A program made the translations under genes and the position numbers. Of a DNA stretch of 64,000 nt, positions 1-64,000 are shown one piece after another. Below the pieces are notes generated by a model. It was given only the letters and a program-made list of their open reading frames with translations, was not told the DNA's origin and searched no databases. How positions within the stretch are numbered: the first letter of the stretch is position 1; every line of letters begins with the position of its first letter. Origin of the DNA: Oxalobacter vibrioformis (GTDB lineage: Bacteria; Pseudomonadota; Gammaproteobacteria; Burkholderiales; Burkholderiaceae_D); contig NZ_CP098242.1 in the NCBI RefSeq assembly GCF_027118995.1, positions 62,001-126,000 on the forward strand. Reading direction: 5' to 3'.

Positions 1-237
1 TTTTTTGGCGCACACCAGAAGCGCTACCGGTGCATTGAAATGGTATGCCGTGCACTCCCTCAATTTGGCCCGTGCCTGCCTGTCTTCGACAACCAGAACC
101 CGCCAGGGCTGTAAATTACCCGCAGTAGGCGCAAGCTGCCCGGCTTTCAGCACGTACTCAAGCTTTTCCTTTTCCACTTCCTGAGTGGTAAATTTGCGGA
201 CAGAATACCGTTTGGCTGCCAGATCATTAAAACGCAT
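1..237 (-). CDS. Nitroreductase-family protein, N-terminal part (runs off the window)
   Basis: The minus-strand frame opens at an ATG at 237 behind AGGAGAAGCAT, a good ribosome binding site, and runs to base 1 without a stop. The 79 visible residues carry the N-terminal pattern of FMN-dependent nitroreductases: RYSVRKF, which contacts the FMN phosphate, then LAPTAGNLQPWR, then a hydrophobic strand (APVALLVCA). Such enzymes reduce nitro compounds or quinones with NAD(P)H as cytosolic dimers; the substrate cannot be told from this part. The gene is divergent from the mntP-type gene, 130 bp away, so both promoters must lie in that gap. Confidence 0.85.
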   Translation of the reverse strand, partial: MRFNDLAAKRYSVRKFTTQEVEKEKLEYVLKAGQLAPTAGNLQPWRVLVVEDRQARAKLRECTAYHFNAPVALLVCAKK

Positions 238-367
238 ATGCTTCTCCTGTAAATGAATGATGCAAAACTTCTGTAAACCCATTCTATTTTACTCTTATCC
301 TTTTTACCTTCAGCCGGTAAACAGGTAAAATGCGAAACAGAAAACTCTCCCCCCCTCAGGATATTTT

Positions 368-955
368 TTGAATTTTCTCGCTATTTTTGTGATTGCGGTC
401 GCGCTTGCGATCGATGCGTTTGCTGTTGCGCTGACATCAGGCCTGCGCCTGAAACGGGTCACGCCTGCCCAGACCCTGCAGATCGGCAGTATGTTCGGCG
501 GCTTCCAGTTCATCATGCCCGTAGTCGGGTGGTGGCTTGGTATAAAAGCCCATCGGTATATCGAACAGTATGACCACTGGATCGCTTTTGCCTTGTTGGC
601 CTTTGTCGGTGGCCGCATGATCCGCGAAGCCTTAAGCCACAGAGGCGGCGGCAGCGCCAGCACCTTTTATAATCCGACGCAAAAAGGCACCCTGCTCCTT
701 TTAGGCATTGCCACCAGCCTGGATGCGCTGGCCGTTGGTCTTTCCTTTGCGCTGCTGGAAATGGATATCCTGCTTCCGGCTGTCATTATCGGCATCGTCT
801 GTTTTGCCCTTTCTGCTGCCGCCCTTCATATGGGCAGGCTGATCACCCGCCTGCCCGGCCTTTCCACCATCGGCAGCAAGGCCAATATCCTGGGCGGTAT
901 GGTTCTCGTGGTGATTGGCCTCAATATCCTGCAACAGCACGGCGTTTTCCGATAA
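368..955 (+). CDS. mntP: Manganese efflux pump MntP
   Basis: 195-residue polytopic inner-membrane protein of the MntP (YebN) family, which exports Mn(II). It has six hydrophobic segments in two repeats of three. Conserved acidic residues sit inside membrane segments: AIDAFAVAL near residue 17 and SLDALAVGLSF near residue 119, the duplicated D-A-xAV motif of the family. Length matches family norms (about 190). The start is TTG at 368 with AGG eight bases upstream; no better in-frame start precedes it. A DapA-family gene follows after 14 bp, so the two are probably cotranscribed. I looked for a yybP-ykoY Mn riboswitch upstream and could not make one out. Confidence 0.9.
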   Translation: MNFLAIFVIAVALAIDAFAVALTSGLRLKRVTPAQTLQIGSMFGGFQFIMPVVGWWLGIKAHRYIEQYDHWIAFALLAFVGGRMIREALSHRGGGSASTFYNPTQKGTLLLLGIATSLDALAVGLSFALLEMDILLPAVIIGIVCFALSAAALHMGRLITRLPGLSTIGSKANILGGMVLVVIGLNILQQHGVFR

Positions 956-969
956 GACAGGGGCTGATC

Positions 970-1806
970 ATGCTGCTGAATTTCAATGTCGCCATGCCGA
1001 CTGCTTTTGACCCTGACGAATCACTGAATACGGGCCATACCCTGAAAATCATGGAAAAACTCTATGAAAAAGGTGCCCGCTCCATACTGGTATGCGGTTC
1101 CACGGGTGAACAGCACTCACTGGCACTCGACGAAAAGCTGCTGTTATTGCAGGCGCTGGAATCCGCCCGCCTGCCCGACGATCTGCAACTGCTTTTTGGT
1201 GTGGCAAGTATTCGCACGACCGACGTTATGTCCCTTGCCCGCGCTTTGTCAGCCACAAAAAGCATTGCCGCCATCATGCTGGGCTTTCCACCCTATCTTC
1301 GCCTTTCACAGCGCGAAGCCATTCTCTATGCACGGCATATTATTGCGGCAGCCCAAAAGCCGGTCCAGCTGTACAACAACCCTGCCCGGACAGGGTTTGA
1401 CCTGTCTGTTGAAAGCACGGTTTCACTGGCGGACGATCCGCTCGTTATCAGCCTGAAAGAAGCGGGTGATATCAGTAAAATCAGGAAGCTTCGCCAAGCC
1501 ATCACCAAGCCCTTCTCGTATTTCATGGGCGGGGAAGCAGACATGATCGTAAAACTCGAAGCCGGGTTCGATGCCATCTCTTCCATTGGCGGCAACCTGA
1601 TTCCGGAAGCAATCCGCGACATGATCAATGCCTGGCATGCGGGTGATTACCAAGCGGCGGGAAAGTACAATGACGCCATCATGGCTGCATTGGCGCCGAT
1701 TTATCGCGCAGACAGCCTGCTGCCTGTACTGAAGATGCTGCTTAACGAAAAAGGGATTCCTGCCGGCATCTGCCGACGCCCGCTTGTATTGCCCGACCCG
1801 GCCTGA
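970..1806 (+). CDS. DapA-family (DHDPS/NAL) aldolase or lyase
   Basis: 278-residue TIM-barrel protein of the dihydrodipicolinate synthase / N-acetylneuraminate lyase superfamily. Visible signatures are GSTGEQHSL near residue 44 (family GTTGE), the QLYNNPARTG segment with the conserved Tyr near 135, and the SLKEAG segment near 159 carrying the Schiff-base lysine. It therefore probably condenses or cleaves pyruvate-type substrates through a lysine imine. It diverges enough from biosynthetic DapA (GSTGEQ rather than GTTGES) that the substrate is open; lysine synthesis is possible but not favoured. It lies 14 bp after mntP on the same strand. Confidence 0.8.
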   Translation: MLLNFNVAMPTAFDPDESLNTGHTLKIMEKLYEKGARSILVCGSTGEQHSLALDEKLLLLQALESARLPDDLQLLFGVASIRTTDVMSLARALSATKSIAAIMLGFPPYLRLSQREAILYARHIIAAAQKPVQLYNNPARTGFDLSVESTVSLADDPLVISLKEAGDISKIRKLRQAITKPFSYFMGGEADMIVKLEAGFDAISSIGGNLIPEAIRDMINAWHAGDYQAAGKYNDAIMAALAPIYRADSLLPVLKMLLNEKGIPAGICRRPLVLPDPA

Positions 1807-1823
1807 TCAGGCACGGGCAAGCA

Positions 1824-2240
1824 CTATTCACCGATAATTTTCACGAGCACCCTTTTTCGCCGCTTGCCATCAAACTCGCCATAAAAAATCTGCTCCCAGG
1901 AGCCGAGATCGAGGCGGCCTTCCGTAATCGCCACCACCACTTCCCTGCCCATCACCTGCCTTTTCAGATGGGCGTCCGCATTGTCTTCATAGCCATTATG
2001 GGCATACTGCGCATAAGGCTTTTCCGGGGCAAGTTTTTCCAGCCACCGCTCAAAATCCCCGTGCAGCCCGGATTCATCGTCATTGATGAAGACAGACGCC
2101 GTGATATGCATGGCATTGACCAGGACCAGCCCTTCCCTTATGCCGGAAGCCCTGAGCTCTGCCTCCACCTGCGAGGTGATATTGAGGTAGGCGCGACGGG
2201 TCGTTGTTTCAAACCACAATTCCTTGCGATGGCTTTTCAT
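1824..2240 (-). CDS. yjbQ: YjbQ/UPF0047 family protein
   Basis: 138-residue member of the YjbQ (UPF0047) family, small trimeric cytosolic proteins; in E. coli overproduced YjbQ shows thiamine-phosphate synthase activity. Family marks are [21 protein letters not shown] at the N-terminus, [15 protein letters not shown] with its conserved His and acidic pair, the central [20 protein letters not shown], and the [16 protein letters not shown] segment before the C-terminus. A longer frame opens at 2303, but the ATG at 2240 has AGGAGGG at ideal spacing and gives the usual family N-terminus. It is convergent with the DapA-family gene. Confidence 0.88.
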
Positions 2241-2338
2241 GGAACACCCTCCTTCCTGGGCAGTGTTGGGGTAACAGCAGGCGCTGCTTTCATTGTAGGG
2301 CATAAGCCGGTAATCATCATGTCACAACACAAAAAACA

Positions 2339-2370
2339 GAAAAAGCGACACGTAACCGCATCGCTTTTTC
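2339..2370 (-). terminator. Intrinsic terminator after the MATE gene
   Basis: A 10-bp stem, GAAAAAGCGA paired with TCGCTTTTTC, has a 12-base loop. On the minus strand it is followed by CTGTTTTTTG. It sits just downstream of the MATE stop codon at 2400. Confidence 0.75.
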
Positions 2371-2399
2371 CACAGCTGCCCAGTTAATAAGGGCCGCCC

Positions 2400-3728
2400 C
2401 TAAATCTTCTTGCCCTGCCAGTTGGCTTTTTTCATGTAAACCAGGGAGATCACCAGAATACAAAGCCAGTAAACATGCTCATTGAGCCAGCAGATAGCGA
2501 CATTCATCCGCAGATAATAAATCACGCCGTAAATGAAGCCGCAGGTAAGTAGCATCGGCCCCAGATCCAGAAGCAGTGCGGTGCGCGTATTACCCGTTCC
2601 CGAAATCGTCTGGAAAAGGATAAATCCCGGCACCGATATCACCAGCGACGTCATCGCCACCCGGATGGCCAGCACACTGTCGGCAACCAGACTGTCATAA
2701 TCCGTATAAATCCGGGCAAAGCCTTCCGGAAAGACAAAGATGGCAACGGCCATCGGCAGGGTAATCAGAAAACACAGCCTGATGACTTTCCAGCAGGCGC
2801 CCATCACCTGATCCTGCTCCCCGGCCCCCATCAGGTTGCTGGTCACCGTAACAGCAGCAGAAGACAGCGCAAATATCGGCATGAAAATCATCGTCAGCAG
2901 GCTGCGGGTGATGTTTGAAATGGCGATTGCCCTTTCACCCAGGTGCTCTACCGCGACAAAGAACATGAACCAGATAGCCACCCCGACAAGATACTGGATC
3001 ATCATCCAGACAGACACGCCCAGTATCTGGATAATCAGGTCTCGCCTGAATGAAAAGCCGCCTGAAAAGCCGTACTTCTTCAAATCCACAAATTTTCGGG
3101 TGTAGAGGATAAAGAAAACCAGAGCAACCCCTTCGGAAAGGCTTGACGCCAGGGCAGCGCCACCAATCCCCATCTCCGGAAAACCGCATTTACCGAAAAT
3201 CAGCAGGTAATTGAGGATGATATTCACAATCACCATCAGAAAGGAACTGATGGTCAGGATACGGGTCTGCTCAATCCCTACAAAATAGGCGCGAAAGATC
3301 AGGCAGACAAAGGCAAAGAAAAAGCCGAAGCTGCGCCAGTTCAGGTAGCTGATCGTCGCCTCATACACCTGTTCGGAGGCGAAAAGCCCATTGAGGATAA
3401 TCGGTGAAAGCAGCCGGGTCAGCAGAAAAGCTGCCAGGGCCAGAAAGACAAGAAACATGCCTCCCTGAATCACAATCGGCCCGATCTCAGAAAACCGCTT
3501 TTCCCCGTTGCGCCTGCCGATCAGAATCTGCCCGCCCATGGAAAAGCCGAAGCCGATCATGAAAAGTGCGAGAAAATAAACGCCAGCGAGTGCTGACGCA
3601 CCCAACTCAACCTCACCCACACGGCCCAGAAAAGCTGTGTCAGTCATCATGATCAGATGCTCAGCAACAAGACTTATCAGAATCGGGCAGGCAATCTTCC
3701 AGATATGGCCATACGATACCGTTTTCAT
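2400..3728 (-). CDS. MATE-family multidrug efflux transporter
   Basis: 442-residue protein with about 12 membrane segments in two halves, the layout of multidrug and toxin extrusion (NorM/DinF) transporters that swap cations for H+ or Na+ at the inner membrane. The first segments read WKIACPILISLVAEHLIMMTDTAFLGRVG, a typical MATE helix 1-2. The ATG at 3728 with GGAAAG upstream is preferred over 14 further N-terminal codons, because those would overlap a terminator hairpin. The gene stands alone but has its own promoter, a short upstream ORF and an intrinsic terminator ahead of the start, so it is probably controlled by premature termination. The substrate is unknown. Confidence 0.88.
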   Translation of the reverse strand: MKTVSYGHIWKIACPILISLVAEHLIMMTDTAFLGRVGEVELGASALAGVYFLALFMIGFGFSMGGQILIGRRNGEKRFSEIGPIVIQGGMFLVFLALAAFLLTRLLSPIILNGLFASEQVYEATISYLNWRSFGFFFAFVCLIFRAYFVGIEQTRILTISSFLMVIVNIILNYLLIFGKCGFPEMGIGGAALASSLSEGVALVFFILYTRKFVDLKKYGFSGGFSFRRDLIIQILGVSVWMMIQYLVGVAIWFMFFVAVEHLGERAIAISNITRSLLTMIFMPIFALSSAAVTVTSNLMGAGEQDQVMGACWKVIRLCFLITLPMAVAIFVFPEGFARIYTDYDSLVADSVLAIRVAMTSLVISVPGFILFQTISGTGNTRTALLLDLGPMLLTCGFIYGVIYYLRMNVAICWLNEHVYWLCILVISLVYMKKANWQGKKI

Positions 3729-3756
3729 GAGTAAAACTTTCCGTAAAAACAAAAAA

Positions 3757-3784
3757 GACCGAGAGCACATCCCATCTCACGGTC
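3757..3784 (-). terminator. Leader terminator (candidate attenuator) ahead of the MATE gene
   Basis: On the minus strand GACCGTGAG pairs with CTCTCGGTC (one T-T mismatch) around a 10-base loop and is followed at once by TTTTTTG. It lies 28 bases before the MATE start and after the leader ORFs, so it would end transcription before the gene unless overcome. Confidence 0.75.
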
Positions 3785-3795
3785 CTTGCCGGCAC

Positions 3796-3891
3796 TCATT
3801 CCTGACGGAAGAGAAAAAAAGAAGGTGAAAATACGTTCCCGCACGAAGTGAACAGGCACAGGGCAGCACGCAGCAGCAATATGCTGGTCAA
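3796..3891 (-). CDS. Possible second leader ORF (TTG start, 31 codons)
   Basis: This frame begins with TTG at 3891, six bases after the TAA of the MKIAR mini-ORF and in the same frame, and ends 12 bases before the terminator hairpin. It encodes a leucine-rich stretch (MTSILLLRAALCL, five Leu after the first residue), then FTSCGNVFSP. It has no clear ribosome binding site, so it could only be read by re-initiation. Its Leu-rich content resembles amino-acid attenuator leaders, but that is an inference. Confidence 0.35.
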   Translation of the reverse strand: MTSILLLRAALCLFTSCGNVFSPSFFLFRQE

Positions 3892-3897
3892 CTCAAT

Positions 3898-3915
3898 TTA
3901 GCGGGCTATTTTCAT
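3898..3915 (-). CDS. Mini-ORF MKIAR upstream of the MATE gene
   Basis: ATG AAA ATA GCC CGC TAA, preceded by AGAGGAG eight bases upstream, a strong ribosome binding site for so short a frame. It starts about 22 bases after the predicted transcription start of the MATE promoter. Its position between promoter and terminator suggests a regulatory leader peptide rather than a functional product. Confidence 0.5.
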   Translation of the reverse strand: MKIAR

Positions 3916-3943
3916 GGGCAAAACTCCTCTGGTGAAGGAACGC

Positions 3944-3973
3944 ATCATAAAAAAGAGCAATTCAGGCTGTCAA
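3944..3973 (-). promoter_or_regulatory. Sigma-70-type promoter for the MATE leader
   Basis: On the minus strand a perfect TTGACA (3968-3973) and TATGAT (3944-3949) are separated by 18 bases, followed by the mini-ORF and terminator before the MATE gene. Confidence 0.75.
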
Positions 3974-4001
3974 GCACGCCTGACACATTGCCTGCGGCAT
4001 A

Positions 4002-4478
4002 TCACTTTGCCGCCTCCTGGCAGCTTTCGCATACCCCCCTGATTTCCATGGCATTCCCCTGAAAGTGAAACCCGGTTGGCTCCAGTGCCCGACGGATGGT
4101 CTCCCCCACATCCGGGCTGGAAATCTCAATGGATTTTTCACACCCCGAACAGGCCAGCATCAGCGGTGCATGGTGATGGTGATGCCTGAAATCTCCCGAA
4201 CAGGCAACAAAGGCATTCAAGGCATTGATACGGTGAACCAGCCCCTGCTCTGTCAGAAACTCCAGCGCACGATAAACGGTCGTAGGCGCTGCCCGATGGC
4301 CGGTCGCGATCATGTCTGCCTGTAGATCATATGCCTTGGCCGGAGCTCCCCTGCGCAGGAGCAACTCAAACACCTCCCGCCTCAGGCTGGTAAAGCTGGC
4401 GCCATTTTCATCGCACAGGGCCTGGGCATCTGCCAGCCGTCTGCGGATATGGTTTTCTGACACCTTGCGTCGACTCAT
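4002..4478 (-). CDS. zur: Fur-family transcriptional regulator, Zur-like
   Basis: 158-residue Fur-superfamily repressor. The N-terminal winged helix reads LRREVFELLLRRGAPAKAYDL through APTTVYRALEFLTEQGLVHRI. The C-terminal metal-binding and dimer domain has five consecutive histidines (HHHHHAPLML), then CSGC and near the end CESC, the two cysteine pairs of a structural zinc site. The overall pattern and the neighbours point to Zur, the zinc-dependent repressor, rather than Fur. Its start overlaps the stop of the DUF3299 gene by four bases, making it the last gene of the operon that starts at 7661. A near-consensus Zur box at that operon's promoter implies autoregulation. Confidence 0.85.
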   Translation of the reverse strand: MSRRKVSENHIRRRLADAQALCDENGASFTSLRREVFELLLRRGAPAKAYDLQADMIATGHRAAPTTVYRALEFLTEQGLVHRINALNAFVACSGDFRHHHHHAPLMLACSGCEKSIEISSPDVGETIRRALEPTGFHFQGNAMEIRGVCESCQEAAK

Positions 4479-5125
4479 GATCCACCCTCCTCTTTGGCAT
4501 CAGGCTTTTTCTCCTCCACATACGGCACGATGCTTAACCCCTTCATCGTATAACCGGATACGCCCAGTACGGTGTCTTTCTGCTGTACCGTCATGTCTCC
4601 TGTGATCCATACCGCATCCATTGCACGGATATTACGCGCATGCTTTGCCAGGGCAACATGGATGATCTGATTCGGTGGCGGGGGTGGTGTATGAATGCAC
4701 GCGCCATAGTAAGGCACCAACAAAAACTCTTTCAAGGCATTGCCCTGGTATTCCAGCGGCACGACAAAGCCGGCAATGCGCACTGATTTGCCATTTAATG
4801 CCGGATTGACCGGTGCATTTTTCCAGGCATCCATCGTTTTTTTCAATGCTTCCACCGCACGGGGATCATTGTCTTCCAGCTCTTCAATTTTCAGCCCTTC
4901 CGTGTTTTTGACCGGGTTCCAGCCTGCCGGCATGAGTTCTTCCCATTCAATGGTCTCATACTGCCCGCTTTCAGGTTTGGAGGACTCTTCCCCGGAATAC
5001 GAGCCGGTGATAATGACCGGGCTGTTTCTTTTTTCTTCCACCCGCTTGGAAAAATAAGATGCCCCCTGATGAAAGGCAATGACAACAACAACAAAAACAA
5101 CAATGACCCCGATTATTTTCTTCAT
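4475..5125 (-). CDS. DUF3299 domain protein, membrane-anchored
   Basis: 216-residue protein with one N-terminal hydrophobic segment (IIGVIVVFVVVVIAF), then a periplasmic region carrying the DUF3299 pattern: VRIAGFVVPLEYQGNALKEFLLVPYYGACIH followed by a run of five prolines. A GTG at 5134 is an alternative start; ATG at 5125 gives the more usual MKKII beginning. DUF3299 proteins recur with zinc-regulated ABC systems, and this gene lies between the permease gene and the zur-like gene with tight spacing (15 bp and a 4-bp overlap). An accessory role in periplasmic zinc handling is inferred. Confidence 0.75.
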   Translation of the reverse strand: MKKIIGVIVVFVVVVIAFHQGASYFSKRVEEKRNSPVIITGSYSGEESSKPESGQYETIEWEELMPAGWNPVKNTEGLKIEELEDNDPRAVEALKKTMDAWKNAPVNPALNGKSVRIAGFVVPLEYQGNALKEFLLVPYYGACIHTPPPPPNQIIHVALAKHARNIRAMDAVWITGDMTVQQKDTVLGVSGYTMKGLSIVPYVEEKKPDAKEEGGS

Positions 5126-5140
5126 CTCACTCACTCTTTT

Positions 5141-6412
5141 TCATACGCTTGCCGTCAGCCCGTCAGAAAGACTCATGCGGTAGGCGCGAATCGCAGGAAT
5201 CAGGGCAGCCATCAGGCCGACCACGAAAATTCCGCCCAACAGGCACCATTCTCCTGCGCCGGGGAACCCTGGAAAAAGGGATAAGCCCCATTTTTTCTCA
5301 ATCACGGAAGAAGTAGCAGCCAACGCCAGGTTAAGACAAACCACGCCTGCCAGCATACCGGAAAGCAGCAGCAAGACCCCTTCTGACAGCAGCAGCAAAA
5401 CAATCTCATGCGGCTTCGCGCCGACCGAGCGCAGGACAGCCAGTTCACGGCGGCGCTCTCCCAGCCCTGCCAGAATCGATGAGGCCAGCCCTGCCAGGCC
5501 TGCAAGCGCAACCAGGAAAGAAACTGCAAGAAGCGCCTTTTCGCCCACGTTGAGCATTGTCCACAGCTCATCTAATGCCACACCGGGTAAAACACCCATC
5601 AATGCCTCCTGCTTGTCATTCATGATTTCCCGCTGCAGGGCAAAAACCTGGGCGCGTTTGTTGAGTCCAACCATGACTGCCGTAACGCTCTTTGGCGTCA
5701 GGTCAAATTTCTTCACATGCTCCGGCAGGATGTTGAGACCCTTCACCGGGGTTCCCCCTTCCCAGCCGAGGTGGATAGCCTCCATTCCGTCCAGCCCGAT
5801 ATGCAATGTCCTGTCTACCGGCGTGCCTGTCTTTTCTAAAATCCCCGTTACGACAAACGGCTTGTCCGTATGGTCTGTCATGCTGATACCACCGGAACCG
5901 TGACTCAGGACGATCTGTGAACCCACTTTATACCCCAGCGCACGGGCCACATCCGCGCCGATCACCACGTCAAATACCCCGGTAAACGGCTTGCCGCTTT
6001 CAAACTGCAGGGCTTTCGCATTGCCATAGCGGAAGTGTTCAAAATAGTTCTGGTTGGTTGCCAGTACGGGGAAATGACGGTGCGAATCACCGAGTGAAAC
6101 AGGAATCGTCCAGGCAACCATCGGGTTTTCCGCCAGCCGCTGTGCACTGTCGTAACCCATGTTGTTGGTGGCTCCCCCCATCCGGAAAACCGTATAGAGA
6201 ACCAGTTGCACATTGCTGCCCCTGGCCCCCACAATCAGGTCAACACCGGATACTGAATCCATGAACCCTTCCTTGACCTGTACCCGCATCCGTTCAATGC
6301 CCAACAGCAGGGTGGTGGACAAACAAATGGAAAAAACGATCAGGAAAAGCGTAAAACGCCGGTTCCAGGCACTTTTTGCCGCCAGACGGAGCAGATAGAC
6401 AAGATGGCTCAT
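5141..6412 (-). CDS. ABC transporter permease, MacB/FtsX type
   Basis: 423-residue permease with the MacB/FtsX layout: one membrane helix near residues 19-40, a large periplasmic domain to about residue 285, then three helices around 290-320, 340-370 and 385-405. The conserved coupling segment LGERRRELAVLRSVGAKPHEI follows the second helix, as in LolC and MacB permeases. Such permeases usually drive mechanical work on lipoproteins or periplasmic partners rather than direct passage of a solute. The start overlaps the ATPase stop by ATGA. In this Zur-linked operon it probably powers a zinc-related function with the DUF2796 protein. Confidence 0.85.
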   Translation of the reverse strand: MSHLVYLLRLAAKSAWNRRFTLFLIVFSICLSTTLLLGIERMRVQVKEGFMDSVSGVDLIVGARGSNVQLVLYTVFRMGGATNNMGYDSAQRLAENPMVAWTIPVSLGDSHRHFPVLATNQNYFEHFRYGNAKALQFESGKPFTGVFDVVIGADVARALGYKVGSQIVLSHGSGGISMTDHTDKPFVVTGILEKTGTPVDRTLHIGLDGMEAIHLGWEGGTPVKGLNILPEHVKKFDLTPKSVTAVMVGLNKRAQVFALQREIMNDKQEALMGVLPGVALDELWTMLNVGEKALLAVSFLVALAGLAGLASSILAGLGERRRELAVLRSVGAKPHEIVLLLLSEGVLLLLSGMLAGVVCLNLALAATSSVIEKKWGLSLFPGFPGAGEWCLLGGIFVVGLMAALIPAIRAYRMSLSDGLTASV

Positions 6413-7107
6413 GCTGCCTCTCTCGCAGATGACAGCAGCGAAAAACGGCGGGAAAAACGCCCGGCCAGCCTCTCATCATGGCTGACGAAAAGGAGTGCCG
6501 TTGAAAAGCGTGCGCACTCCTGCATGAGCAGGTTGATAAAGTCTTCCTGATGGGCAGCATCCAGTGCGGATGTCGGCTCATCAGCCACGATCAGTGCCGG
6601 GCGGCCGATCAGGGCACGCGCGGCAGCCACCCGCTGCTGTTGTCCAACTGAAAGCCGGCTGGCAGAACGGGACCACAAGGCGTCATCCAGCCCCAGCTCA
6701 CTCAAAAGATGTTTTGCCGCTTCCTGCGGGGATGCCCCCTGATCCAGCGCCCCCCGGCTGCGCACAGCGGAAAAGCGGCATGGCAGCAGCACATTTTCCA
6801 GCACGGAAAGATAAGGAATCAGGTTGAACTGCTGGAAAATAAAGCCGATATGGTCCACGCGGAAACGGTCGCGCTGTGTGCCTGACAGCGTATGCAAAGG
6901 CGTACCCAGCACATGCACCTCACCCTGTTGCGGTGTGACGATGCCGCCTATGAGCGCTAAAAGGGTACTCTTGCCACTGCCACTGGGACCGGCAATGAAA
7001 AGCTGTCCCCCCTTTTCGAGGGACAGCGAATCAATCCTGAGCGTGGCAGCCGTACTGCCCGGCCAGGTATAGTCGATATTTTCCAGCGCAATGGCGTGCT
7101 CAGGCAT
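6409..7107 (-). CDS. ABC transporter ATP-binding protein, LolD/MacB type
   Basis: 232-residue ATPase with all motifs intact: Walker A GPSGSGKSTLL near residue 40, Q-loop FIFQQFNLIPYLSVLENV, signature LSVGQQQRVAAARAL near 152, Walker B LIVADEPTSALD and a switch His in FVSHDERL. It belongs to the LolD/MacB/FtsE group that pairs with FtsX-like permeases. It starts 8 bp after the DUF2796 gene and its stop overlaps the permease start, so the two are surely coupled. The DUF2796-ATPase-permease-DUF3299 order resembles the zinc-regulated Zrg system described in Vibrio cholerae (recalled, not checked). Confidence 0.88.
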   Translation of the reverse strand: MPEHAIALENIDYTWPGSTAATLRIDSLSLEKGGQLFIAGPSGSGKSTLLALIGGIVTPQQGEVHVLGTPLHTLSGTQRDRFRVDHIGFIFQQFNLIPYLSVLENVLLPCRFSAVRSRGALDQGASPQEAAKHLLSELGLDDALWSRSASRLSVGQQQRVAAARALIGRPALIVADEPTSALDAAHQEDFINLLMQECARFSTALLFVSHDERLAGRFSRRFSLLSSAREAA

Positions 7108-7115
7108 GAGAAGCC

Positions 7116-7661
7116 TTACCAGGAAAGCTGTGGTTTCTTGGGAGTCAGTTCAGCCGACATCTGCTTTTTCGGCAACACCATCTGGACATCAAGTTCTGTC
7201 AGTCCGGGGAAGCGGGCAAAAAGTCTGACTGTGATGGATTTGAGCGCATCCGGTTTTTTACAGGAAAAAACATACGAGGCATCCATATCCGCATGCCCGT
7301 CCTTTTCTGTGCCGCCAAGCGTTTGCAGCATGATCGGATTGACCCGCTTGTCCCCTTTTCTGACCGCCACCTGGCTGGAGGTGAAAGAACAGGCGGCTTC
7401 CGCATTCAGTTCGAAAAGCCTTCCCCCTTCATGCAGGTCACCCGTCATATCAATGAGCGCTTTTTTTTGCCGCTCGTCTTTCGGGGCATGCTCAAACCCA
7501 AGGAAATTGGCCAGCGGGCCGGAAATGCCAATTGCCAGTTCATTGCCCTCCAGGGCAACTTCCATTTCCGCCTCGCCATGCACATGCTTGCCGTGGGCAA
7601 AAGCAGAAACAGATACCATACTTCCCAGGACAAGCCCTGCCATCAGCAGCCTTTTTTTCAT
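7116..7661 (-). CDS. DUF2796 (ZrgA-like) periplasmic protein
   Basis: 181-residue exported protein. A signal peptide (MKKRLLMAGLVLGSMVSVSAFA) is followed by a metal-binding type N-terminus HGKHVHGEAEMEVAL, and the body matches the DUF2796 pattern (LAIGISGPLANFLGFEHAPKDERQ). Members such as Vibrio ZrgA are zinc-regulated periplasmic proteins needed by zinc uptake systems. It is the first gene of a five-gene minus-strand operon. The ATG at 7661 has AAGGA at proper spacing, and upstream lie a sigma-70-type promoter and a Zur box. The mature N-terminal histidines suggest direct zinc binding, which is an inference. Confidence 0.82.
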   Translation of the reverse strand: MKKRLLMAGLVLGSMVSVSAFAHGKHVHGEAEMEVALEGNELAIGISGPLANFLGFEHAPKDERQKKALIDMTGDLHEGGRLFELNAEAACSFTSSQVAVRKGDKRVNPIMLQTLGGTEKDGHADMDASYVFSCKKPDALKSITVRLFARFPGLTELDVQMVLPKKQMSAELTPKKPQLSW

Positions 7662-7704
7662 GTCAGTTTTCCTTTTTGTCAGGTGATGAAATCAATTTGA
7701 CTGT

Positions 7705-7723
7705 AATGTTATATTGTTACATT
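7705..7723 (-). promoter_or_regulatory. Predicted Zur box
   Basis: AATGTTATATTGTTACATT is an imperfect 19-bp palindrome matching the gammaproteobacterial Zur consensus core (AATGTTATA-N-TATAACATT) at 16 of 18 defined positions. It overlaps the -10 region of the DUF2796 operon whose last gene encodes a Zur-like protein. Confidence 0.85.
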
Positions 7724-7734
7724 GCTTATGGCAA
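7706..7734 (-). promoter_or_regulatory. Promoter of the Zur-controlled operon
   Basis: On the minus strand TTGCCA (7729-7734) and TAACAT (7706-7711) are separated by 17 bases. The -10 element is inside the predicted Zur box, so bound repressor would block RNA polymerase. Confidence 0.65.
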
Positions 7735-7778
7735 TATGCTTCTGTCCGTTTTCGGTTTTCTGGGCGGATTGACATACC

Positions 7779-10700
7779 CTAGACTGAAAGCCGGGCTTTC
7801 AGGGCACGGTAGTCTGTCTTGCCGCTGCCTAACAGGGGGATGGCATCTGTTTTCTCAATCCGTTTGACCGCATAAAGCAGGGAAAGCCCGGCGCTTCTCA
7901 ACGTGGCATTCACCTCCACCAGTGTCAGGTCAAGCGGGGTAAAGAGCACGATTTGTGTTCCCTCCTCTTCCCGCGTTGCTTCCACTGCCAGCGCCACCCC
8001 TTCTTCAGGCGCATCCGGATGATGGCCATATGCCTGGAGCAGGACATTTTCTATCTGCGGCAGTGAAATCATTTCGCCCCCCACTTTGACAAAGCGCTTC
8101 AAACGGCCCTGGAAGGTCAGGCGGCCTGCCGCATCCATGCTGACCAGGTCTCCTGTCCTGTACCAGCTTTCTCCCTCAAATTCGACAAAAGGAGATGGCG
8201 CGTCGCCAATATACCCATGGAATATGCTGGGGCCACGCACCAGAAGCATACCGGTTTCACCGGTAGCTGCCCGTCCACCAATCACGCCCTCATCTTCTCT
8301 GACAATCACACCCGTTACCGACGGCAGCAGCGGCCCGATAGTGCCGGGATGCACATCACCGGGACGGTTGACAGAAACGGCCGGTGCACATTCGGTAATG
8401 CCATAGCCCTCGCAAAGCGAGGCAGACGGGCACTGCTCGGCAAATGCCTGATAGACATGCTCAGGACATTTTTCCGCCCCGACAAAAGCGTATTTCACAC
8501 TTGCCAGCCTGTCCGAATCTTTTGCCTGCTCCAAGAGCGCATGCATGAAAGTGGGCGGCATCGCCAAAAGGCTGACACGAAAATCACGGATCAGGCCATT
8601 CAAGAGCGCCGGTTCTGTCGGATTGGCATGAAAGACCGCCTTGATACCCGTTGCCATCGGTATCACCAGCCCGACCATCAGTCCAAAGGAATGAAATGGC
8701 GGCAGCATCGCAAGCACCGTGTCATCTGATGCCAGATTGAGCACGCGGATGATATCCACCGCATTTGTCAGCAGATTTTCATGGGTAAGCGGCACCGCCT
8801 TGGGAAAGGATTCCGATCCGGAAGTAAAAAGCACTGCCGCTGTCTGGGGCACCGGAAAATGTCTCACATCCTTCATCATCCGGGATTTGATCACGCCACG
8901 GACTTTGTCAACCAGTGAAAAAGACGCTGCCATTTTATCGAGCGCCACCCACTCGACCGAAAGCGACTCCATCGGCATGCCCTGCCGCTCAAGCCTGTCC
9001 ATCAGGGGCGATACACTGACAATATGGCTGACTGCTGTCAGATCAATGCAGTGCTTCAGATTGACCTCGCCCACGGTCCAGTTGAAAAAAACCGGCGTCT
9101 TGCCAGCCAGAAGCGCGGCTAACCAGACAACGACAGCCGCCGGTACCGAAGGCACCATGATACCCAGCCGCTCACCGGGCAATGCCTTGAAACGTTCAGC
9201 AATAATCAGTGCCCCGAGAAATACCTGCTGGCGGCTTTTAAGACCGCTCCTTTCCGCCAGAAGCGGATCCTTCGGATTGTGTTTCAGTTGGCGGAAAAAA
9301 GCCGAAACGATACAGGAAAGATCCGTCGGCAATTCCAGTGGAACAGCGGATGGCGGAAGAAACCAGGCATCCGGCGCAGGAGGCAACAGTTCATCTGCGC
9401 CAAGCTGTCCACTGGCGGCCAGCAGACAGTCTGCCACAGTATTTAACATCTCCAGGCTGGGAACACTATGCTGGAAAGCATCTTCAATCCCTATCGACAC
9501 TTCCATCAGCATCAGGCTATCAAGCCCCAGATCATTGGAAAGGCTCATGCTGTCATAAACCGGATGATTCTCTGGCAGCCCTGCTGTTTCGCGCAGAATC
9601 CGGTACACCGTTTCGCGAATATCCGGGTTGACATCCCGTGTATCCGCCACGTTTTTATGCACCACGTATTCCGGCAGTTCCACCGGTTTACTTCCCTGCC
9701 AGAACCAGCGGGGAACCTGTACCGCAGGACGCTCTGTCTCGTTATAAAAATCCTCCAGATAACGGTTGAGTTCACGGCGATCCGTTACGCCGGCAAGCCC
9801 TTTCGCCTCGATAAAATCAACATGCACGCGCCGTCTTGGTGCAAAGAGGAAAACATTCCCCAATACCGTCAATATGCCCTGCAAGAGCGAGCGAATGAAA
9901 TTGGGTGCCTTGCCCGTAGCCCCATAGCTGAAGGAACTGCCCCATACCCCACTGGTACGCACCAGCACCACCTGGATATCCGGTGCCTGCTGGATCAGGG
10001 ACCACGCCCCGGAATTACCGCCAATATTTTCCCTGGATGAATGATAAACCCGGCCGGACGGATACATCAGCACATGGTCACCCGCCTTCAGGCTATCGAG
10101 GATCACATGGATACCCCGCTGTGTTTCGCTTACCGCCTTTGCCCCATCTTTCATCATGTCCGGAATCAGCACCGCATCCAGAAGCCTTGCCACCATTTTT
10201 CCGTGCAGCCCGGCCATCTGGCGCTCATCGACCAGCGGGCGCGGTGAATAACCGGCCAGCTGTGAATAGACAATAAAGGGGTCAATCAGTCCGGGGTGAT
10301 TGGGCAAAAAAAGCACCGGCCCCCTGATATCAAGCGTGTCCAGCCCGGTAGTGGTGATCCGGTAACGCAGGGCCAGCACAAGACGCAAAAAAGTACCCAG
10401 CGGGCTGTAACGCTCAAAAGGAAAGAGTACCCGCAGACGGCGATAAGCCCAGAACATGAACACCAACCCCGCCAGGCCACACCACACAAGCTGTGTCGAG
10501 GGTTTTGCACCGCCGGTCAGTTCATGAACCCAGTCGAAGAGTGCGAAAAAGAAACCTGAAAGGATAATGCCGGAAAAAGAGGCAAAATTTGAAACACCCA
10601 GCACTTTGCCTTTTTCCGTGTCTGCCGGACGAATCTGGATAGTGCTGACCAGCGGGATCAGGTACATGCCGGCACAGATGCCCGTCAGAAGATACACCAC

Positions 10701-11717
10701 CAGCAGAAAACCTGTCAGGAGAAAGGGATAAGCCGGCAAAAACACCACCAGCGAAGAAAACAGGATACCTGCCACCATCCCCGTACCGGCAGGAAAGAGA
10801 TAGCGTCGCCAGATAGTGGCTTGATGCCTTCCCGCCACAATAGCGCCGATACAAATGCCGATAGACAGTGATACCGCCAGCATACTGGTCGCCATTACCC
10901 CCAGCCCCAGTTGCCTGACGCCCAGGTTGTTGATACACAACAGAACAAAAGAGGAAAGGGCATAGAAAAACGCTTCTCCTGCCAGTGCCAAAAAGAGAGA
11001 CGGATCTTCCCGCTTGTATTCCACCGCATGGCGCACCGAATCAGCCGGCCCCAGCAGGGGAAAAGGCTCATCTGACACCGCTGTCGGACGGCTTTTCCTG
11101 ATCCCGAAAGCCGCGAGGATACCCGCCACGGCCATCAACACACCAACAACACCGACGGCAACGCGTCCTGCCCCGAAATCTCCTTCGGGAATCCATTTTT
11201 CCGGAAAAATAGCAGGCACATCCAGAAAAATACCCCCCAGAGCAATGCCCAAAAGAATCGTGACAGTGGTTGCCAGCTTCATCAGCGCATTGACACGCGG
11301 CACCTCTTCTGCGGAAAAATTTTCCGGGATCGCCCCGTTTAGTGCGGGACTGAAAAACGTGGACTGCAATCCCATGAGAAAGATCACCAGCACCATGCCA
11401 AACCAGCTGGTATAAACAAGCGCCAGTACCCCCAAGAGCATTGCCCCCAGCTCAACGCACTTGGAGAGAATCACCAGCGTGTTTTTCGGTCTCCTGTCGG
11501 CCAGCCAGCCGGCCCATGCAGAGCAGATGACAAAGGGCAGCGCAAAAAGAATGGTGGCCACCCCCTGGACATAACCGATACCGGCAGTGGCAGCCAGCAG
11601 CAAAGCAGCCTGCTTGAAAAAATTATCATTGAAGGTACCCATGGCATAGCAGGACCCCATACTGAAAAGCGTTTTCCTGCTGTCTGTTGGGATTTCAGCA
11701 TAAGCAGAACGTGTCAT
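7779..11717 (-). CDS. MFS transporter - PlsC acyltransferase - ACP - acyl-ACP synthetase fusion (Aas/LplT-like)
   Basis: 1312-residue inner-membrane fusion with four modules. Residues 1-430 form a 12-helix major facilitator domain like the lysophospholipid flippase LplT. Residues about 455-640 are a PlsC-type acyltransferase with the NHPGLID motif (His474, Asp479). Residues about 695-765 look like an acyl-carrier protein with GLDSL, Ser734 being the expected phosphopantetheine site. Residues about 800-1310 are an AMP-binding acyl ligase with LFTSGSESFPKAVPLTH near 963-979 and GYGITECAP. In E. coli LplT and Aas are separate and import and reacylate lysophospholipids; here transport, activation, carrier and transfer sit in one chain. 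The ArsR-type gene lies 7 bp upstream. Confidence 0.88.
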   Translation of the reverse strand: MTRSAYAEIPTDSRKTLFSMGSCYAMGTFNDNFFKQAALLLAATAGIGYVQGVATILFALPFVICSAWAGWLADRRPKNTLVILSKCVELGAMLLGVLALVYTSWFGMVLVIFLMGLQSTFFSPALNGAIPENFSAEEVPRVNALMKLATTVTILLGIALGGIFLDVPAIFPEKWIPEGDFGAGRVAVGVVGVLMAVAGILAAFGIRKSRPTAVSDEPFPLLGPADSVRHAVEYKREDPSLFLALAGEAFFYALSSFVLLCINNLGVRQLGLGVMATSMLAVSLSIGICIGAIVAGRHQATIWRRYLFPAGTGMVAGILFSSLVVFLPAYPFLLTGFLLVVYLLTGICAGMYLIPLVSTIQIRPADTEKGKVLGVSNFASFSGIILSGFFFALFDWVHELTGGAKPSTQLVWCGLAGLVFMFWAYRRLRVLFPFERYSPLGTFLRLVLALRYRITTTGLDTLDIRGPVLFLPNHPGLIDPFIVYSQLAGYSPRPLVDERQMAGLHGKMVARLLDAVLIPDMMKDGAKAVSETQRGIHVILDSLKAGDHVLMYPSGRVYHSSRENIGGNSGAWSLIQQAPDIQVVLVRTSGVWGSSFSYGATGKAPNFIRSLLQGILTVLGNVFLFAPRRRVHVDFIEAKGLAGVTDRRELNRYLEDFYNETERPAVQVPRWFWQGSKPVELPEYVVHKNVADTRDVNPDIRETVYRILRETAGLPENHPVYDSMSLSNDLGLDSLMLMEVSIGIEDAFQHSVPSLEMLNTVADCLLAASGQLGADELLPPAPDAWFLPPSAVPLELPTDLSCIVSAFFRQLKHNPKDPLLAERSGLKSRQQVFLGALIIAERFKALPGERLGIMVPSVPAAVVVWLAALLAGKTPVFFNWTVGEVNLKHCIDLTAVSHIVSVSPLMDRLERQGMPMESLSVEWVALDKMAASFSLVDKVRGVIKSRMMKDVRHFPVPQTAAVLFTSGSESFPKAVPLTHENLLTNAVDIIRVLNLASDDTVLAMLPPFHSFGLMVGLVIPMATGIKAVFHANPTEPALLNGLIRDFRVSLLAMPPTFMHALLEQAKDSDRLASVKYAFVGAEKCPEHVYQAFAEQCPSASLCEGYGITECAPAVSVNRPGDVHPGTIGPLLPSVTGVIVREDEGVIGGRAATGETGMLLVRGPSIFHGYIGDAPSPFVEFEGESWYRTGDLVSMDAAGRLTFQGRLKRFVKVGGEMISLPQIENVLLQAYGHHPDAPEEGVALAVEATREEEGTQIVLFTPLDLTLVEVNATLRSAGLSLLYAVKRIEKTDAIPLLGSGKTDYRALKARLSV

Positions 11718-11724
11718 GACAGAC

Positions 11725-12069
11725 TCACTCGGTGGTTGTATTGCCTGAAAGGATATTCATGTCGCTCTCGATAAAAAGGCGAAGCCTTTCCAGAGAATCC
11801 AGCAGCAGCGCATAGACGATGGAATACAGTGCTTCACGCCCCTGCCGGCGAACCGACAGGATGCCCGCCTCCTCCAGCACAGAGAGATGATGAACCACCG
11901 TGGACCGCCCCAGTGAAAACATGGAGGAAATGTCCTTGATGGAAAGCTCTTCGCCCGGCTCAAACAGCAGCAGGATCTGCTGGCGCGTGGTATCACCCAG
12001 CGCGGAAAAAACCCGCGCAGCCGGTTTCCATTCTTCCGGGAAGGCATTGAAGTATTCCGTTCTCATCAT
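11725..12069 (-). CDS. ArsR-family transcriptional regulator
   Basis: 114-residue winged-helix regulator. The ArsR pattern is clear: ARVFSALGDTTRQQILLLF, then the recognition region LSIKDISSMFSLGRSTVVHHLSVLEEAGILSVRRQGREALYSI. The metal-box cysteines (ELCVCDL) of arsenic or cadmium sensors are absent (LSIKDIS), so it probably senses something other than a thiol-bound metal. It is the first gene of a two-gene unit with the fused Aas/LplT-like protein (7-bp gap), suggesting control of phospholipid repair. Two adjacent ATGs (12069 and 12066) could serve as start. Confidence 0.85.
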   Translation of the reverse strand: MMRTEYFNAFPEEWKPAARVFSALGDTTRQQILLLFEPGEELSIKDISSMFSLGRSTVVHHLSVLEEAGILSVRRQGREALYSIVYALLLDSLERLRLFIESDMNILSGNTTTE

Positions 12070-12144
12070 TCATTCCTGTGCAAACACATAATCATATAAC
12101 TAGTTTTTTAGTCATTAAAGCGGATTCAACGCTTCTTGTCAACC

Positions 12145-12323
12145 AGGGTGTGTTAACACTAAACCGCCGTTCGCGAAAAGTCGTTTTGTTTCAAAGGGCA
12201 AGGCGCATCAGAAAATCTGGATGCAGGCGTAGTCAATCTACGTCAAATTCAGATTTTTCGAGGCAACACAGCCATTTGGGACATAACGGCTTTGCAGCAG
12301 GCTGTTTCGTGTTAACACACCCT
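12145..12323. repeat. 179-bp palindromic element, copy A
   Basis: The ends are a perfect 15-bp inverted repeat (AGGGTGTGTTAACAC at the left, its reverse complement at the right), and the interior is an imperfect long palindrome. It shares an interior core (CGAAAAGTCGTTTTG; CGGCTTTGCAGCAGGC) with copies B and C and has exactly the same length, but its end sequence is different while still self-complementary. No clear target-site duplication is visible. It fills most of the 317-bp gap before kup and ends 63 bp upstream of it. Confidence 0.85.
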
Positions 12324-12386
12324 AATTTGCATTTTTTTGAGGTTTATTCTATGGTGCCGTTATCGTAATGACTCACAGGTGAAGTC

Positions 12387-14264
12387 TTGTCTCAGCGACC
12401 TGAAAAAAGCAGCCTGACCGCGTTGACGATTGCTGCTGTCGGTATTGTTTACGGCGATATCGGCACCAGTCCCCTATATACGATGCGAGCCATCTTCGGC
12501 AATGTGGGCAATGTCGCCTTCACGGCTGAAAATATCCTGGGCATTGTCTCCCTGATCATCTGGGGGCTCATTATCATCGTATCGGTCAAATACGTGCTGA
12601 TCATGCTCAAGGCAGACAATCGTGGGGAAGGCGGTACCCTGGCCCTGATGGCACTGGCCCATACCATTTTCAAAAAAAATTCCCGGCTGTATTTCCCGTT
12701 GCTGGTGCTGGGCGTGTTTGGCGCATCCCTTTTCTATGGGGACAGCGTCATTACACCTGCCATTTCCGTCCTGTCTGCGGTAGAGGGCCTTGAAGTCGCC
12801 ACGCCCATCCTGAAACCCTACGTCGTGCCCATCGCACTGGTTATCCTTGTCGGCCTGTATTCCGTCCAGTCAAAAGGCACTGCCGGTATCGGCAAACTCT
12901 TTGGCCCCATCATGATTTTCTGGTTTTTGCTGCTGGGGGCCCTCGGTATCGTCAATATCGTGGCAGCGCCTGAAATCCTGATGGCGTTTAACCCCTGGTA
13001 TGCCCTTTCCTTTGTCACCAACAACCCGTTTATTGCTTTCATCGCCTTGAGTGAGGTCGTCCTGGCATTTACCGGGGCCGAAACCCTGTATGCCGACATG
13101 GGTCATTTCGGGCCGCAACCCATCCGGCGCGCCTGGTTCCGCTTCGTCTTCCCTGCCCTCGTGCTCAATTACATGGGCCAGGGCGGATTGCTCCTTTCGC
13201 GCCCGGACGCACTGGCCAACCCGTTTTTCATGCAGTTGGGCTCATGGAGCATTTACCCGCTGGTGATTTTCTCCACCATGGCGGTTATCATTGCTTCCCA
13301 AGCAACCATTTCGGGGGCATTTTCCATCACCAAGCAAGCCATCGGCCTGGGACTCATGCCCCGGATGAAAATCATTCATACCTCACCCAGTGAATTCGGG
13401 CAGATTTATATTCCCTCCATCAACTGGATGCAGATGTGCGCCGTCATTTTAGCCGTGATCGGCTTTGGCTCTTCGGAAAACCTGACGGCAGCATACGGCC
13501 TGGCCGTTACCGGCGCGATGCTGATCACGACCATTTTCCTCTTCTTTGTCATGCGCTATGTCTGGAAACTCAATCTTGCTGTCAGCATCATTGTCCCGGT
13601 CTTTTTCGGCATCACGGACGCGCTCCTGTTCACATCGAACTCACTCAAGATCAGCCATGGCGGCTGGTTTCCGCTGGCAATCGGCTTTGCGCTTTTCACT
13701 GTCATGATGACCTGGCGCCGCGGACGCCATCTGGTCGGTGAAAATCAGAGAATGCACGCCATTCCGCTGGACGCTTTCCTGAAATCGCTCTTTTTCATGC
13801 CGCCTCACCGGGTGGCCGGTACCGCCATTTTCCTGCGAGGGGAACATGACGGCACCCCCCAGGCACTCCTGCACAACCTTTCGCATAACAAGGTATTGCA
13901 CGAACGGGTTTTCTTTTTGACCATCCATGTAGAAGAAACGCCGTGGATACCCCCATCAGAAAGAATCCAGGCGGAAGAACTGGGGCACAATTGCTACCAG
14001 CTCGATTTTTACTACGGCTTCAATGATGAGGCAGACATCCCGAAAACCCTTGAGCTCTGCAAGGAATACGGCTATACCTTTGACATGATGACGACCTCGT
14101 TTTTCGTCTCGCGGCAAACGATCATATCCAATCCGCTCACCGGCATGGCCCGGTGGCGGGAAATGCTCTTTATCTGGATATACCGTAACGCCCGGAATCC
14201 GGCAGACTTTTACCGGATTCCAGCAAACCGGGTCATTGAACTGGGCGCCCGCGTGGAAATCTGA
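12387..14264 (+). CDS. kup: Low-affinity potassium transporter Kup
   Basis: 625-residue Kup/HAK/KUP potassium-H+ symporter of the inner membrane, at the family's usual length. The N-terminus ALTIAAVGIVYGDIGTSPLYTMR is the diagnostic Kup segment; about 12 helices follow to residue 445, then the cytosolic C-terminal domain ending in a canonical basic stretch. The start is TTG at 12387 with AGGTGA well placed upstream; the next ATG would delete the first helix. The gene follows repeat copy A by 63 bp and is convergent with the old yellow enzyme gene, with adjoining stops. Confidence 0.93.
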   Translation: MSQRPEKSSLTALTIAAVGIVYGDIGTSPLYTMRAIFGNVGNVAFTAENILGIVSLIIWGLIIIVSVKYVLIMLKADNRGEGGTLALMALAHTIFKKNSRLYFPLLVLGVFGASLFYGDSVITPAISVLSAVEGLEVATPILKPYVVPIALVILVGLYSVQSKGTAGIGKLFGPIMIFWFLLLGALGIVNIVAAPEILMAFNPWYALSFVTNNPFIAFIALSEVVLAFTGAETLYADMGHFGPQPIRRAWFRFVFPALVLNYMGQGGLLLSRPDALANPFFMQLGSWSIYPLVIFSTMAVIIASQATISGAFSITKQAIGLGLMPRMKIIHTSPSEFGQIYIPSINWMQMCAVILAVIGFGSSENLTAAYGLAVTGAMLITTIFLFFVMRYVWKLNLAVSIIVPVFFGITDALLFTSNSLKISHGGWFPLAIGFALFTVMMTWRRGRHLVGENQRMHAIPLDAFLKSLFFMPPHRVAGTAIFLRGEHDGTPQALLHNLSHNKVLHERVFFLTIHVEETPWIPPSERIQAEELGHNCYQLDFYYGFNDEADIPKTLELCKEYGYTFDMMTTSFFVSRQTIISNPLTGMARWREMLFIWIYRNARNPADFYRIPANRVIELGARVEI

Positions 14265-15362
14265 TCAGGCGGCAGGCAAAACCGGATAATCCGTGTACCC
14301 CTTTGGCCCACCCTGATAGAAAGTGGCGCGGTCCGGTTCATTGTAAGGCCCCCCTCGGCGGATACGTTCCAGCAGATCCGGGTTGGCAATATACAGACGG
14401 CCAAAAGCCACCAGATCACATATCCCTGCTTCCACGGCTTTTTCTGCTGTTTCGCCTGTATAGCCGCCACAGAGAATAATCGGGCCGCCAAAGCTTTCCC
14501 GTATCCTGCGCTTGAAATCCATATCCAGCGGCTCACCGCCCACCCAGCTGGGTTCGGCAATATGCAGATACGCGATATGCCGGCGGTCAAATTCCTTCGC
14601 CAGATAGAGTGCCATTGGCTCGGCTTCTATGTCATTAATCCCGTTGATATTGAAATGCGGCGAAATACGGACACCCACCCGTGTATTGCCGACGGTTTCG
14701 CAAAGGGCATCCAGCACTTCCAGAGTCAGGCGCGCCCGGTTTTCCAGTGACCCGCCATACTGGTCTGACCGCTGGTTTGAATTGGCCGACATGAACTGCT
14801 GCAGGAGATACCCGTTTGCCGCATGTTCTTCCACGAAATCAAAACCGGCCCGCATGGCACGCACCGCCGCCTGGCGGTACTGCGCAATCACCCCCGGGAT
14901 TTCTTCCGTTTTCAGTGCGCGAGGCTTGTCTACCGGCGCAAAGGCCCCTGTCCCGTCCGGCTGGACAATATACGCCTTGGTGTTATCTGCGGCTATCGCC
15001 GAAGGCGCTACAGGCGGCACCCCGTTTTCCTGGAGGGAATGATGCGATACCCGGCCCACATGCCACAGCTGTGCCGCCATTTTCCCGCCTTTTGCATGCA
15101 CAGCTTCCACCACCTGCTTCCAGCCGGCTTCCTGGAGATCCGTATAAATCCCCGGTGTCCAGGCATATCCCTGCCCCTGCCGTGATATCTGGGTTCCTTC
15201 CGAGACAATCAGGCCAGCCGTGGCACGCTGCCCATAATATTCAGCGTTCAGTTCTGTTGGTGCATCATGGTCTTTTGATGCCCGTGAACGCGTCAGGGGC
15301 GCCATGACAACCCGGTTTGACAAAGAAATTTCGCCTACGCGAACAGGGGAAAGCAGCTTCAT
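14265..15362 (-). CDS. Old yellow enzyme family alkene reductase (NemA-like)
   Basis: 365-residue FMN TIM-barrel oxidoreductase that reduces activated C=C bonds and nitro esters with NAD(P)H. Motifs include the N-terminal LLSPVRVGEISLSNRVVMAPLTRSRA, AQLWHVGRVSH with its substrate-binding His, FVEEHAANGYLLQQF, and SNQRSDQYGGSLENRAR, all typical of NemA/OYE. The ATG at 15362 is chosen because GGGAGG lies six bases upstream; a further ATG at 15368 touches that site. A sequence motif also found upstream of the OsmC gene lies 31-41 bases before the start, suggesting joint control in electrophile or peroxide stress. Confidence 0.92.
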   Translation of the reverse strand: MKLLSPVRVGEISLSNRVVMAPLTRSRASKDHDAPTELNAEYYGQRATAGLIVSEGTQISRQGQGYAWTPGIYTDLQEAGWKQVVEAVHAKGGKMAAQLWHVGRVSHHSLQENGVPPVAPSAIAADNTKAYIVQPDGTGAFAPVDKPRALKTEEIPGVIAQYRQAAVRAMRAGFDFVEEHAANGYLLQQFMSANSNQRSDQYGGSLENRARLTLEVLDALCETVGNTRVGVRISPHFNINGINDIEAEPMALYLAKEFDRRHIAYLHIAEPSWVGGEPLDMDFKRRIRESFGGPIILCGGYTGETAEKAVEAGICDLVAFGRLYIANPDLLERIRRGGPYNEPDRATFYQGGPKGYTDYPVLPAA

Positions 15363-15392
15363 GGTCATCCTCCCTTTATGGCAACAGTTTTT

Positions 15393-15403
15393 TTGACAAA
15401 TAC
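15393..15403. promoter_or_regulatory. Shared 11-bp motif, copy upstream of the OYE gene
   Basis: TTGACAAATAC, identical to 15890-15900, sits in the 43-bp gap between the OsmC and OYE genes. Both copies lie 23-41 bases before a minus-strand start. It is a possible operator; the binding protein is unknown. Confidence 0.35.
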
Positions 15404-15405
15404 CA

Positions 15406-15867
15406 TCAGTCATCTTTCAGGATTTTACCATCGCTGTCCGCGACCGTCACCCTGACCGGAATTCCTTTACGGATACTACCGGCAACCACACAGAAATTCT
15501 CAAACTGTGCCAATGCCCTTTCCAGTTGGGAAAAAGCGGCTTCGGGCCTGCCCAGCGTGATCGTGACATGAATACCGGTAATCCGTTTGCGCCCCTCCTC
15601 ATTGCGGCCGGTTGTCGCCTCGGCACGGGTTTTTATTACGCCGGTATCCTCCCTGAATTTGCCCAGCGCAAAATTAAGAGACGCCGTCAGGCAGTATCCG
15701 GCAGCGGATGCCAGCAACTGCTCAGGAGTTGGACCGGTATTTGTTCCAATCGGTTCCGGCTCATCAATATGCCATTCAGGTATCCCGTCACCAAACCCTG
15801 CCCGGAACTGGAATCCGTTGATCTGCTCGAGATCCACGATAGAGACACTGGTATCTGCACTGCTCAT
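15406..15867 (-). CDS. OsmC-family protein
   Basis: 153-residue OsmC/Ohr-superfamily protein. The two redox cysteines of the family are present: TPEQLLASAAGYCLTAS near residue 58 and FENFCVVAGSIRKGIPV near residue 125. These proteins reduce organic hydroperoxides or act on related electrophiles as cytosolic dimers. The pattern is closer to the general OsmC subgroup than to Ohr. The neighbour on the same strand is an old yellow enzyme, also an electrophile-detoxifying enzyme, and both starts are preceded by the same 11-bp motif. Confidence 0.85.
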   Translation of the reverse strand: MSSADTSVSIVDLEQINGFQFRAGFGDGIPEWHIDEPEPIGTNTGPTPEQLLASAAGYCLTASLNFALGKFREDTGVIKTRAEATTGRNEEGRKRITGIHVTITLGRPEAAFSQLERALAQFENFCVVAGSIRKGIPVRVTVADSDGKILKDD

Positions 15868-15889
15868 ATTCGTTCTCCCTGTATTTTGC

Positions 15890-15900
15890 TTGACAAATAC
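15890..15900. promoter_or_regulatory. Shared 11-bp motif, copy upstream of the OsmC gene
   Basis: TTGACAAATAC, 23-33 bases before the OsmC-type start, identical to the copy at 15393-15403. Confidence 0.35.
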
Positions 15901-15924
15901 ACCTTATCAGCGCTTCCTGAAAAG

Positions 15925-15950
15925 AAACACCCCTTTACAAAGGGGGGTTT
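15925..15950 (-). terminator. Hairpin after the muramidase gene
   Basis: AAACACCCCTTT and AAAGGGGGGTTT form a 12-bp stem with one mismatch and a two-base loop. On the minus strand it is followed by CTTTTC, a weak U-tract. It lies 23 bp past the muramidase stop. Confidence 0.5.
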
Positions 15951-15973
15951 CTCCAGAGTGGCAATCGATAACA

Positions 15974-16582
15974 TCAGCCCGGGCCATGCGCCTCCAGTGA
16001 TTTTTTATAGGCCCTTTCCAGCTTTTTGTCGTATTTTCTCTCCGCATATGCCGGGCCATAGCACAGGCGGGCAAACATCTGCCAGTCCTTCTGCTGCAAA
16101 GACTCAATAAGCCCCCTGGATACCATCCATTGACAAAACGCCTCCAGTTGCCCGGCCGCGCCGGCTTTCTGGCCTTCGACAAACGCATGGATATCGTCAT
16201 ACCCGCACTCGGCAAACTGCCTGCCCATCAGGCGGAAAAAGCCCCATGCGGTTGCCGCAAGCGCTGCCCCTTCATTTATGGTGACTGCATCATCAAACCG
16301 CTGGTATTCCCTTTCCCCCTCCAGATAAAACTCCGGCATCCGTTTCGGGTAAAGCACATTGGGATACTGCTGGGACAAGTCACGCAGCTTGTCTTCGAAA
16401 AAGCCCCTTTTCAGCATCTCCTTCCAGAAAATCTGCCCTTCAAAGCGGATCGCGGATTTTCCTGACGGCAAAAACCCCGGCTCCCGGGCTTCCAGACGGC
16501 ATACCGCATCCAGCACATTCGGCTCGATTTTCAGCTTTTGCGCCGCTGCCGATATCATCTCAAAAGTCAGTTCCTGCTCCAT
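15974..16582 (-). CDS. N-acetylmuramidase domain (DUF3380-type) protein
   Basis: 202-residue protein resembling the phage-type N-acetylmuramidase domain: NVLDAVCRLEAREPGFLPSGKSAIRFEGQIFWK near the N-terminus (conserved Glu in LEAREPGF), then the INEGAALAATAWGFFRLMGRQFAECGYDD segment and a LCYGPAYAERKYDKKL C-terminus. These domains cleave peptidoglycan glycan strands. No signal peptide is visible, as in endolysins that depend on a holin, but no holin or phage genes lie nearby. The start at 16582 has GGGAG five bases upstream; an ATG at 16594 is the alternative. It may be a domesticated phage lysozyme. Confidence 0.75.
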   Translation of the reverse strand: MEQELTFEMISAAAQKLKIEPNVLDAVCRLEAREPGFLPSGKSAIRFEGQIFWKEMLKRGFFEDKLRDLSQQYPNVLYPKRMPEFYLEGEREYQRFDDAVTINEGAALAATAWGFFRLMGRQFAECGYDDIHAFVEGQKAGAAGQLEAFCQWMVSRGLIESLQQKDWQMFARLCYGPAYAERKYDKKLERAYKKSLEAHGPG

Positions 16583-16727
16583 TCGTGCTCCCATTCAACC
16601 TGTCTTTGCATTTATTGTATGACGACGCCTGCCCGCTTTCAAATACAAGATGCTAAAATCATGCCAGATCCGCAACGCGGCCCGTTAACCAGACTCAGCC
16701 CTGTCTTTACCTGTCCTGCCATACCTC

Positions 16728-17435
16728 ATGAAGCCATTTACCGGACGATCCCTGATCACGCTTATACCGGTAATGTTTTTCCTGATGCAGGCCGGATGCA
16801 CATCTGTTTTCCAGTCAACTCACACGATGCCAGCCGATTTTGTCTACGTAAGCGATATTGCCCCGGATGTACAGCTTGATATCCGTTATTACAGCACCAA
16901 TAACTTTGTCGGTACCCGTATCGAAGGCTATGAGGCACCGGTAGCCATCCTCAGCAAACCCGCAGCCCTTGCGCTCAAAAAAGCCAGCGACGCCTTCATG
17001 GCACAGGGCTACTGTATCCGGGTTTTTGATGCCTACCGTCCCCAGACAGCCGTCAACCATTTCATCCGCTGGGCCGAAAACCCGGCTGACACGCAGACAA
17101 AGACCGCCTACTACCCGCACCTGGACAAACCAGCGCTCTTCACAAAAGGCTACATTGCCACACGCTCCAGCCATTCCAGAGGCAGCACCGTTGATTTGAC
17201 GCTCATTGAGTGCAAAACCGGAAAAGAACTTGACATGGGCTCATCTTTTGACTTTTTTGATCCGGCCTCGCATCTCGACGCGCCACAGCTTAACCGGGAA
17301 CAGATGGCCAACCGGGAAACCCTCATTTCCATCATGAAGAAAAACGGATTCAAGACCTTTGCCTGGGAATGGTGGCACTACACACTGGAAAATGAACCTT
17401 ACCCTGACAGCTACTTCGATTTTGCTGTCCGCTGA
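16728..17435 (+). CDS. D-Ala-D-Ala dipeptidase, VanX/DdpX type, lipoprotein
   Basis: 235-residue metallopeptidase of family M15D. An N-terminal signal ends in a lipobox (MQAGC, Cys24), so it is probably anchored in the envelope. Zinc ligands are visible in SSHSRGSTVDLTL (His and Asp of SxHxxGxAxD) and EWWHYTLE near the C-terminus, with the catalytic Glu next to the Trp pair. It hydrolyses D-Ala-D-Ala, recycling cell-wall dipeptide in Gram-negatives rather than giving vancomycin resistance. It lies close to the muramidase gene (divergent) and 33 bp before the phosphatase gene. Confidence 0.9.
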   Translation: MKPFTGRSLITLIPVMFFLMQAGCTSVFQSTHTMPADFVYVSDIAPDVQLDIRYYSTNNFVGTRIEGYEAPVAILSKPAALALKKASDAFMAQGYCIRVFDAYRPQTAVNHFIRWAENPADTQTKTAYYPHLDKPALFTKGYIATRSSHSRGSTVDLTLIECKTGKELDMGSSFDFFDPASHLDAPQLNREQMANRETLISIMKKNGFKTFAWEWWHYTLENEPYPDSYFDFAVR

Positions 17436-17468
17436 TTGTTTCCAAAGACACACCATGCTGGATACCCC

Positions 17469-18419
17469 ATGAAAGATATCGCCTCCATCACCCGTGACAA
17501 AAAAACCAAGGCTGCGACACTCCATCTCAAAAAAGATATCCCCTGGAAAATCTGGCCGGGAAAAAACACAGCACATCAGGCATCATCTCCTGCCCTGTCA
17601 GGCGAAAAAAGCGGGAGCTATTCCCTTCCAGTTGACCCGATGACCCATGCCTGCTTTACCCTGCAGACACCGGAAGAAATCCTCACGCTGGCAGAACACC
17701 ACTTGCCCATGGCTGGCGGGTACAACATTCGTGACCTGGGCGGATATCGTGGCGCCGGGGGAAAGCGCATTGCATGGGGGACATTCTTCCGTGCGGACGA
17801 CATGGCCCATCTGAGTGATGAGGATATCGCCTACCTGGGTTCCATCCCGATCACAACCGTTTTTGATTTCAGGACACACAAAGAAGTCGAGGCAGCACCG
17901 GACAGGCTGCCAGCCTCGGTAAAAAATGTGGTTCATCGCCCGCTGGCACCCGGCAATGTCGCGCCGAGCGAAATCCAGCACGGGAAATTCGGCGCTTACG
18001 ACGATACTGATGCCTTCATGCGGGTTGTCTATCGTGAACTGGTAAACGACACCGGCATCAATGCCACCTACCGTGAATTTTTCAGGCTGATCCAGAACAA
18101 AAACGACCTGCCCATTCTCTTTCACTGTACTGCCGGAAAAGACCGCACCGGCATGGCTGCCGCTTTCCTTCTTTTTGCCCTGGGCGTGGACAGGGACACC
18201 ATCATCCGGGATTACATGGATTCCAATACCTATCTTGCCGGGAAGTACACCCTCCTGACAAAGGACAATCCCCAACTGGCGGTCCTCTACAGCGTCAAGC
18301 CGGACTATCTGCTAACCGGGATTGACACCATGGAAAAAGCACACGGAACGGTAGAAAACTACCTGGCCCGTGTACTGGATGCCGACATTGACGCCATACG
18401 CTCACAATACCTCTACTGA
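17469..18419 (+). CDS. Tyrosine-protein phosphatase (DSP3/LptP-like)
   Basis: 316-residue phosphatase with the P-loop HCTAGKDRTGMAAA near residue 216 (Cys and Arg of CX5R, plus the Lys-Asp typical of PTP-like lipid or protein phosphatases) and the family N-terminal motif NIRDLGGYRGAGGKRIAWGTFFRADDM. It probably dephosphorylates phosphotyrosine or phosphoinositide-type substrates; members occur in both free-living and host-associated bacteria. No signal peptide was seen. ATG at 17469 is chosen; an upstream TTG directly abutting the previous stop lacks a ribosome binding site. It follows the dipeptidase gene closely and may be cotranscribed. Confidence 0.85.
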   Translation: MKDIASITRDKKTKAATLHLKKDIPWKIWPGKNTAHQASSPALSGEKSGSYSLPVDPMTHACFTLQTPEEILTLAEHHLPMAGGYNIRDLGGYRGAGGKRIAWGTFFRADDMAHLSDEDIAYLGSIPITTVFDFRTHKEVEAAPDRLPASVKNVVHRPLAPGNVAPSEIQHGKFGAYDDTDAFMRVVYRELVNDTGINATYREFFRLIQNKNDLPILFHCTAGKDRTGMAAAFLLFALGVDRDTIIRDYMDSNTYLAGKYTLLTKDNPQLAVLYSVKPDYLLTGIDTMEKAHGTVENYLARVLDADIDAIRSQYLY

Positions 18420-18442
18420 GCGCAAACCAGGGGCAGGCCTCA

Positions 18443-19426
18443 TTAATCCACGCGGACAACCACCCGTCCCTTGATCCTGCCGCCCATCAGCTCGGGAATC
18501 GTGTCCAGCACCTCCTCCAGCCGGATCTCATGGCTGATTTCCTCCAGCAGCACCGGATCAACGATTTCAGCCATCCGGCGCCATGCCGCATTACGCTTTT
18601 CAACCGGGCACTTCACGCTATCGATACCGGCAAGCGAAATCCCGCGCAGGATAAAAGGGGCAACACTCCCCGGAAAATCCAGGCTTTCCGCCATACCGCA
18701 GGCAGCAACCGCACCACCATACATGATGCTGGCACAGACACTGACCAGCGTCTGCCCGCCAACGGAATCAATCGCACCGGCCCACCTTTCCTTCATAAGC
18801 GGGTTCCCGCGTGTGGAAAGCGTTGTTCGGTTGATAATCTCGGCAGCACCCAGTTTTTTCACCAGATATTCAGAATCCGGGCGGCCGGTTGATGCCGTGA
18901 CCTGGTAGCCCAGCCGCGAAAAAAAGGCTGTCGCAAAGCTGCCCACCCCACCACTGGCCCCGGTTACCAGGACAGGCCCTTTATCAGGGGTTATGCCGTT
19001 TTTCTCCAGCGCCATCACGGCAAGCATGGCGGTATAGCCGGCTGTCCCGATTGCCATGGCATCTTTGGCGCTGATTTTTTCCGGGAGGCGCGTCAGCCAT
19101 TCCCCATTCACCCGCACCTTTTGTGCCAGGCCGCCCCAGCGGGTTTCACCCAGGCCCCACCCATTCAGAAAGACCATATCTCCTTTCCGGTATGCCGGAT
19201 TGCGGCTTTCTTCCACGACACCGGCAAAATCAATGCCCGGCACCATGGGAAAACTGCGAACAATCGGTTTTTTGCCTGTTATTGCAAGTCCGTCCTTGTA
19301 GTTTAGAGAGGAGTAATCGACCCTGACTGTCACATCCCCTTTGGGCAAGTGTGATTCATCCATATCCCTGAGCTCGGCTCGGTACCCCTGCTGGGCATCA
19401 TTTTCAATTACGAGGGCCTTGAACAT
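18443..19426 (-). CDS. AcuI/YhdH-family acrylyl-CoA reductase (zinc-free MDR)
   Basis: 327-residue medium-chain dehydrogenase/reductase of the AcuI/YhdH group. Marks are SSLNYKDGLAITGKKPIVRSFPMVPGIDFAG near residues 45-75, the Rossmann segment GPVLVTGASGGVGSFATAFFSRLGY near 150, and the C-terminal GRIKGRVVVRVD. AcuI reduces acryloyl-CoA to propionyl-CoA with NADPH, detoxifying a reactive intermediate. No zinc-binding cysteines are present. It stands alone on the minus strand with a 470-bp AT-rich region upstream. Confidence 0.88.
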   Translation of the reverse strand: MFKALVIENDAQQGYRAELRDMDESHLPKGDVTVRVDYSSLNYKDGLAITGKKPIVRSFPMVPGIDFAGVVEESRNPAYRKGDMVFLNGWGLGETRWGGLAQKVRVNGEWLTRLPEKISAKDAMAIGTAGYTAMLAVMALEKNGITPDKGPVLVTGASGGVGSFATAFFSRLGYQVTASTGRPDSEYLVKKLGAAEIINRTTLSTRGNPLMKERWAGAIDSVGGQTLVSVCASIMYGGAVAACGMAESLDFPGSVAPFILRGISLAGIDSVKCPVEKRNAAWRRMAEIVDPVLLEEISHEIRLEEVLDTIPELMGGRIKGRVVVRVD

Positions 19427-19894
19427 ATCGTTTTTTCCTTATTTTATGCTTTCCATAGGTTAATTTTTATTTGCCTAAAACTACAACTCTATATAGTCCA
19501 ACCCTTTGCACTTGGACTTTCCTGCTTTTCATTATCCCGTGATGCCGGTAAAAAATAATAGTGCAACCACCTCTCCGTATTCCCTTGTAAAATCAAGGAA
19601 ATAGAGCAAAATAAACATTTGCAGATAACATTAACATGCACGAAAACGGATGTCTTTTGTAATACATGCGTATAAACTTATTTCATAATAAGATGATGTA
19701 TTCTTATTTGTAAGTATAAAATTAGAGCAGCAACGAGGAATAAATTTCATCTTCCTCATATAAAATGACCGCCACCGGAATTTTTCGGTTGTTGTCAAAA
19801 AAAACAAAAATAAGAGGCTTTTAAAAAGCAGATAAACAGGCAGCAGTTCAACAGACTGTTATGAAACACAAAACAAGACTAAAGGGTTACAGAC
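19427..19894. other. AT-rich intergenic region
   Basis: 468 bp, clearly richer in A+T than the genes around it. It separates two divergent genes and must hold their promoters. I see no RNA gene, repeat or credible reading frame in it. Confidence 0.6.
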
Positions 19895-20455
19895 GTGAAA
19901 GCCAGAAGACCTGATCTGAATTCGTTTCCACCAATCACCATGGTTCCTCCTTCAAGTGAAACAGCGAAAAAAAGAGCGAAAAACGAGCGCGCAGAGAAAG
20001 ATAGAAAGCGCCAGATGAACAGATCAAAATCAAAAGCCCAGCTCTCCAAAGAGCAGCAGGAGCTTGTTGACATCAAAAACACACTGGGCTTGAGACACCA
20101 GGATTTTGCCATTATGCTGGATATTGGCCTGCCACGGCTTTCATCCTACACCTATGGCCGAACCGCTTCCGTCCCGGCTGATGTCATGAAAACAGCCCGC
20201 CAGCTTCTGGCGGAAAACAGCAAAATGTCCATGCAAATCCGGGAAAAATTTGCCCGCCCCATGTCTGAAATACTTGACGAATGGGCAGAAAAGCTGGGGA
20301 CACGGTCAGACGCCCAACTGGCAGCCCTTTTAGGTGTCGTCAGCATGACCATCAACCGGTGGAAAAAAAATGAAACACGCCCGGACTTAAGCGCATTAAA
20401 CCGCTATGACCGGATTGTGGAACTCATTGTCAACAACACCCGGGTCCGCAAATAG
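19895..20455 (+). CDS. Orphan protein with two helix-turn-helix units
   Basis: 186-residue protein without a family I can name. A very basic N-terminus (residues 20-55, KKRAKNERAEKDRKRQ) leads to two XRE-like helix-turn-helix units: residues about 60-105 (IKNTLGLRHQDFAIMLDIGLPRLSSYTYGR) and about 128-180 (WAEKLGTRSDAQLAALLGVVSMTINRWKKNETRP). The second is a textbook recognition helix region. A DNA-binding role is inferred. The start is GTG at 19895 with AAGGG upstream; an ATG lies 45 bases later. It is a single gene ending before a strong terminator; a similar basic-N-terminus HTH protein is at 42161-42787. Confidence 0.6.
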   Translation: MKARRPDLNSFPPITMVPPSSETAKKRAKNERAEKDRKRQMNRSKSKAQLSKEQQELVDIKNTLGLRHQDFAIMLDIGLPRLSSYTYGRTASVPADVMKTARQLLAENSKMSMQIREKFARPMSEILDEWAEKLGTRSDAQLAALLGVVSMTINRWKKNETRPDLSALNRYDRIVELIVNNTRVRK

Positions 20456-20497
20456 TTCTCCCTCTCCTGCCAAGGGAAGGCAGGTGTTGCAGCAAGC

Positions 20498-20533
20498 AAT
20501 AGCCCGGTTTTCATCAGTGAAAACCGGGCTATT
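20498..20533 (+). terminator. Strong hairpin after the orphan HTH gene
   Basis: A perfect 16-bp stem (AATAGCCCGGTTTTCA) with a TCAG loop lies 43 bp after the stop. There is no long T tract, so it may act as a terminator or an mRNA-stabilising hairpin. Confidence 0.65.
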
Positions 20534-20651
20534 GTCCCATTTATGCCAAAATTAGGGCATAATAAGGATTCATGATCCTGGTGTTCACCAGATCTTCTTT
20601 ATACGCTCCTTTAAGAGCCGTTTCTCCAATCACTCAATATCCAGGAACCTT

Positions 20652-21389
20652 ATGAAAAAAATCACTCCTGAGACCCTGATGCAAATGGACCCATCCATCT
20701 TTCCACCGGAAATGATCGGACGGCTGACATTCAAAATCGCCCCGCCAACAAAAGCGCCCTTGCCTGCCGGCCAGCATCTTCTTGGCCTGGCAGAAGAACG
20801 CGACACCATCCTGATCGTCCCGGAAGGACTGGAAACGGACAAGCCGGTCCCGCTTTTCGTGATGTTTCACGGTGCCAGCGGCCATGCCGAAAAAGTCATG
20901 CCCTTTTTCACGGAATATGCGCACCAGCACAAATTCCTGCTGCTCCTGCCCCAATCCACTTACTACACATGGGATCTGACGATCGGCGGCCATGGTCCCG
21001 ATCTTGACCGGCTTGGCAAGGCACTCGATAACGTATCGTCCCATTTTGTCATTGATCCGGAACACTTCGCCCTTGCCGGATTTTCCGACGGGGCCAGCTA
21101 TGCCCTCTCAACAGGCCTGACCAATGGCGAGCTGGTATCGCATATCATCGTGCTCTCCGGTGGATTCATGAATGTGTACCTCAAAACCGGCAAGCCCCGG
21201 ATTTTCATCACCCACAGCCCGGAAGACGAGCAGCTCAATATCAAGACAAGCGCCCTGAAACACTACACGGACCTGAAAAAAGAAGGCTACGATATTTATT
21301 TCGAGCTATTCTCCGGACGGCATATTATTCATCCGCCCATGGTAGAAAAAGCCATGGCATTCTTCCTGGAAAAAAAGGCGGCAACATAA
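20652..21389 (+). CDS. Alpha/beta hydrolase (esterase/phospholipase-like), first of a tandem pair
   Basis: 245-residue alpha/beta hydrolase. VPLFVMFHGASG gives the oxyanion-hole region (near residue 77), GFSDGAS near 145 is the nucleophile elbow GxSxG, HSPEDEQL near 193 probably holds the acid and GRHIIHP near 222 the catalytic His. No signal peptide is seen, so it is probably cytosolic. It resembles carboxylesterase or polyhydroxybutyrate-depolymerase-like folds; the substrate is unknown. The following gene is a clear paralog 17 bp away, so the pair came from tandem duplication. Confidence 0.8.
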   Translation: MKKITPETLMQMDPSIFPPEMIGRLTFKIAPPTKAPLPAGQHLLGLAEERDTILIVPEGLETDKPVPLFVMFHGASGHAEKVMPFFTEYAHQHKFLLLLPQSTYYTWDLTIGGHGPDLDRLGKALDNVSSHFVIDPEHFALAGFSDGASYALSTGLTNGELVSHIIVLSGGFMNVYLKTGKPRIFITHSPEDEQLNIKTSALKHYTDLKKEGYDIYFELFSGRHIIHPPMVEKAMAFFLEKKAAT

Positions 21390-21406
21390 CCTGTAAAGAA
21401 ACAGGC

Positions 21407-22087
21407 ATGACACATCATGTAAAAAAGCCAGGGCGGCTTCCCTTGTGGATCATGCCGCCATCAAAGCCCCCCCGGCCGGCCGGCAAGTACCGCCTTGCCC
21501 TTGCTGAATCGAGAGATACCCTTCTTGTCGTGCCGCAAGGACTTCAGCCGGACAAACCGGTTCCCCTTCTCGTCATGTTTCATGGTGCGCAGGAAAATGC
21601 CGCCAATGCCCTGCCCTTTTTGATCGACCATGCCAATCAGCACCGGTTTTTACTGCTGCTTCCCCAGTCCACGCGGGTAACCTGGGATATCTGCATGGGC
21701 GGTTATGGCCAGGATCTTCTACGATTGGGAAAAGCAGTGAATCTGGTCTCCAGCCACTTTGCCATTGACCCGGCGCATATTGCCCTTGCCGGTTTTTCCG
21801 ACGGCGGCAGCTATGCCCTCTCTTTAGGGCTTGCCAATGGAGACCGGGTATCACACATCATCGTCTTTTCCGGGGGCTTCATTGCCAGGCATGAAAAAAC
21901 AAACCTCCCCCCTGTTTTTCTTTCCCACAGCCCCCAAGACGAACGGCTCAATATCCAGGCCACGGGAAATCGGCTGCACCAGGAACTCAAGGCGATGGGC
22001 GCTGAGGTTGATTTTCACACCTTTTCCGGCGGGCATATCATTCATCCGGGCATCGTAAAAAAAGCCATGGCATTTTTCATGGAATGA
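21407..22087 (+). CDS. Alpha/beta hydrolase, second of a tandem pair
   Basis: 226-residue paralog of the preceding hydrolase, similar through most of its length (for example LPAGQHLLGLAEERDTILIVPEGL in the first against RPAGKYRLALAESRDTLLVVPQGL here, and matching KAMAFF ends). Catalytic motifs are kept: VPLLVMFHGAQ, GFSDGGS (nucleophile Ser), HSPQDERL (acid) and GGHIIHPG (His). It is about 20 residues shorter at the N-terminus. Both copies look active, suggesting dosage or substrate divergence rather than decay. It is followed by a 350-bp gap and then the CoA-transferase. Confidence 0.8.
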   Translation: MTHHVKKPGRLPLWIMPPSKPPRPAGKYRLALAESRDTLLVVPQGLQPDKPVPLLVMFHGAQENAANALPFLIDHANQHRFLLLLPQSTRVTWDICMGGYGQDLLRLGKAVNLVSSHFAIDPAHIALAGFSDGGSYALSLGLANGDRVSHIIVFSGGFIARHEKTNLPPVFLSHSPQDERLNIQATGNRLHQELKAMGAEVDFHTFSGGHIIHPGIVKKAMAFFME

Positions 22088-22347
22088 CCGTCCGGTCAGC
22101 GATATCAGGGACGATTGTTTTTTCCGGCGAGCGGTAATAAAATACAATGGTCGATCATCACAAACTGATGAAGCAATTCGACAAAACTGTCTTTTTTCAT
22201 TTTCCCCGGAAACCTCCTTCCTGTCTTCCCGGAGAAAATCAGGATCCCTCCGATCCTTATCACCATTATCACTTCTGCACAGCATGGATGACACACCAAA
22301 AACCATAGGCAGGTCGTCTTTAAATACATGAAATACCGCTGGCAGAC

Positions 22348-22376
22348 TTGATTGCAACCTCAACACACCTTACAAT
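22348..22376 (+). promoter_or_regulatory. Promoter of the CoA-transferase gene
   Basis: TTGATT and TACAAT are separated by 17 bases, about 60 bases before the start codon. It lies in the 350-bp gap after the hydrolases; the rest of that gap shows no gene. Confidence 0.6.
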
Positions 22377-22437
22377 AGCTTGGTTGTATTACAGGTTGTT
22401 AACAACAGATGTCTAACTTTAACTAGGTGGAACAAAT

Positions 22438-23943
22438 ATGGACCAAGAAAAAGTCAAGAAAAGAATTCGCTATCCTGGGCTGGACAGCAAAATCATGAGT
22501 GCTGCCCAAGCTGCAGAATTTATCAAGGATGGCATGGTTGTCGGCATGAGCGGCTTTACGCGTGCTGGTGACCCGAAGCAAATCCCGTTTGAATTTGCAA
22601 AAATCGCCGAAGGCGGCAAACGCAAGATCTACCTGATGACCGGTGCCTCTCTCGGTGCTGACGTTGACGGTGCAATGGCACGTGCTGATGCCATCTCCAA
22701 GCGTACCCCATTTATGTCTGACCGCGACATGCGTGCAGCCATCAACCAGGGCCGCATTCCTTACTACGATCTGAACCTGGGCGACCTGGCTCCAATGATC
22801 CGCAGAAAACAGCTGCCGGATCCGGATATCGCTGTGGTTGAAGCAACCGCAATCACCGAAGACGGTATTGTTATCCCGACAAGTTCCTGCGGCAGTACCG
22901 ACGTATTCCTGGAAAAAGGCAAGCAGATCCTGCTCGAAATCAACATGGCAGTACCTGATGGTTTCGAAGGTGTCCATGATTGCTACATTCCGCAAACCCG
23001 CAACATGCCGGCACCTGCAGCTATTCCAATCATGGATGTAATGGATCGTGCCGGTTCAATCGGTTACAAGATCGACCCGTCCAAGATCGTCGGTATCGTG
23101 CTGACCAACCAGCTCGACTCCGCTTCCGAAAACGTGCTGGCTGATCCGGCACAGGACGCAATGGCAACTAACCTGCGTAACTTCTTCCTGAGCGAAATCA
23201 AAGCTGGCCGCATGACCGAATCCCTCTTCCCGCTGCAAGCTGGCGTGGGTAGCGTGGCTAACGCCGGTCTGTGGGGTCTGCTCGAAGGTCCTTTCCAGGG
23301 TCTGACCATGTGGTCTGAAGTACTGCAGGATTCCACCTGGGATCTGCTTGACTCCGGCCGTATGACGTTTGCGACCGGTACTTCCATTACCGTTTCTCCG
23401 AAGAAAACCGAAGAAGTGTACGGTAACTGGGATCGCTACAAGGACAAAGTCTGCATCCGTCCGATCTACATCACCAACTCGGCTGAAATCATCAAGCGTA
23501 TCAACCTGATCGCTGTTAACACCGCTATGGACGTGGATATTTACGGTAACGTCAACTCCACCAACATCGCCGGTTCCAACATGATGAACGGTATCGGTGG
23601 TTCCGGTGACTTTGCGGTTAACGCACACACCACCATCTTCCTGACCCGTGCAGCCTCGCCGGATGGCCGTCTGTCACGCGTTCTGCCGATGGTACCGCAC
23701 GTTGACCACAACGAGCACAACGTCGACATCATCATTACCGATCTGGGTATTGCTGACCTGCGTGGCCTGTCTCCAAGAGAGCGCGCTGCCAAGATCATCG
23801 CAATCTCTTCACCAGACTACAAACCAGCACTGGAAGAGTACTTCCGTCTGGCTTGTGAGCGTGGTGGTCATACACCTCACATTCTGGAAAAAGCGTTCGA
23901 ATTCTTCGAGAATCAGCGCAAGACCGGCTCCATGAAGGGCTAA
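22438..23943 (+). CDS. Succinyl/acetyl-CoA:carboxylate CoA-transferase (AarC/Cat1 type)
   Basis: 501-residue class I CoA-transferase of the acetyl-CoA hydrolase/transferase family. Glu294 in MWSEVLQDS aligns in position and context with the catalytic glutamate reported for AarC of Acetobacter aceti; GVGSVANAGLWG precedes it and GSGDFAVNAH lies in the C-terminal domain. It swaps CoA between acyl donors such as succinyl-CoA or acetyl-CoA and free acids. If the host is an oxalate degrader it could help charge oxalate or recycle acetate, which is speculation. AGGTGG stands before the ATG. The gene uses GGT, CGT and CTG codons far more than its neighbours, a mark of high expression. Confidence 0.9.
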   Translation: MDQEKVKKRIRYPGLDSKIMSAAQAAEFIKDGMVVGMSGFTRAGDPKQIPFEFAKIAEGGKRKIYLMTGASLGADVDGAMARADAISKRTPFMSDRDMRAAINQGRIPYYDLNLGDLAPMIRRKQLPDPDIAVVEATAITEDGIVIPTSSCGSTDVFLEKGKQILLEINMAVPDGFEGVHDCYIPQTRNMPAPAAIPIMDVMDRAGSIGYKIDPSKIVGIVLTNQLDSASENVLADPAQDAMATNLRNFFLSEIKAGRMTESLFPLQAGVGSVANAGLWGLLEGPFQGLTMWSEVLQDSTWDLLDSGRMTFATGTSITVSPKKTEEVYGNWDRYKDKVCIRPIYITNSAEIIKRINLIAVNTAMDVDIYGNVNSTNIAGSNMMNGIGGSGDFAVNAHTTIFLTRAASPDGRLSRVLPMVPHVDHNEHNVDIIITDLGIADLRGLSPRERAAKIIAISSPDYKPALEEYFRLACERGGHTPHILEKAFEFFENQRKTGSMKG

Positions 23944-23991
23944 TCAGACGTTTTAACAGCAGTCGCGCTAAAACGCTGCTGACAAGTCGTC

Positions 23992-24027
23992 AAACTGGCG
24001 GAGACACAATCTCCGCCAGTTTTTTTA
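23992..24027 (+). terminator. Terminator of the CoA-transferase gene
   Basis: AAACTGGCGGAGA and TCTCCGCCAGTTT form a perfect 13-bp stem with a short loop, followed by TTTT. It lies 50 bp after the stop. Confidence 0.9.
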
Positions 24028-24600
24028 TGGCCACGCGGCAGAATGCGCACTGCTTCACGGTGCCTATGCCGGCGATATCCCGATAGGGAAAAACACCCGA
24101 TTCTCGAAGTCTATCTCCTGTTCTTATGTTTTTCCCGCGTGGGCAACAAGTTGTCCGCCCTACCCGATATCTGTCCTCTACGACACCTGGCATGCTGCCG
24201 GAATGTAGCGTGTGCCAACGCAGTGCGGCGCACGGTGAGCGCTCGGCAAGGGCGGGCATTCTCTTTTGCCACTTGTGTTCGTGCGCTTCGCCATGGGCGA
24301 AGCACACGCTATTCCCCGCCAAGCCTCCTTTTCAAGGCAGCGAAGCTGCCCCATGCCGTCTGCGCAGCAGGAGCATCCCCACACCACGCAGTGGTGTCAC
24401 TTCTCTACTAAAATCCGGGAACCCCGCGCAAGCGGGGCAAGGTGTTGCGGCGTCCTTTTGTTGGTATCTTATTTTGGACGAGCAAAATAAGATACCTGCC
24501 GTGGGTCAGCCACCCACCGTATCATCCCACTCTAAGAGCAAATCCTATCGCAGAGTACCCAACAAGCGAAGGGAATCACCCCATACACTCACCCACAAAC
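24028..24600. other. Hairpin-dense non-coding stretch
   Basis: About 570 bp without a credible gene but with many compact palindromes: GTGCGCTTCGCC/GGCGAAGCACAC (24279-24306), GGCAGC/GCTGCC (24341), ACACCAC/GTGGTGT (24380), CCCCGC/GCGGGG (24422) and a 14-bp perfect stem starting GGTATCTTATTTTG with its partner (24463-24496). Open frames on both strands here are Pro/Ser/Arg-rich and look like chance translation. It could be a structured RNA, a remnant of mobile DNA, or packed regulatory sites. Confidence 0.4.
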
Positions 24601-24632
24601 AAAAACCCCGCTTCGGTCAAAAGCGGGGTTTT
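24601..24632 (-). terminator. Terminator after the HDAC-like gene
   Basis: AAAACCCCGCTT and AAGCGGGGTTTT form a 12-bp stem with a seven-base loop; A and T tracts on both sides let it work in both directions. It lies 20 bp past the stop of the minus-strand HDAC-like gene. Confidence 0.85.
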
Positions 24633-24651
24633 GCTGACACAGGATAATGCC

Positions 24652-25965
24652 TTACTTTTCCTTGATATGGTACTCGTCCTTATCCTTGTCCTGCATGAAG
24701 ATCTGCGCATAGTTTTTCGGATTGGCCATTTCAAACTGTTCCTCACCCCATTCACGGCAGTCATCACAGCAGTACCGCGGCAACTGGACAGCAAAGATAT
24801 GACCATGACGGCCGGTATCCGCACTGGAATCCAGCGTGACAGCACCACCACAGTCATCACACTGCCTGACGACTTCATGCAGGTTTTCGCGAATCCGGGC
24901 CGTATCGTAAAAAATATTGACCGAACGCTTGTGGAAAGGCTGATCCGGATAAACCTCATAACGCAGGTTTTCACGGTTTTTCCAGTTATGCAGCGTGTAT
25001 TCCTTCAGCTTGGCTAAAAACTCCGTGATGTGCTTGGGCTGGACCTGCTTGCGCGGATCATAGTCCGGCTCACGGATATTGCTGTAATCCATACCGGCCA
25101 TCGCAAGGATGATACCTGTATTGATATAGGGAAGCGCACTCTCGATGGAATAGCCGCCTTCGAGCACACAAAGATCCGGGTTTAAGCGCTCGTTTAACAC
25201 CGCATACCCCTGCGCGGTAAACTTCATGTTCGTGATCGGATCGGAATAGTGGTTATCCTGCCCGGCTGAATTGATAATCAGCTCCGGCTGGAAGTCATTC
25301 ACGATCGGCATGATGATTTCATCCAGCACGTACAGGAAACCTTCCTCGCAGGTTTCCGGCGGCATCGGCAGGTTGATTGTCATGCCAAAGGCATTGGGCC
25401 CGCCCAGTTCATCCGGGAAACCTGATCCCGGATAGAGCGTACGGCCATCCTGGTGCATCGAGATAAAGAGGATGTCCGGATCATGCCAGAAGATATCCTG
25501 TGAACCGTCACCGTGATGGCAGTCCGTATCCACGATCGCAATACGGCGGATACCGTACTTCTCGCGGATGTACTCGACCATGATCGCTTCCATATTGAGC
25601 GTACAGAAACCGCGGCTGCCGTGCACCACACGCATGGAGTGGTGACCGCACGGGCGCACCAGCGCGAAAGCGTTGTCCACTTCCTTGTTCATGACCTTGT
25701 CAGCGGCAACCAGTGTGCCACCGACCGCAATCAGGTGCGAGGCATGAACAATCGACTTGATGTCAGGCACACAGAAATGCACCCGCTGGATATCCTGCTC
25801 GGTACACAATACAGGTTTGTATTCCTTGATGTTCTCAAAGTCCAGCAGGCCTTCCTCGAAAACCTGGTCCTGCGTATAAAGCAGACGCTCTTCCCGTTCG
25901 GGATGCGTCGGCGAAATGGCATAGTCAAATGCCGGGAAAAAAACCAGTCCTGTTGTTTTAGTCAC
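24652..25965 (-). CDS. Histone-deacetylase-fold amidohydrolase with C-terminal zinc-finger-like domain
   Basis: 437-residue member of the HDAC/AcuC/acetylpolyamine amidohydrolase superfamily. Active-site motifs: RPCGHHSM near residue 105, VDTDCHHGDGSQDIF near 146 (zinc-ligand Asp and His) and SAGQDNHYSDP near 235 (second Asp ligand). RPCGHH replaces the usual RPPGHH. Beyond residue 340 is an extra region with paired cysteines (QCDDCGG and RYCCDDCREW), likely a structural zinc site not found in plain AcuC. It removes acyl groups from lysine or polyamine amides; the substrate is unknown. The start is GTG with GGGAG upstream. A HyuA-like gene lies 14 bp upstream in the same operon. Confidence 0.85.
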   Translation of the reverse strand: MTKTTGLVFFPAFDYAISPTHPEREERLLYTQDQVFEEGLLDFENIKEYKPVLCTEQDIQRVHFCVPDIKSIVHASHLIAVGGTLVAADKVMNKEVDNAFALVRPCGHHSMRVVHGSRGFCTLNMEAIMVEYIREKYGIRRIAIVDTDCHHGDGSQDIFWHDPDILFISMHQDGRTLYPGSGFPDELGGPNAFGMTINLPMPPETCEEGFLYVLDEIIMPIVNDFQPELIINSAGQDNHYSDPITNMKFTAQGYAVLNERLNPDLCVLEGGYSIESALPYINTGIILAMAGMDYSNIREPDYDPRKQVQPKHITEFLAKLKEYTLHNWKNRENLRYEVYPDQPFHKRSVNIFYDTARIRENLHEVVRQCDDCGGAVTLDSSADTGRHGHIFAVQLPRYCCDDCREWGEEQFEMANPKNYAQIFMQDKDKDEYHIKEK

Positions 25966-25979
25966 GATATTCTCCCTGG

Positions 25980-27638
25980 TTATGCTTCATGTTTGATCAG
26001 GCCTGGCTTCACTTGCAGCCTGACCCGGATATTCTTGCCGGTCGTTGAAAAGCTTCTGACGACATTGAAAGACTGGATATCAGCCACTTCTACCACAATA
26101 TCCTCCTCTTTCGCGCCTGCCGCACGGGCTTTCTCAATAAGCAGGCCCTTGCCGAGGTCAATCACATCTCTTTCCGTGAAGCTTGGCGGAATCTTCTGAA
26201 GCCGCCCTTCTTCCGCAATCGACAGCGAACCATCCTCCGTATCCGCAACTAGGTTAAGCTCAACCGTGGTCCGCGCCATGGCAGCCCCGCTGGCATTGAT
26301 CACATCGGAATCTTCCGGTACCACAGCGGCATAGCCGGTTTTTTCCTGGAGTATTTTCGCCAGGAAAGGTGCCGGGCCGCCAACGACCATCATTTCCACC
26401 GGGTTGATCTTGCGGCCTTCCAGCAGCTCGTGAATGGTATACACGGGCTTGCCATTGACATCTTCCAGCATGCTGTTGATTTTGGCTGCGATCATATCAC
26501 AGGCCAGATTCAAAACAGCCTGTGCCGTCTCTTCCGGCTTTTGCTTGAGTTGTGTCGCCAGGCTTTCCATGGCGGCCATGGCCTTGGCCTTGTCACCAAA
26601 ATCAGCCAGACCCAGCACAATGGCCGCATCAGACGGTGTTGGCACAGGGCCATCCAGTGCCATGGCAGGTCCCAGACGTTCCGGCCCCAGTGCCAGCCTG
26701 CCATCCACCACGCGGACATGGCTGTCGCCACCCACACCAATGGACTGGGTCAAAAGACCGCGAACAGCGGTCTTGTAGCCTTCGATCTGTACGCCCAGTG
26801 GCTCAAGAAGCGGTACACCGTCAGCAAACAGCGCGATATCCGTTGTCGTTCCGCCGATATCAATGGAAACCGAATCCTTTTCCAGTGAAACGTAAGGCAG
26901 CACACCCATGATGGTTGCCGCAGGGCCGGAAAGAATCGTCTGAACCGGCTGTGCCTGTGACTGCCTGTATTCAATCGTGCCGCCATCGGCTTTCAGGATG
27001 TAAAGCGGTATATTGATGCCCAGCTCTTTCATGTAGGCATCCAGTTGCTCCACCATGCCGCCATGCAGACTCCACACGGCCCCATTCAGGTAGGTCGTGG
27101 CAATACGGCGCGGGAAATTGAGAGAGCCCGAAAGCTGGTGGCTCACAGAAACGTGCCTGGCTTTTTTGCCGAAAATCGCTTCAGCACTCTTTTCGTGTGC
27201 AGGATTGCGTGTGGCAAATTTACCAACAATTGCAACATGATCAATTTTCTTTTGTTCAAACCCGTACTGGACTTCTTCCAGTTCTGCCTTGTTCGGTGCC
27301 TCTGCTTCCATGCCGCGATGGTTCATGTAGCCGGCAACCAGTCTGGTTTTATCCGCAAGCGGCAGGTCCTGTGGCGCAACACCCGGGCCATTCATGACAA
27401 TCAGGCCAACCTCGTCCAGCTGGTTCTGTATCACCGCATTGGTTGAAATCGTCGTGGAAAGCACGATCCGCTGGAGTTTTTTGATGTCCTCTTTTTCGGC
27501 AACGGCGCTGGTTGCCATCAGAACAGATTTGAGGATGTTTTCCTTATCGGTCAGAACCTTCGATTTCCGGATAATCTTCCGGTTGTTCATCAAAACCGAA
27601 TCGGTATGCGTACCACCTACATCAATGCCAAGAATCAT
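25980..27638 (-). CDS. Hydantoinase/oxoprolinase-family protein (HyuA-like)
   Basis: 552-residue protein of the HyuA/oxoprolinase A ATPase family. It has the ASKHA nucleotide-binding fold: phosphate-1 loop MILGIDVGGTHTDSVL at the N-terminus, STTISTNAVIQ, and the phosphate-2 loop VSIDIGGTTTDIALF near residue 264. Family members couple ATP to opening of cyclic amides (hydantoin, 5-oxoproline, acetone or acetophenone carboxylation) and normally need a HyuB partner; none is nearby. AAAGGAG precedes the ATG. It is the first gene of a two-gene operon with the HDAC-fold amidohydrolase, so both may act on one amide substrate in succession. Confidence 0.82.
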   Translation of the reverse strand: MILGIDVGGTHTDSVLMNNRKIIRKSKVLTDKENILKSVLMATSAVAEKEDIKKLQRIVLSTTISTNAVIQNQLDEVGLIVMNGPGVAPQDLPLADKTRLVAGYMNHRGMEAEAPNKAELEEVQYGFEQKKIDHVAIVGKFATRNPAHEKSAEAIFGKKARHVSVSHQLSGSLNFPRRIATTYLNGAVWSLHGGMVEQLDAYMKELGINIPLYILKADGGTIEYRQSQAQPVQTILSGPAATIMGVLPYVSLEKDSVSIDIGGTTTDIALFADGVPLLEPLGVQIEGYKTAVRGLLTQSIGVGGDSHVRVVDGRLALGPERLGPAMALDGPVPTPSDAAIVLGLADFGDKAKAMAAMESLATQLKQKPEETAQAVLNLACDMIAAKINSMLEDVNGKPVYTIHELLEGRKINPVEMMVVGGPAPFLAKILQEKTGYAAVVPEDSDVINASGAAMARTTVELNLVADTEDGSLSIAEEGRLQKIPPSFTERDVIDLGKGLLIEKARAAGAKEEDIVVEVADIQSFNVVRSFSTTGKNIRVRLQVKPGLIKHEA

Positions 27639-27854
27639 GAAGTTCTCCTTTGCAACGTGTCAGGCACGGTATGGGAAAAGTGAAAGTGAGCCATATCGTC
27701 TTATATGAAAAAGTGCTGCGTATGGATTGAGACAAATAATCGGCACGAAATATCATGCCGGTTCAGTGACTTGAGGCCAATACTGCGATGACCATCCGAT
27801 ATTGTACCATCGGCAGTACGGCGCCGGTTGATTTTGCTGAAGAAGAAGGCGGCT

Positions 27855-29126
27855 TTAAGCGGGGTCGGCGCCGGTTTTTTCCAGTACTGCAGCAAAAAAA
27901 CCGTCTGTCTGATGCTTATGCGGCAACAATTTAAGAAAATCATCCATTTCCAGATCAATCTTCTGTTCTGCCAGAACGTCTTTCATCGGACGCAGCGTAA
28001 AATCGGGATGTTTTGCCAGAAAATCCCGCACAATCTGCTCATTTTCCTCTTCCAGCAGGCTGCAGGTGGCATACACCAGCCTGCCCCCCGGTTTCACCAG
28101 GCGTGAGGCCGATGCCAAGATCGCCGCCTGCTTTTCGGTCAGCTCTACAAGCCCTTCCGGCGTCTGGCGCCATTTGATATCAGGGTTGCGTCTCAAGGTA
28201 CCCAGCCCGCTGCAGGGAGAATCCACCAGGACACGATCCACCTTTCCCGCCAGCCGCTTGATCCGGGCATCACGCTCGTGCGCAATATGCACCGGATGGA
28301 CATTGGACAGGCCACTTCGGGAAAGGCGGGGCTTCATCTTTGCCAGGCGCTTGTCCGAGACATCAAAAGCATAAAGCCGCCCGGTATTGCGCATGGCAGA
28401 ACCCAATGCCAGCGTCTTTCCACCCGCACCGGCACAAAAATCCGCGACCATCTCGCCTCTTTTCGCGCCGACAATCTGAGCAAGGATCTGGCTGCCCTCA
28501 TCCTGTACCTCAATGGCCCCCTCCTTAAAGAGCGGAATATTCTGCAGTGCCGTCTTTTTTTCCACCCTCAGGCCCAGCGACGCATACGGTGTCGGCTCGG
28601 CAACAACCGGTGCCTTGGCCAACTCAGCCATAACCTCATCGCGTTTGGCTTTCAGTGTATTGACACGCAAATCAAGCGGTGCCGGCACATTCAGGGCCGC
28701 TGCCAGCAAAAGCACTTCATCCTCACCATACTGGGCAATAAGCCGGTCATAAATCCATTCCGGCATATCCGCACGAACCCGTGCGCCCAATTGTGCGCGA
28801 TCAATTTTCTCCATTCTGCCCAGCCATTCCTGCTCCGCATCGGAAAGCCCGGTGATGGTTTTTGCCCCGGCAGATTCTGCCAGCCCGAGCAATGCAAGAC
28901 GTCGCATCATGGGGCCGTTTCCCGATTCGGCATAATTGGTAAAAAAAAGGCGATGGCGCAATATGGCATACACCGCTTCTGCAATAGCCCCTCTCTCACG
29001 GGAACCAATCTTGCGGTGTTCGCGGAAATAACGCGAAAGCACACCATCTGCCGGTGCCGCAAAACTCATGATTTCGCGCAGTACCTGCTCTGTATGTGTC
29101 AGGACATGTGGGGATAACCACTTCAT
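27855..29126 (-). CDS. RsmB/NOP-family rRNA cytosine-C5 methyltransferase
   Basis: 423-residue SAM-dependent RNA m5C methyltransferase. An N-terminal NusB-like RNA-binding region precedes the catalytic domain with SAM motif VADFCAGAGGKTLALGSAM near residue 250, motif IV DSPCSGLGTLRRNPDIKW near 315 and motif VI ATCSLLEEEN near 370, the two cysteines being the resolving and catalytic residues. It is RsmB-like and probably acts on 16S rRNA; other RsmF/NOP substrates are possible. Its ATG overlaps the purN stop, so the two genes form an operon. Confidence 0.85.
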   Translation of the reverse strand: MKWLSPHVLTHTEQVLREIMSFAAPADGVLSRYFREHRKIGSRERGAIAEAVYAILRHRLFFTNYAESGNGPMMRRLALLGLAESAGAKTITGLSDAEQEWLGRMEKIDRAQLGARVRADMPEWIYDRLIAQYGEDEVLLLAAALNVPAPLDLRVNTLKAKRDEVMAELAKAPVVAEPTPYASLGLRVEKKTALQNIPLFKEGAIEVQDEGSQILAQIVGAKRGEMVADFCAGAGGKTLALGSAMRNTGRLYAFDVSDKRLAKMKPRLSRSGLSNVHPVHIAHERDARIKRLAGKVDRVLVDSPCSGLGTLRRNPDIKWRQTPEGLVELTEKQAAILASASRLVKPGGRLVYATCSLLEEENEQIVRDFLAKHPDFTLRPMKDVLAEQKIDLEMDDFLKLLPHKHQTDGFFAAVLEKTGADPA

Positions 29127-29773
29127 GAAAAATCTCCAGTCAGGATAAATTCTGCGGGCGTGTTGATGGCGTCATCCAGGCGTACCCTGCCCGCGTCAAA
29201 CCTGACCTTCCCTTCAACAAACCATCGCACCACGCGGGGATAAAGCCGATGCTCCTGCTCCAGTACACGCGCAGCCAGTGACGCTTCAGTATCATCCGGT
29301 AAAACCGGTACCACCGCCTGTGCAATGATCGGCCCGGCATCCAGTTCCGGCGTGACGAAATGCACGGTAGCGCCATGCAGCCTTACGCCTGCTTCAATCG
29401 CACGTTCGTGGGTGTGCAATCCCGTAAAAGCGGGAAGCAAAGAGGGATGGATATTGATGATTCGTCCCTCGTAGTGGCGGACAAATTCTGCGGTAAGAAT
29501 CCGCATGAAACCTGCCAGCACCACCAGATCGGGCGCATACCGGTCAATGGCTTCAGACAGCATCGTGTCATATGACTGCCGGCTGCTGAATTCACCCCGC
29601 GAAACCACCTCTGTGGCGATCCCTGCATTTTCTGCCGTGGCAAGCCCTGCGGCTTTTTCCGTATTACTGATGACAGCGGCGATTTCTGCGGGCCAGTCCT
29701 CCGCTTTCAGCGAGCGGATGATGGCTTCCATATTGCTGCCACGTCCCGAAATAAGGATAACTATTTTTTTCAT
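29123..29773 (-). CDS. purN: Phosphoribosylglycinamide formyltransferase
   Basis: 216-residue PurN, which transfers a formyl group from 10-formyltetrahydrofolate to GAR in purine synthesis. Signatures: KIVILISGRGSNMEAII at the N-terminus (phosphate loop), AGFMRILTAEFV near residue 87, then INIHPSLLPAFTGLHTHERAIEAG with the catalytic Asn and His, and VHFVTPELDAGPII with the catalytic Asp. Length and motif spacing are normal. It is the first gene of a unit with rsmB (4-bp overlap); the degenerate repeat copy D and prmC lie behind its start. Confidence 0.95.
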   Translation of the reverse strand: MKKIVILISGRGSNMEAIIRSLKAEDWPAEIAAVISNTEKAAGLATAENAGIATEVVSRGEFSSRQSYDTMLSEAIDRYAPDLVVLAGFMRILTAEFVRHYEGRIINIHPSLLPAFTGLHTHERAIEAGVRLHGATVHFVTPELDAGPIIAQAVVPVLPDDTEASLAARVLEQEHRLYPRVVRWFVEGKVRFDAGRVRLDDAINTPAEFILTGDFS

Positions 29774-29805
29774 GCCAGCGATTGTACCTTTTATCCACCC
29801 GGTTT

Positions 29806-29871
29806 AGGTGCAACCCTCATTAAATTGTCGTTTGCGAAAGGCAGCTTTACAGCAGGCAATTTAATGACCAG
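29806..29871. repeat. Internally deleted copy D of the 179-bp element
   Basis: About 66 bp keep the left edge (CTCATTAA, GTTTGCGAAA) and the right edge (CAGCAGGCAATTTAATGA) of copies B and C but lack the middle hairpin, and the outermost right end is lost. It lies between purN and prmC. Confidence 0.7.
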
Positions 29872-29874
29872 TCA

Positions 29875-30768
29875 TCATCCGGGAAAAACACCGCCACTCA
29901 CCCGTTCAATCCCTGCCAGGTCTTTGAAGCTCTGTACAGAGGCAAAGCCGTTGGCAAGCAACCGTTTTCTTACGGCCTCCGCCTGATCATACCCGTGCTC
30001 CATCAAAAGCCAGCCATTCGGGTTCAGCCAGCCAACCGCATGCGCCGTGAGTTCACGAAAAGCCGAAAGCCCGTCACCAAAGTCGGTGAGCGCCCCTTGT
30101 GGCTCATAACGCAAATCCCCCGCTGAAAGATGCACATCTCCGACCACGATATACGGCGGATTGGAAACAATCAGATCAAAACGGAAGGGGGCTGGCAACG
30201 CAGCAAACCATTCCCCCTGGTAAAAACGGATATCCCGGCCAGCGGCCAGGTTGCGCCGGGCATTTTCCTTTGCGACATCAAGCGCGGCAGGCGAAACATC
30301 GGTTGCGGTCACAGAAACGTCCGGCCTTTCGTGGGCAACGGCAACGGCAATCGCTCCAGAACCCGTACCCAGATCCAGCAATACGCCGTTTTCAGGAAGG
30401 CGGGATATTGCCAGTTCCACCAGCAGCTCAGTCTCAGGCCGGGGAATCAGGACATCCGGTGTGATGGAAAACGGCAGGCCATAAAATTCCCGCTCACCAA
30501 CAATATGCGCCACAGGCTCCCCCCTATAGCGACGCATCAGCAGTTCCAGGACAATATGCGCTTCCTTTTCTCCCAGCTCACGCTCTGACTGTATCACCAG
30601 TTGGACATGGGATATGCCCAGCGCATATTCCAGCAATATCCGCAGATCAACCGGATCAACCACAGGTTTTCTGAACAGGGCGCCAATCCGGATACCTCCC
30701 CTGATATGGGCAAATAGTGCAGCATCCGCGTCTTTTGCGCTTTCCGGTGCGACAGGCGTCATCAGCAT
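29875..30768 (-). CDS. prmC: Peptide chain release factor N5-glutamine methyltransferase
   Basis: 297-residue PrmC (HemK), which methylates the GGQ glutamine of release factors RF1 and RF2. It has an N-terminal helical domain, the SAM motif VLLDLGTGSGAIAVAVA near residue 120, and the diagnostic VSNPPYIV near 190 that places the glutamine amide. The start at 30768 follows the dsbB stop within four bases; ATG at 30762 is an alternative. Its substrate gene prfA lies two genes upstream on the same strand; an intervening dsbB-type gene breaks the common prfA-prmC pairing. Confidence 0.92.
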   Translation of the reverse strand: MLMTPVAPESAKDADAALFAHIRGGIRIGALFRKPVVDPVDLRILLEYALGISHVQLVIQSERELGEKEAHIVLELLMRRYRGEPVAHIVGEREFYGLPFSITPDVLIPRPETELLVELAISRLPENGVLLDLGTGSGAIAVAVAHERPDVSVTATDVSPAALDVAKENARRNLAAGRDIRFYQGEWFAALPAPFRFDLIVSNPPYIVVGDVHLSAGDLRYEPQGALTDFGDGLSAFRELTAHAVGWLNPNGWLLMEHGYDQAEAVRKRLLANGFASVQSFKDLAGIERVSGGVFPG

Positions 30769-30769
30769 C

Positions 30770-31237
30770 TCATCTGCGACGGCGCAGCATGATAATAAAG
30801 AAGATAAAGGCAAAGAGCATGAACCATGCCAGAGACCACTCAGGGGGCGTCAACCCCAAAATCCGGTCCAGCACTTCGCCGCAATACCCTTCCGACTTGA
30901 AAACGGATGGCAGCCACTTGGCTGGCAGCAGGCTGTTCATGGTGGCTTCCAGCGGATCGCGCCCGCACTGGATGGCGGGGTTTTTTATGGCCCATAACTG
31001 CATGGAGGCAGCAAAAGCACCGCCTACAGCTACCAGAAGAGAAAAGAACGATGCCAGGCGAATAAAGGGGGTATACCGGCCAAAGAGGCAACAAATTGCA
31101 ATGGCAATATAGGCATAGCGCTGCACCACACACAATGGGCAAGGGAGCACATCCTGATAGTGTTGCAGATAAAGGGCAAACACGATAAAACCGCAGCACA
31201 GCAGTATGATAAAGCCAAGGAGTTTTCGTGAAGTCAT
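30770..31237 (-). CDS. dsbB: Disulfide bond formation protein DsbB
   Basis: 155-residue inner-membrane quinone-linked oxidase that re-oxidises DsbA. Four membrane helices are visible, with the first periplasmic redox pair in PCPLCVVQRYAYI near residue 35 and the second pair further on (AIQCGRDPLE and SEGYCGEV near residues 92 and 121), so all four cysteines are present. The ATG at 31237 is chosen because it opens directly before the first helix; its ribosome binding site is weak. It lies between prfA and prmC and overlaps the latter's start region, so it is cotranscribed at least with prmC. Confidence 0.9.
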   Translation of the reverse strand: MTSRKLLGFIILLCCGFIVFALYLQHYQDVLPCPLCVVQRYAYIAIAICCLFGRYTPFIRLASFFSLLVAVGGAFAASMQLWAIKNPAIQCGRDPLEATMNSLLPAKWLPSVFKSEGYCGEVLDRILGLTPPEWSLAWFMLFAFIFFIIMLRRRR

Positions 31238-31358
31238 AGTAGGGTTATACCGGGAGAAATCCGCTAAAACAAACGTCGTTACAATTTTTAACCAAACAGG
31301 GCCTTTTCCCTTTAATCTGGCACAAAAACCCGTTGTTTTGGCCACTTTTATCTGCTGC

Positions 31359-32441
31359 TCAGACGTTTTCCCCCATCTCGGCCAGCAGTTCTGCCTTGTG
31401 TTCGGTGGCCAGCGCATTGGTCAGTTCATCCAGATCCCCATCCATGATGGCTTCCAGCTTGTACAGTGTGAGATTGATGCGATGGTCTGTGACCCTTCCC
31501 TGCGGATAATTGTAGGTGCGAATCCGTTCGCTCCTGTCGCCAGAGCCGATCAGGCTTTTGCGTGTAGCGGCCTCTTTGGCCTGTTGCTCCCGCGTCTGGA
31601 TATCTTTGATCCGGGAAACCAGCACCGACATGGCCTGTGCACGGTTTTTGTGCTGGCTTCTGTCATCCTGGCATTCCACGACAATACCTGTCGGAAGATG
31701 CGTGATCCTGACAGCGGAATCCGTCTTGTTGATATGCTGCCCGCCAGCACCGGATGCACGAAAGGTATCAATCCGCAATTCAGCCGGATTGATTTGTATT
31801 TCCTCAATATCATCTGCCTCGGGCATAACAGCAACCGTACAGGCAGACGTATGAATTCTTCCCTGTGTTTCTGTGACAGGAACCCGCTGGACACGGTGAC
31901 CGCCTGATTCGAATTTCATCCTTGAGTAAGCGCCTCTTCCGACAAGGCGGATAATCACCTCCCGGTATCCACCCTGCTCTGAGTGTGAAGATGAGACAAT
32001 TTCCACCTGCCATCGGTTATGCTCGGCAAAACGGGAATACATGCGCAGCAGATCGCCGGCAAAAATCGCTGATTCATCACCGCCGGTGCCCGCCCGGATT
32101 TCCAGGAAAATATTCTTGTCATCATTCGGGTCTTTTGGCAGCAGCATGATTTGCAGCTCTTCTTCTGCCTTTACCATCTTTTCGCTGGCTGCCTCGATCT
32201 CCTGCTGTGCAAACGCTTTCATCTCGGCATCCTGCAGCATTTCTTCTGCAGCCTCCTGGTCGGATTTTGCCTGGCGATATGCTTCAAAAAGCGCGACAAC
32301 GGGGGAAATCTCCGCATGCTCCCGTGTCAGCCGTCGGTAATTATCCTGATTGGATGCCGCATCCGGCTGCATCAGCAATTCATCCAGCTCCCTCAGGTGA
32401 AGGGCCAGTTGCTCCAGTTTGGCGAGCATCGACGGTTTCAT
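31359..32441 (-). CDS. prfA: Peptide chain release factor 1
   Basis: 360-residue RF1, which reads UAA and UAG stop codons and releases the finished peptide on the ribosome. The GGQ loop is [28 protein letters not shown] near residue 232, followed by [15 protein letters not shown]. Length equals the standard for RF1, and the first residues ([12 protein letters not shown]) are typical. It is the first gene of prfA-dsbB-prmC on the minus strand, so the factor and the enzyme that methylates its glutamine remain linked. Confidence 0.96.
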
Positions 32442-32504
32442 GACGTTGGTGTGGATCGAATGAAAATAAAAGGGGAATTATACGTGAAGGTAACGTAGGG
32501 CCAT

Positions 32505-33191
32505 TCACTTTTCTGCCAAGGAAAGCAACTGGTAGCCAAAACCATACACCTGCTCCAGCAGAAAACCGTTTTTCGGTTTGAGGTTCAGCTTGTTCCTGAC
32601 ACGGGAAACATGGGTATCAATCGTCCTGATCATTTCATTGCCATCCATGTCCCATATCGCCTCAGCAATATGCGCCCTGGACAAAGGCATGCCGATATGA
32701 CGGAAAAACAGCAAGGCCAGGTCAAACTCTTTGGCCGTAAGCCTGATGCTTTTTCCCGAAACGATCAGATCATTCGGATACCTGGCAAACTCATAATGGC
32801 CATATTTCAGGTAATAGTGCTGTTTGACATCCGGCATGATCTGCCTGGCCAGCACACTGATACGCGTTTGCAATTCATACTGCCTTACGGGAAGGCACAG
32901 ATAATCATCTCCCCCGGCGAACAATCCTCCGTTTACCAGGGCTTCCTGCCCTGCTTTTACCAGAAGCAGGATTCTCTTGACCCCTTTTTCCTTTACCTGG
33001 CTGATCAGCGAAAAAATGCCTTCCTCTTTCTCGTCCAAACGCAACAGCAGGATATCCGGCAATTGGGAGTCAACCATATCGATCAGTCGATCACGATTGC
33101 GACAGAGCTGGCAGGCATAACCGGCAGCAGAAAGTGAACGGGACATTCTGGCCGCGGAAACGGGATCTGAATCAAGAATAGCAACTCTCAT
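32505..33191 (-). CDS. OmpR-type response regulator with degenerate receiver
   Basis: 228-residue protein with a CheY-like domain (residues 1-118) and an OmpR/PhoB winged helix (about 128-222; RLTAKEFDLALLFFRHIGMPLSRAHIAEAIW and VSRVRNKL). The DNA-binding half looks fully intact. The receiver has lost its chemistry: the phospho-acceptor position in PDILLLRL is Arg51 rather than Asp, the switch Thr is Val78, and the conserved Lys before Pro101 is Leu100. It cannot be phosphorylated normally and probably acts constitutively or by another signal. No histidine kinase gene is near. It lies alone between prfA and hss. Confidence 0.82.
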   Translation of the reverse strand: MRVAILDSDPVSAARMSRSLSAAGYACQLCRNRDRLIDMVDSQLPDILLLRLDEKEEGIFSLISQVKEKGVKRILLLVKAGQEALVNGGLFAGGDDYLCLPVRQYELQTRISVLARQIMPDVKQHYYLKYGHYEFARYPNDLIVSGKSIRLTAKEFDLALLFFRHIGMPLSRAHIAEAIWDMDGNEMIRTIDTHVSRVRNKLNLKPKNGFLLEQVYGFGYQLLSLAEK

Positions 33192-33484
33192 AAGAAAAAG
33201 AAAAACTGTGGAATCAGTATATTATCGATTTTTTTGCAAAATAACTCGTTCATGCCAATAAAAGTAAACTATCAGCCTGAAAACGGCCTCAGGAATATTT
33301 GCGAAATGAACAATTTGACAATAAAATTGCTGGTTATTGCTTTTTCCATGCAATAAAAAAACCACTCGCTTATCCCTTGAAAAATAGGCGAGTTGCCGTT
33401 TAAGTCTCCTGAAAACCACTTATCAAAAGAGATCTTATGCCATTTTCTTAACCTGGGCTCTGCCCTCATTACAAGGATAAAAAA

Positions 33485-34894
33485 TTGAACATTCCACGCG
33501 AGAATTTTACGGGTAATCTGCTCATGATCGGACTGGGCAGCATTGCAAAGGGTGTTATCCCGTTATTTTTGCGTCACCTGACGATCACACCACAGAAGAT
33601 CAAGGTGATTTCCGCTAACGCAGACGAGGAAGGAATTGCCAAAACCTATGGTATTACTCATCAGCAAATCACCCTGACTGAAGCCAATTACCGCTCTATT
33701 ATTGAGCCCAACCTGAAAAAAGGCGATTTCCTGGTCAATCTTTCCGTCAATGTTTCCAGCCTGGCTCTCATGGCGCTCTGCCGTGAAAAAGAAGTCCTTT
33801 ATATCGATACGTCTATCGAGCCCTGGGAAGGCGGCTATACAAAAGAAACGGCTACCCTCTCTGAACGCTCCAACTATATGTTGCGAGAACATGCGTTGAA
33901 TTTTGGCAGGAAAGAGAAAAAAGCGCCTACGGCTGTTATCTGCCAGGGCGCCAACCCCGGTATGGTATCAGGCTTTCTCAAGCAAGCTCTCTTGAACCTG
34001 GCGGCAGACAATAACATTGACGCCAATCCTGTAACGAAAGAAGACTGGGCAAAACTGGCGCAGCAACTGGAAATCAGGACGATCCATGTCGCCGAGCGCG
34101 ATACACAGAATGTTGCGATATACAAACCGCGTGATACGTTTATCAACACATGGTCAATTGACGGCTTCATCGGTGAAGGCCTTCAGCCCTGTGAACTGGG
34201 CTGGGGTACCCATGAAAAGCACTGGCCGGAAGATGGGGTCTCCCACGAAACCGGCTGCCAGTCAGCCATCATGCTGGCCCTGCCGGGTGCAGCAGTAAAA
34301 GTCAGAAGCTGGACGCCGCTTGAGGGCGCCTATCTGGGTTTTCTTATCACCCACAACGAATCCATTTCCATTGCGGATTACCTGACTGTCCGGGAGGGCG
34401 ACAAGGTAGTCTATCGCCCGACTGTGCATTACGCCTATCACCCCTGCGATGATGCCATCCTTTCCCTGCATGAACTGGCCGGGAAAAACTGGCGTGAGCA
34501 ATCGAAAAAAATCCTCATCCGCGATGAAATCAACCAGGGCGTCGATGAATTGGGCGTTTTACTCATGGGGAACAAAAAAGGCGTCTACTGGTATGGTTCA
34601 CGCCTTTCCATCAGCGAGGCCCGCAATCTGGTGCCCTATAATAATGCAACCAGCCTGCAGGTCGCTGCAGGCGTCTTAGCGGGTGTCATTTATGCCATCC
34701 GCAATCCGGAAGAAAGCATTATTGAACCGGATAACATGGACCACAATGTCATGCTGGAAATTGCCGGCCCTTACCTTGGCGAGGTCGTTGGCGAGTATGG
34801 CGACTGGACACCGCTATCCGGACGCAACTGGCCTTTTAAGGAAGACCTGGATGAAAGCGATCCCTGGCAATTCAAAAACATCAGGGTCCAATAA
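33485..34894 (+). CDS. hss: Homospermidine synthase
   Basis: 469-residue saccharopine-dehydrogenase-like enzyme matching bacterial homospermidine synthase, which joins putrescine units through NAD-dependent transfer to make sym-homospermidine. The N-terminal Rossmann segment is NLLMIGLGSIAKGVIPLFLRH; further marks are YIDTSIEPWEGGY near residue 113, VICQGANPGMVSGF near 152 and MDHNVMLEIAGPYLGEVVG near the end. The start is TTG at 33485 with AAGGA ideally spaced; the next in-frame ATG would cut into the nucleotide-binding loop. It is a single gene with a terminator close behind. Homospermidine in place of spermidine would fit a betaproteobacterium. Confidence 0.9.
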   Translation: MNIPRENFTGNLLMIGLGSIAKGVIPLFLRHLTITPQKIKVISANADEEGIAKTYGITHQQITLTEANYRSIIEPNLKKGDFLVNLSVNVSSLALMALCREKEVLYIDTSIEPWEGGYTKETATLSERSNYMLREHALNFGRKEKKAPTAVICQGANPGMVSGFLKQALLNLAADNNIDANPVTKEDWAKLAQQLEIRTIHVAERDTQNVAIYKPRDTFINTWSIDGFIGEGLQPCELGWGTHEKHWPEDGVSHETGCQSAIMLALPGAAVKVRSWTPLEGAYLGFLITHNESISIADYLTVREGDKVVYRPTVHYAYHPCDDAILSLHELAGKNWREQSKKILIRDEINQGVDELGVLLMGNKKGVYWYGSRLSISEARNLVPYNNATSLQVAAGVLAGVIYAIRNPEESIIEPDNMDHNVMLEIAGPYLGEVVGEYGDWTPLSGRNWPFKEDLDESDPWQFKNIRVQ

Positions 34895-34906
34895 TCGTTT
34901 CCAAAC

Positions 34907-34934
34907 AAAAAGCCGCCTGTTAAAGACGGCTTTT
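34907..34934 (+). terminator. Terminator of hss
   Basis: AAGCCG and CGGCTT flank an inner pairing (CCTGTTAAAGA), with A runs on one side and TTTTTT on the other. It lies between the convergent hss and GNAT genes and can serve both. Confidence 0.8.
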
Positions 34935-34935
34935 T

Positions 34936-35406
34936 TCATATCAGCAGCCACTGCTTTCTCTGCCCCGGGTCCCTGAATCCCTGTTTTTCAAAAAGCGATC
35001 GTGCCGCATCAAGCGAGAAAAATACCGGAAAAGTTACCAGAAGGCGCCTCCATCGTTTTTTTGAAGCAAACTCCCTGGCTTCATTAAGCATGCGGCGGGC
35101 AATCCGGCGCTGGCGGTAAAACGGGCGAACATAAAGCTGTTCAATAATCCCGTATGCAGCGTCCGCATACGGCTGGGATTCAAAGAGCGTGACATAACCC
35201 AGCGGATGACCACGCACACTGCGTGCAATCAACACCGCATAATCTGCATTATCCAGAAATCCGTCCAGTATGGCCGTTTCTTCCTTCAGTTGAAAATCAA
35301 TTTCTGACACACCGGCCAAAGCTGCCATCTCCGCGCGGTATTCGCCTGTCATCACGGCAATATCACGCGCGTCAGTTAACTGAGCCCTTTGAATATCGAT
35401 CTTCAT
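34936..35406 (-). CDS. GNAT-family N-acetyltransferase
   Basis: 156-residue GCN5-related acetyltransferase. The acetyl-CoA binding motif is visible as YVRPFYRQRRIARRMLNEAREFA (motif A, with the Q/RxxGxG/A pattern modified to RQRRIA), after the central strand GYVTLFESQPY. The target is unknown. ATG at 35406 with GGGGAAA upstream is preferred to an upstream ATG at 35421. The start overlaps the stop of the small lipoprotein gene by four bases, so the two form an operon. Confidence 0.8.
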   Translation of the reverse strand: MKIDIQRAQLTDARDIAVMTGEYRAEMAALAGVSEIDFQLKEETAILDGFLDNADYAVLIARSVRGHPLGYVTLFESQPYADAAYGIIEQLYVRPFYRQRRIARRMLNEAREFASKKRWRRLLVTFPVFFSLDAARSLFEKQGFRDPGQRKQWLLI

Positions 35407-35867
35407 TTTCCCCAGGTACACGCGCCGGAATAAGGATCTTTCTGCTCATACTTTTCACCGGAGGCAACAATGGCGCCGGTATCTTCCCGTTTCAGATGCG
35501 CCATCTCCTTTTCCTTGTCCTCAACAAGAAGATAATCCACGCCCGGGAGAAGTTCTGCTTCCAGGCTGTAGCAACGCAGGTCCGTCGGAATCAGGACATG
35601 ACCGGACTGGATATTCATGCCCATCAGCCTGTGGCGGCCCGGCTTGATGACATACACATAATCCGCATAAGGATTAGGTAATTCAAGGCTGCTCAGGCGC
35701 TCATCATCCAAACCGCGCAAGAGCATCGACCCTTCCTTGATACGCGCGGTTTCGGCGGGTTTGCCAATCGGTGCGCCAGCAAGCGGATATTCAGCGGGTG
35801 CCTTCTTGCAGGCGAAAAGCGCACATACCAGGGATAACAGAATAAAAAAACGAAATCGATAAAACAT
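35403..35867 (-). CDS. Small hypothetical lipoprotein
   Basis: 154-residue protein with a signal peptide ending in the lipobox LFAC (Cys20), so it is presumably a membrane lipoprotein facing the periplasm. The mature part is beta-rich and mixed in charge (YVYVIKPGRHRLMGMNIQSGHVLIPTDLRCYSL) with one further cysteine pair candidate (Cys99 and the C-terminal Cys151). I do not recognise a family. It overlaps the GNAT gene start by four bases and follows the DedA gene's start region by about 14 bp on the same strand. Confidence 0.7.
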   Translation of the reverse strand: MFYRFRFFILLSLVCALFACKKAPAEYPLAGAPIGKPAETARIKEGSMLLRGLDDERLSSLELPNPYADYVYVIKPGRHRLMGMNIQSGHVLIPTDLRCYSLEAELLPGVDYLLVEDKEKEMAHLKREDTGAIVASGEKYEQKDPYSGACTWGK

Positions 35868-35881
35868 GAAAAAGATAAAAA

Positions 35882-36529
35882 TCAGTTGGAGCGGACTACC
35901 TTGAGGTAAAAGCGCCAGATGCCGCCAATGATGATAGGAACAATCGCAGCGCAGACGCCAAGCAGGACGATCGTATTCAGATGGTCACGGATAATGGGGA
36001 TATTGCCAAAGAAATAGCCGGCAACGACAAGACTCACCACCCAACCGACGCCACCCGTGATGTTATAAAACTGGAAGCGCCCGAAAGGCATATCGGAAAC
36101 ACCGGCAACGAAAGGCGCAAAGGTCCGGACAATCGGCACAAAGCGCGAAAGCGTAATGGTTTTCCCCCCGTGTTTTTCAAAAAATGCCTGGGTATGATGA
36201 AGCGCCTTTTTGTCAAGCCAGGCATAATCTTTTGTAAATACGCTTCGTCCGACCTTTTTCCCCACCCAGTAATTTACCGTATTACCCGAGATAGCAGCAA
36301 AAATGAGAAGTGCCATCAAAAGCCACATATCCATGGCGCCAGTGGCACAAAAAGCACCGGCAATAAAGAGCAGGGAATCTCCCGGCAGAAACGGCATGAC
36401 GACGAGGCCCGTCTCGCAAAAGATAATACCAAACAGCATCACGTAAACCTGTGTCCCGTAATTGCTGATTACCATACCCAGCGTTTTATCGACATGAATG
36501 ACCATGTCGAGAAACTGCATGAAATCCAT
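35882..36529 (-). CDS. DedA-family membrane protein
   Basis: 215-residue DedA/VTT-domain inner-membrane protein. The N-terminus MDFMQFLDMVIHVDKTLGMVISNYG matches the E. coli DedA/YqjA type, which is why ATG at 36529 is chosen over a frame opening at 36637. Conserved are the re-entrant segment FCETGLVVMPFLPGDSLLF (acidic Glu), NYWVGKKVGRSVFTKDY and FVPIVRTFAPFVAG with its essential arginines. Members act as undecaprenyl phosphate or lipid flippases and maintain proton motive force. It is divergent from mutL. Confidence 0.9.
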   Translation of the reverse strand: MDFMQFLDMVIHVDKTLGMVISNYGTQVYVMLFGIIFCETGLVVMPFLPGDSLLFIAGAFCATGAMDMWLLMALLIFAAISGNTVNYWVGKKVGRSVFTKDYAWLDKKALHHTQAFFEKHGGKTITLSRFVPIVRTFAPFVAGVSDMPFGRFQFYNITGGVGWVVSLVVAGYFFGNIPIIRDHLNTIVLLGVCAAIVPIIIGGIWRFYLKVVRSN

Positions 36530-36704
36530 AATTATCCGAAAATTGATCCAATTATCTGCTGCGCAAAAAACAGGAAGCACAGCGCCAAAAACAAGTGAAA
36601 GTATACTCGCAGTATCCTGCATCATCACATAAATCATAAAATATTACCTGTTTGATAACCCTGGTACGATGCGTCCCCTTTTCAACGCCGCTATAATCAT
36701 GATC

Positions 36705-38547
36705 ATGAAGAAAGAATCATCACAACCAGATCAAATCCGTCTGCTGCCGGATCAGTTGATTTCCCAGATTGCGGCAGGTGAGGTTATCGAACGCCCTGCG
36801 GCTGTCGTCAAGGAACTGCTTGAAAATGCCATTGATGCCGGTGCCACCCGCATTGATATCCGCCTTTTAAATGGCGGGATCAAGCGCATTGCCATTACCG
36901 ACAATGGCAAAGGTATTCCTCCCGAAGAGCTCGGGCTTGCCCTGATGCGGCACGCCACGTCAAAAATAGGCAACCTGCATGATCTGGAAAATGTCGCTAC
37001 CCTCGGCTTTCGTGGCGAGGCGCTGGCATCCATTGCCTCGGTAGCCCATATCGACATCCATTCCCGCACAGCCACCGAGCAGCATGCGTGGAAAATCAGC
37101 GGAGACACGATGTCAGACAAGCCCATACCGGCTTCCGGACAACAGGGAACCACAATAGATGTCCGTGAACTGTACATCAATACACCGGCCCGCCGGAAAT
37201 TTCTGAAAACCGAGCAAACAGAGTTTGGCCATTGCCTCGACGTGGTTCAGCGTATTGCCCTGGCACGTCCGGAAATCCACTTTACCCTCTCACATAATGA
37301 GAAACCCGCGACACAATGGCCGGCAGGCACCCTGGATGAGCGCTCAGCCATGATTCTCGGCAAGGAATTTGCCAGTGCCAGGATTTTCATTGACCAGTCG
37401 GCCGGAGCCCCCCCCCCAGGACATCCGCCTGTATGGCTTTCTTGGACAGCCAGCGGCATCCCGCAGCCGTGCTGACTCCCAATATTTTTATGTCAATGGC
37501 CGCTTTGTCCGCGATCGCCTTTTATCCCATGCCATACGAGCGGCATACGAAGATGTGCTGTATGGCAACCGTTTTCCCAGCTACGTGCTTTTCCTTGATA
37601 TCCCGCCTTCTGCCGTTGACGTCAATGTGCACCCGGCAAAAACCGAGGTGCGCTTCCGTGACAGCCGGAGCATTCACCAGTTTGTCCAGCATACCGTCAG
37701 CCGGGCGCTGGCGAAAACAGCAGAGTCCGTATCAACCGCAGTCGACACATCTCCTTCTGTTATCAGGACCGGCTCTTCAACCGGCATATGGCGCTCGGAA
37801 ACCGCCAGCAGAAACATGGTCAGGCAAAACCTGACCGAATATGGCAGCTTCGTCTCTGCTGCCCTGAAAGACAGGCCGGAATTACCGCTTGCAGACATGC
37901 AGTCTTCCCCTGGGGAAGCGACACAGGCATTCCCGGCAGCAGGCGCCCCTGCCATACCGGATACGCACCCGTTAGGCTACGCCCTGGCGCAATTGCGTGA
38001 TACCTGGATTCTCGCCCAGAACAGGGATGGCCTGATCCTGGTTGATATGCATGCCGCCCATGAGCGTATCCTGTACGAAAAACTCAAGGCACAGGTCGAC
38101 GCCAATACCCTGCAAACCCAGTCCCTGCTCGTGCCCATTTCCTTTACGGCAGATGATATCCAGGCGGGCACGGCCCAAGAGTATCGTGATACGCTGCTTT
38201 CGCTGGGCTTTGATATCACCTCCCTCTCACCGGGCACACTCGCCATACGCAGCATCCCTGCCCTGCTCCGTGAATCGGATATCCAATCCATGATCAAGGA
38301 CATGCTCGCCGAGCTTCATGAATATGGCACCTCCGTCATCGCAGGCGAAAAACGCAATGAACTGCTGGCAACCATTTCCTGTCACCGTTCCGTACGCGCC
38401 AACCGCTCGCTTACCCTGTCGGAAATGAACGCCCTGCTCCGCCAGATGGAAGTCACGGAAAACGCCGACCAGTGCAACCACGGCCGCCCAACATGGATAC
38501 AGATCAACTGGCAGGCACTGGATGCGTTCTTCATGCGGGGACAATAA
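36705..38547 (+). pseudogene. mutL: DNA mismatch repair protein MutL, frame broken at a C10 tract
   Basis: Two frames together make one MutL. The first (to 37475) gives the GHKL ATPase half: [16 protein letters not shown] (Asn and Glu of motif I), [28 protein letters not shown] and the [10 protein letters not shown] loop. The second (in register from about 37400 to 38547) gives QYFYVNGRFVRDRLL and the dimerisation domain, including DMHAAHERILYEK and [11 protein letters not shown]. They are out of step at ten consecutive C residues (37408-37417); nine would restore [14 protein letters not shown]. With ten, the protein ends after 256 residues and loses the MutH/MutS-contact and dimer part. The mutL stop is 32 bp from miaA. 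The upstream start is uncertain (36669, 36699 or 36705). Confidence 0.88.
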
Positions 38548-38579
38548 CACTCGCTTATCCTGATACGACATTACCCGAC

Positions 38580-39542
38580 ATGGAAAGCAAACCCTTCGCT
38601 GTTGCCATCATGGGGCCGACGGCATCCGGAAAAACCGCTGCAGCACTTGAGGTGGCGCAGCATATTCCGGCAGAGATCATTTCCGTTGACTCCGCCCTTG
38701 TTTACCGGGACATGACGATCGGCACTGCCAAGCCCACGCCTGACGAGCGCCGCATGGTTCCACACCATCTCATTGATCTGGTTGATCCGTCCGAATCCTA
38801 TTCCGTTTCCCGCTTCAGGGAAGACGTGTTCCGCCTGGTCATTGAAATCAGCCAGCGGGGGAAATTACCCCTGCTGGTTGGCGGCACCATGATGTATTTC
38901 AAGGGGCTTTTGGCTGGTCTTGATGATCTGCCGGGTGCTGATCCGGCTATCCGCGCCCGAATCGATGAAGATGCTGCCCGTGAGGGATGGCCGGCTCTGC
39001 ATCAAAAGCTGGCCCTGCTCGACCCGGATACTGCAGCACGCTTAAAGCCCAACGACTCACAGCGCATCCAGCGGGCCCTTGAAATCATCGAAATCACCGG
39101 CAAACCGCTCTCCGAACTGCATACCGGAAGAAAAAACACCGAATTGCCTTTCGTGCTGCTTCCTGTTGCACTGGAGCCGTCTAATCGCAGCATGCTTCAC
39201 GAGCGCATCGCAACACGATTTGACCACATGCTGGAAAATGACAGGCTCATAGATGAAGTGCGCGCCCTGCGCAACAGGGAAGATCTGCACTTGGGCCTGC
39301 CATCCATGCGCTGTGTCGGCTATCGCCAGACATGGCAATATCTTGATGGCGAATTTGACCGGAAAGCGCTGAGGGAAAAAGGCATTGCCGCCACCCGCCA
39401 ACTCGCCAAGCGCCAGCTTACCTGGTTAAGAGCCATGCCTGAGCGCCGGGTTGTCGACTGCCTGTCACCCGATGCGGCACAAGAGATCATTACCCTCGTA
39501 AAAAAAGCGCTGGCAGAGCATACAGGAACCAAAGAAAAATAA
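38580..39542 (+). CDS. miaA: tRNA dimethylallyltransferase
   Basis: 320-residue MiaA, which adds a dimethylallyl group to A37 of tRNAs that read UNN codons. P-loop [17 protein letters not shown] at the N-terminus, then [52 protein letters not shown] and [14 protein letters not shown] are all present. Frames open upstream inside mutL, but the ATG at 38580 yields the standard N-terminus. The mutL-miaA order is the classic one; no hfq follows, and tRNA-Met comes next instead. Confidence 0.95.
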
Positions 39543-39565
39543 TTTCCTCACAACGGGTCAGCAAC

Positions 39566-39594
39566 TTGACATCGTGGTGCAAAACAAGCAAAAT
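39566..39594 (+). promoter_or_regulatory. Promoter of tRNA-Met
   Basis: TTGACA and CAAAAT are separated by 17 bases, ending 12 bases before the mature tRNA. Confidence 0.65.
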
Positions 39595-39606
39595 TACACG
39601 CTTTCC

Positions 39607-39683
39607 GGTGATATAGCTCAGTTGGTTAGAGCACAGCACTCATAATGCTGGGGTCGGTGGTTCAAATCCACCTATCACCACCA
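39607..39683 (+). tRNA. tRNA-Met (CAT), elongator
   Basis: 77-nt cloverleaf: acceptor GGTGATA with TATCACC, D-arm AGCTCAGTTGGTTAGAGC, anticodon loop CTCATAA with CAT, T-arm GGTGGTTCAAATCCACC, encoded CCA end. The AGCACA-CACTCATAATG-TGGGGTC pattern equals that of the E. coli elongator tRNA-Met and separates it from tRNA-Ile2 (CAT) and the initiator. Confidence 0.95.
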
Positions 39684-39694
39684 AAAATATATAC

Positions 39695-39730
39695 GCCGTT
39701 GATTCTGTTAGGATCAGCGGCTTTTTTTTT
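39695..39730 (+). terminator. Terminator of tRNA-Met
   Basis: GCCGTTGAT pairs with ATCAGCGGC (one G-T pair) around a nine-base loop, followed by nine T residues. Confidence 0.9.
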
Positions 39731-39868
39731 GGAGTATTATGCTAAGTACATCACATGGCAAGAATTTTTTAAATCATCGCATGCAGTAAAAACACATTGC
39801 GCAGACTAAAACCTGAAATCTCCAGCATCTATCTTTTACAAGAAACACCAAGAAGCCAATCACTTAGA

Positions 39869-40210
39869 CTACCAATAACCAGGCACAAACCCTTTGGGGA
39901 GCAACAAAAAACCCCCATTATCAGAATAGTAAATAATTCCATCATTGACACTCCAAGAGAAAAATCCTTTTCTTTTCCAGGTTTTTGGCATTCCAAAAGC
40001 CTCAACCAGCTTTGTATAAAGGAAGTTTTCACTGAATTTTGATGAAAAACCAGTTGAAAATGAGATGTGGGTTATTGGTTTACTTGGCAGGTCATCACAA
40101 AAGTAATAAGTAACATTAGTGAATACCGCATGCTGTTTACTCAGTGTCCAATATGTGTCTTCTTCACTAATGACGTCTCTTTCTCCTGTTCCTGTGTCAT
40201 ATGAATCGCT
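39869..40210 (-). pseudogene. Unrecognised decayed gene beside tRNA-Met
   Basis: A minus-strand frame stays open for 113 codons with well-formed protein sequence (QHAVFTNVTYYFCDD, FLYTKLVEAFGMPKTWKRKG, GIIYYSDNGGFLLLPKGF) but has no usable start: just upstream in frame is MQLKS followed by a TAG at 40211-40213. It looks like the C-terminal part of a small globular protein whose 5' end was lost or stopped by mutation. AT content is well above the neighbours, suggesting foreign origin. The style resembles small immunity-type proteins, but I cannot assign a family. Confidence 0.55.
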
Positions 40211-40350
40211 CTAACTTTTTAATTGCATTGTGCATATTTTTCAATATTGTCGAGATAGAAGCAAATCTTTTATAAACAGCACGATACAACTATTGCAAAT
40301 AAGACCGAGGTCCCACATTGACAATGAGCACAAAACATCATAAAAAATGA

Positions 40351-40530
40351 AATCAGGGCAGAAAACACTCCATCAGGTCTTATACGAAAAATTCACACGT
40401 CTTGAAAATCCCGTACCTCAACCCGCCACCGACGGTCAGGCAGATCATGGCAAATTTGAAAAAGAAACTTCTCGAACGGGCGGGAACAAACGGAGAACAG
40501 CCGCAGGAAGACGGATCGTCCTCAAAATGA
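40351..40530 (+). pseudogene. Possible gene fragment in the AT-rich region
   Basis: A 59-codon open stretch without a proper start gives VLKIPYLNPPPTVRQIMAN, LKKKLLERAG and an acidic-hydrophilic tail. It could also start at the internal ATG (MANLKKK, 27 residues), but no ribosome binding site precedes that. It is probably a leftover protein end. The rest of the 39731-40810 interval holds nothing else I can support. Confidence 0.3.
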
Positions 40531-40810
40531 TAGGGGGCATCTCCCGATATAATCACCTGCCCGGAGGTGCTTTTATTGGTAACTGATGCATCTTTCACGA
40601 ATGATCTCATTGACAACAGGATGACAGAAAAAAGTCAAGATTTTTACTGCCTGACTTCTCCCTTCATTAAGGTATTCCCAAAAAAGTATATGCCTTGCTT
40701 CCTGATATTAAAACCCGTAAAAATTACCATGGCTATATCATCAGGGTTATTTCTTCACGAATACCGGATTTCTTTCATGCCCCCTGCACTTTCACCACGC
40801 GCAAGCACTT

Positions 40811-41524
40811 TTACCGGTTATGCCGGACCCGGGAAAAAAGCGAAAGATACTTGTCGACATACGCCTGGATGGCTTTTGCCTTGTATTGCATGATGTATCG
40901 GGGATGTTCAAGCGGAATAATCTGTTTGAAAAAACCACATTTTTCATTCAGACGCGAAAGATAATCCACATTTTTACCGGTACCCAGGCAAAACCCCACA
41001 TCGGTTGAAAACCCGAAATCCAGCTGGCGGCGCAGGCTGTCAATCATAAAGTCACGAACCGCTTCATAAAGCACCTTGCTGTCATAGTAATTGAAATTCA
41101 CCTCTCTTCCTGCCGCCCCCTTTCTGGTAAAACCCAGCGGACAAATAGAGGTAATATAAAAATCCCGGTAAAACGCATCTTCTCCGCCATACTGCCGGAT
41201 CATCTCATATACAAAAACACTGGATGGCTCATGCGTAACAGGGCCTGCATAATCCGTTATGCCACACCGCTCCACCAGCCGCTTGGGATCGGTAAAAGGC
41301 ACACCGGTCAGTCCCGCCCCGAAACGTCCCGGGTTGATGCCGATAATCATATGCCTGGGAAACATATCATCATAGTATTTGCGATAGAAAGCAGACGAGG
41401 CTTTCAGTGCAGACACATTTTCAGCAAAAGGATTCATGATACGAATACCCTCTGGCAGTTCCCCGTCAAAATGGAGGGCGCGGTTAAAGGCAATAATTCG
41501 CTCAGCCAGTGTTTTCTTTGCCAT
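40811..41524 (-). CDS. SMUG-like uracil-DNA glycosylase family protein (DUF4918)
   Basis: 237-residue protein of the uracil-DNA glycosylase superfamily, resembling the SMUG-type DUF4918 group. Motif 1 is MIIGINPGRFGAGLTGVPFTDPKRLVERCGI near residue 60, and a likely motif 2 is IPLEHPRYI near the C-terminus (HP as in HPS). It would excise uracil or oxidised pyrimidines from DNA; activity is inferred. The ATG at 41524 has AGGAT at good spacing and is preferred to an ATG at 41590. With mutL broken nearby, base-excision repair may matter more, but that is speculation. Confidence 0.75.
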   Translation of the reverse strand: MAKKTLAERIIAFNRALHFDGELPEGIRIMNPFAENVSALKASSAFYRKYYDDMFPRHMIIGINPGRFGAGLTGVPFTDPKRLVERCGITDYAGPVTHEPSSVFVYEMIRQYGGEDAFYRDFYITSICPLGFTRKGAAGREVNFNYYDSKVLYEAVRDFMIDSLRRQLDFGFSTDVGFCLGTGKNVDYLSRLNEKCGFFKQIIPLEHPRYIMQYKAKAIQAYVDKYLSLFSRVRHNR

Positions 41525-41665
41525 GAGTATCCTGTCAGCGGACAAAAAACAATTTTCTCCATCAGAAAAACCGCTTTTCATCCATAACATGCTGTTATTA
41601 AAAGAATTAGCAGGCTTTAAGCAATGTGCCGCCTGTATTCCTGTATTTTACGCCCGGAAAAACCC

Positions 41666-41693
41666 TTGCGCTATTCATCCGCTTTGCTATAAT
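41666..41693 (+). promoter_or_regulatory. Promoter of tRNA-Phe
   Basis: TTGCGC and a perfect TATAAT are separated by 16 bases, ending 10 bases before the tRNA. Confidence 0.65.
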
Positions 41694-41703
41694 TGCACGT
41701 CTT

Positions 41704-41779
<76 letters not shown>

Positions 41780-41810
41780 ACAACACTTTCGCGCTCTTTC
41801 GCGCAAGTTC

Positions 41811-41849
41811 AAAAAACCGTGATAAGTCTAACGCTTACGCGGTTTTTTT
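41811..41849 (+). terminator. Terminator of tRNA-Phe
   Basis: AAAAAACCG pairs with CGGTTTTTT over a partly paired loop (GATAAGTCTAACGCTTACG), ending in T residues. Confidence 0.75.
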
Positions 41850-41963
41850 GTTTTTACAGACCTGTCAAAAAATGACAGTCCATAAAGGCAGCAGAAACTT
41901 ATCAGGCGAAAGCCAAACGACAGGTAATCCGATTTGTTTCTGATATCTGGAGAATAACAACAA

Positions 41964-41998
41964 AAAATGGATCGATTCATGTTTAATCGGTCCATTTT
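41964..41998. terminator. AT-rich hairpin between tRNA-Phe and the XRE gene
   Basis: AAAATGGATCGATT pairs with AATCGGTCCATTTT (14 bp, one G-T) around a seven-base loop. It is the only feature I see in the 41850-42160 gap and may terminate the minus-strand XRE gene. Confidence 0.5.
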
Positions 41999-42160
41999 AA
42001 AAAACATTAAACAGCGCCCTGATCCACCGGAAAATGTTTAGCGGATTTTCTGGCCATTTAATAATGCTGAAGGGGCTGTTTTGAATAAATAAAGGCGGAT
42101 TAAAACCCATTAAACAAGCAACAGTATCATCTGATTGTCCAATCCCTTTATATCAATTGG

Positions 42161-42787
42161 TCAGACATCCACTTCTGTCAGTCTATTTCCTTTTTCCGGG
42201 AATTTTTCTTCAATAAAATCCCTGACCTTGTTTCTCATCTCAGGAAATTCAATTTCAGCCCGTTCAAGGAAAGACTTGTAAAAAACGGTCTCATACAGCA
42301 TGACAATTCCGGTTCGCGCACCGATAGAAAGCGAATTCCACTCCTCCTTGCTTGGTGCCCAGCACATCCATGCCGGATCATTGCGCATCTGGTCTATTGA
42401 GGTACTGAGCTGATCTTCCAGGCGCCCAAGGAAAAAATCGTCATGATCCAGCACATCGGCCAGATTCATCGCCTGCACAGTGGGTATCTTGAGAAATTCT
42501 GCTATTTTCTTGAGTTTTTCTTTGCTGAGAGAGGATATTTTCCGGTGTCCGTTTGCAATGGAATACCAGTAAATCGGTGTTACGCCAATCATATCGGCAA
42601 TATAACGATCCTGTAAGCCCAATTCGATTGCGCGTGTTCTGATCTTGTTAATCAGCCTGAAACCAGCTATTTCGCGATTGCGGCTTTTCTTGCCATTACT
42701 GCCTTTTTTCGCACTCGTTGAGGTTACCTTGGAATCACTTTTATCCCGTTTGGGCTTTTTTGTATGAGATTTACTTAACTGCGACAT
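42161..42787 (-). CDS. XRE-type helix-turn-helix protein
   Basis: 208-residue protein with a lysine-rich N-terminus (KSHTKKPKRDKSDSKVTS), then an XRE/Cro-type helix-turn-helix at about residues 50-100 (LQDRYIADMIGVTPIYWYSIANGHRKISSLSKEKLKKIAEFLKIP) and an uncharacterised alpha-helical C-terminal half. ATG at 42787 with GGGGAAG upstream is chosen over an ATG at 42811. The layout of basic tail plus HTH resembles the orphan protein at 19895-20455. It lies alone in AT-rich DNA flanked by decayed genes, so it may be a relic repressor of a lost element. Confidence 0.7.
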   Translation of the reverse strand: MSQLSKSHTKKPKRDKSDSKVTSTSAKKGSNGKKSRNREIAGFRLINKIRTRAIELGLQDRYIADMIGVTPIYWYSIANGHRKISSLSKEKLKKIAEFLKIPTVQAMNLADVLDHDDFFLGRLEDQLSTSIDQMRNDPAWMCWAPSKEEWNSLSIGARTGIVMLYETVFYKSFLERAEIEFPEMRNKVRDFIEEKFPEKGNRLTEVDV

Positions 42788-43432
42788 TAGCTTCCCCAAC
42801 AAATATTGCAATTATTAAAATAAAAAAAACATGTCATTTTATCAGAGGAAAAAACATTTTTGAAACAAATGATATTAAATATCAATAATATAAGAAATCT
42901 AATATCTCAATTTCAATTATTCTTAATCTGATAAATCCAGGTCATTCAACAAATGAACTGAATCATTTTTTATGGTTTTTTCTCTCATGAAAAAACCATA
43001 AAAATCAAATAATCACCGTTTGCTCTTTTATGAGACACTCCTCGTTATTCGTTAACAAATAACGGCGAATTAACAGACAAAACGACCAGAGAATCTGGGG
43101 AATAAAAATATCCTCACCCAAGTGGTAATACATGAAGCCAGATTGCTGGAATTGCCGTTTCTCCTGTAAGCGCACCACACAAGAAAAACAAATCTTAATG
43201 TAAATGTTTGTTGCATCACAGTATAAAAAACAATGCAAACAACAAATAAATCATTAATTTTCAGCATTTTACATAAAAAATTTTCTTACATTTAAGTTAT
43301 AACAAAAATATATATACACCTCTTTTATATATCAATTTCGCATATACACAACTGTTCCATACAGGTACTCTTAAAAAGAAGACCGGAAAGCACTGTTTTA
43401 GCCAGGACTTTCCAGATACCGATGAAGGTAAT
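42788..43432. other. AT-rich intergenic region
   Basis: 645 bp with strong A+T excess. It contains a 15-bp palindromic hairpin (TTTTTATGGTTTTTT with its partner, 42966-43003), possibly a terminator. No credible gene: open stretches read as Cys/Phe-rich low-complexity. It must hold the promoters of the XRE gene and of the broken chemotaxis gene. Confidence 0.5.
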
Positions 43433-43868
43433 ATGAAGAATTTGAAGATAGGTACCCGACTCACTATCGGTTTTGTCATCGTGCTGTTGCTGACGATCAT
43501 CATGGCAATCATCAGCAGCTTGCCGCTCCGTCGCGTTGACCATGCACAACAGGCAAACCAGCTTGCCACCTCTGCAACAGATATTGCCATCAGAGGCGGA
43601 GAAGCCAACGTCCGGGTAGTTGAAACCATGCATCAAATTGATGCATCCGCAAAAAAGATTGAGGAAATCATCAGTGTGATTGACGGCATCGCCTTTCAGA
43701 CCAGCCTGCTGCCATTGAACGCGGCTGTGCACCAGCAGTAAACGCGGTAAAAAACTGCCGATACGGCTGCCGGGCTATATCAGGAATGAGGCAGACAGGG
43801 TTCCTGCACTCACTGCTGCCCGAAATATATCAACTGAAACTTATGAAGAGAAAATGGAAGAATTCTGA
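43433..43868 (+). pseudogene. Methyl-accepting chemotaxis protein, internally deleted
   Basis: A remnant with three MCP parts joined. Residues 1-32 are the N-terminal membrane segment (MKNLKIGTRLTIGFVIVLLLTIIMAI). These pass without a periplasmic sensor domain or HAMP to the signalling hairpin (RVVETMHQIDASAKKIEEIISVIDGIAFQT, altered to SLLPLNAAVHQQ where intact MCPs read NILALNAAVEAAR), ending in a stop at 43741. After a frame change the C-terminal tail follows (RLPGYIRNEADRV through TYEEKMEEF, stop at 43868). An intact MCP has about 540 residues; about three quarters is lost. It keeps a good ribosome binding site. Confidence 0.8.
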
Positions 43869-43882
43869 TCAATCATCCATTC

Positions 43883-43912
43883 AAAAAGGGAGGAATCATT
43901 CCTCCCTTTTTT
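43883..43912 (+). terminator. Terminator after the MCP remnant
   Basis: AAAAAGGGAGGAAT and ATTCCTCCCTTTTTT form a near-perfect stem with a one-base loop region and a T tract; it is kept intact although the gene is broken. Confidence 0.85.
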
Positions 43913-43930
43913 GCGCCGCCTGATGACAGG

Positions 43931-44505
43931 CTATTTTTCCGGAAAAATAGTCTGCCAATCTCTTTTCATATCAACAACAATCCATCCCTGCCGGGAAGCA
44001 TCATCCAGTGCTTTTTTCAGGGTTCCCATGCCCGAAAGACGGTCATAGGCATATTCACGCCGGGCATCGGTATGATGAACGATAACCCCCATTCCATTAC
44101 GCCCTGCCGTGGTCCATTCCAGCATTTCATAGTCACCATCCGAATTGCCGACAGCAATTACCGGCCGGATGCCAATAACCCGGTCTATCAGCAGTGCCTT
44201 GTTTTTCCCGTTTGAGATATTCTCAATCTTCTTTTTCCGGACGATTAAACCATCTGGGCATACACAGGCTGCTCAACCCACAGTGTGCCATCATTATCAA
44301 AAACCGCTATTCGCTCCGCTTCCGGCAAATAACCGGGACTATCGGGCGTTACCGTCTGCCTGACAAAAGCCATGATCCGCTGTTTTGCCGGGAGATCCGT
44401 CCATGAAGGCAACGGATCCGTCTGTGCCCACGCAACAGAAGAGAAAAGTGGGAAAAAGACGATGGCAAGCAAACAGGCTGTGACATATCTGATCTGAGGT
44501 AACAA
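43931..44505 (-). pseudogene. HAD-superfamily phosphatase, internally deleted
   Basis: The 5' part encodes a signal peptide (ending SSVAWAQ) and the HAD motif I region IAVFDNDGTLWVEQP; at about 44249 the frame breaks. The 3' part, in another frame, gives VIGIRPVIAVGNSDGDYEML (motif III/IV, GNSDGDYEM) and the C-terminus. The catalytic cap and middle third (about 150 residues, judging from typical secreted HAD acid phosphatases) are missing. It starts with TTG behind AGGAGG. It would have been a periplasmic phosphatase. Confidence 0.8.
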
Positions 44506-44604
44506 TATCCCGACCTCCTGTAAAAACGCCTGCTATGCAGGCGCGTATTATCGTAAAGCATCAGATAAAGCCGGCAGGTGCCTTACCAGCCAGCCCCGTT
44601 TTGG

Positions 44605-46824
44605 TCAGTCCTGTTTGAGATTGATGATTTTTTCAAACTCATCGAGAGACACAGGGACATGGAGATGGAATCCCTGCACATAATCCGCATTGCATTCCTG
44701 GCAATATTTCAGTTGCTCCGCTGTCTCCACCCCTTCAACGCACACCTTCCTGCCCATGGAATGAACCAGATCGATAATCAGGCGAATAAATGATTTCGAG
44801 TAGGCATCCGTCGTAATATCACGAATAAAGGTGCGATCAATCTTGACAATATCGATCGGCAATTCACGCATATTGCTTAAAGAGGAATATCCTGTGCCAA
44901 AATCATCCATTGAGATCCGTATCCCGTGTTCGCGGAATTCTTCTGAGAGGGATTTCATTCTCGTAATGTCATACATAGCCATGCCTTCTGTAATCTCAAA
45001 GACAATATTGGCCGTGTTGACGCCCGTTTCCTCCATGATCATCATGACTCTTTGCAGAAAATCCTGCTGCTGGAACTGGCGAATGGACACATTGATGCTG
45101 GTCCAGAATTCCGGATGGGTTTCGTTGACACGCCGGCATACCTGCGCCGATTCACGAAGGACAAATTCCCCGACAGGCACAATCAGCCCGAGATATTCAG
45201 CAAGCGGAATAAACTGGATAGGCGGGACCTGCGTACCGTCAGACAGGGTCCATCTCAACAATGCCTCAGCACCGATGACCATACCGGCATTATCAGTCTG
45301 CGGCTGGTAAAAGACAGAAAAACCACTGAAGTTGTTATCAATGGACTCGCGCATTTCCTTTTCGAGCTCGGCCCGCTCGACAGAGTCATTATCCTGGGTG
45401 GCATTGTAGAAAGCATAATTATTTTTGCCGGAACGCTTTGCCTGATACATGGCGATATCCGCATGCTTGATGATATCCTTGCTGTCCATGTTTTCTTCGG
45501 GAAAAGCAACGACACCGATACTCAACGTACAGTAGAAACTTTTGTTCAGGACATTCCAGGACATTTGCGCCCTGGCTAAAAGTCCGTTGATGACCCGCTG
45601 CACCGAACCGGCATTTTCCGGGTGCAGCAAAATAACAAACTCATCCCCGCCAAAACGGAAAATCTCTGACTCGCTCTTATAATTTTCCAGCAGGAAGGAG
45701 GCAAACGCTTTCAGGATAACGTCACCATAATCATGTCCATAACCATCATTGATGATTTTGAAGTCATCCATATCAATGAAGAGGACATAGCCGCTCTGGC
45801 CGATTTCCTTTGCCTTGGTCACGGCATGATTCAGGCGCGTTTCCAGATAGTAGCGATTAGGCAGTCCTGTTAACTGGTCTGTCAGCGCCATATTGCTGAT
45901 GGCCTGCTCATTTCGCCTTCTTAACAGCGCAGTGGAAACAAGGCGGGTCACATTTTCGAGAAAGGCGATGGTATCACTGTCCCAATCGCGATTTTTGACA
46001 CACTCGTCAAAGCAGAGAAAACCGAAATGTTCTTCCTGAATATAGACAGAAAACATGGCCGACGCACGGACATTTTCCATTTCAAAACGTTTTTTTGACC
46101 CCTTGGGATCATCATCCGAGTTAATAATGATGCAACCCGATTCCATCAGGCTGCGGGTAACCTCGGGCAAATCATTTTCGTAATTCAGGACGAAATCATC
46201 CCTTCCCATCATGGGTGAAATACCCGTATTGAACCACTCATGGATGGCTTTGCATTGGGTATGGTTCCGGCTGTCCTCAAAAAGGGTGATGCGGCTGATA
46301 TCCAGATACACACCAGCCCTGTCCAAAATGGTCTGCAATGCCTTGTCCAGGTCGACATCATGCAGCCCCTGCAGGATATTATTCAGGACAACTTTCTGTC
46401 TCTGGCTGTCTTCAATTTTGTCGATATTGGATTTTGCCTCGGTGTAGTCCCGCATGATGCAGTCATAATGAATGACTTTACCCTCAGGGGAACGCTCGAC
46501 AATGGTGGCATCCGTAATCCACATGGGTGTGCCATCCGCCTTTCTGATGCGATACACCATGCTGAACTGATCCGTATTTTCTTCATCATGACGTTTTAAC
46601 GCATCAGATACCATATCGACGTCATCCGGGTGGACGAGATCGATCCAGTGAATCTTTCCGGAAACAAAGTCCTCCCTGGAATACCCATAAGAAGAAATAT
46701 TCTCGGTAACAAACAGTGTGGAAAAACCGTTTTCAGGACCGGTTACCCGAATGGAAACCGATGGGCTTCGCTCAACAATTTCTTCGGCGATCTGGCGTGA
46801 CATGTGTTGTTTTGGTTCTGCCAC
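44605..46824 (-). CDS. PAS-GAF-GGDEF-EAL cyclic-di-GMP enzyme
   Basis: 739-residue soluble signalling protein. Order: PAS with PAC (residues about 15-135), GAF (150-310), GGDEF (325-480, intact FGGDEF with DMDDFKIINDGYGHDYGD) and EAL (505-740). The EAL part keeps EALLRW, the metal and catalytic set DDFGTGYSSL and KIDRTF, and the C-terminal QGFHLHVP, so phosphodiesterase activity is likely; the diguanylate-cyclase I-site RxxD is not seen before GGDEF. It makes or breaks c-di-GMP depending on signals at PAS and GAF. The start is taken as GTG at 46824, where CGGAG is six bases upstream; a TTG at 46854 is the alternative. Confidence 0.9.
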   Translation of the reverse strand: MAEPKQHMSRQIAEEIVERSPSVSIRVTGPENGFSTLFVTENISSYGYSREDFVSGKIHWIDLVHPDDVDMVSDALKRHDEENTDQFSMVYRIRKADGTPMWITDATIVERSPEGKVIHYDCIMRDYTEAKSNIDKIEDSQRQKVVLNNILQGLHDVDLDKALQTILDRAGVYLDISRITLFEDSRNHTQCKAIHEWFNTGISPMMGRDDFVLNYENDLPEVTRSLMESGCIIINSDDDPKGSKKRFEMENVRASAMFSVYIQEEHFGFLCFDECVKNRDWDSDTIAFLENVTRLVSTALLRRRNEQAISNMALTDQLTGLPNRYYLETRLNHAVTKAKEIGQSGYVLFIDMDDFKIINDGYGHDYGDVILKAFASFLLENYKSESEIFRFGGDEFVILLHPENAGSVQRVINGLLARAQMSWNVLNKSFYCTLSIGVVAFPEENMDSKDIIKHADIAMYQAKRSGKNNYAFYNATQDNDSVERAELEKEMRESIDNNFSGFSVFYQPQTDNAGMVIGAEALLRWTLSDGTQVPPIQFIPLAEYLGLIVPVGEFVLRESAQVCRRVNETHPEFWTSINVSIRQFQQQDFLQRVMMIMEETGVNTANIVFEITEGMAMYDITRMKSLSEEFREHGIRISMDDFGTGYSSLSNMRELPIDIVKIDRTFIRDITTDAYSKSFIRLIIDLVHSMGRKVCVEGVETAEQLKYCQECNADYVQGFHLHVPVSLDEFEKIINLKQD

Positions 46825-47011
46825 ATTATTCTCCGCAAGTTTCAGCCATGACAATCAATCCTGCTTTTGTTTATGTTCTGCCAGCATGAGTAAAAGCAGA
46901 CTGTCACGACCAGTCCCGCAAAATGAGACTACCTTGCAATATAGTATAAATTCCGGGAATCCGGCAAAGAAAACGACGTATTTTACGTGCAAATGTTGTT
47001 TTTTTTGCACG

Positions 47012-48001
47012 TCACTCCTCTTTCTCCGGTTCCCAGTTGTCGTCCCTCTCAAACGCTCCCTTTTCATTACGGAAAAAGGCCGTTCCATAATCCGCCTTCA
47101 GGTACGAAATAATATCCGGATCATAATTGGCAACCGTATTGAGCATGTAGATACCGGAATTAGCCGGGTTATCCATATACTCTGCCGTTTCATCGCCTGC
47201 GGCAAAACGCCAGCCGCTGTCTCCCTCATATTCCGGCATTTCCCGGTACATGAAACCCACCTTGCTCGCATCAACCATGATCCGGTCTGTGGCAAAGCAT
47301 CCTTCTGCACCTCCCCAATCAATCAGCGGGCGAATATCTGTTATCGCGAAATTTTTTGCAGAAACCGACAAGCCATAATTTTTCCGGCCCACGTTCAGTA
47401 CATGTGACACTTCACCACCAAAAAGCGCAAGCAATTTCTGGGTATCGTGCTGTCTCTTGAAATCAGTTTCCTCTTCGTACAGAGGAAAAAGCTGGTAAAA
47501 ATGGACGGCTTCTCCACCGGGAAGCGTGCAGAGCATGCTTGCTTCGTCCGGGTAAGGATCAACCAGCAGCATAGTGGAAAGCGTCGTATTTTCGGCAAAA
47601 GGTTCTCCACTGGGAACCGTGTGTCCCCAGCCAAGCCAGGTATCCATATCAACAGGCAGCCGGGCCAGGATTTTCAGCCAGCGAATCGGCCAGTACCATT
47701 TTTCGTCACTGTCATCGAGCTTCCAGTCCGGTGGCAGCGTTACCAGCAGTTCTGCCCGTGACAGACCGCTCTGTTGCAGTCTGTCAGGCAGGGTCATCCT
47801 GTGTGCCCCCATTCCCATTGTGACAAGCGTATAAAAAGGTTTCGTTTCGCTTGGCGGGATAATGCAGATATCAACATGAATGCCAGAAGAAGCAACCTCG
47901 TGAAAAACATGCTCAAAAGCGCCAAAATGTTTTTCGATATGCTGTTCTATACAATCGATTTCTTCTTCTGTATACACCACCGGCTTGATTGACTTGCCCA
48001 T
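47012..48001 (-). CDS. Suppressor-of-fused domain plus DUF2185 (Imm33-like) protein
   Basis: 329-residue protein with two modules. Residues about 15-190 resemble the bacterial suppressor-of-fused domain (HVDICIIPPSETKPFYTLVTMGMGAHRM, then LPPDWKL and WPIRWLKILARLP). Residues about 225-325 match the DUF2185 immunity-protein family (VDASKVGFMYREMPEYEGDSGWRFAAGDETAEYMDNPANSGIYMLNT, then NYDPDIISYL). Both domains occur in polymorphic toxin immunity proteins; a toxin partner is not adjacent. AGGAAAGGGAAA precedes the ATG. It lies about 120 bp after the ankyrin gene on the same strand, another family common near effector loci. Confidence 0.82.
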   Translation of the reverse strand: MGKSIKPVVYTEEEIDCIEQHIEKHFGAFEHVFHEVASSGIHVDICIIPPSETKPFYTLVTMGMGAHRMTLPDRLQQSGLSRAELLVTLPPDWKLDDSDEKWYWPIRWLKILARLPVDMDTWLGWGHTVPSGEPFAENTTLSTMLLVDPYPDEASMLCTLPGGEAVHFYQLFPLYEEETDFKRQHDTQKLLALFGGEVSHVLNVGRKNYGLSVSAKNFAITDIRPLIDWGGAEGCFATDRIMVDASKVGFMYREMPEYEGDSGWRFAAGDETAEYMDNPANSGIYMLNTVANYDPDIISYLKADYGTAFFRNEKGAFERDDNWEPEKEE

Positions 48002-48118
48002 ATTTTCCCTTTCCTGGGGACGGATTGATTACCAGCCCTGTTTTTTGCGTATTCCTTTTTTCCACCAGCCTTGATCAGTATGTCACTGATTTGCTTGTCG
48101 TCATTGCGTGAAACCATA

Positions 48119-49831
48119 TCAAGCGGTGTTTTCGCCTTTTTCATCTGCCGCGTTCGGATTGGCACCGGCTGCTAAAAGACGCTTGACGATTGCCGCATCA
48201 GGATAACGTCCTGCTATATGCAAAGGCGTTCTTTTATACCTGTCCAAGCTGTTGGGGTTGGCCCCTGCCGTCAAGAGCATATCGACAATATCACTCCGTT
48301 TCTTTTGAACAGCCATATGAAGCGGCGTCGGCTTTTCAAAGGAATTAGCCGTTGTATCCAGATGGACGTCCGCATCAATCAGTGTTTTTATCACATCAAG
48401 GTCTCCTGTCTCTACTGCAATGGCCAGCAAATCGTCAGTTCCTGCATGCATCTTGCCGTAAGTATCGACAAAACGCCTGCCAGGGAGATCCACACTGCCA
48501 TTTACCGGTGCACCGGCAGCCAGCAGTACCTTGATCATATCCACTCTTTTTTGCGTAACGGCATACTCCAGCGCACTGTCTTCATCGCGATTGCGCGTTT
48601 TCACATCCACCCCTTCCTTGATAGCCGCATTCAAAAGCGGAAGGCTCCCCGAGTGAACGGCAAACATCACCAGGGTGCCGTCCTCGCGCTTGACAACGGG
48701 TTTGGCCTTATATTCAAGCAGCAGGAGCATCATGTCCACGTTCTCTGTACGCCAGTCAATAACGCTTAACGCAGGCTGTTTTGGAGTGACCATTGTCGAT
48801 GCCCCGTTTTCCAGAAGCAGTTGCGCCATATCCACTGCCTTTGGTTTTCTCCGCAACACGTAATAAAGCGCGGTCTGACCATTCTTATCCTTGGCATCGA
48901 CTTTTGCACCCGCCTTAAGCAAGCGTTTCACGACATCAATTTTCCTTCCTTCTGCCGCCCGGCTTAACCCTTCTCTCCCGTCATGGTCGGTGACCGTGAT
49001 ATTGGCGCCCTTCTCGATCATCAGGGAAATAATATCCAGATCTCCCCGTGACAGTGCTGATAAGAAGGGGTGCGTCATGCGGGAAACCAGATTGGGATCT
49101 GCCCCTTTTTCCAGGAGAAAAATACCGATCGATTTGTCACGCCTCTGCTCAAAAAACTGATGCAGTGCTGTACCAAAAACCGGGTCAATCTCATTGATAT
49201 CGGTTCCTTTTTTCAGCATGGCGTCCAGCCCTTCCGGATTCACGCCTAATATGACCGCCTGCGCCAGGGTCGGAATGGGCCTGTTATGTTTTTTTTCCTG
49301 TTCGATTGTTTCAGAAATGATTTTCACTTCTTCAGAAGAAATAAGGCTGATCTGAACATCCTTTTTTTCTTTTTTCTGGCTGGCTTTTGCCCCGTGGGAT
49401 ACCAGGAGTTTTTTCATTTCATCAGATTTAGCCAGAGAAAGCGCATCCCGCAGATTCGGGTTGGCCTTATGGGCAAGGAGCAGTTTGACGATTTCCGGCT
49501 GATTGGAACGCACAGCCATTTGCAGTGCCGTTTGCCCCCCGGCCGAAATGATATCGGGATTGGCCTTCTTCTTGAGAAAATCGTGAACTTTATCAATCTC
49601 TCCATACATCGATGCACTTTGCAGCGGGGTCATGCCCATATGGTTATAACGGTCAATTTCCGGTACCGGCCGTTTTTCCTGACCTTTCTTGGGGGGATTA
49701 TTTTCCTTGTATACCTCATCACCATTCATGAGGCGGCCAAGTTCGTCATAAGCCGGCGTCACCGCATGAGATGAAAAAGGCAGGAAAAGAAACACAATGA
49801 AAGCAGTTAAGGCTGAAAAAAAATAGCGCAT
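48119..49831 (-). CDS. Exported ankyrin-repeat protein, C-terminal frameshift
   Basis: 570-residue protein with a signal peptide (MRYFFSALTAFIVFLFLPFSSHA) and about a dozen ankyrin repeats (pattern GQTALQMAVRSNQPEIVKLLLAHKANPN). Ankyrin arrays bind partners; here a periplasmic or exported role is likely. ATG at 49831 with AGGGA is chosen over a TTG at 49846. The frame stops at 48119 in the middle of a repeat (NAADEKGENTA). One base less in GGCGAAAACACC lets it continue as TPLDMVSRNDDKQISDILIKAGGKK to the natural repeat end, so a one-base insertion probably clipped about the last 25-45 residues. Confidence 0.82.
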   Translation of the reverse strand: MRYFFSALTAFIVFLFLPFSSHAVTPAYDELGRLMNGDEVYKENNPPKKGQEKRPVPEIDRYNHMGMTPLQSASMYGEIDKVHDFLKKKANPDIISAGGQTALQMAVRSNQPEIVKLLLAHKANPNLRDALSLAKSDEMKKLLVSHGAKASQKKEKKDVQISLISSEEVKIISETIEQEKKHNRPIPTLAQAVILGVNPEGLDAMLKKGTDINEIDPVFGTALHQFFEQRRDKSIGIFLLEKGADPNLVSRMTHPFLSALSRGDLDIISLMIEKGANITVTDHDGREGLSRAAEGRKIDVVKRLLKAGAKVDAKDKNGQTALYYVLRRKPKAVDMAQLLLENGASTMVTPKQPALSVIDWRTENVDMMLLLLEYKAKPVVKREDGTLVMFAVHSGSLPLLNAAIKEGVDVKTRNRDEDSALEYAVTQKRVDMIKVLLAAGAPVNGSVDLPGRRFVDTYGKMHAGTDDLLAIAVETGDLDVIKTLIDADVHLDTTANSFEKPTPLHMAVQKKRSDIVDMLLTAGANPNSLDRYKRTPLHIAGRYPDAAIVKRLLAAGANPNAADEKGENTA

Positions 49832-49901
49832 GACTTTCCCTTTCAAGTAATCAGGAAATCATACACTATATCTGCACTGATTCTGCCCGCACTGCCGACG
49901 T

Positions 49902-49921
49902 AAAAAAAGGGGCAAAGCCCC
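49902..49921 (-). terminator. Terminator after the charged secreted protein gene
   Basis: GGGGC and GCCCC with a three-base loop, followed on the minus strand by seven T residues. It lies 36 bp past the stop of the gene at 49957. Confidence 0.75.
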
Positions 49922-49956
49922 GGGAGTGATTGTCCTGCATTCAGGCCGCTGTCAGA

Positions 49957-50373
49957 TTACTCTTTCTGCTGTGAACGCACTTTGCCATCTTCCCGCTTGC
50001 GATCCTTGCGGTCTTTCCTTTCCTTATCCGGCCTGTTGCTACTTTCCCTGTCTTCCTTGTCTCGCTGCTTCTGCTCCGTCTCGCGCTCCCTGTCCTGTTT
50101 TTTCTGCGCTTTCCGGCGATCTTTATTCGGCTTTTTCCCTTCTTTATCCCGTGCTTTCTCGCGCTTTACCTCATCCTTGTCACGCGCTTTTTTCTCCCTG
50201 CCATCCTTGTTGCGCTCCATCGTTTTTTTCTCATTCTGTTTTCTTTGCTCAGGCTTGTCTTTCCTGACTTCTTCAGGCATATCCTTTTCGCCCTGGGGAG
50301 CTGGGAAAGCCGGTGAAACGACAAAAGAAAAGCCTGCCAGCAGTGCAACAAGCATCTTCGTGCTTTTTTTCAT
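49957..50373 (-). CDS. Highly charged low-complexity exported protein
   Basis: 138 residues: a signal peptide (MKKSTKMLVALLAGFSFVVSPAFPA) and a mature part almost wholly of Lys, Arg, Glu, Asp and Gln (KKARDKDEVKREKARDKEG and so on), without hydrophobic core or cysteine. It is expected to be unfolded or a single charged helix, perhaps binding nucleic acid, lipopolysaccharide or metal. No family recognised. GAGAGGA stands before the ATG. It is followed by its own terminator and lies 80 bp after the small gene at 50452. Confidence 0.65.
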   Translation of the reverse strand: MKKSTKMLVALLAGFSFVVSPAFPAPQGEKDMPEEVRKDKPEQRKQNEKKTMERNKDGREKKARDKDEVKREKARDKEGKKPNKDRRKAQKKQDRERETEQKQRDKEDRESSNRPDKERKDRKDRKREDGKVRSQQKE

Positions 50374-50451
50374 GATTGATTCCTCTCTGTTATGGGTATC
50401 TGATTCGAAGAATGGTTTTTATACCGCCTCCTTCTGTTTCCTCTTGGCGTT

Positions 50452-50658
50452 TTACAGCTTTTTGGCACTTCGTATCGCATTAATCAGGGTTTCCGTATAC
50501 CCAGCAGGAATGATCACCATGCTGTCTTCCTCCCCGAGTTCTCCCTGCTGCCTGATAATCAGCTGATCTGAATTGTCCAGATAGACTGCAACGGCTTCCG
50601 ATTTTGGAACAATCACATGTGATTTGGCATCCTCTTTATCCCAGCTCCATCCTGTCAT
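50452..50658 (-). CDS. Small hypothetical protein
   Basis: 68-residue soluble protein with alternating strands (HVIVPKSEAVAVYLDNSDQLIIRQQGELGEEDSMVIIPAGYTETLINAIRSAKKL), suggesting a small beta-rich fold with a C-terminal helix. AGGAGG at 12 bases before the ATG supports translation. I cannot assign a family. It is divergent from the flavodoxin-ferredoxin gene across a 345-bp gap and upstream of the charged exported protein on the same strand. Confidence 0.6.
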   Translation of the reverse strand: MTGWSWDKEDAKSHVIVPKSEAVAVYLDNSDQLIIRQQGELGEEDSMVIIPAGYTETLINAIRSAKKL

Positions 50659-51003
50659 AACCGGCCTCCTGTCTATACGATTTTCAAATAAAACAGCGAT
50701 GTCATGCCGATATCCTTCTCATGCATCTTTCCACGCATTCCCCCTATTTTCTCTGATTTTTGGCAAACATTACCGTTTGTTACAACCAGATACACAACAC
50801 TTTTTTCCTGACAGCGGGCAAGCGGATAAAATTCCGGCAAAAAACCGCTCCCGAACGCTCCCGGGTAAGGCATCCGGTATGCCATATTGACACTTTTTCA
50901 GGAGTGAAAGAAGATATGCGGGTACCTTCTGTTCACAGCAAAGCCAAAAATCGCTTAAACTTTCATGAACGGAAATATTCAATTTCAAAAAAAGGAAAAC
51001 AGA
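50659..51003. other. Intergenic region
   Basis: 345 bp between divergent genes. It must contain both promoters; I see no terminator, repeat or RNA gene that I would defend. Confidence 0.4.
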
Positions 51004-51780
51004 ATGCAGACAGATGCGATTGAACAGGTTTACTTCAGTCCGGCCGGCACAACCAAGGCAGTTGTCGATGAAATCAGCAAGGCCTTCTTTGGACAGAAAA
51101 ACGAATTCAATCTGATGTGGGATCCGCTGGATGAGGAAACGGTTATTCCTTCCAATACGCTGGCAATTGTCGCCATGCCGGTTTTCTCCGGCAGGATTCC
51201 GGATCTGTGCGCGCAAAAACTTGCCAACCTGAAGGGGGAAAATACCCCTGCTATTGCGGTTGTCACCTATGGCAATCGGGAGTATGAAGATGCACTTCTG
51301 GAATTGAAAACGATCCTGGAAAGAAACGGTTTTGTCCTTTTGGGTGCAGGCGCAGTTGTGACCCAGCACTCGATTTTCCCGCAGGTTGGCACAGACCGGC
51401 CGGATCCCCAGGACAGACGAGCGCTGACGACCTTTGCCCGGCAATGTTCACAAAAACTGCGCGCCTATCCGGAAAAACCGCTGCCGGCAATCGAGGTAAA
51501 AGGTAATTTCCCTTACCGGGAGTACAAGGTACCGGCAATGAAACCGACGGTTAATGATAATTGCACGCTTTGCGGGATTTGTGCTTCGGTATGCCCTGTT
51601 GGTGCCATCCCGCCGGATAATCCCAAAACGAAGGACACTGATCTTTGCATCACCTGTACCGCCTGTATTGCGGTTTGCCCCGAAAAGGCCCAAGGGTTCC
51701 ACTCACCGGAATATGCTGAATATGGCGCTGTATTTGCTGAAAAGAACAGTGCCAGAAAAGAACCGGAATTCTTCATGTAA
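51004..51780 (+). CDS. Flavodoxin-like / 2[4Fe-4S] ferredoxin fusion (EFR1-type)
   Basis: 258-residue redox protein. Residues 1-165 form a flavodoxin-like domain starting IEQVYFSPAGTTKAVVDEI (phosphate-binding S-P-A-G-T-T). Residues about 180-235 carry two four-cysteine [4Fe-4S] motifs, CTLCGICASVCPVGAI and CITCTACIAVCPEKA. Such EFR1-type proteins move electrons between low-potential carriers and are common in anaerobes. The ATG at 51004 has AAAGGAAAA upstream; a frame opening at 50965 adds 13 residues without a binding site. Its donors and acceptors are unknown; it is a single gene ended by a strong terminator. Confidence 0.85.
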   Translation: MQTDAIEQVYFSPAGTTKAVVDEISKAFFGQKNEFNLMWDPLDEETVIPSNTLAIVAMPVFSGRIPDLCAQKLANLKGENTPAIAVVTYGNREYEDALLELKTILERNGFVLLGAGAVVTQHSIFPQVGTDRPDPQDRRALTTFARQCSQKLRAYPEKPLPAIEVKGNFPYREYKVPAMKPTVNDNCTLCGICASVCPVGAIPPDNPKTKDTDLCITCTACIAVCPEKAQGFHSPEYAEYGAVFAEKNSARKEPEFFM

Positions 51781-51800
51781 GGCAGCCAGGCTTTCCCGCA

Positions 51801-51835
51801 AAAAAGCCTCCTGTATCAGGAGGCTTTGTTTTTTC
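51801..51835 (+). terminator. Terminator of the flavodoxin-ferredoxin gene
   Basis: AAAGCCTCCTG and CAGGAGGCTTT form a perfect 11-bp stem with a three-base loop, followed by GTTTTTT. Confidence 0.9.
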
Positions 51836-51855
51836 AGGAACATGTCATCAGGGTA

Positions 51856-52332
51856 TCAGACACTGATCTGCATCAGGGCAGCGTGCTCTCTCATACATTC
51901 TTCATATGAAGTCAGGTCAGATGCAACAACCTCCGGGGCGCTGCAAATACCGGCATAAAATGAGAGCAGGTGTGGCTTGATGGAATCGCCAAAGCATGCC
52001 AGCATAAAAATCGCAAAATCCGAAAAGAAGCCGGACTCACTTTTTACATAAGCCAGCGCAATGGTCACACCGGCCACATACATTTCAGGATCAAATGCCG
52101 AACCAACCTCGGAAAGACGGGTTTTCAGGCGGACATAAGCCGTTTGCAACGCCTGTGGCGCAAAAAAAGACCGGCCACCAGCATTGTCATTGGCAGCATC
52201 AGACTTCAGCTTTGAAACCTTTTTTGCCGCCTTGTCATTTGCCATTGCCACACGCTCTTCCAGGCCGGATTGCCGGATTGAACGTGCTGCGCCATCTGAT
52301 TTTATGATTCCGTTCTTGGAGAATATACCCAT
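51856..52332 (-). CDS. Hypothetical protein
   Basis: 158-residue protein. After a hydrophilic N-terminus (MGIFSKNGIIKSDGAARS, then KKVSKLKSDAANDNAGG) comes a helical region of moderate hydrophobicity (MYVAGVTIALAYVKSESGFFSDFAIFMLACFGDSIKPHLLSFYAGI) that could be one or two membrane segments or a buried helix pair. Family unknown. ATG at 52332 with AAGG upstream is preferred over an ATG at 52365. It is convergent with the ferredoxin gene and divergent from the broken dehydrogenase gene. Confidence 0.6.
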   Translation of the reverse strand: MGIFSKNGIIKSDGAARSIRQSGLEERVAMANDKAAKKVSKLKSDAANDNAGGRSFFAPQALQTAYVRLKTRLSEVGSAFDPEMYVAGVTIALAYVKSESGFFSDFAIFMLACFGDSIKPHLLSFYAGICSAPEVVASDLTSYEECMREHAALMQISV

Positions 52333-52540
52333 AGACCTTGACTCCAAAACCCAATTTCGCGTCACTATAGCAGCCTTTTTTCAGACACGGAAGCCTTTTT
52401 TTTGATCACGTTAAAAGCCGCATGAATACTGGCGTTCTGTTTAATTTCCGGCTGGAAATACTTTGATTTTTTGCAAAAACCGGTTCATATATGACTAAAC
52501 TCACCTTTGCCTGACGGAGAAAGATGTTGCCTGAATAGCA

Positions 52541-53245
52541 ATTATTTTTACCATGCTGGCCGATGATACGGCGCTTTAGGAAATCATGAGCAGAGAGACT
52601 TTCAAAAGTATGTCTGCTGGCGCCATTCACGTTTCCATGAGCACGATCAGTACCAGTATGGCGTCCCCCATGATGGAAAGCCATGCCAAACACAAAAGAG
52701 GTTACCTGGCATGCCCTGTATTTGGCCGTCCGGATACCGCAGCAGCCGGGAAACTGAGACTATGCCTGTCAGGTGATCCGGTACTCAAGGAAAAGATCAT
52801 GCCTTATCTGTCTCCAATGGGCGAAGTCTGGGATTTTGGTGAATCGCCTGTTGGTGCCAATGTCATCAAGCTGGCGGGTAACTTTATGATCTGTTCAATG
52901 GTTGAATTACTGAGTGAAGCGTTTTCACTGGTTGAAAGCCATGAGATGAGCCCGATGGAGTTCTCCCGTTTTATCTCCACCGCGCTGTTTTCAGCACCCA
53001 TTGTCCAGACTTACAGCCGCCTGATTCTTGAAGCCGATTTTGACAACGCCGGATTTACTGCCCGGCTCGCAGCAAAAGACATGGGACTGGTTCGTGATGC
53101 AGCAAAAGCAGGCAATACGCCAATGGCATTTGCCGCTATCGTGGAAAACCGTTTTTTAAGCGCGATTGCCAAAGGCCGGGGAGAAAAAGATATGTCAGTG
53201 ATTTCCCATGCGCAGCGTGAAGATGCCGGACTGGTAAAAGACTGA
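52541..53245 (+). pseudogene. 3-hydroxyisobutyrate-type dehydrogenase, N-terminally truncated
   Basis: The frame matches the C-terminal two thirds of a beta-hydroxyacid dehydrogenase: SAGAIHVSMSTISTS (substrate-binding loop), YLACPVFGRPDTAA, GANVIKLAGNFMI with the catalytic Lys, and FTARLAAKDMGLVRDAA. Upstream in frame is the family piece AIIFTMLADDTAL, but it is cut by TAG at 52577-52579, and no Rossmann motif is found before it. The NAD-binding domain (about 70 residues) is therefore missing. An ATG at 52586 could start a 219-residue remnant with no cofactor site. Confidence 0.75.
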
Positions 53246-53373
53246 GCATTTTCCAGCCGCTTTCTGAATCAACCGGTTTTGCCAGGGAAAGCCTTGTCCG
53301 TACCTGGTCACGCCTATACAATAGCAATCCCATTGAAATTTACGGTTAACCGAGACCAAACGAAAGACAATCC

Positions 53374-53913
53374 ATGAATATCTGGCACGATATCGCAGCA
53401 GACAGGGTCACTCCCGAGTCCTTCTACGCCGTGATTGAAATATCGCGTGGCGGCAAGGTCAAGTATGAGTTGGACAAAGAAACGGGCCTTTTGCTCATGG
53501 ACCGGATTTTGTACACTTCTACACAGTACCCGGCAAACTACGGTTTTATTCCCCGCACCTATGCAGCTGACAATGATCCGCTTGATGTACTGGTGCTATG
53601 TTCAGAAGTCCTGGCTCCCCTGTCACTGGTCAAGTGTTTTCCCATCGGGGTCATCAGCATGGTCGACGGTGATGAAAAGGATGAAAAAATCATCGCCCTT
53701 CCCTATGGAGACCCTGTCTATAACGAATACGCCAATATCGATGAGTTGCCGCATCACATTGCCAGTGAAATTTCGCATTTTTTCTCGGTGTACAAGGCAC
53801 TGGAAGGCAAAAGCACGGTGATTGACGATATACAGGGACCGGAAACCGCCAGGCAAATCATTAAAGACTATATTGAGGAATACGAAAGAAGACGCCCGGA
53901 ACTCGTAAAGTAG
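53374..53913 (+). CDS. ppa: Inorganic pyrophosphatase
   Basis: 179-residue family I soluble pyrophosphatase, which hydrolyses PPi to drive biosynthesis. The catalytic segment is YAADNDPLDVLVL (DxDPxD-type metal site near residue 70), with the earlier GGKVKYELDKETGLLLMDRILYTSTQYPANYGFIPRT and later DGDEKDEKIIALPYGDP and YGD metal positions all present. Length and sequence are ordinary for the bacterial hexameric enzyme. It stands alone, convergent with the next gene. Confidence 0.95.
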   Translation: MNIWHDIAADRVTPESFYAVIEISRGGKVKYELDKETGLLLMDRILYTSTQYPANYGFIPRTYAADNDPLDVLVLCSEVLAPLSLVKCFPIGVISMVDGDEKDEKIIALPYGDPVYNEYANIDELPHHIASEISHFFSVYKALEGKSTVIDDIQGPETARQIIKDYIEEYERRRPELVK

Positions 53914-53942
53914 CGCAGGGTCTTTTACCCTTGAAGTAATCT

Positions 53943-54746
53943 TTACCGGTAACGGACAGATTGCGGACTGTTGAGAAAATAATAACGTGAGTGCAGCTTG
54001 TGCTTGCTGCGCGGATTGATGGTTCCATCCTCGTTGATGTATTCCATAATCGTTTTCGTGGCAACTTCCATCTCATCAAAAGCCGCCACCATTTTTGGCA
54101 CATGCACTTTCAGGTCTGTTTCCAGTTCCTTTTGTGTCCTGATGGACTCCGCATCCTTGTATTCCATCTGCCTTTTCCGCGCATCCCGAAGCCAGCGCAG
54201 CAGATTGTTGTTCCACTTCATGGTTTCAATGAATTTGATCTGCACGGTATAGGCAAAGAGGATGTGCATTCCCAGCTTGGCATCCTTGACCTTGCCGATA
54301 TTGGATGCGCATATCGGATAGATGTAGTACCGCTCATGCTCGACAGGAACAATGTGCTCAAGATAGCCATCCCCGGATATCTGCTCAAGCATTTCACCCG
54401 CCCCCTCCTTGTAGCTCATGTAAAAGAAGGCCAGCTCATGCCGGGCGGAACACAAAAGACTTCGCATCTCGGCGGATTCATGTTCCTGTTCTCGCGCCAT
54501 CTGACGCTTTTCACGGCTTTCATCCAGCCGCCTGTGGCTGCGACACTGCCAGCCCATGATGGCAATAGCAACGAGGATAGCCACTACTGTGCCGACAGCC
54601 TGTACCCATGCCGGCAGGGAAAAAGGCGCAGAAACGGGTGTTTTCTGGGCATACGCCACCATCGGCATACCTGGCACGGTACACAGCAATAACGCAATCA
54701 ACCTGAAAATACCTGTTTTTCCCGTCACTCCTGATTCCTTAATCAT
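53943..54746 (-). CDS. Hypothetical membrane protein
   Basis: 267-residue protein with a signal-like first hydrophobic segment (LIALLLCTVPGMPMVAYAQ), a second helix (WVQAVGTVVAILVAIAIMGW) and a long, charged, helix-rich cytosolic or periplasmic part with coiled-coil character (RRLDESREKRQMAREQEHESAEM and later KRQMEYKDAESIRTQKELETDLK). Two-helix hairpin topology is likely. No family recognised. A GTG six codons in (54728) with AAGGA upstream may be the real start. Confidence 0.6.
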   Translation of the reverse strand: MIKESGVTGKTGIFRLIALLLCTVPGMPMVAYAQKTPVSAPFSLPAWVQAVGTVVAILVAIAIMGWQCRSHRRLDESREKRQMAREQEHESAEMRSLLCSARHELAFFYMSYKEGAGEMLEQISGDGYLEHIVPVEHERYYIYPICASNIGKVKDAKLGMHILFAYTVQIKFIETMKWNNNLLRWLRDARKRQMEYKDAESIRTQKELETDLKVHVPKMVAAFDEMEVATKTIMEYINEDGTINPRSKHKLHSRYYFLNSPQSVRYR

Positions 54747-54850
54747 CCTGCCTTGCCTAGGCTCTGCCCGAATAAAGCGATATGTTACGCCATAAACACG
54801 CCATGGGATTCAATACCAGTATAATTTGATGCAAAAAACACCTTCAGCCC

Positions 54851-55029
54851 AGGGGCAGGACGCATTAATTTTCCGTTTGCGAAAAGTCGTTTTGGCTCAA
54901 AGGGTGATGCGCAACGGGAAATGGGGATGCAGGTGGTGCAGGCCACCATCAAGTTCCCATTTTTCGGTGCAACACCACCATTTGGGACACAACGGCTTTG
55001 CAGCAGGCAATTTAATGAGTCCTGGCCCT
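54851..55029. repeat. 179-bp palindromic element, copy B
   Basis: 18-bp imperfect terminal inverted repeats (AGGGGCAGGACGCATTAA against AGGGCCAGGACTCATTAA) enclose an imperfect palindrome with the shared core GTTTGCGAAAAGTCGTTTTGG and CGGCTTTGCAGCAGGC. The centre folds into GGTGG/CCACC and GAAATGGG/CCCATTTTTC stems. It fills the gap before the LtrA-like gene, ending 69 bp upstream. Confidence 0.85.
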
Positions 55030-55098
55030 AAACCTTGCTGTCACTCATAAAGATAACGGTTACAACGGTGTAACATTGAGAAAAACGGAGACCGTGTC

Positions 55099-56301
55099 AT
55101 GAAAAAACCATCGTTGCAACACATCATGCGCAGCCAGCAGGAAGGGACAGAAGCCGTTGTTTCGTATACCGAGCTGCTTTTTGACCTGATCACTGTTTTT
55201 GCCGTTACCCAGCTCTCCCATTACCTGCTGCACCATCTCAACCTGACAGGGCTCATACAATCAGCAGTTTTATGGTTCGGCATCTGGCTTTTATGGCAGC
55301 ACACGGTATGGATGACCAACTGGTTTAATGCGGATACCCGCCCTATTCGCCTGCTGGTCGTGGCCATCATGGTCATCAGCCTTTTTATGACATCCGCCCT
55401 GCCGGAAGCCTTCAGCGATAAAGGCATTCTTTTTGCCTGTTGTTATGTCGCCATCCAGGTAGGGCGGACACTGGCGGTGCTCTTCATGGTTGGCAACGGA
55501 CACCTCATATCCAACAACTACAAGCGCATTCTTTTCTGGATGAGTATATCCGGTATTTTCTGGCTGGCCGGCGCATTTGTCTCTCCCTCCCTGCGCCTGT
55601 TCTTCTGGCTGGCCGGTGTGCTGATTGATTATCTTTCGGCCATGATCCGCTTTTACACACCGGGTCTGGGCTATTCCCATTCCATGAAGGAATGGACCAT
55701 CAACGGCGAACTGCTGCTGGAAAGATGCAAGCTTTTTGTCATCATCGCTTTTGGTGAAACCGTCCTGATGACAGGCGTCACCTTGAGCGGAACCGCTATC
55801 TGGTCTTTTCAAAAAGTCGTCGCCGGGCTGGTTTCCTTCCTGGGAAGCGTGGCCATGTGGTGGATCTATTTTGAAATCAGCAATACCGTGACAACGAGCA
55901 GTATCAAAAAAAGCAAAAATCCCGGCTCGCTTGGCCTTACCTACAATGCCATTCATGTCATCCTGATCGGCGCCATCATCTTATGCGCTGTAGGCGATGA
56001 AATGGTCGTGAAAGAGCCTGAAGGCACCATGAACAGCATGTCGCTCTTCCTTCTTGTTACCAGCCCGGTCATTTATATTGCCGCCAACATGATGCTGCAC
56101 TGGGTGACCTGCCGCACCTTTTTCCGCTCACATCTGATTGCGATTGTGATGCTTTTCGTACTCATTCCTTTTTCGTTTATGCTTGATAACCTGTTGACGA
56201 ATGTCTGCGTGCTGATTGTCCTGTTTGGCGTTGCAGTTTATGAGGCTTTTTCTGCAAAAAAACCGTCGCTGGCGCATGAAGAAGCATCGTCACAGGAGTA
56301 G
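55099..56301 (+). CDS. LtrA-like (low temperature requirement A) membrane protein
   Basis: 400-residue polytopic membrane protein with about 10-12 helices and the LtrA pattern at the N-terminus: VSYTELLFDLITVFAVTQLSHYLLHHL, followed by WLLWQHTVWMTNWFN and, near residue 205, WTINGELLLERCKLFVIIAFGETVLMTG. The family was named from Listeria cold growth; its biochemical role is unsettled. GGAG is nine bases before the ATG. It directly follows repeat copy B and is separated from the GGDEF/FIST operon by a short convergent gap. Confidence 0.85.
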   Translation: MKKPSLQHIMRSQQEGTEAVVSYTELLFDLITVFAVTQLSHYLLHHLNLTGLIQSAVLWFGIWLLWQHTVWMTNWFNADTRPIRLLVVAIMVISLFMTSALPEAFSDKGILFACCYVAIQVGRTLAVLFMVGNGHLISNNYKRILFWMSISGIFWLAGAFVSPSLRLFFWLAGVLIDYLSAMIRFYTPGLGYSHSMKEWTINGELLLERCKLFVIIAFGETVLMTGVTLSGTAIWSFQKVVAGLVSFLGSVAMWWIYFEISNTVTTSSIKKSKNPGSLGLTYNAIHVILIGAIILCAVGDEMVVKEPEGTMNSMSLFLLVTSPVIYIAANMMLHWVTCRTFFRSHLIAIVMLFVLIPFSFMLDNLLTNVCVLIVLFGVAVYEAFSAKKPSLAHEEASSQE

Positions 56302-56372
56302 GGCCGCCCGGCGGGTTCTTTTCATAGAAGGTATTGGCAAACAGAAGCAGAAATAAAAGCGGAAAACCGGTT

Positions 56373-57551
56373 TCAGCTTCCCTTTTCCGTACCTTTTGCC
56401 GTTATGGCATAGCGATAGGCATTTTTACCATTGTTTTTAACCGCATACATCGCATCATCCGCGGCATGCAAAAGCGCAGACTCATCCTCTCCGTGCTCGG
56501 GATAAACGGCGATACCGACACTGGCGCCCACCTGGCAGCGTGCGCCTTGCACATCCATTGGCCTGGAAAGGCTGTCTACGATTTTTCCGGCAATACCGGC
56601 TGCATCTTCAGGCTGGCTGATATGGGTAAGAACAACAACAAACTCGTCGCCGCCAATCCGTCCAACAATATCCGACTCACGGACACAATTGACAAGACGC
56701 TCAGACACAATACGCAACACCATATCACCTGCCGCATGGCCATGCGTGTCATTGACATCCTTGAACCCGTCCAGATCAATAAAAAGCAGGGCGGCATGAT
56801 AGCCGCCCTGCTGTGCGTATTCCAGCGTATGACGCAGGCTTTCTGTTGTTGAACGCAGGTTGAACAGCTGGGTCAATGGATCGTAACTGGCTAAAATTTC
56901 GGCATGGCGCAAACGGAACCCGGTGAACATGACAGCAAGGTAAACACTGACCATCTGGACGGTTTCCACATCACTTTCGCCCAGACGCGGCAGATACGGG
57001 CGCTCCTCTACCAGTCGCCCTGTCACTAGAAGCGCCACCACATTGTCATGCAACATCACCGGTGATGAAATCAGATAGGGTAATGCCAGTGCTTTACGTA
57101 CAGACGCAAGCCGCTCATCCGGATCGGCACCCGTCACAAGGACAGGGTGCGTGGGATCAAGCATCTCGGGATCAATCTCGATACGGCATTCTAAAATCAC
57201 CTTCTGCTCGTGAGGCGGATACCCCTGCAATACCACGGCACTGAAACCGCCATCCGGGTCAGGCGCCAAAACCGCAGTACGCTGCATACTCAATGCGGCA
57301 TTAATCCGGCGGCTGACCGAGACAAATACACTTTCATAATCGGTTTCCCGTCCCAGGGAAACGGCCAGATCCGCCATCAGGCGAAACCCCCGGCGTTTTT
57401 GTTCGAGCTCATGGCGGATGGCAATAGCCTGCGTATCAGCCAGGAGCAGGCGGCCAGCGGTCTGCTCGCTGTTCTTTCGCAGATACGCCACTTCCCTGCG
57501 AAGCGCTTCAATCTCCTGATCTCTCAAATCGTGGTCATTTTGCGTCTTCAT
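56373..57551 (-). CDS. GAF-GGDEF diguanylate cyclase
   Basis: 392-residue soluble protein. An N-terminal coiled coil (residues 1-50) leads to a GAF-like sensor (about 55-205) and a GGDEF domain (about 220-380) with intact IGGDEFVVVL, DLDGFKDVNDTHGHAAGD, and the inhibitory RESD I-site five residues upstream, so it should make c-di-GMP under product control. Its start overlaps the FIST gene stop by ATGA, so sensor and cyclase are translationally coupled. FIST domains are thought to bind small ligands such as amino acids, so FIST may feed this cyclase. Confidence 0.9.
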   Translation of the reverse strand: MKTQNDHDLRDQEIEALRREVAYLRKNSEQTAGRLLLADTQAIAIRHELEQKRRGFRLMADLAVSLGRETDYESVFVSVSRRINAALSMQRTAVLAPDPDGGFSAVVLQGYPPHEQKVILECRIEIDPEMLDPTHPVLVTGADPDERLASVRKALALPYLISSPVMLHDNVVALLVTGRLVEERPYLPRLGESDVETVQMVSVYLAVMFTGFRLRHAEILASYDPLTQLFNLRSTTESLRHTLEYAQQGGYHAALLFIDLDGFKDVNDTHGHAAGDMVLRIVSERLVNCVRESDIVGRIGGDEFVVVLTHISQPEDAAGIAGKIVDSLSRPMDVQGARCQVGASVGIAVYPEHGEDESALLHAADDAMYAVKNNGKNAYRYAITAKGTEKGS

Positions 57552-58759
57552 TGCGGCACACTAAACAGACAAAACACCCCTGTCCAGTCAAGCGCCCGTG
57601 AACGCCCCATGACTGAACCGATTTCCACCCCCGTATAAAGTCCCAGCAAGGGAACCCTTCCCGCAACAATTTCCTGCACCCTGACGGCATCTTCCTGATC
57701 AAGCCCGGCGTAAGCTGCTGCCCTGCCGGCACAATCAATATAAAACGCAAAAACAGGGCGACGGCCTCCAAGCCCTTTGAAAAGTCCCTCGATTTGGGGC
57801 TTCATATAATCCAGATTAAGGCTGCGATGCATGATCTGAAATTCCGTGCCTTCCACCATATCTGATTCAAACATGACCAGCCCCTTTCGCTCCTTATCGA
57901 GAGCCAGGCACAAGCGATTGACATAATTGTACTCGTTGAATTCAACCCATTTATCCCCTTTATTGATCCCTAAAATGAGGAAAAACGGATAGCTTTCCGG
58001 CAGGATTGACGCCCCAAGCAGCCTGTCGAGAAAAGTCAGCGCAGGCTCACCATTAATTTCCAGAATAGTCTGCTGCTCGGACTTTGTTACCGTGTAATAC
58101 CCTGTGATGGGACGACACCCGTGAATGATGACACTATCCACCTGCACGCCATCACCAAATGCCAGTGCCAGTGCATGGCGCTCAGCCATTTTCTCTCCCG
58201 TCCATTGCCATGAAGGGGAATTGGTAAAATCCCCCATCAATCCGGCGCCTGAAAGGGCCGGGAAAAAGCCCAGGCTTTCCTCCATACCCTCAATCAGCGA
58301 AGAAGCCTGTACCAGGCGCAAATCACCACGGGTACGATCAAAGCTGTCGTAAAACATCACGACATGAGAGGTCTGCCCGATACCAAGCGCTGCCAGCTTT
58401 TTACCCAGACGCTGACCGACCGCTTTCTCTTCCCCCTGCAGCAATCCTCCCTCATCAAGAATATCGCACTGAACACCATCCAGCCAGATAACAGCAATCC
58501 CGACCTGGTCCCCGGCGTAGCCAAACTGGTCATTGGTCATTGCTCCGACAGCACCACCGCCGACAATTCGGGGGAATTCGCCAACCACTGAGACAACAGA
58601 ATCATGAAGAATCCTGGCATCGTGGCGCGCTGTTGAAAAAAGCAGCACCAGATCGCACGGGGGGCCGGTTTTTCCGGCCTGTGCCAGTGCAGCAGTCGCA
58701 GCTTCAACAGCCGCAGCTGCCGTGTCTGGATTTTCACTGTATCCAACACCTGCTCGCAT
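57548..58759 (-). CDS. FIST domain signal-transduction protein
   Basis: 403-residue protein with FIST-N (about residues 25-210; VLLFSTARHDARILHDSVVSVVG, GGGAVGAMTNDQFGYAGDQVGIAVIWLDG) and FIST-C (about 225-370; GCRPITGYYTVTKSEQQTILEINGEPAL). It has no output domain. Such proteins are proposed sensors of small molecules coupled to c-di-GMP or chemotaxis outputs. ATG at 58759 with AGGA eight bases upstream is preferred to a TTG at 58786. It overlaps the downstream diguanylate-cyclase gene by four bases, splitting sensor and output over two proteins. Confidence 0.88.
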   Translation of the reverse strand: MRAGVGYSENPDTAAAAVEAATAALAQAGKTGPPCDLVLLFSTARHDARILHDSVVSVVGEFPRIVGGGAVGAMTNDQFGYAGDQVGIAVIWLDGVQCDILDEGGLLQGEEKAVGQRLGKKLAALGIGQTSHVVMFYDSFDRTRGDLRLVQASSLIEGMEESLGFFPALSGAGLMGDFTNSPSWQWTGEKMAERHALALAFGDGVQVDSVIIHGCRPITGYYTVTKSEQQTILEINGEPALTFLDRLLGASILPESYPFFLILGINKGDKWVEFNEYNYVNRLCLALDKERKGLVMFESDMVEGTEFQIMHRSLNLDYMKPQIEGLFKGLGGRRPVFAFYIDCAGRAAAYAGLDQEDAVRVQEIVAGRVPLLGLYTGVEIGSVMGRSRALDWTGVFCLFSVPQ

Positions 58760-59195
58760 TTTTTCTTTCCTGGTTTCTCTGCTCAACTTCGGATGTAGTC
58801 GATCTTAGCACATAAGCAAAAAGTTATCCCGGTACCCTGTTTCAAGGGCATTTTGTGCATTTTATTTTTCTGCCGGATTATAAAATTACCTTACGGAGTA
58901 TTATTGCCATCCCTCTCCTGTCTGCAACAAACACCTTGCCCGGATTTTCCAACAGAAAACGGCATTGCTTCATGCGTTTTTTCAAAAAGAACGGCAATTC
59001 CGGGATCACCAGGATATCCTGTGTGCAGTGACAAAACGCGGGACTTTTTCTGTTATCTTTTTTTTAACGGGAATCTGATTTAAACTCTTGTTTCCAGTAA
59101 ATAATAATTATTGACAAAAAAGTTTCATTCAGGCAAAAAAACGGTGAAAATCGGTTACCATTAAAAAAATATTTTCCGCCAGGGGGCCCGGATGA
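58760..59195. other. Intergenic region
   Basis: About 430 bp between divergent genes, moderately AT-rich with short A and T tracts near 59050-59170. It must contain both promoters. I found no repeat copy, tRNA or believable gene. Confidence 0.5.
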
Positions 59196-59945
59196 ATGAG
59201 GAATACGGAAATGACAGGCAAGAAAGAAAACGACAAAAAAAGGAACGAAAACAGGGTCTCATTTGAAGAAATGAATCTTCAGGTTGGCACACGCATGCAG
59301 CTGATCACCTATGGCACCAAAAAAAATGAATACTACTCGTCCCTGATCGGATTTGAGCCGGGCAGATATGTCTTTATCAGGATGCCACAGGAAAACGGCT
59401 TTAATGTGCCACTTAAAGTCGCCGAGCGGGTGGAAATCCGGATTTTTACCGGTGTATCCATCTTCACCTTCCCTTCCTGTGTTGAGTACATCTATCAGAC
59501 ACCCCGCAATTTTGTCGAACTGGCATTTCCTGACCATATCCGCGTCATGCCACTCAGGAAGGATATCCGCATCACGGTGAAAATGCCTGTCAGAATCTGG
59601 CATATGAATGGTGAAAAACTGGCAGACACCCACATTGTCACGGCATTGGACCTGAGTATTACCGGCGTCATGCTTCAGGGAGATATCAACTTGGGAGAGG
59701 TTGGCGAGGAAGTCGGGATTTCATTCTCGGTACGCAATGCCGTCACCGATGAAAACACCCTGATTGAAGTCATGGCAACCATCCGTAATTCCCGAAAAGA
59801 TCAGGATGAATCCGGAAACACCGTATACAAGAATGGAGTCCTTTTCAACGAACTGAGGCCATTTCACCGCGCCACACTTCAGAACTTCATCAACGACTAT
59901 ATCCTGCTTGGCCGCCAGGCAGCAGCTCAGCAGCTTGCCGGATAA
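59196..59945 (+). CDS. YcgR-like PilZ-domain c-di-GMP effector
   Basis: 249-residue protein. An N-terminal YcgR-type domain (residues about 25-115) precedes a PilZ domain (about 120-235) that binds c-di-GMP through RKDIRITVKMPVR (RxxxR-type linker) and the DLSITGVML motif (D/NxSxxG). Such proteins slow motility or alter surface behaviour when c-di-GMP rises. It could be the receiver for the two GGDEF proteins in this window. An ATG at 59211 with GAGGA upstream is an alternative start. A strong terminator follows. Confidence 0.85.
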   Translation: MRNTEMTGKKENDKKRNENRVSFEEMNLQVGTRMQLITYGTKKNEYYSSLIGFEPGRYVFIRMPQENGFNVPLKVAERVEIRIFTGVSIFTFPSCVEYIYQTPRNFVELAFPDHIRVMPLRKDIRITVKMPVRIWHMNGEKLADTHIVTALDLSITGVMLQGDINLGEVGEEVGISFSVRNAVTDENTLIEVMATIRNSRKDQDESGNTVYKNGVLFNELRPFHRATLQNFINDYILLGRQAAAQQLAG

Positions 59946-59957
59946 AAACAGCCGGAT

Positions 59958-59998
59958 AAAAAACAGCGATACAGCCCGAAAGCGTATCGCTGTTTTTT
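59958..59998 (+). terminator. Terminator of the PilZ gene
   Basis: AAAAAACAGCGATAC and GTATCGCTGTTTTTT form a perfect 15-bp stem; it is bidirectional and also ends the convergent gene at 60018. Confidence 0.9.
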
Positions 59999-60017
59999 GA
60001 TCTTTCAAAACATGGGT

Positions 60018-60587
60018 TCAGCTTTTGCCTGCGACATTTTCCGGTGGAAGTGTCTTCTTTTTGTACTCATCCAGGATCGCTTTCATTTCATTCCACAAAT
60101 CCGCGTCTTTTTCCCTGTCCCACTCTTTCATGACCCCTTCAATAATGGCGATGCCTTTTTGCGCCGCCTGCGGGGTTTCCGGATTATCCGGGAAAAATTC
60201 ACGGAACTGGTACAGTGTCTTTCCCTTCAGGAAAGTATACCTGAGTGCCATCATTTTATCGATTTCCGATACCAGGTGGGCAGACTCCTCATAAGCCGCA
60301 ATCGCCCGATGGAAGCTTTCCGGATTCTGCTTCGTTCTGGCAGCATCCGCCGTCATGGCGCTCATATTGGCCATCGACAGCAGCTTCTCATTCACTTTGG
60401 CTGTCACTTCTTCCATACTGATATCGCCATAGCGCTTTTTCACTGAAGCGATCAGCTCTTCTCTTTCCTTTGTCATCGATTCTTTTTCCGGCATGGCTAT
60501 CTTGTTGTTTTTGTACAGATAATAACTGACCGCCAGTATTGCGACGATAAAGGCAAAACCCGCTTTCCTGATGATGTAGGTAAACAT
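60018..60587 (-). CDS. Hypothetical single-span membrane protein
   Basis: 189-residue protein with one N-terminal helix (AGFAFIVAILAVSYYLYK) and a helical, charged soluble part (ISMEEVTAKVNEKLLSMANMSAMTADAARTKQNPESFHRAIAAYEE) ending in a basic tail. The helical periodicity suggests an all-alpha or TPR-like fold. No family recognised. The binding site ahead of ATG 60587 is weak. It is convergent with the PilZ gene and shares its terminator. Confidence 0.6.
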   Translation of the reverse strand: MFTYIIRKAGFAFIVAILAVSYYLYKNNKIAMPEKESMTKEREELIASVKKRYGDISMEEVTAKVNEKLLSMANMSAMTADAARTKQNPESFHRAIAAYEESAHLVSEIDKMMALRYTFLKGKTLYQFREFFPDNPETPQAAQKGIAIIEGVMKEWDREKDADLWNEMKAILDEYKKKTLPPENVAGKS

Positions 60588-60647
60588 AACCCAAGCATCT
60601 TACCCGCAAGCCAATGATTTCTCCAAACCGGAGGTCTGCGCCCCCAA

Positions 60648-60700
60648 CAAAAAAGGTGACAAAACCACCGGTAACATACCGGCAATTTCAGTCACCCTTT
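60648..60700 (-). terminator. Terminator after the small-protein cluster
   Basis: GGTGAC and GTCACC close a long hairpin whose interior also pairs (ACCGG/CCGGT). On the minus strand it ends in CACCTTTTTTG. It lies 35 bp past the last small gene (stop 60735). Confidence 0.7.
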
Positions 60701-60734
60701 TATTCTGCCAGAGGCCTGTTAGTGTTCACAGGTC

Positions 60735-60923
60735 CTAATCAGTCCAGACGATCTTTACACCATAAGCCGCACGATACAGATCCTCAATAGAGCGCATCGC
60801 AAGATCCATATCATACGTTTCAAATACATTGATTTCCACGGCCATTGGCAAGACGCATGCTTTCGACATCTGTATCTCGATCGGTGCGGACTTTTCTTTT
60901 AATGCCTGTGTATCCTGTTTCAT
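60735..60923 (-). CDS. Small protein A of the 60.7-61.5 kb cluster
   Basis: 62-residue protein: a basic-acidic N-terminus (MKQDTQALKEKSAPIEIQ), a middle with Cys23 (SKACVLPMAVEINVF) and a helix leading to a strand end (LAMRSIEDLYRAAYGVKIVWTD). AGGAGAAA at proper distance before the ATG supports expression. The helix-then-strand end is similar in layout to the 62-residue protein at 61926 (VLTNTLQAVFGKEIIIEFVE), suggesting a small family. No function is known to me; its position with two other small genes suggests one transcript. Confidence 0.6.
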   Translation of the reverse strand: MKQDTQALKEKSAPIEIQMSKACVLPMAVEINVFETYDMDLAMRSIEDLYRAAYGVKIVWTD

Positions 60924-60955
60924 AGGGTTTCTCCTATTTCAGATACACGGATAAA

Positions 60956-61216
60956 TCATGCAATGGCACCTTTGGCAGCGTGAGTCGCATAGGCAAAGAA
61001 ACGATCATCAGCCGCTTCGATGTATTCGCCCCAGCCCTCTACCGTCTTGATTTCGGCTTCGGCAATATGCCCTACCGAATGGTGATGGTTCAACGTATAG
61101 GTGACTGACTTGCCGTTTCTTTTCAAAATAGTGACACTAAGGGTATCGAGGATGCCGCAGCCTCCATCAAAAATTTCGCCTGAATATCTGCCACCTTCAA
61201 CAAACTGCTTTTGCAT
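60956..61216 (-). CDS. Small protein B of the 60.7-61.5 kb cluster
   Basis: 86-residue soluble protein, mainly beta with a C-terminal helix: GEIFDGGCGILDTLSVTILKRNGKSVTYTLNHHHSVGHIAEAEI. It has a GGCG turn and three histidines in a row plus a fourth (NHHHSVGH) that could bind metal. GGAGAAAA before the ATG is a good ribosome binding site. It lies 32 bp upstream of protein A and 33 bp downstream of protein C in one direction, so the three are likely one operon. No family recognised. Confidence 0.6.
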   Translation of the reverse strand: MQKQFVEGGRYSGEIFDGGCGILDTLSVTILKRNGKSVTYTLNHHHSVGHIAEAEIKTVEGWGEYIEAADDRFFAYATHAAKGAIA

Positions 61217-61249
61217 GGTTTTCTCCGTGTTGAGTTCAAATAAAAAAAA

Positions 61250-61531
61250 TTAAAAACAGACTTTGCCCTGCACAATATGAGCCTCTGCCCTCCTGGCACC
61301 AAGATGCAAATTCAAATAAAACGCGGGGAAAAACTGCGGTTGTGTGCAATCGGGAGGGGGCAGCCGGGCTGATCCTGCTGCCACTCCTGATTTGGGGTTT
61401 TCCTGCAACTGCGGCTCGAGGCCACAGGCAGCAGATTCAGGCAACAGGGATGCTCCCTGAAAAGAAAAAATAAAATAAACTGGAAATATGCCGAAAAGGG
61501 AAAAGCAAAAGCCGGACAACATACAACTCAT
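61250..61531 (-). CDS. Small protein C of the 60.7-61.5 kb cluster, exported
   Basis: 93-residue protein with a hydrophobic N-terminal segment (FCFSLFGIFPVYFIFSF, residues 8-24) and a proline-rich mature part with two cysteines (ESAACGLEP, PDCTQP). It may be a secreted peptide, a lipoprotein with an atypical lipobox or a membrane-tethered peptide. AGAAGGTG precedes the ATG at 61531; a frame open to 61648 lacks a binding site. It would be the first gene of the three-gene cluster. The coding call is tentative because the C-terminal half is Pro/Ala-rich and could be chance translation. Confidence 0.45.
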   Translation of the reverse strand: MSCMLSGFCFSLFGIFPVYFIFSFQGASLLPESAACGLEPQLQENPKSGVAAGSARLPPPDCTQPQFFPAFYLNLHLGARRAEAHIVQGKVCF

Positions 61532-61736
61532 CTTTTCACCTTCTGCATGAGAGATGTCCTGATCTGATTTTGTCAATAAATTCTGCAAAGAACATAAAAA
61601 ACGAATACTTAACCTGTAAATCATATAAAGAAATGCTTTGCATGTCAATTATTTACGGGAAAGCAGCGGGGCTGATATTGATACCATCAGACCATTTCAT
61701 ATCCCGACACCGGATCTGTCGTTACAATGGAATCCA

Positions 61737-61915
61737 AGGGTCAGGCCTCATTAAATTGCCTGCTGCAAAGCCGCTGTGCCCCAAATGGCGGCGTTGCATC
61801 GAAAAATGGGAACTTGATGGTGGGCGGCTACGCCTGCGTCCCCATTTTCCGCTGCGCCTGGCCCTTTGAGCCAAAACGGCTTTTTGCAAACGGAAAATTA
61901 ATGAGACCCGACCCT
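61737..61915. repeat. 179-bp palindromic element, copy C (inverted)
   Basis: Same length and core as copies A and B but in the opposite orientation. The ends are AGGGTCAGGCCTCATTAA and (reverse complement) AGGGTCGGGTCTCATTAA, 16 of 18 matched. Its right end abuts the ribosome binding site of the small gene at 61926. With the flanks it accounts for most of the 61532-61925 gap. Confidence 0.85.
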
Positions 61916-61925
61916 CGGAGGAAAC

Positions 61926-62114
61926 ATGAATAAACCCAGGCTCACCCTGCCCTATTCACTTGTCAGACAGGCTGCTGCCGACATGATGCTTGGCGCCAGC
62001 TACGCCACCAGCACCTGGTTTGATCCGGATGTGCTCACCCGTATAGAGCGCGTGCTGACCAACACCCTGCAAGCGGTATTTGGCAAGGAAATCATCATCG
62101 AATTTGTCGAATAA
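61926..62114 (+). CDS. 62-residue small protein
   Basis: Soluble 62-residue protein (MNKPRLTLPYSLVRQAA, then MLGASYATSTWFDPDVLTRIERVLTNTLQAVFGKEIIIEFVE): a helix ending in a short strand. CGGAGGAAAC directly before the ATG is a strong binding site, and a good terminator follows, so it is probably expressed. The leader starts within ten bases of repeat copy C, so its promoter must lie inside or across the element. The C-terminal pattern echoes small protein A at 60735. Function unknown. Confidence 0.65.
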   Translation: MNKPRLTLPYSLVRQAAADMMLGASYATSTWFDPDVLTRIERVLTNTLQAVFGKEIIIEFVE

Positions 62115-62134
62115 ACGGTTATTGCACTCATAAA

Positions 62135-62161
62135 AAAACGGCTCCCAAAAGGAGCCGTTTT
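62135..62161 (+). terminator. Terminator after the 62-residue gene
   Basis: AAAACGGCTCC and GGAGCCGTTTT form a perfect 11-bp stem with a CAAAA loop, usable from both sides; the SDR gene converges on it. Confidence 0.9.
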
Positions 62162-62178
62162 CCCCGATACCTCATGGT

Positions 62179-62934
62179 TTACAGGAGCGCATCCGGTGAC
62201 TCCGGCAGAATCTGCCCCCCGTCGACAATGATTGTCTGCCCTGTCACAAATTTTGCTTCATCTGACGCCAGGAAACAGACCGCATAACCAATATCTTCCG
62301 GATCACCCAGCGTATGGGTCGGAATGGATGCCTTCATCTGGTTGAGGTAATCCTCGCCCTGCGCCTTGAGTCCTTCCGTCAGGATATTGCCCGGCATGAC
62401 CGCATTGATATTGATACCAAATCTTGCATACTCCAGCGCCGCACTGCGCATGAAGCCAAGCTGCCCGGCCTTGGTCGCGCCATAGTGGCTCCACCCGGGA
62501 TAACCAGTGATCGGGCCGGTGATGGAAGATGTGATGATCACACGACCGTATTTCTGCTTTTCCATCACCGCCAGGGCCGCCTGGATCAGGAAAAACATTC
62601 CCTTGAGATTGACGTTGTTCATCATATCCCAGTCGGCTTCTGTCATATCCTTGAGTGTGGCCTGCGGGAAAATGCCGGTATTGGAGCAAAGAATATCGAG
62701 CCTGCCATATGTTGCCACCGCATCGGTGATCACCTTTTGGCACTCATCGGCTTTCGTGACATCCAGGTGCATGAAATCCGCACCCAGTTCCCTGGCTGAC
62801 GCCGCACCTGTTGTATCGTCAATATCCGCAATGATCACCTTCGCCCCGGCCTGCCGCAGTGTCCTGACAATCCCCTTGCCAATCCCCTTGGCCCCACCAG
62901 AAACGAGTGCAACTTTATCCTTCAGACTGAACAT
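62179..62934 (-). CDS. Short-chain dehydrogenase/reductase
   Basis: 251-residue classical SDR. KVALVSGGAKGIGKGIVRTL is the TGxxxGxG cofactor loop, then CSNTGIFPQATL (NNAG-type motif, here NTG), catalytic ITSSITGP (Ser) and SHYGATKAG (Tyr and Lys of YxxxK), MPGNILTEG, and the C-terminal TGQTIIVDGGQILPES. It oxidises or reduces a sugar, polyol or keto substrate with NAD(P). The nearest relatives by eye are sorbitol or glucitol dehydrogenases and FabG-like enzymes. AGGAGAAG precedes the ATG. It sits next to the IS insertion region. Confidence 0.88.
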   Translation of the reverse strand: MFSLKDKVALVSGGAKGIGKGIVRTLRQAGAKVIIADIDDTTGAASARELGADFMHLDVTKADECQKVITDAVATYGRLDILCSNTGIFPQATLKDMTEADWDMMNNVNLKGMFFLIQAALAVMEKQKYGRVIITSSITGPITGYPGWSHYGATKAGQLGFMRSAALEYARFGININAVMPGNILTEGLKAQGEDYLNQMKASIPTHTLGDPEDIGYAVCFLASDEAKFVTGQTIIVDGGQILPESPDALL

Positions 62935-63132
62935 GGGCTTCTCCTGTAAAAGTGGTCCTTCATCGTGTTTATATACTGTTATAACCTAACTTTCTGAAAG
63001 AAACAATCAACGAACAATCTGTCTATCCTGATATCCGTGTGTTGATCTGTCTAGAACTCATTTCATAAATCGGCATGAATACCCTCGTTATTCAAGCCAT
63101 TGATTTGCTTATAAAAACGGTAAGTTGTGTGG

Positions 63133-63597
63133 ATGAAAAGGCGACGCGCAGAACAACTTACAGACGAACAATGGGCACTTCTGGAGCCTTTGATCCCGAA
63201 ATCCGAGAGTCATCGTACCGGTCGAGGCCGTCCGGAAGTACCCACAGACCGGGACGTATTAAACGGCGTTTTCCGGGTATTGCGAACAGGCGCTGCCTGG
63301 GTGGATCTTCCTGATCGATTTCCTTCAGGATCAACGTGTTTCAGGCGTTTTTCCCGGTGGGTCAAACAAGGCGTATTACGCCATATACTGGAAGCGCTGG
63401 CACAGGACCTTGAAGAACGCGGTGGAATTGATTTATCCGAATGCTTTATAGATGGCACCTTCACAGTGGCGAAAAAAGGGGGCTCAAAGTGGGAAAGACC
63501 AGGCGGTGCAAAGGTACGAAGCTCATGGTTATTGCAGACGCTTCTGGTTTTCCACTCGCCGTGCACACGGATTCTGCTTGGCCACATGAAGTAGAAG
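63133..63597 (+). mobile_element. IS5-family transposase, interrupted by an IS3-family element
   Basis: The first frame reads the DDE transposase N-terminus of the IS5 (IS427-like) type: EQLTDEQWALLEPLIPKS, GRGRPEVPTDRDVLNGVFRVLRTGAAWVDLP and ECFIDGTFTVAKKGG. At the A6G5 tract (63474-63484) the normal programmed -1 shift leads into the second frame, KGTKLMVIADASGFPLAVHT. The coding then ends at the joint with the IS3-type element (PHEVEVAPG). The rest of the transposase, with the later Asp and Glu, is not in the window. A possible left end lies near GAACTCATTTCATAAAT (63054), unproven. Confidence 0.8.
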
Positions 63598-63680
63598 TGG
63601 CCCCGGGAATTAGGACAGATTTATAAGTGAGTTTTTTGCTTCACAATAGTGGCTGCGAAGCAGTCAAAGGGAGCGAAATC

Positions 63681-63986
63681 ATGAGCAAAAGAAGCAGAAG
63701 AAACCATTCAAGCGTATTCAAGGGCAAAGTGGCGCTGGCGGCGCTCAGGGGAGACAGGACGATAGCCGAGATAGCACAACAGTATGAAATTCACCCCAAC
63801 CTGGTCACCGAATGGAAACGACAGTTGCAAGAGAACGCTGGCCATGTTTTTGAAGGCAAGAAGCCCGTTGGCAAGGCAGGTCCGGATTTGAAGGTACTGC
63901 ATGCCAAGATTGGTCAACAGGCGCTGGAAATCGATTTTTTAAGCGGCGCGCTCACCAAGGCGGGATTGCTGAGCGCAAAAGAATGA
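63681..63986 (+). CDS. IS3-family OrfA (transposase helix-turn-helix subunit)
   Basis: 101-residue OrfA with the leucine-zipper/HTH_21 pattern SSVFKGKVALAALRGDRTIAEIAQQYEIHPNLVTEWKRQLQENA, then a coiled-coil C-terminal part (LKVLHAKIGQQALEIDFLSGALTKAG) used in OrfAB dimers. GGGAG precedes the ATG at 63681; a frame open to 63627 lacks a binding site. Its TGA overlaps the ATG of OrfB (ATGA), the usual site of coupling in IS3 elements. Confidence 0.9.
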   Translation: MSKRSRRNHSSVFKGKVALAALRGDRTIAEIAQQYEIHPNLVTEWKRQLQENAGHVFEGKKPVGKAGPDLKVLHAKIGQQALEIDFLSGALTKAGLLSAKE

Positions 63987-64000
63987 TAGACCGTACCCAC
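63983..64000 (+). CDS. IS3-family OrfB, first codons (partial)
   Basis: ATG ATA GAC CGT ACC CAC overlaps the OrfA stop and reads MIDRTH, the common beginning of IS3-type OrfB (DDE integrase). The rest lies beyond the window. Confidence 0.7.

Follow-up and report, generated by a model that had tools for sequence, protein, structure and literature searches.

The window analyzed here is a 64,000-nucleotide stretch of the Oxalobacter vibrioformis genome (G000; 2,606,300 bases in one contig). It holds three elements of exactly 179 bp, referred to as copies A, B, and C (loci L018, L001, and L004, respectively), which were originally predicted from the sequence alone and were borne out at the predicted coordinates when we read the letters of the window. 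Copy A is located upstream of the gene for a kup-type potassium transporter (PF02705), copy B lies between divergently oriented genes, ahead of one that is LtrA-like (PF06772), and copy C ends 10 bp ahead of an ATG at position 61926. The sense direction of A and B is on the plus strand and that of C on the minus strand. Together with shorter relatives, the features are:

12145–12323, plus strand: copy A, type II, full 179-bp hairpin element (sequence, fold, covariance model)
12145–12164, plus strand: left terminal inverted repeat of copy A, AGGGTGTGTTAACACTAAAC, resembling the end of the IS5-family element in L305
12200–12205, plus strand: 5' side of the internal-loop motif of copy A, AAGGCG, a motif common to 268-bp elements
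12264–12267, plus strand: 3' side of the internal-loop motif of copy A, CAAC
12304–12323, plus strand: right terminal inverted repeat of copy A
18429–18446, plus strand: lone type I end fragment
29806–29870, plus strand: 65-bp relative, internally deleted (covariance model, E 0.0003)
33455–33472, plus strand: possible lone type III end fragment, weak
54851–55029, plus strand: copy B, type I, full 179-bp hairpin element (sequence, BLAST, covariance model)
61737–61915, minus strand: copy C, type I, full 179-bp hairpin element (sequence, covariance model)

Each of the three copies folds end to end into a single hairpin (A, −88.9; B, −90.1; C, −96.9 kcal/mol), and all three were recovered at E 3e-38 or better with a covariance model of 20 copies, among which they are themselves training copies. 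It had been proposed that each copy has its own matched ends; this holds for A, which is perfectly matched over the outer 15 bp only, but not strictly for B and C, each of which has two mismatches in the outer 18 bp. The proposed central swap of TCTG/CAGA for TGGG/CCCA is genuine (alignment columns 72–75 with 107–110). The window also contains a 203-nt direct repeat (20967–21169 and 21680–21882; 72% identical, 713 bp spacing), perhaps a tandem gene duplication, and, near copy C, an IS5-family DUF4096 open frame of 155 amino acids (63127–63594) with no recognizable ends.

Copy B gave 37 BLAST matches in G000, and the 20-copy covariance model added more diverged copies. Of 34 long copies examined (fragments and the shorter, deleted copies were set aside), 26 measure exactly 179 bp, and the folded 179-bp copies have energies from −55.4 to −102.7 kcal/mol. 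Based on their ends, we distinguish subfamilies that we named I–V: type I, including B and C, ends in AGGGTCAGGCCTCATTAA; type II, including A, in AGGGCGTGTTAACACTAA; and type III in AGGCTCAGCCCTCATTAA, while types IV and V are rarer. The subfamilies are alike inside and unlike at their ends; whole copies of types I and II are ~60–77% identical with the greatest divergence at the ends. Three of the 34 copies overlap a predicted ORF, and we think that these ORFs are spurious. Of note, one type IV copy lies in a peripheral stem inside a cobalamin riboswitch match (L128:1427–1789; G000:C1 about 2109081–2109443) that still scores 41.9 bits (gathering threshold 31.5), and the right end of a type III copy (L139; G000:C1:2368605–2368782) abuts a type II-like end in a junction that is either nested or broken.

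Many copies are also present in G040, another assembly from this species. With copy C as query, 2 of 40 genomes gave matches, i.e. its own genome and G005 (one 23-bp match); the covariance model identified one short relative in G005 and no copy in two complete same-genus genomes. The plasmids and phages searched gave no match to the element. In the literature searched, which included few subscription papers, we found no published name for the element, none of its end-sequence strings, and no paper pairing Oxalobacter with a miniature inverted-repeat element.

To follow occupied and empty sites between strains, we compared 16 joined G000 sites (12 elements and four lone palindromes) with G040. 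G040 contained the counterparts of two element sites and one palindrome site, and the flanks of the other sites, including those of A, B, and C, gave no match there; the three element sites specific to G040 were all located in G000. Of the five polymorphic element sites in the G000/G040 pair, four have a clean empty counterpart, namely L114 and L115 (element in G040 only) and L012 and L014 (element in G000 only), and the fifth, L150, is empty and too altered to read. Occupied sites differ from empty ones by a net gain of 179 bp. The empty-site dinucleotide is TA at three sites and TG at one (L012); because occupied and empty sites differ by one base at or beside the TA in L012, L014, and L115, only L114 is a textbook TA duplication. 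Of 38 copies, 26 have T|A at the right junction, where it prevails in type I and type II alike; at the left junction, 15 have T|A and 11 have C|A. At G000:C1:368764–368942, a type II copy occupies the same site as a type I copy in G040 (L085, contig C80), in the same orientation and with identical junctions, reflecting either two insertions at one target or replacement of a whole element. We conclude that the 179-bp hairpin element is mobile. Being short and non-coding, with terminal inverted repeats and many dispersed copies, the 179-bp family is a miniature inverted-repeat transposable element (MITE) of a known kind.

A candidate for the source of the transposase is an 821-bp IS5-family element with a DUF4096 gene on contig C54 of G040 (L305). 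Its left end, AGGGCCTGTTAACACTAA, matches the type II end at 17 of 18 bases and its right end at 15 of 18; G040 is an 85%-complete assembly of 450 contigs, of which C54 is a putative member. From these end matches, the 821-bp element is likely the partner of type II, and the family is very probably IS5-linked for this type. The suggestion that the elements could be a non-autonomous transposon is, therefore, supported by both the empty sites and a matching insertion sequence. A crude end search at DUF4096 loci, several of which gave no clear ends, revealed no insertion sequence with type I or III ends, and the DUF4096 transposase loci checked in G000 had other ends or none that we could find. 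Specifically, as candidate partners, IS5 elements of G000 have ends of another kind (the left end that ten multi-copy loci share, and both ends in the case of L302), and the DUF4096 gene of the window lacks recognizable matching ends. Scanning GTDB species genomes for TAGGGYSTGTTMRCAYTWAA gave at least 120 stretches, with titles shown for 80. In 46 of the 120 stretches listed, an inverted partner with at most four mismatches lies within 1.5 kb, and among the matches listed six pairs are 800–855 bp apart. Four of these six, all from other bacteria, were examined and their open frames resemble IS5-family transposases; frame pieces from two of the loci matched Pfam PF13340 and PF01609. IS427-group elements are described as 832–865 bp long with mostly 2-bp duplications (PMC3281130).

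Besides full-length copies, the genome contains deleted forms of 65–101 bp, which on reading their sequences appear to end in short repeats on both arms, and lone palindromes that lack the core. Lone 20-bp type II palindromes (at most three mismatches) occur at 11 places in G000 and six in G040, including:

G000:C1:398666, 1845803, 1969720, 2229384, and others: lone 20-bp palindromes, AGGGCGTGTTAACACGCCCT

Some of them are flanked by CC and GG, reading CCAGG...CCTGG. The lone AGGGCGTGTTAACACGCCCT suggested that a palindromic target (GTGTTAACAC) is duplicated upon insertion; we rejected this explanation because the matching arms in L014 and L023 are inverted rather than direct and the four clean empty sites are without a palindrome. 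We interpret the lone palindromes as what deletions left behind, and they would fit deletion between two 10-bp end repeats. No change from a full to a lone form was seen between strains; the five comparable palindromes are all lone in both. For the type I palindrome, one match (with one mismatch) compares with three chance control matches and, therefore, provides no evidence.

The original prediction had interpreted the paired changes between copies as pointing to a selected DNA or RNA fold. In the 20-copy alignment, 96.2% of cells are paired and both sides have changed in 23 of 56 pairs. Shuffles gave a mean of 86.9% paired cells and 12.6 pairs changed on both sides, with none of 500 reaching the observed values, and slid partners gave 35.7–46.5% paired cells; in the latter comparison the observed structure is favored because the consensus pairs were derived from the very copies being compared. 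Against a phylogenetic null in which the same substitutions were re-placed on the tree (20 copies, 17 from G000 and three from G040), the total pairing score was 8.29 compared with −14.58 (sd 1.88; best of 300, −9.33). Nine single pairs reached p 0.01 or less, and most of them reflect a single deep split between types I and II. Excluding this root split, 17 double changes at paired columns fall on the same branch, of which 11 keep the pair and six do not; those that keep it lie on the tips L010, L014, L018 (copy A), and L026 and on one inner branch.

Recent differences between strains point to a second source of paired change. L008 (G000) and L082 (G040) are one shared copy that differs in the left arm. 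In G040 this arm resembles that of other type I copies, whereas in G000 16 bases replace an 18-base stretch and the arm is the exact complement of the right arm over 32 bases; fold energy changes from −97.5 in L082 to −115.3 kcal/mol in L008. On the sequence evidence, this difference reads as the footprint of template switching in a quasi-palindrome, apparently in one step, for which the template may have been the element's own right arm or the right arm of another copy; one more nearby base change falls outside this explanation. Template switching has been reported to create and maintain hairpins (PMC8794818). L003 and L121 differ by three bases in the loop stem, which matches in G040. Among 18 strain pairs of copies (of 29; the other 11 are special, i.e. 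L008 and L016, or not full length), G000 and G040 have 33 single differences in 3217 bp: 14 exchange a Watson–Crick pair and A·C, eight a Watson–Crick pair and G·U, six a Watson–Crick pair and another mismatch, and five are at unpaired positions. Because these differences often break pairs, ordinary copies are not visibly protected. Thus, pairing beyond both the tree and the slid controls upholds one part of the interpretation as a selected fold, whereas the rewriting of arms and recent changes that often break pairs count against the other, and paired change alone is not proof of a selected fold. Copying of one arm from the other seems to account for part of the match between them.

Relatives of the family extend beyond the species. 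In a family sample of 97 genomes, the covariance model identified relatives in three other genomes, and in six of the seven matches inverted ends enclose 268 bp. Similarly, among the matches listed in the GTDB scan, 25 of the 46 paired loci are 267–280 bp long. The 16 of these 25 with titles comprise one Croceivirga assembly and records of Herbaspirillum, Undibacterium, Pusillimonas, Achromobacter, Pigmentiphaga, Alcaligenaceae, Comamonadaceae, and Betaproteobacteria; again among the matches listed, the 268-bp elements with similar ends are mostly in Burkholderiales. A Maribacter assembly has elements of 159–163 bp with the same ends. Those 268-bp elements that were folded adopt a Y shape made up of two arms, an outer stem, and a CCC/GGG cap, and the 268-bp elements have in common with the 179-bp family an unpaired AGGCG opposite CAAC. 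Searched as a loose pattern (AGGCG, then CAAC 20–70 bases on), the motif is present, among the matches listed, in all 25 elements of 267–280 bp, four of seven of 159–187 bp, none of seven of 51–65 bp, and two of six of insertion-sequence size, and because of the latter the loose pattern is not specific; on reading the sequences, four of the five Maribacter elements have the motif. The tight form is specific: it occurs on both strands in 15 of 17 elements of 268 bp and in none of 850 shuffles. In these 17 elements, CTAGGCG (CTAGACG in two) lies in one arm and CAAGGCG in the other, on the opposite strand.

In 12 of the 17 elements, among which L171/L196, L193/L248, and L176/L243 are still 91–96% alike, 95.1% of cells are paired although both sides have changed in 66 of 102 pairs; five of the 17 (four among the 12) were reversed to align like arms. 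Shuffled controls were 73.2% paired and slid partners 33.7–43.2%. Broken or wobble intermediates are rare in this set. We read this pattern as concerted arm change together with selection on the loop and the shape, and strong selection alone could remove intermediates in these elements too.

Several described systems resemble the family in part. MITEPsy1 of Pseudomonas syringae is small and non-autonomous with inverted ends and an IS5-family link, as is the family described here; it is 100 nt long rather than 179 bp, has 18-nt inverted ends, inserts at CTAG or YTAA, is probably moved by an IS5-family element, and makes a 4-nt duplication that is its own (PMC3189936). The description of MITEPsy1 in that source does not mention a conserved loop motif or covariation of arms. 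ERIC, Correia/NEMIS, and RUP elements are also non-autonomous, have TA at their termini, are in the same size range (about 100–200 bp), and have transcripts predicted to form long stem-loops, while the word compensatory does not occur in the text of that account (PMC2229807). REPINs are likewise described as fixed-length mobile hairpins in which compensatory changes on both sides are common; they are far shorter, with 71 bp separating the 16-mers in group I, and thought to be moved by Y1 transposases, and their description makes no mention of TA duplication (PMC3116915). As in the maintenance of hairpins by template switching, one event here rewrites several bases while the stem stays complementary, although that process was described for RNA genes (PMC8794818) and we find it in a transposable element. 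To our knowledge, the end sequences of ERIC, Correia/NEMIS, and RUP are unrelated to those of the 179-bp element.

We considered several explanations for a mobile element with such paired changes. That this is a plain decayed repeat family, in which apparent covariation reflects the shared ancestry of a few subfamilies, is highly improbable: the deep type I/II split does account for most of the nine significant pairs, yet total pairing is far outside the tree null, 11 of the 17 same-branch double changes keep the pair, and the 268-bp elements remain almost fully paired after both sides have changed in most of their pairs. An attribution of the paired changes to selection on a structured RNA acting in cis or trans, with transposition being secondary, is unlikely. 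In its favor, stems change around a constant loop motif, the strand bearing the motif folds more stably than the opposite one in 30 of the 31 copies folded and likewise for 26 of 34 arms in the 268-bp set (17 elements, five of them nearly identical), and G·U exceeds A·C in strand-neutral arm alignments (types I/II, 133:60; III, 46:28; IV/V, 27:12; some A·C are in the internal loop). However, many G·U positions are shared by descent and recent strain differences have no wobble bias, so this strand bias is weak support for an RNA; single variants inside subfamilies are just 30:17 and 18:13 (0.6 threshold), whole 268-bp elements have no consistent strand bias, and mismatches in their arms are even (25:30 and 30:25). 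Moreover, no Rfam family matched the elements searched; in the window Rfam identified two tRNAs only, and in nine loci only 6S RNA and the cobalamin riboswitch, neither of which is the element. Overall, the wobble-pair strand bias and the shared loop motif in these sequences may weakly favor a structured-RNA role.

We also considered a division of labor in which one Y1 transposase moves types I and III as REPIN-like hairpins while type II uses IS5. The sole Y1_Tnp gene (G000:C1:828923–829213), which is RAYT-like, is flanked by TAGGGTCAGAGTAATTAA, a sequence that has AGGGTCAG and TTAA in common with type I ends, and the fixed length and common compensatory changes of REPINs (PMC3116915) would agree with this. 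On the other hand, the ends at the Y1_Tnp locus are related to those of the elements but differ from them, no type I or III end (at most five mismatches) is present in the 3.3 kb around the gene, right junctions are mostly TA for types I and II, and the two types occupy the same site with identical junctions in two strains, suggesting one insertion chemistry. We regard this division as quite improbable, though less so than plain decay.

Instead, we favor as probable a joint explanation in which MITE hairpins moved by IS5 derive from a selected source lineage, undergo arm copying, and decay as ordinary copies. An IS5-family transposase, putatively of the IS427 group, would act in trans to move the elements, and an insertion with a net gain of 179 bp would comprise a 177-bp element plus the duplicated TA. 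The source lineage would be selected for the hairpin, its length, and its loop. The element itself is one long hairpin, and its fixed AGGCG/CAAC motif also occurs in MITE-like elements of other Burkholderiales and of a Maribacter assembly. Arm copying from the complementary arm by template switching, clear once in L008/L082, may be general; through such copying, a single step can produce paired changes. Decay of the ordinary copies would follow, and short direct repeats across the palindrome might give rise to both the deleted forms of ~65–101 bp and the lone 20-bp palindromes. More tentatively, and with the balance somewhat against it, the elements could belong to an undescribed multi-genus class of IS5-dependent hairpins whose loop is a recognition site, as RNA or single-stranded DNA, for their spread and whose arms turn over by copying.

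The new parts of this work are the shared loop motif, the Y-shaped relatives in multiple genera, and the evidence for arm copying in paired changes. Covariation is normally strong evidence of a selected RNA fold, and here it is very strong in a jumping parasite. Because many copies in many strains can be compared, selection and template switching can be distinguished by direct tests. A motif common to elements with little likeness in their stems offers a concrete starting point for identifying the factor by which it is recognized, and, if the multi-genus class is real, nearly the whole sequence of these elements would turn over while the shape of the hairpin stays perfect.
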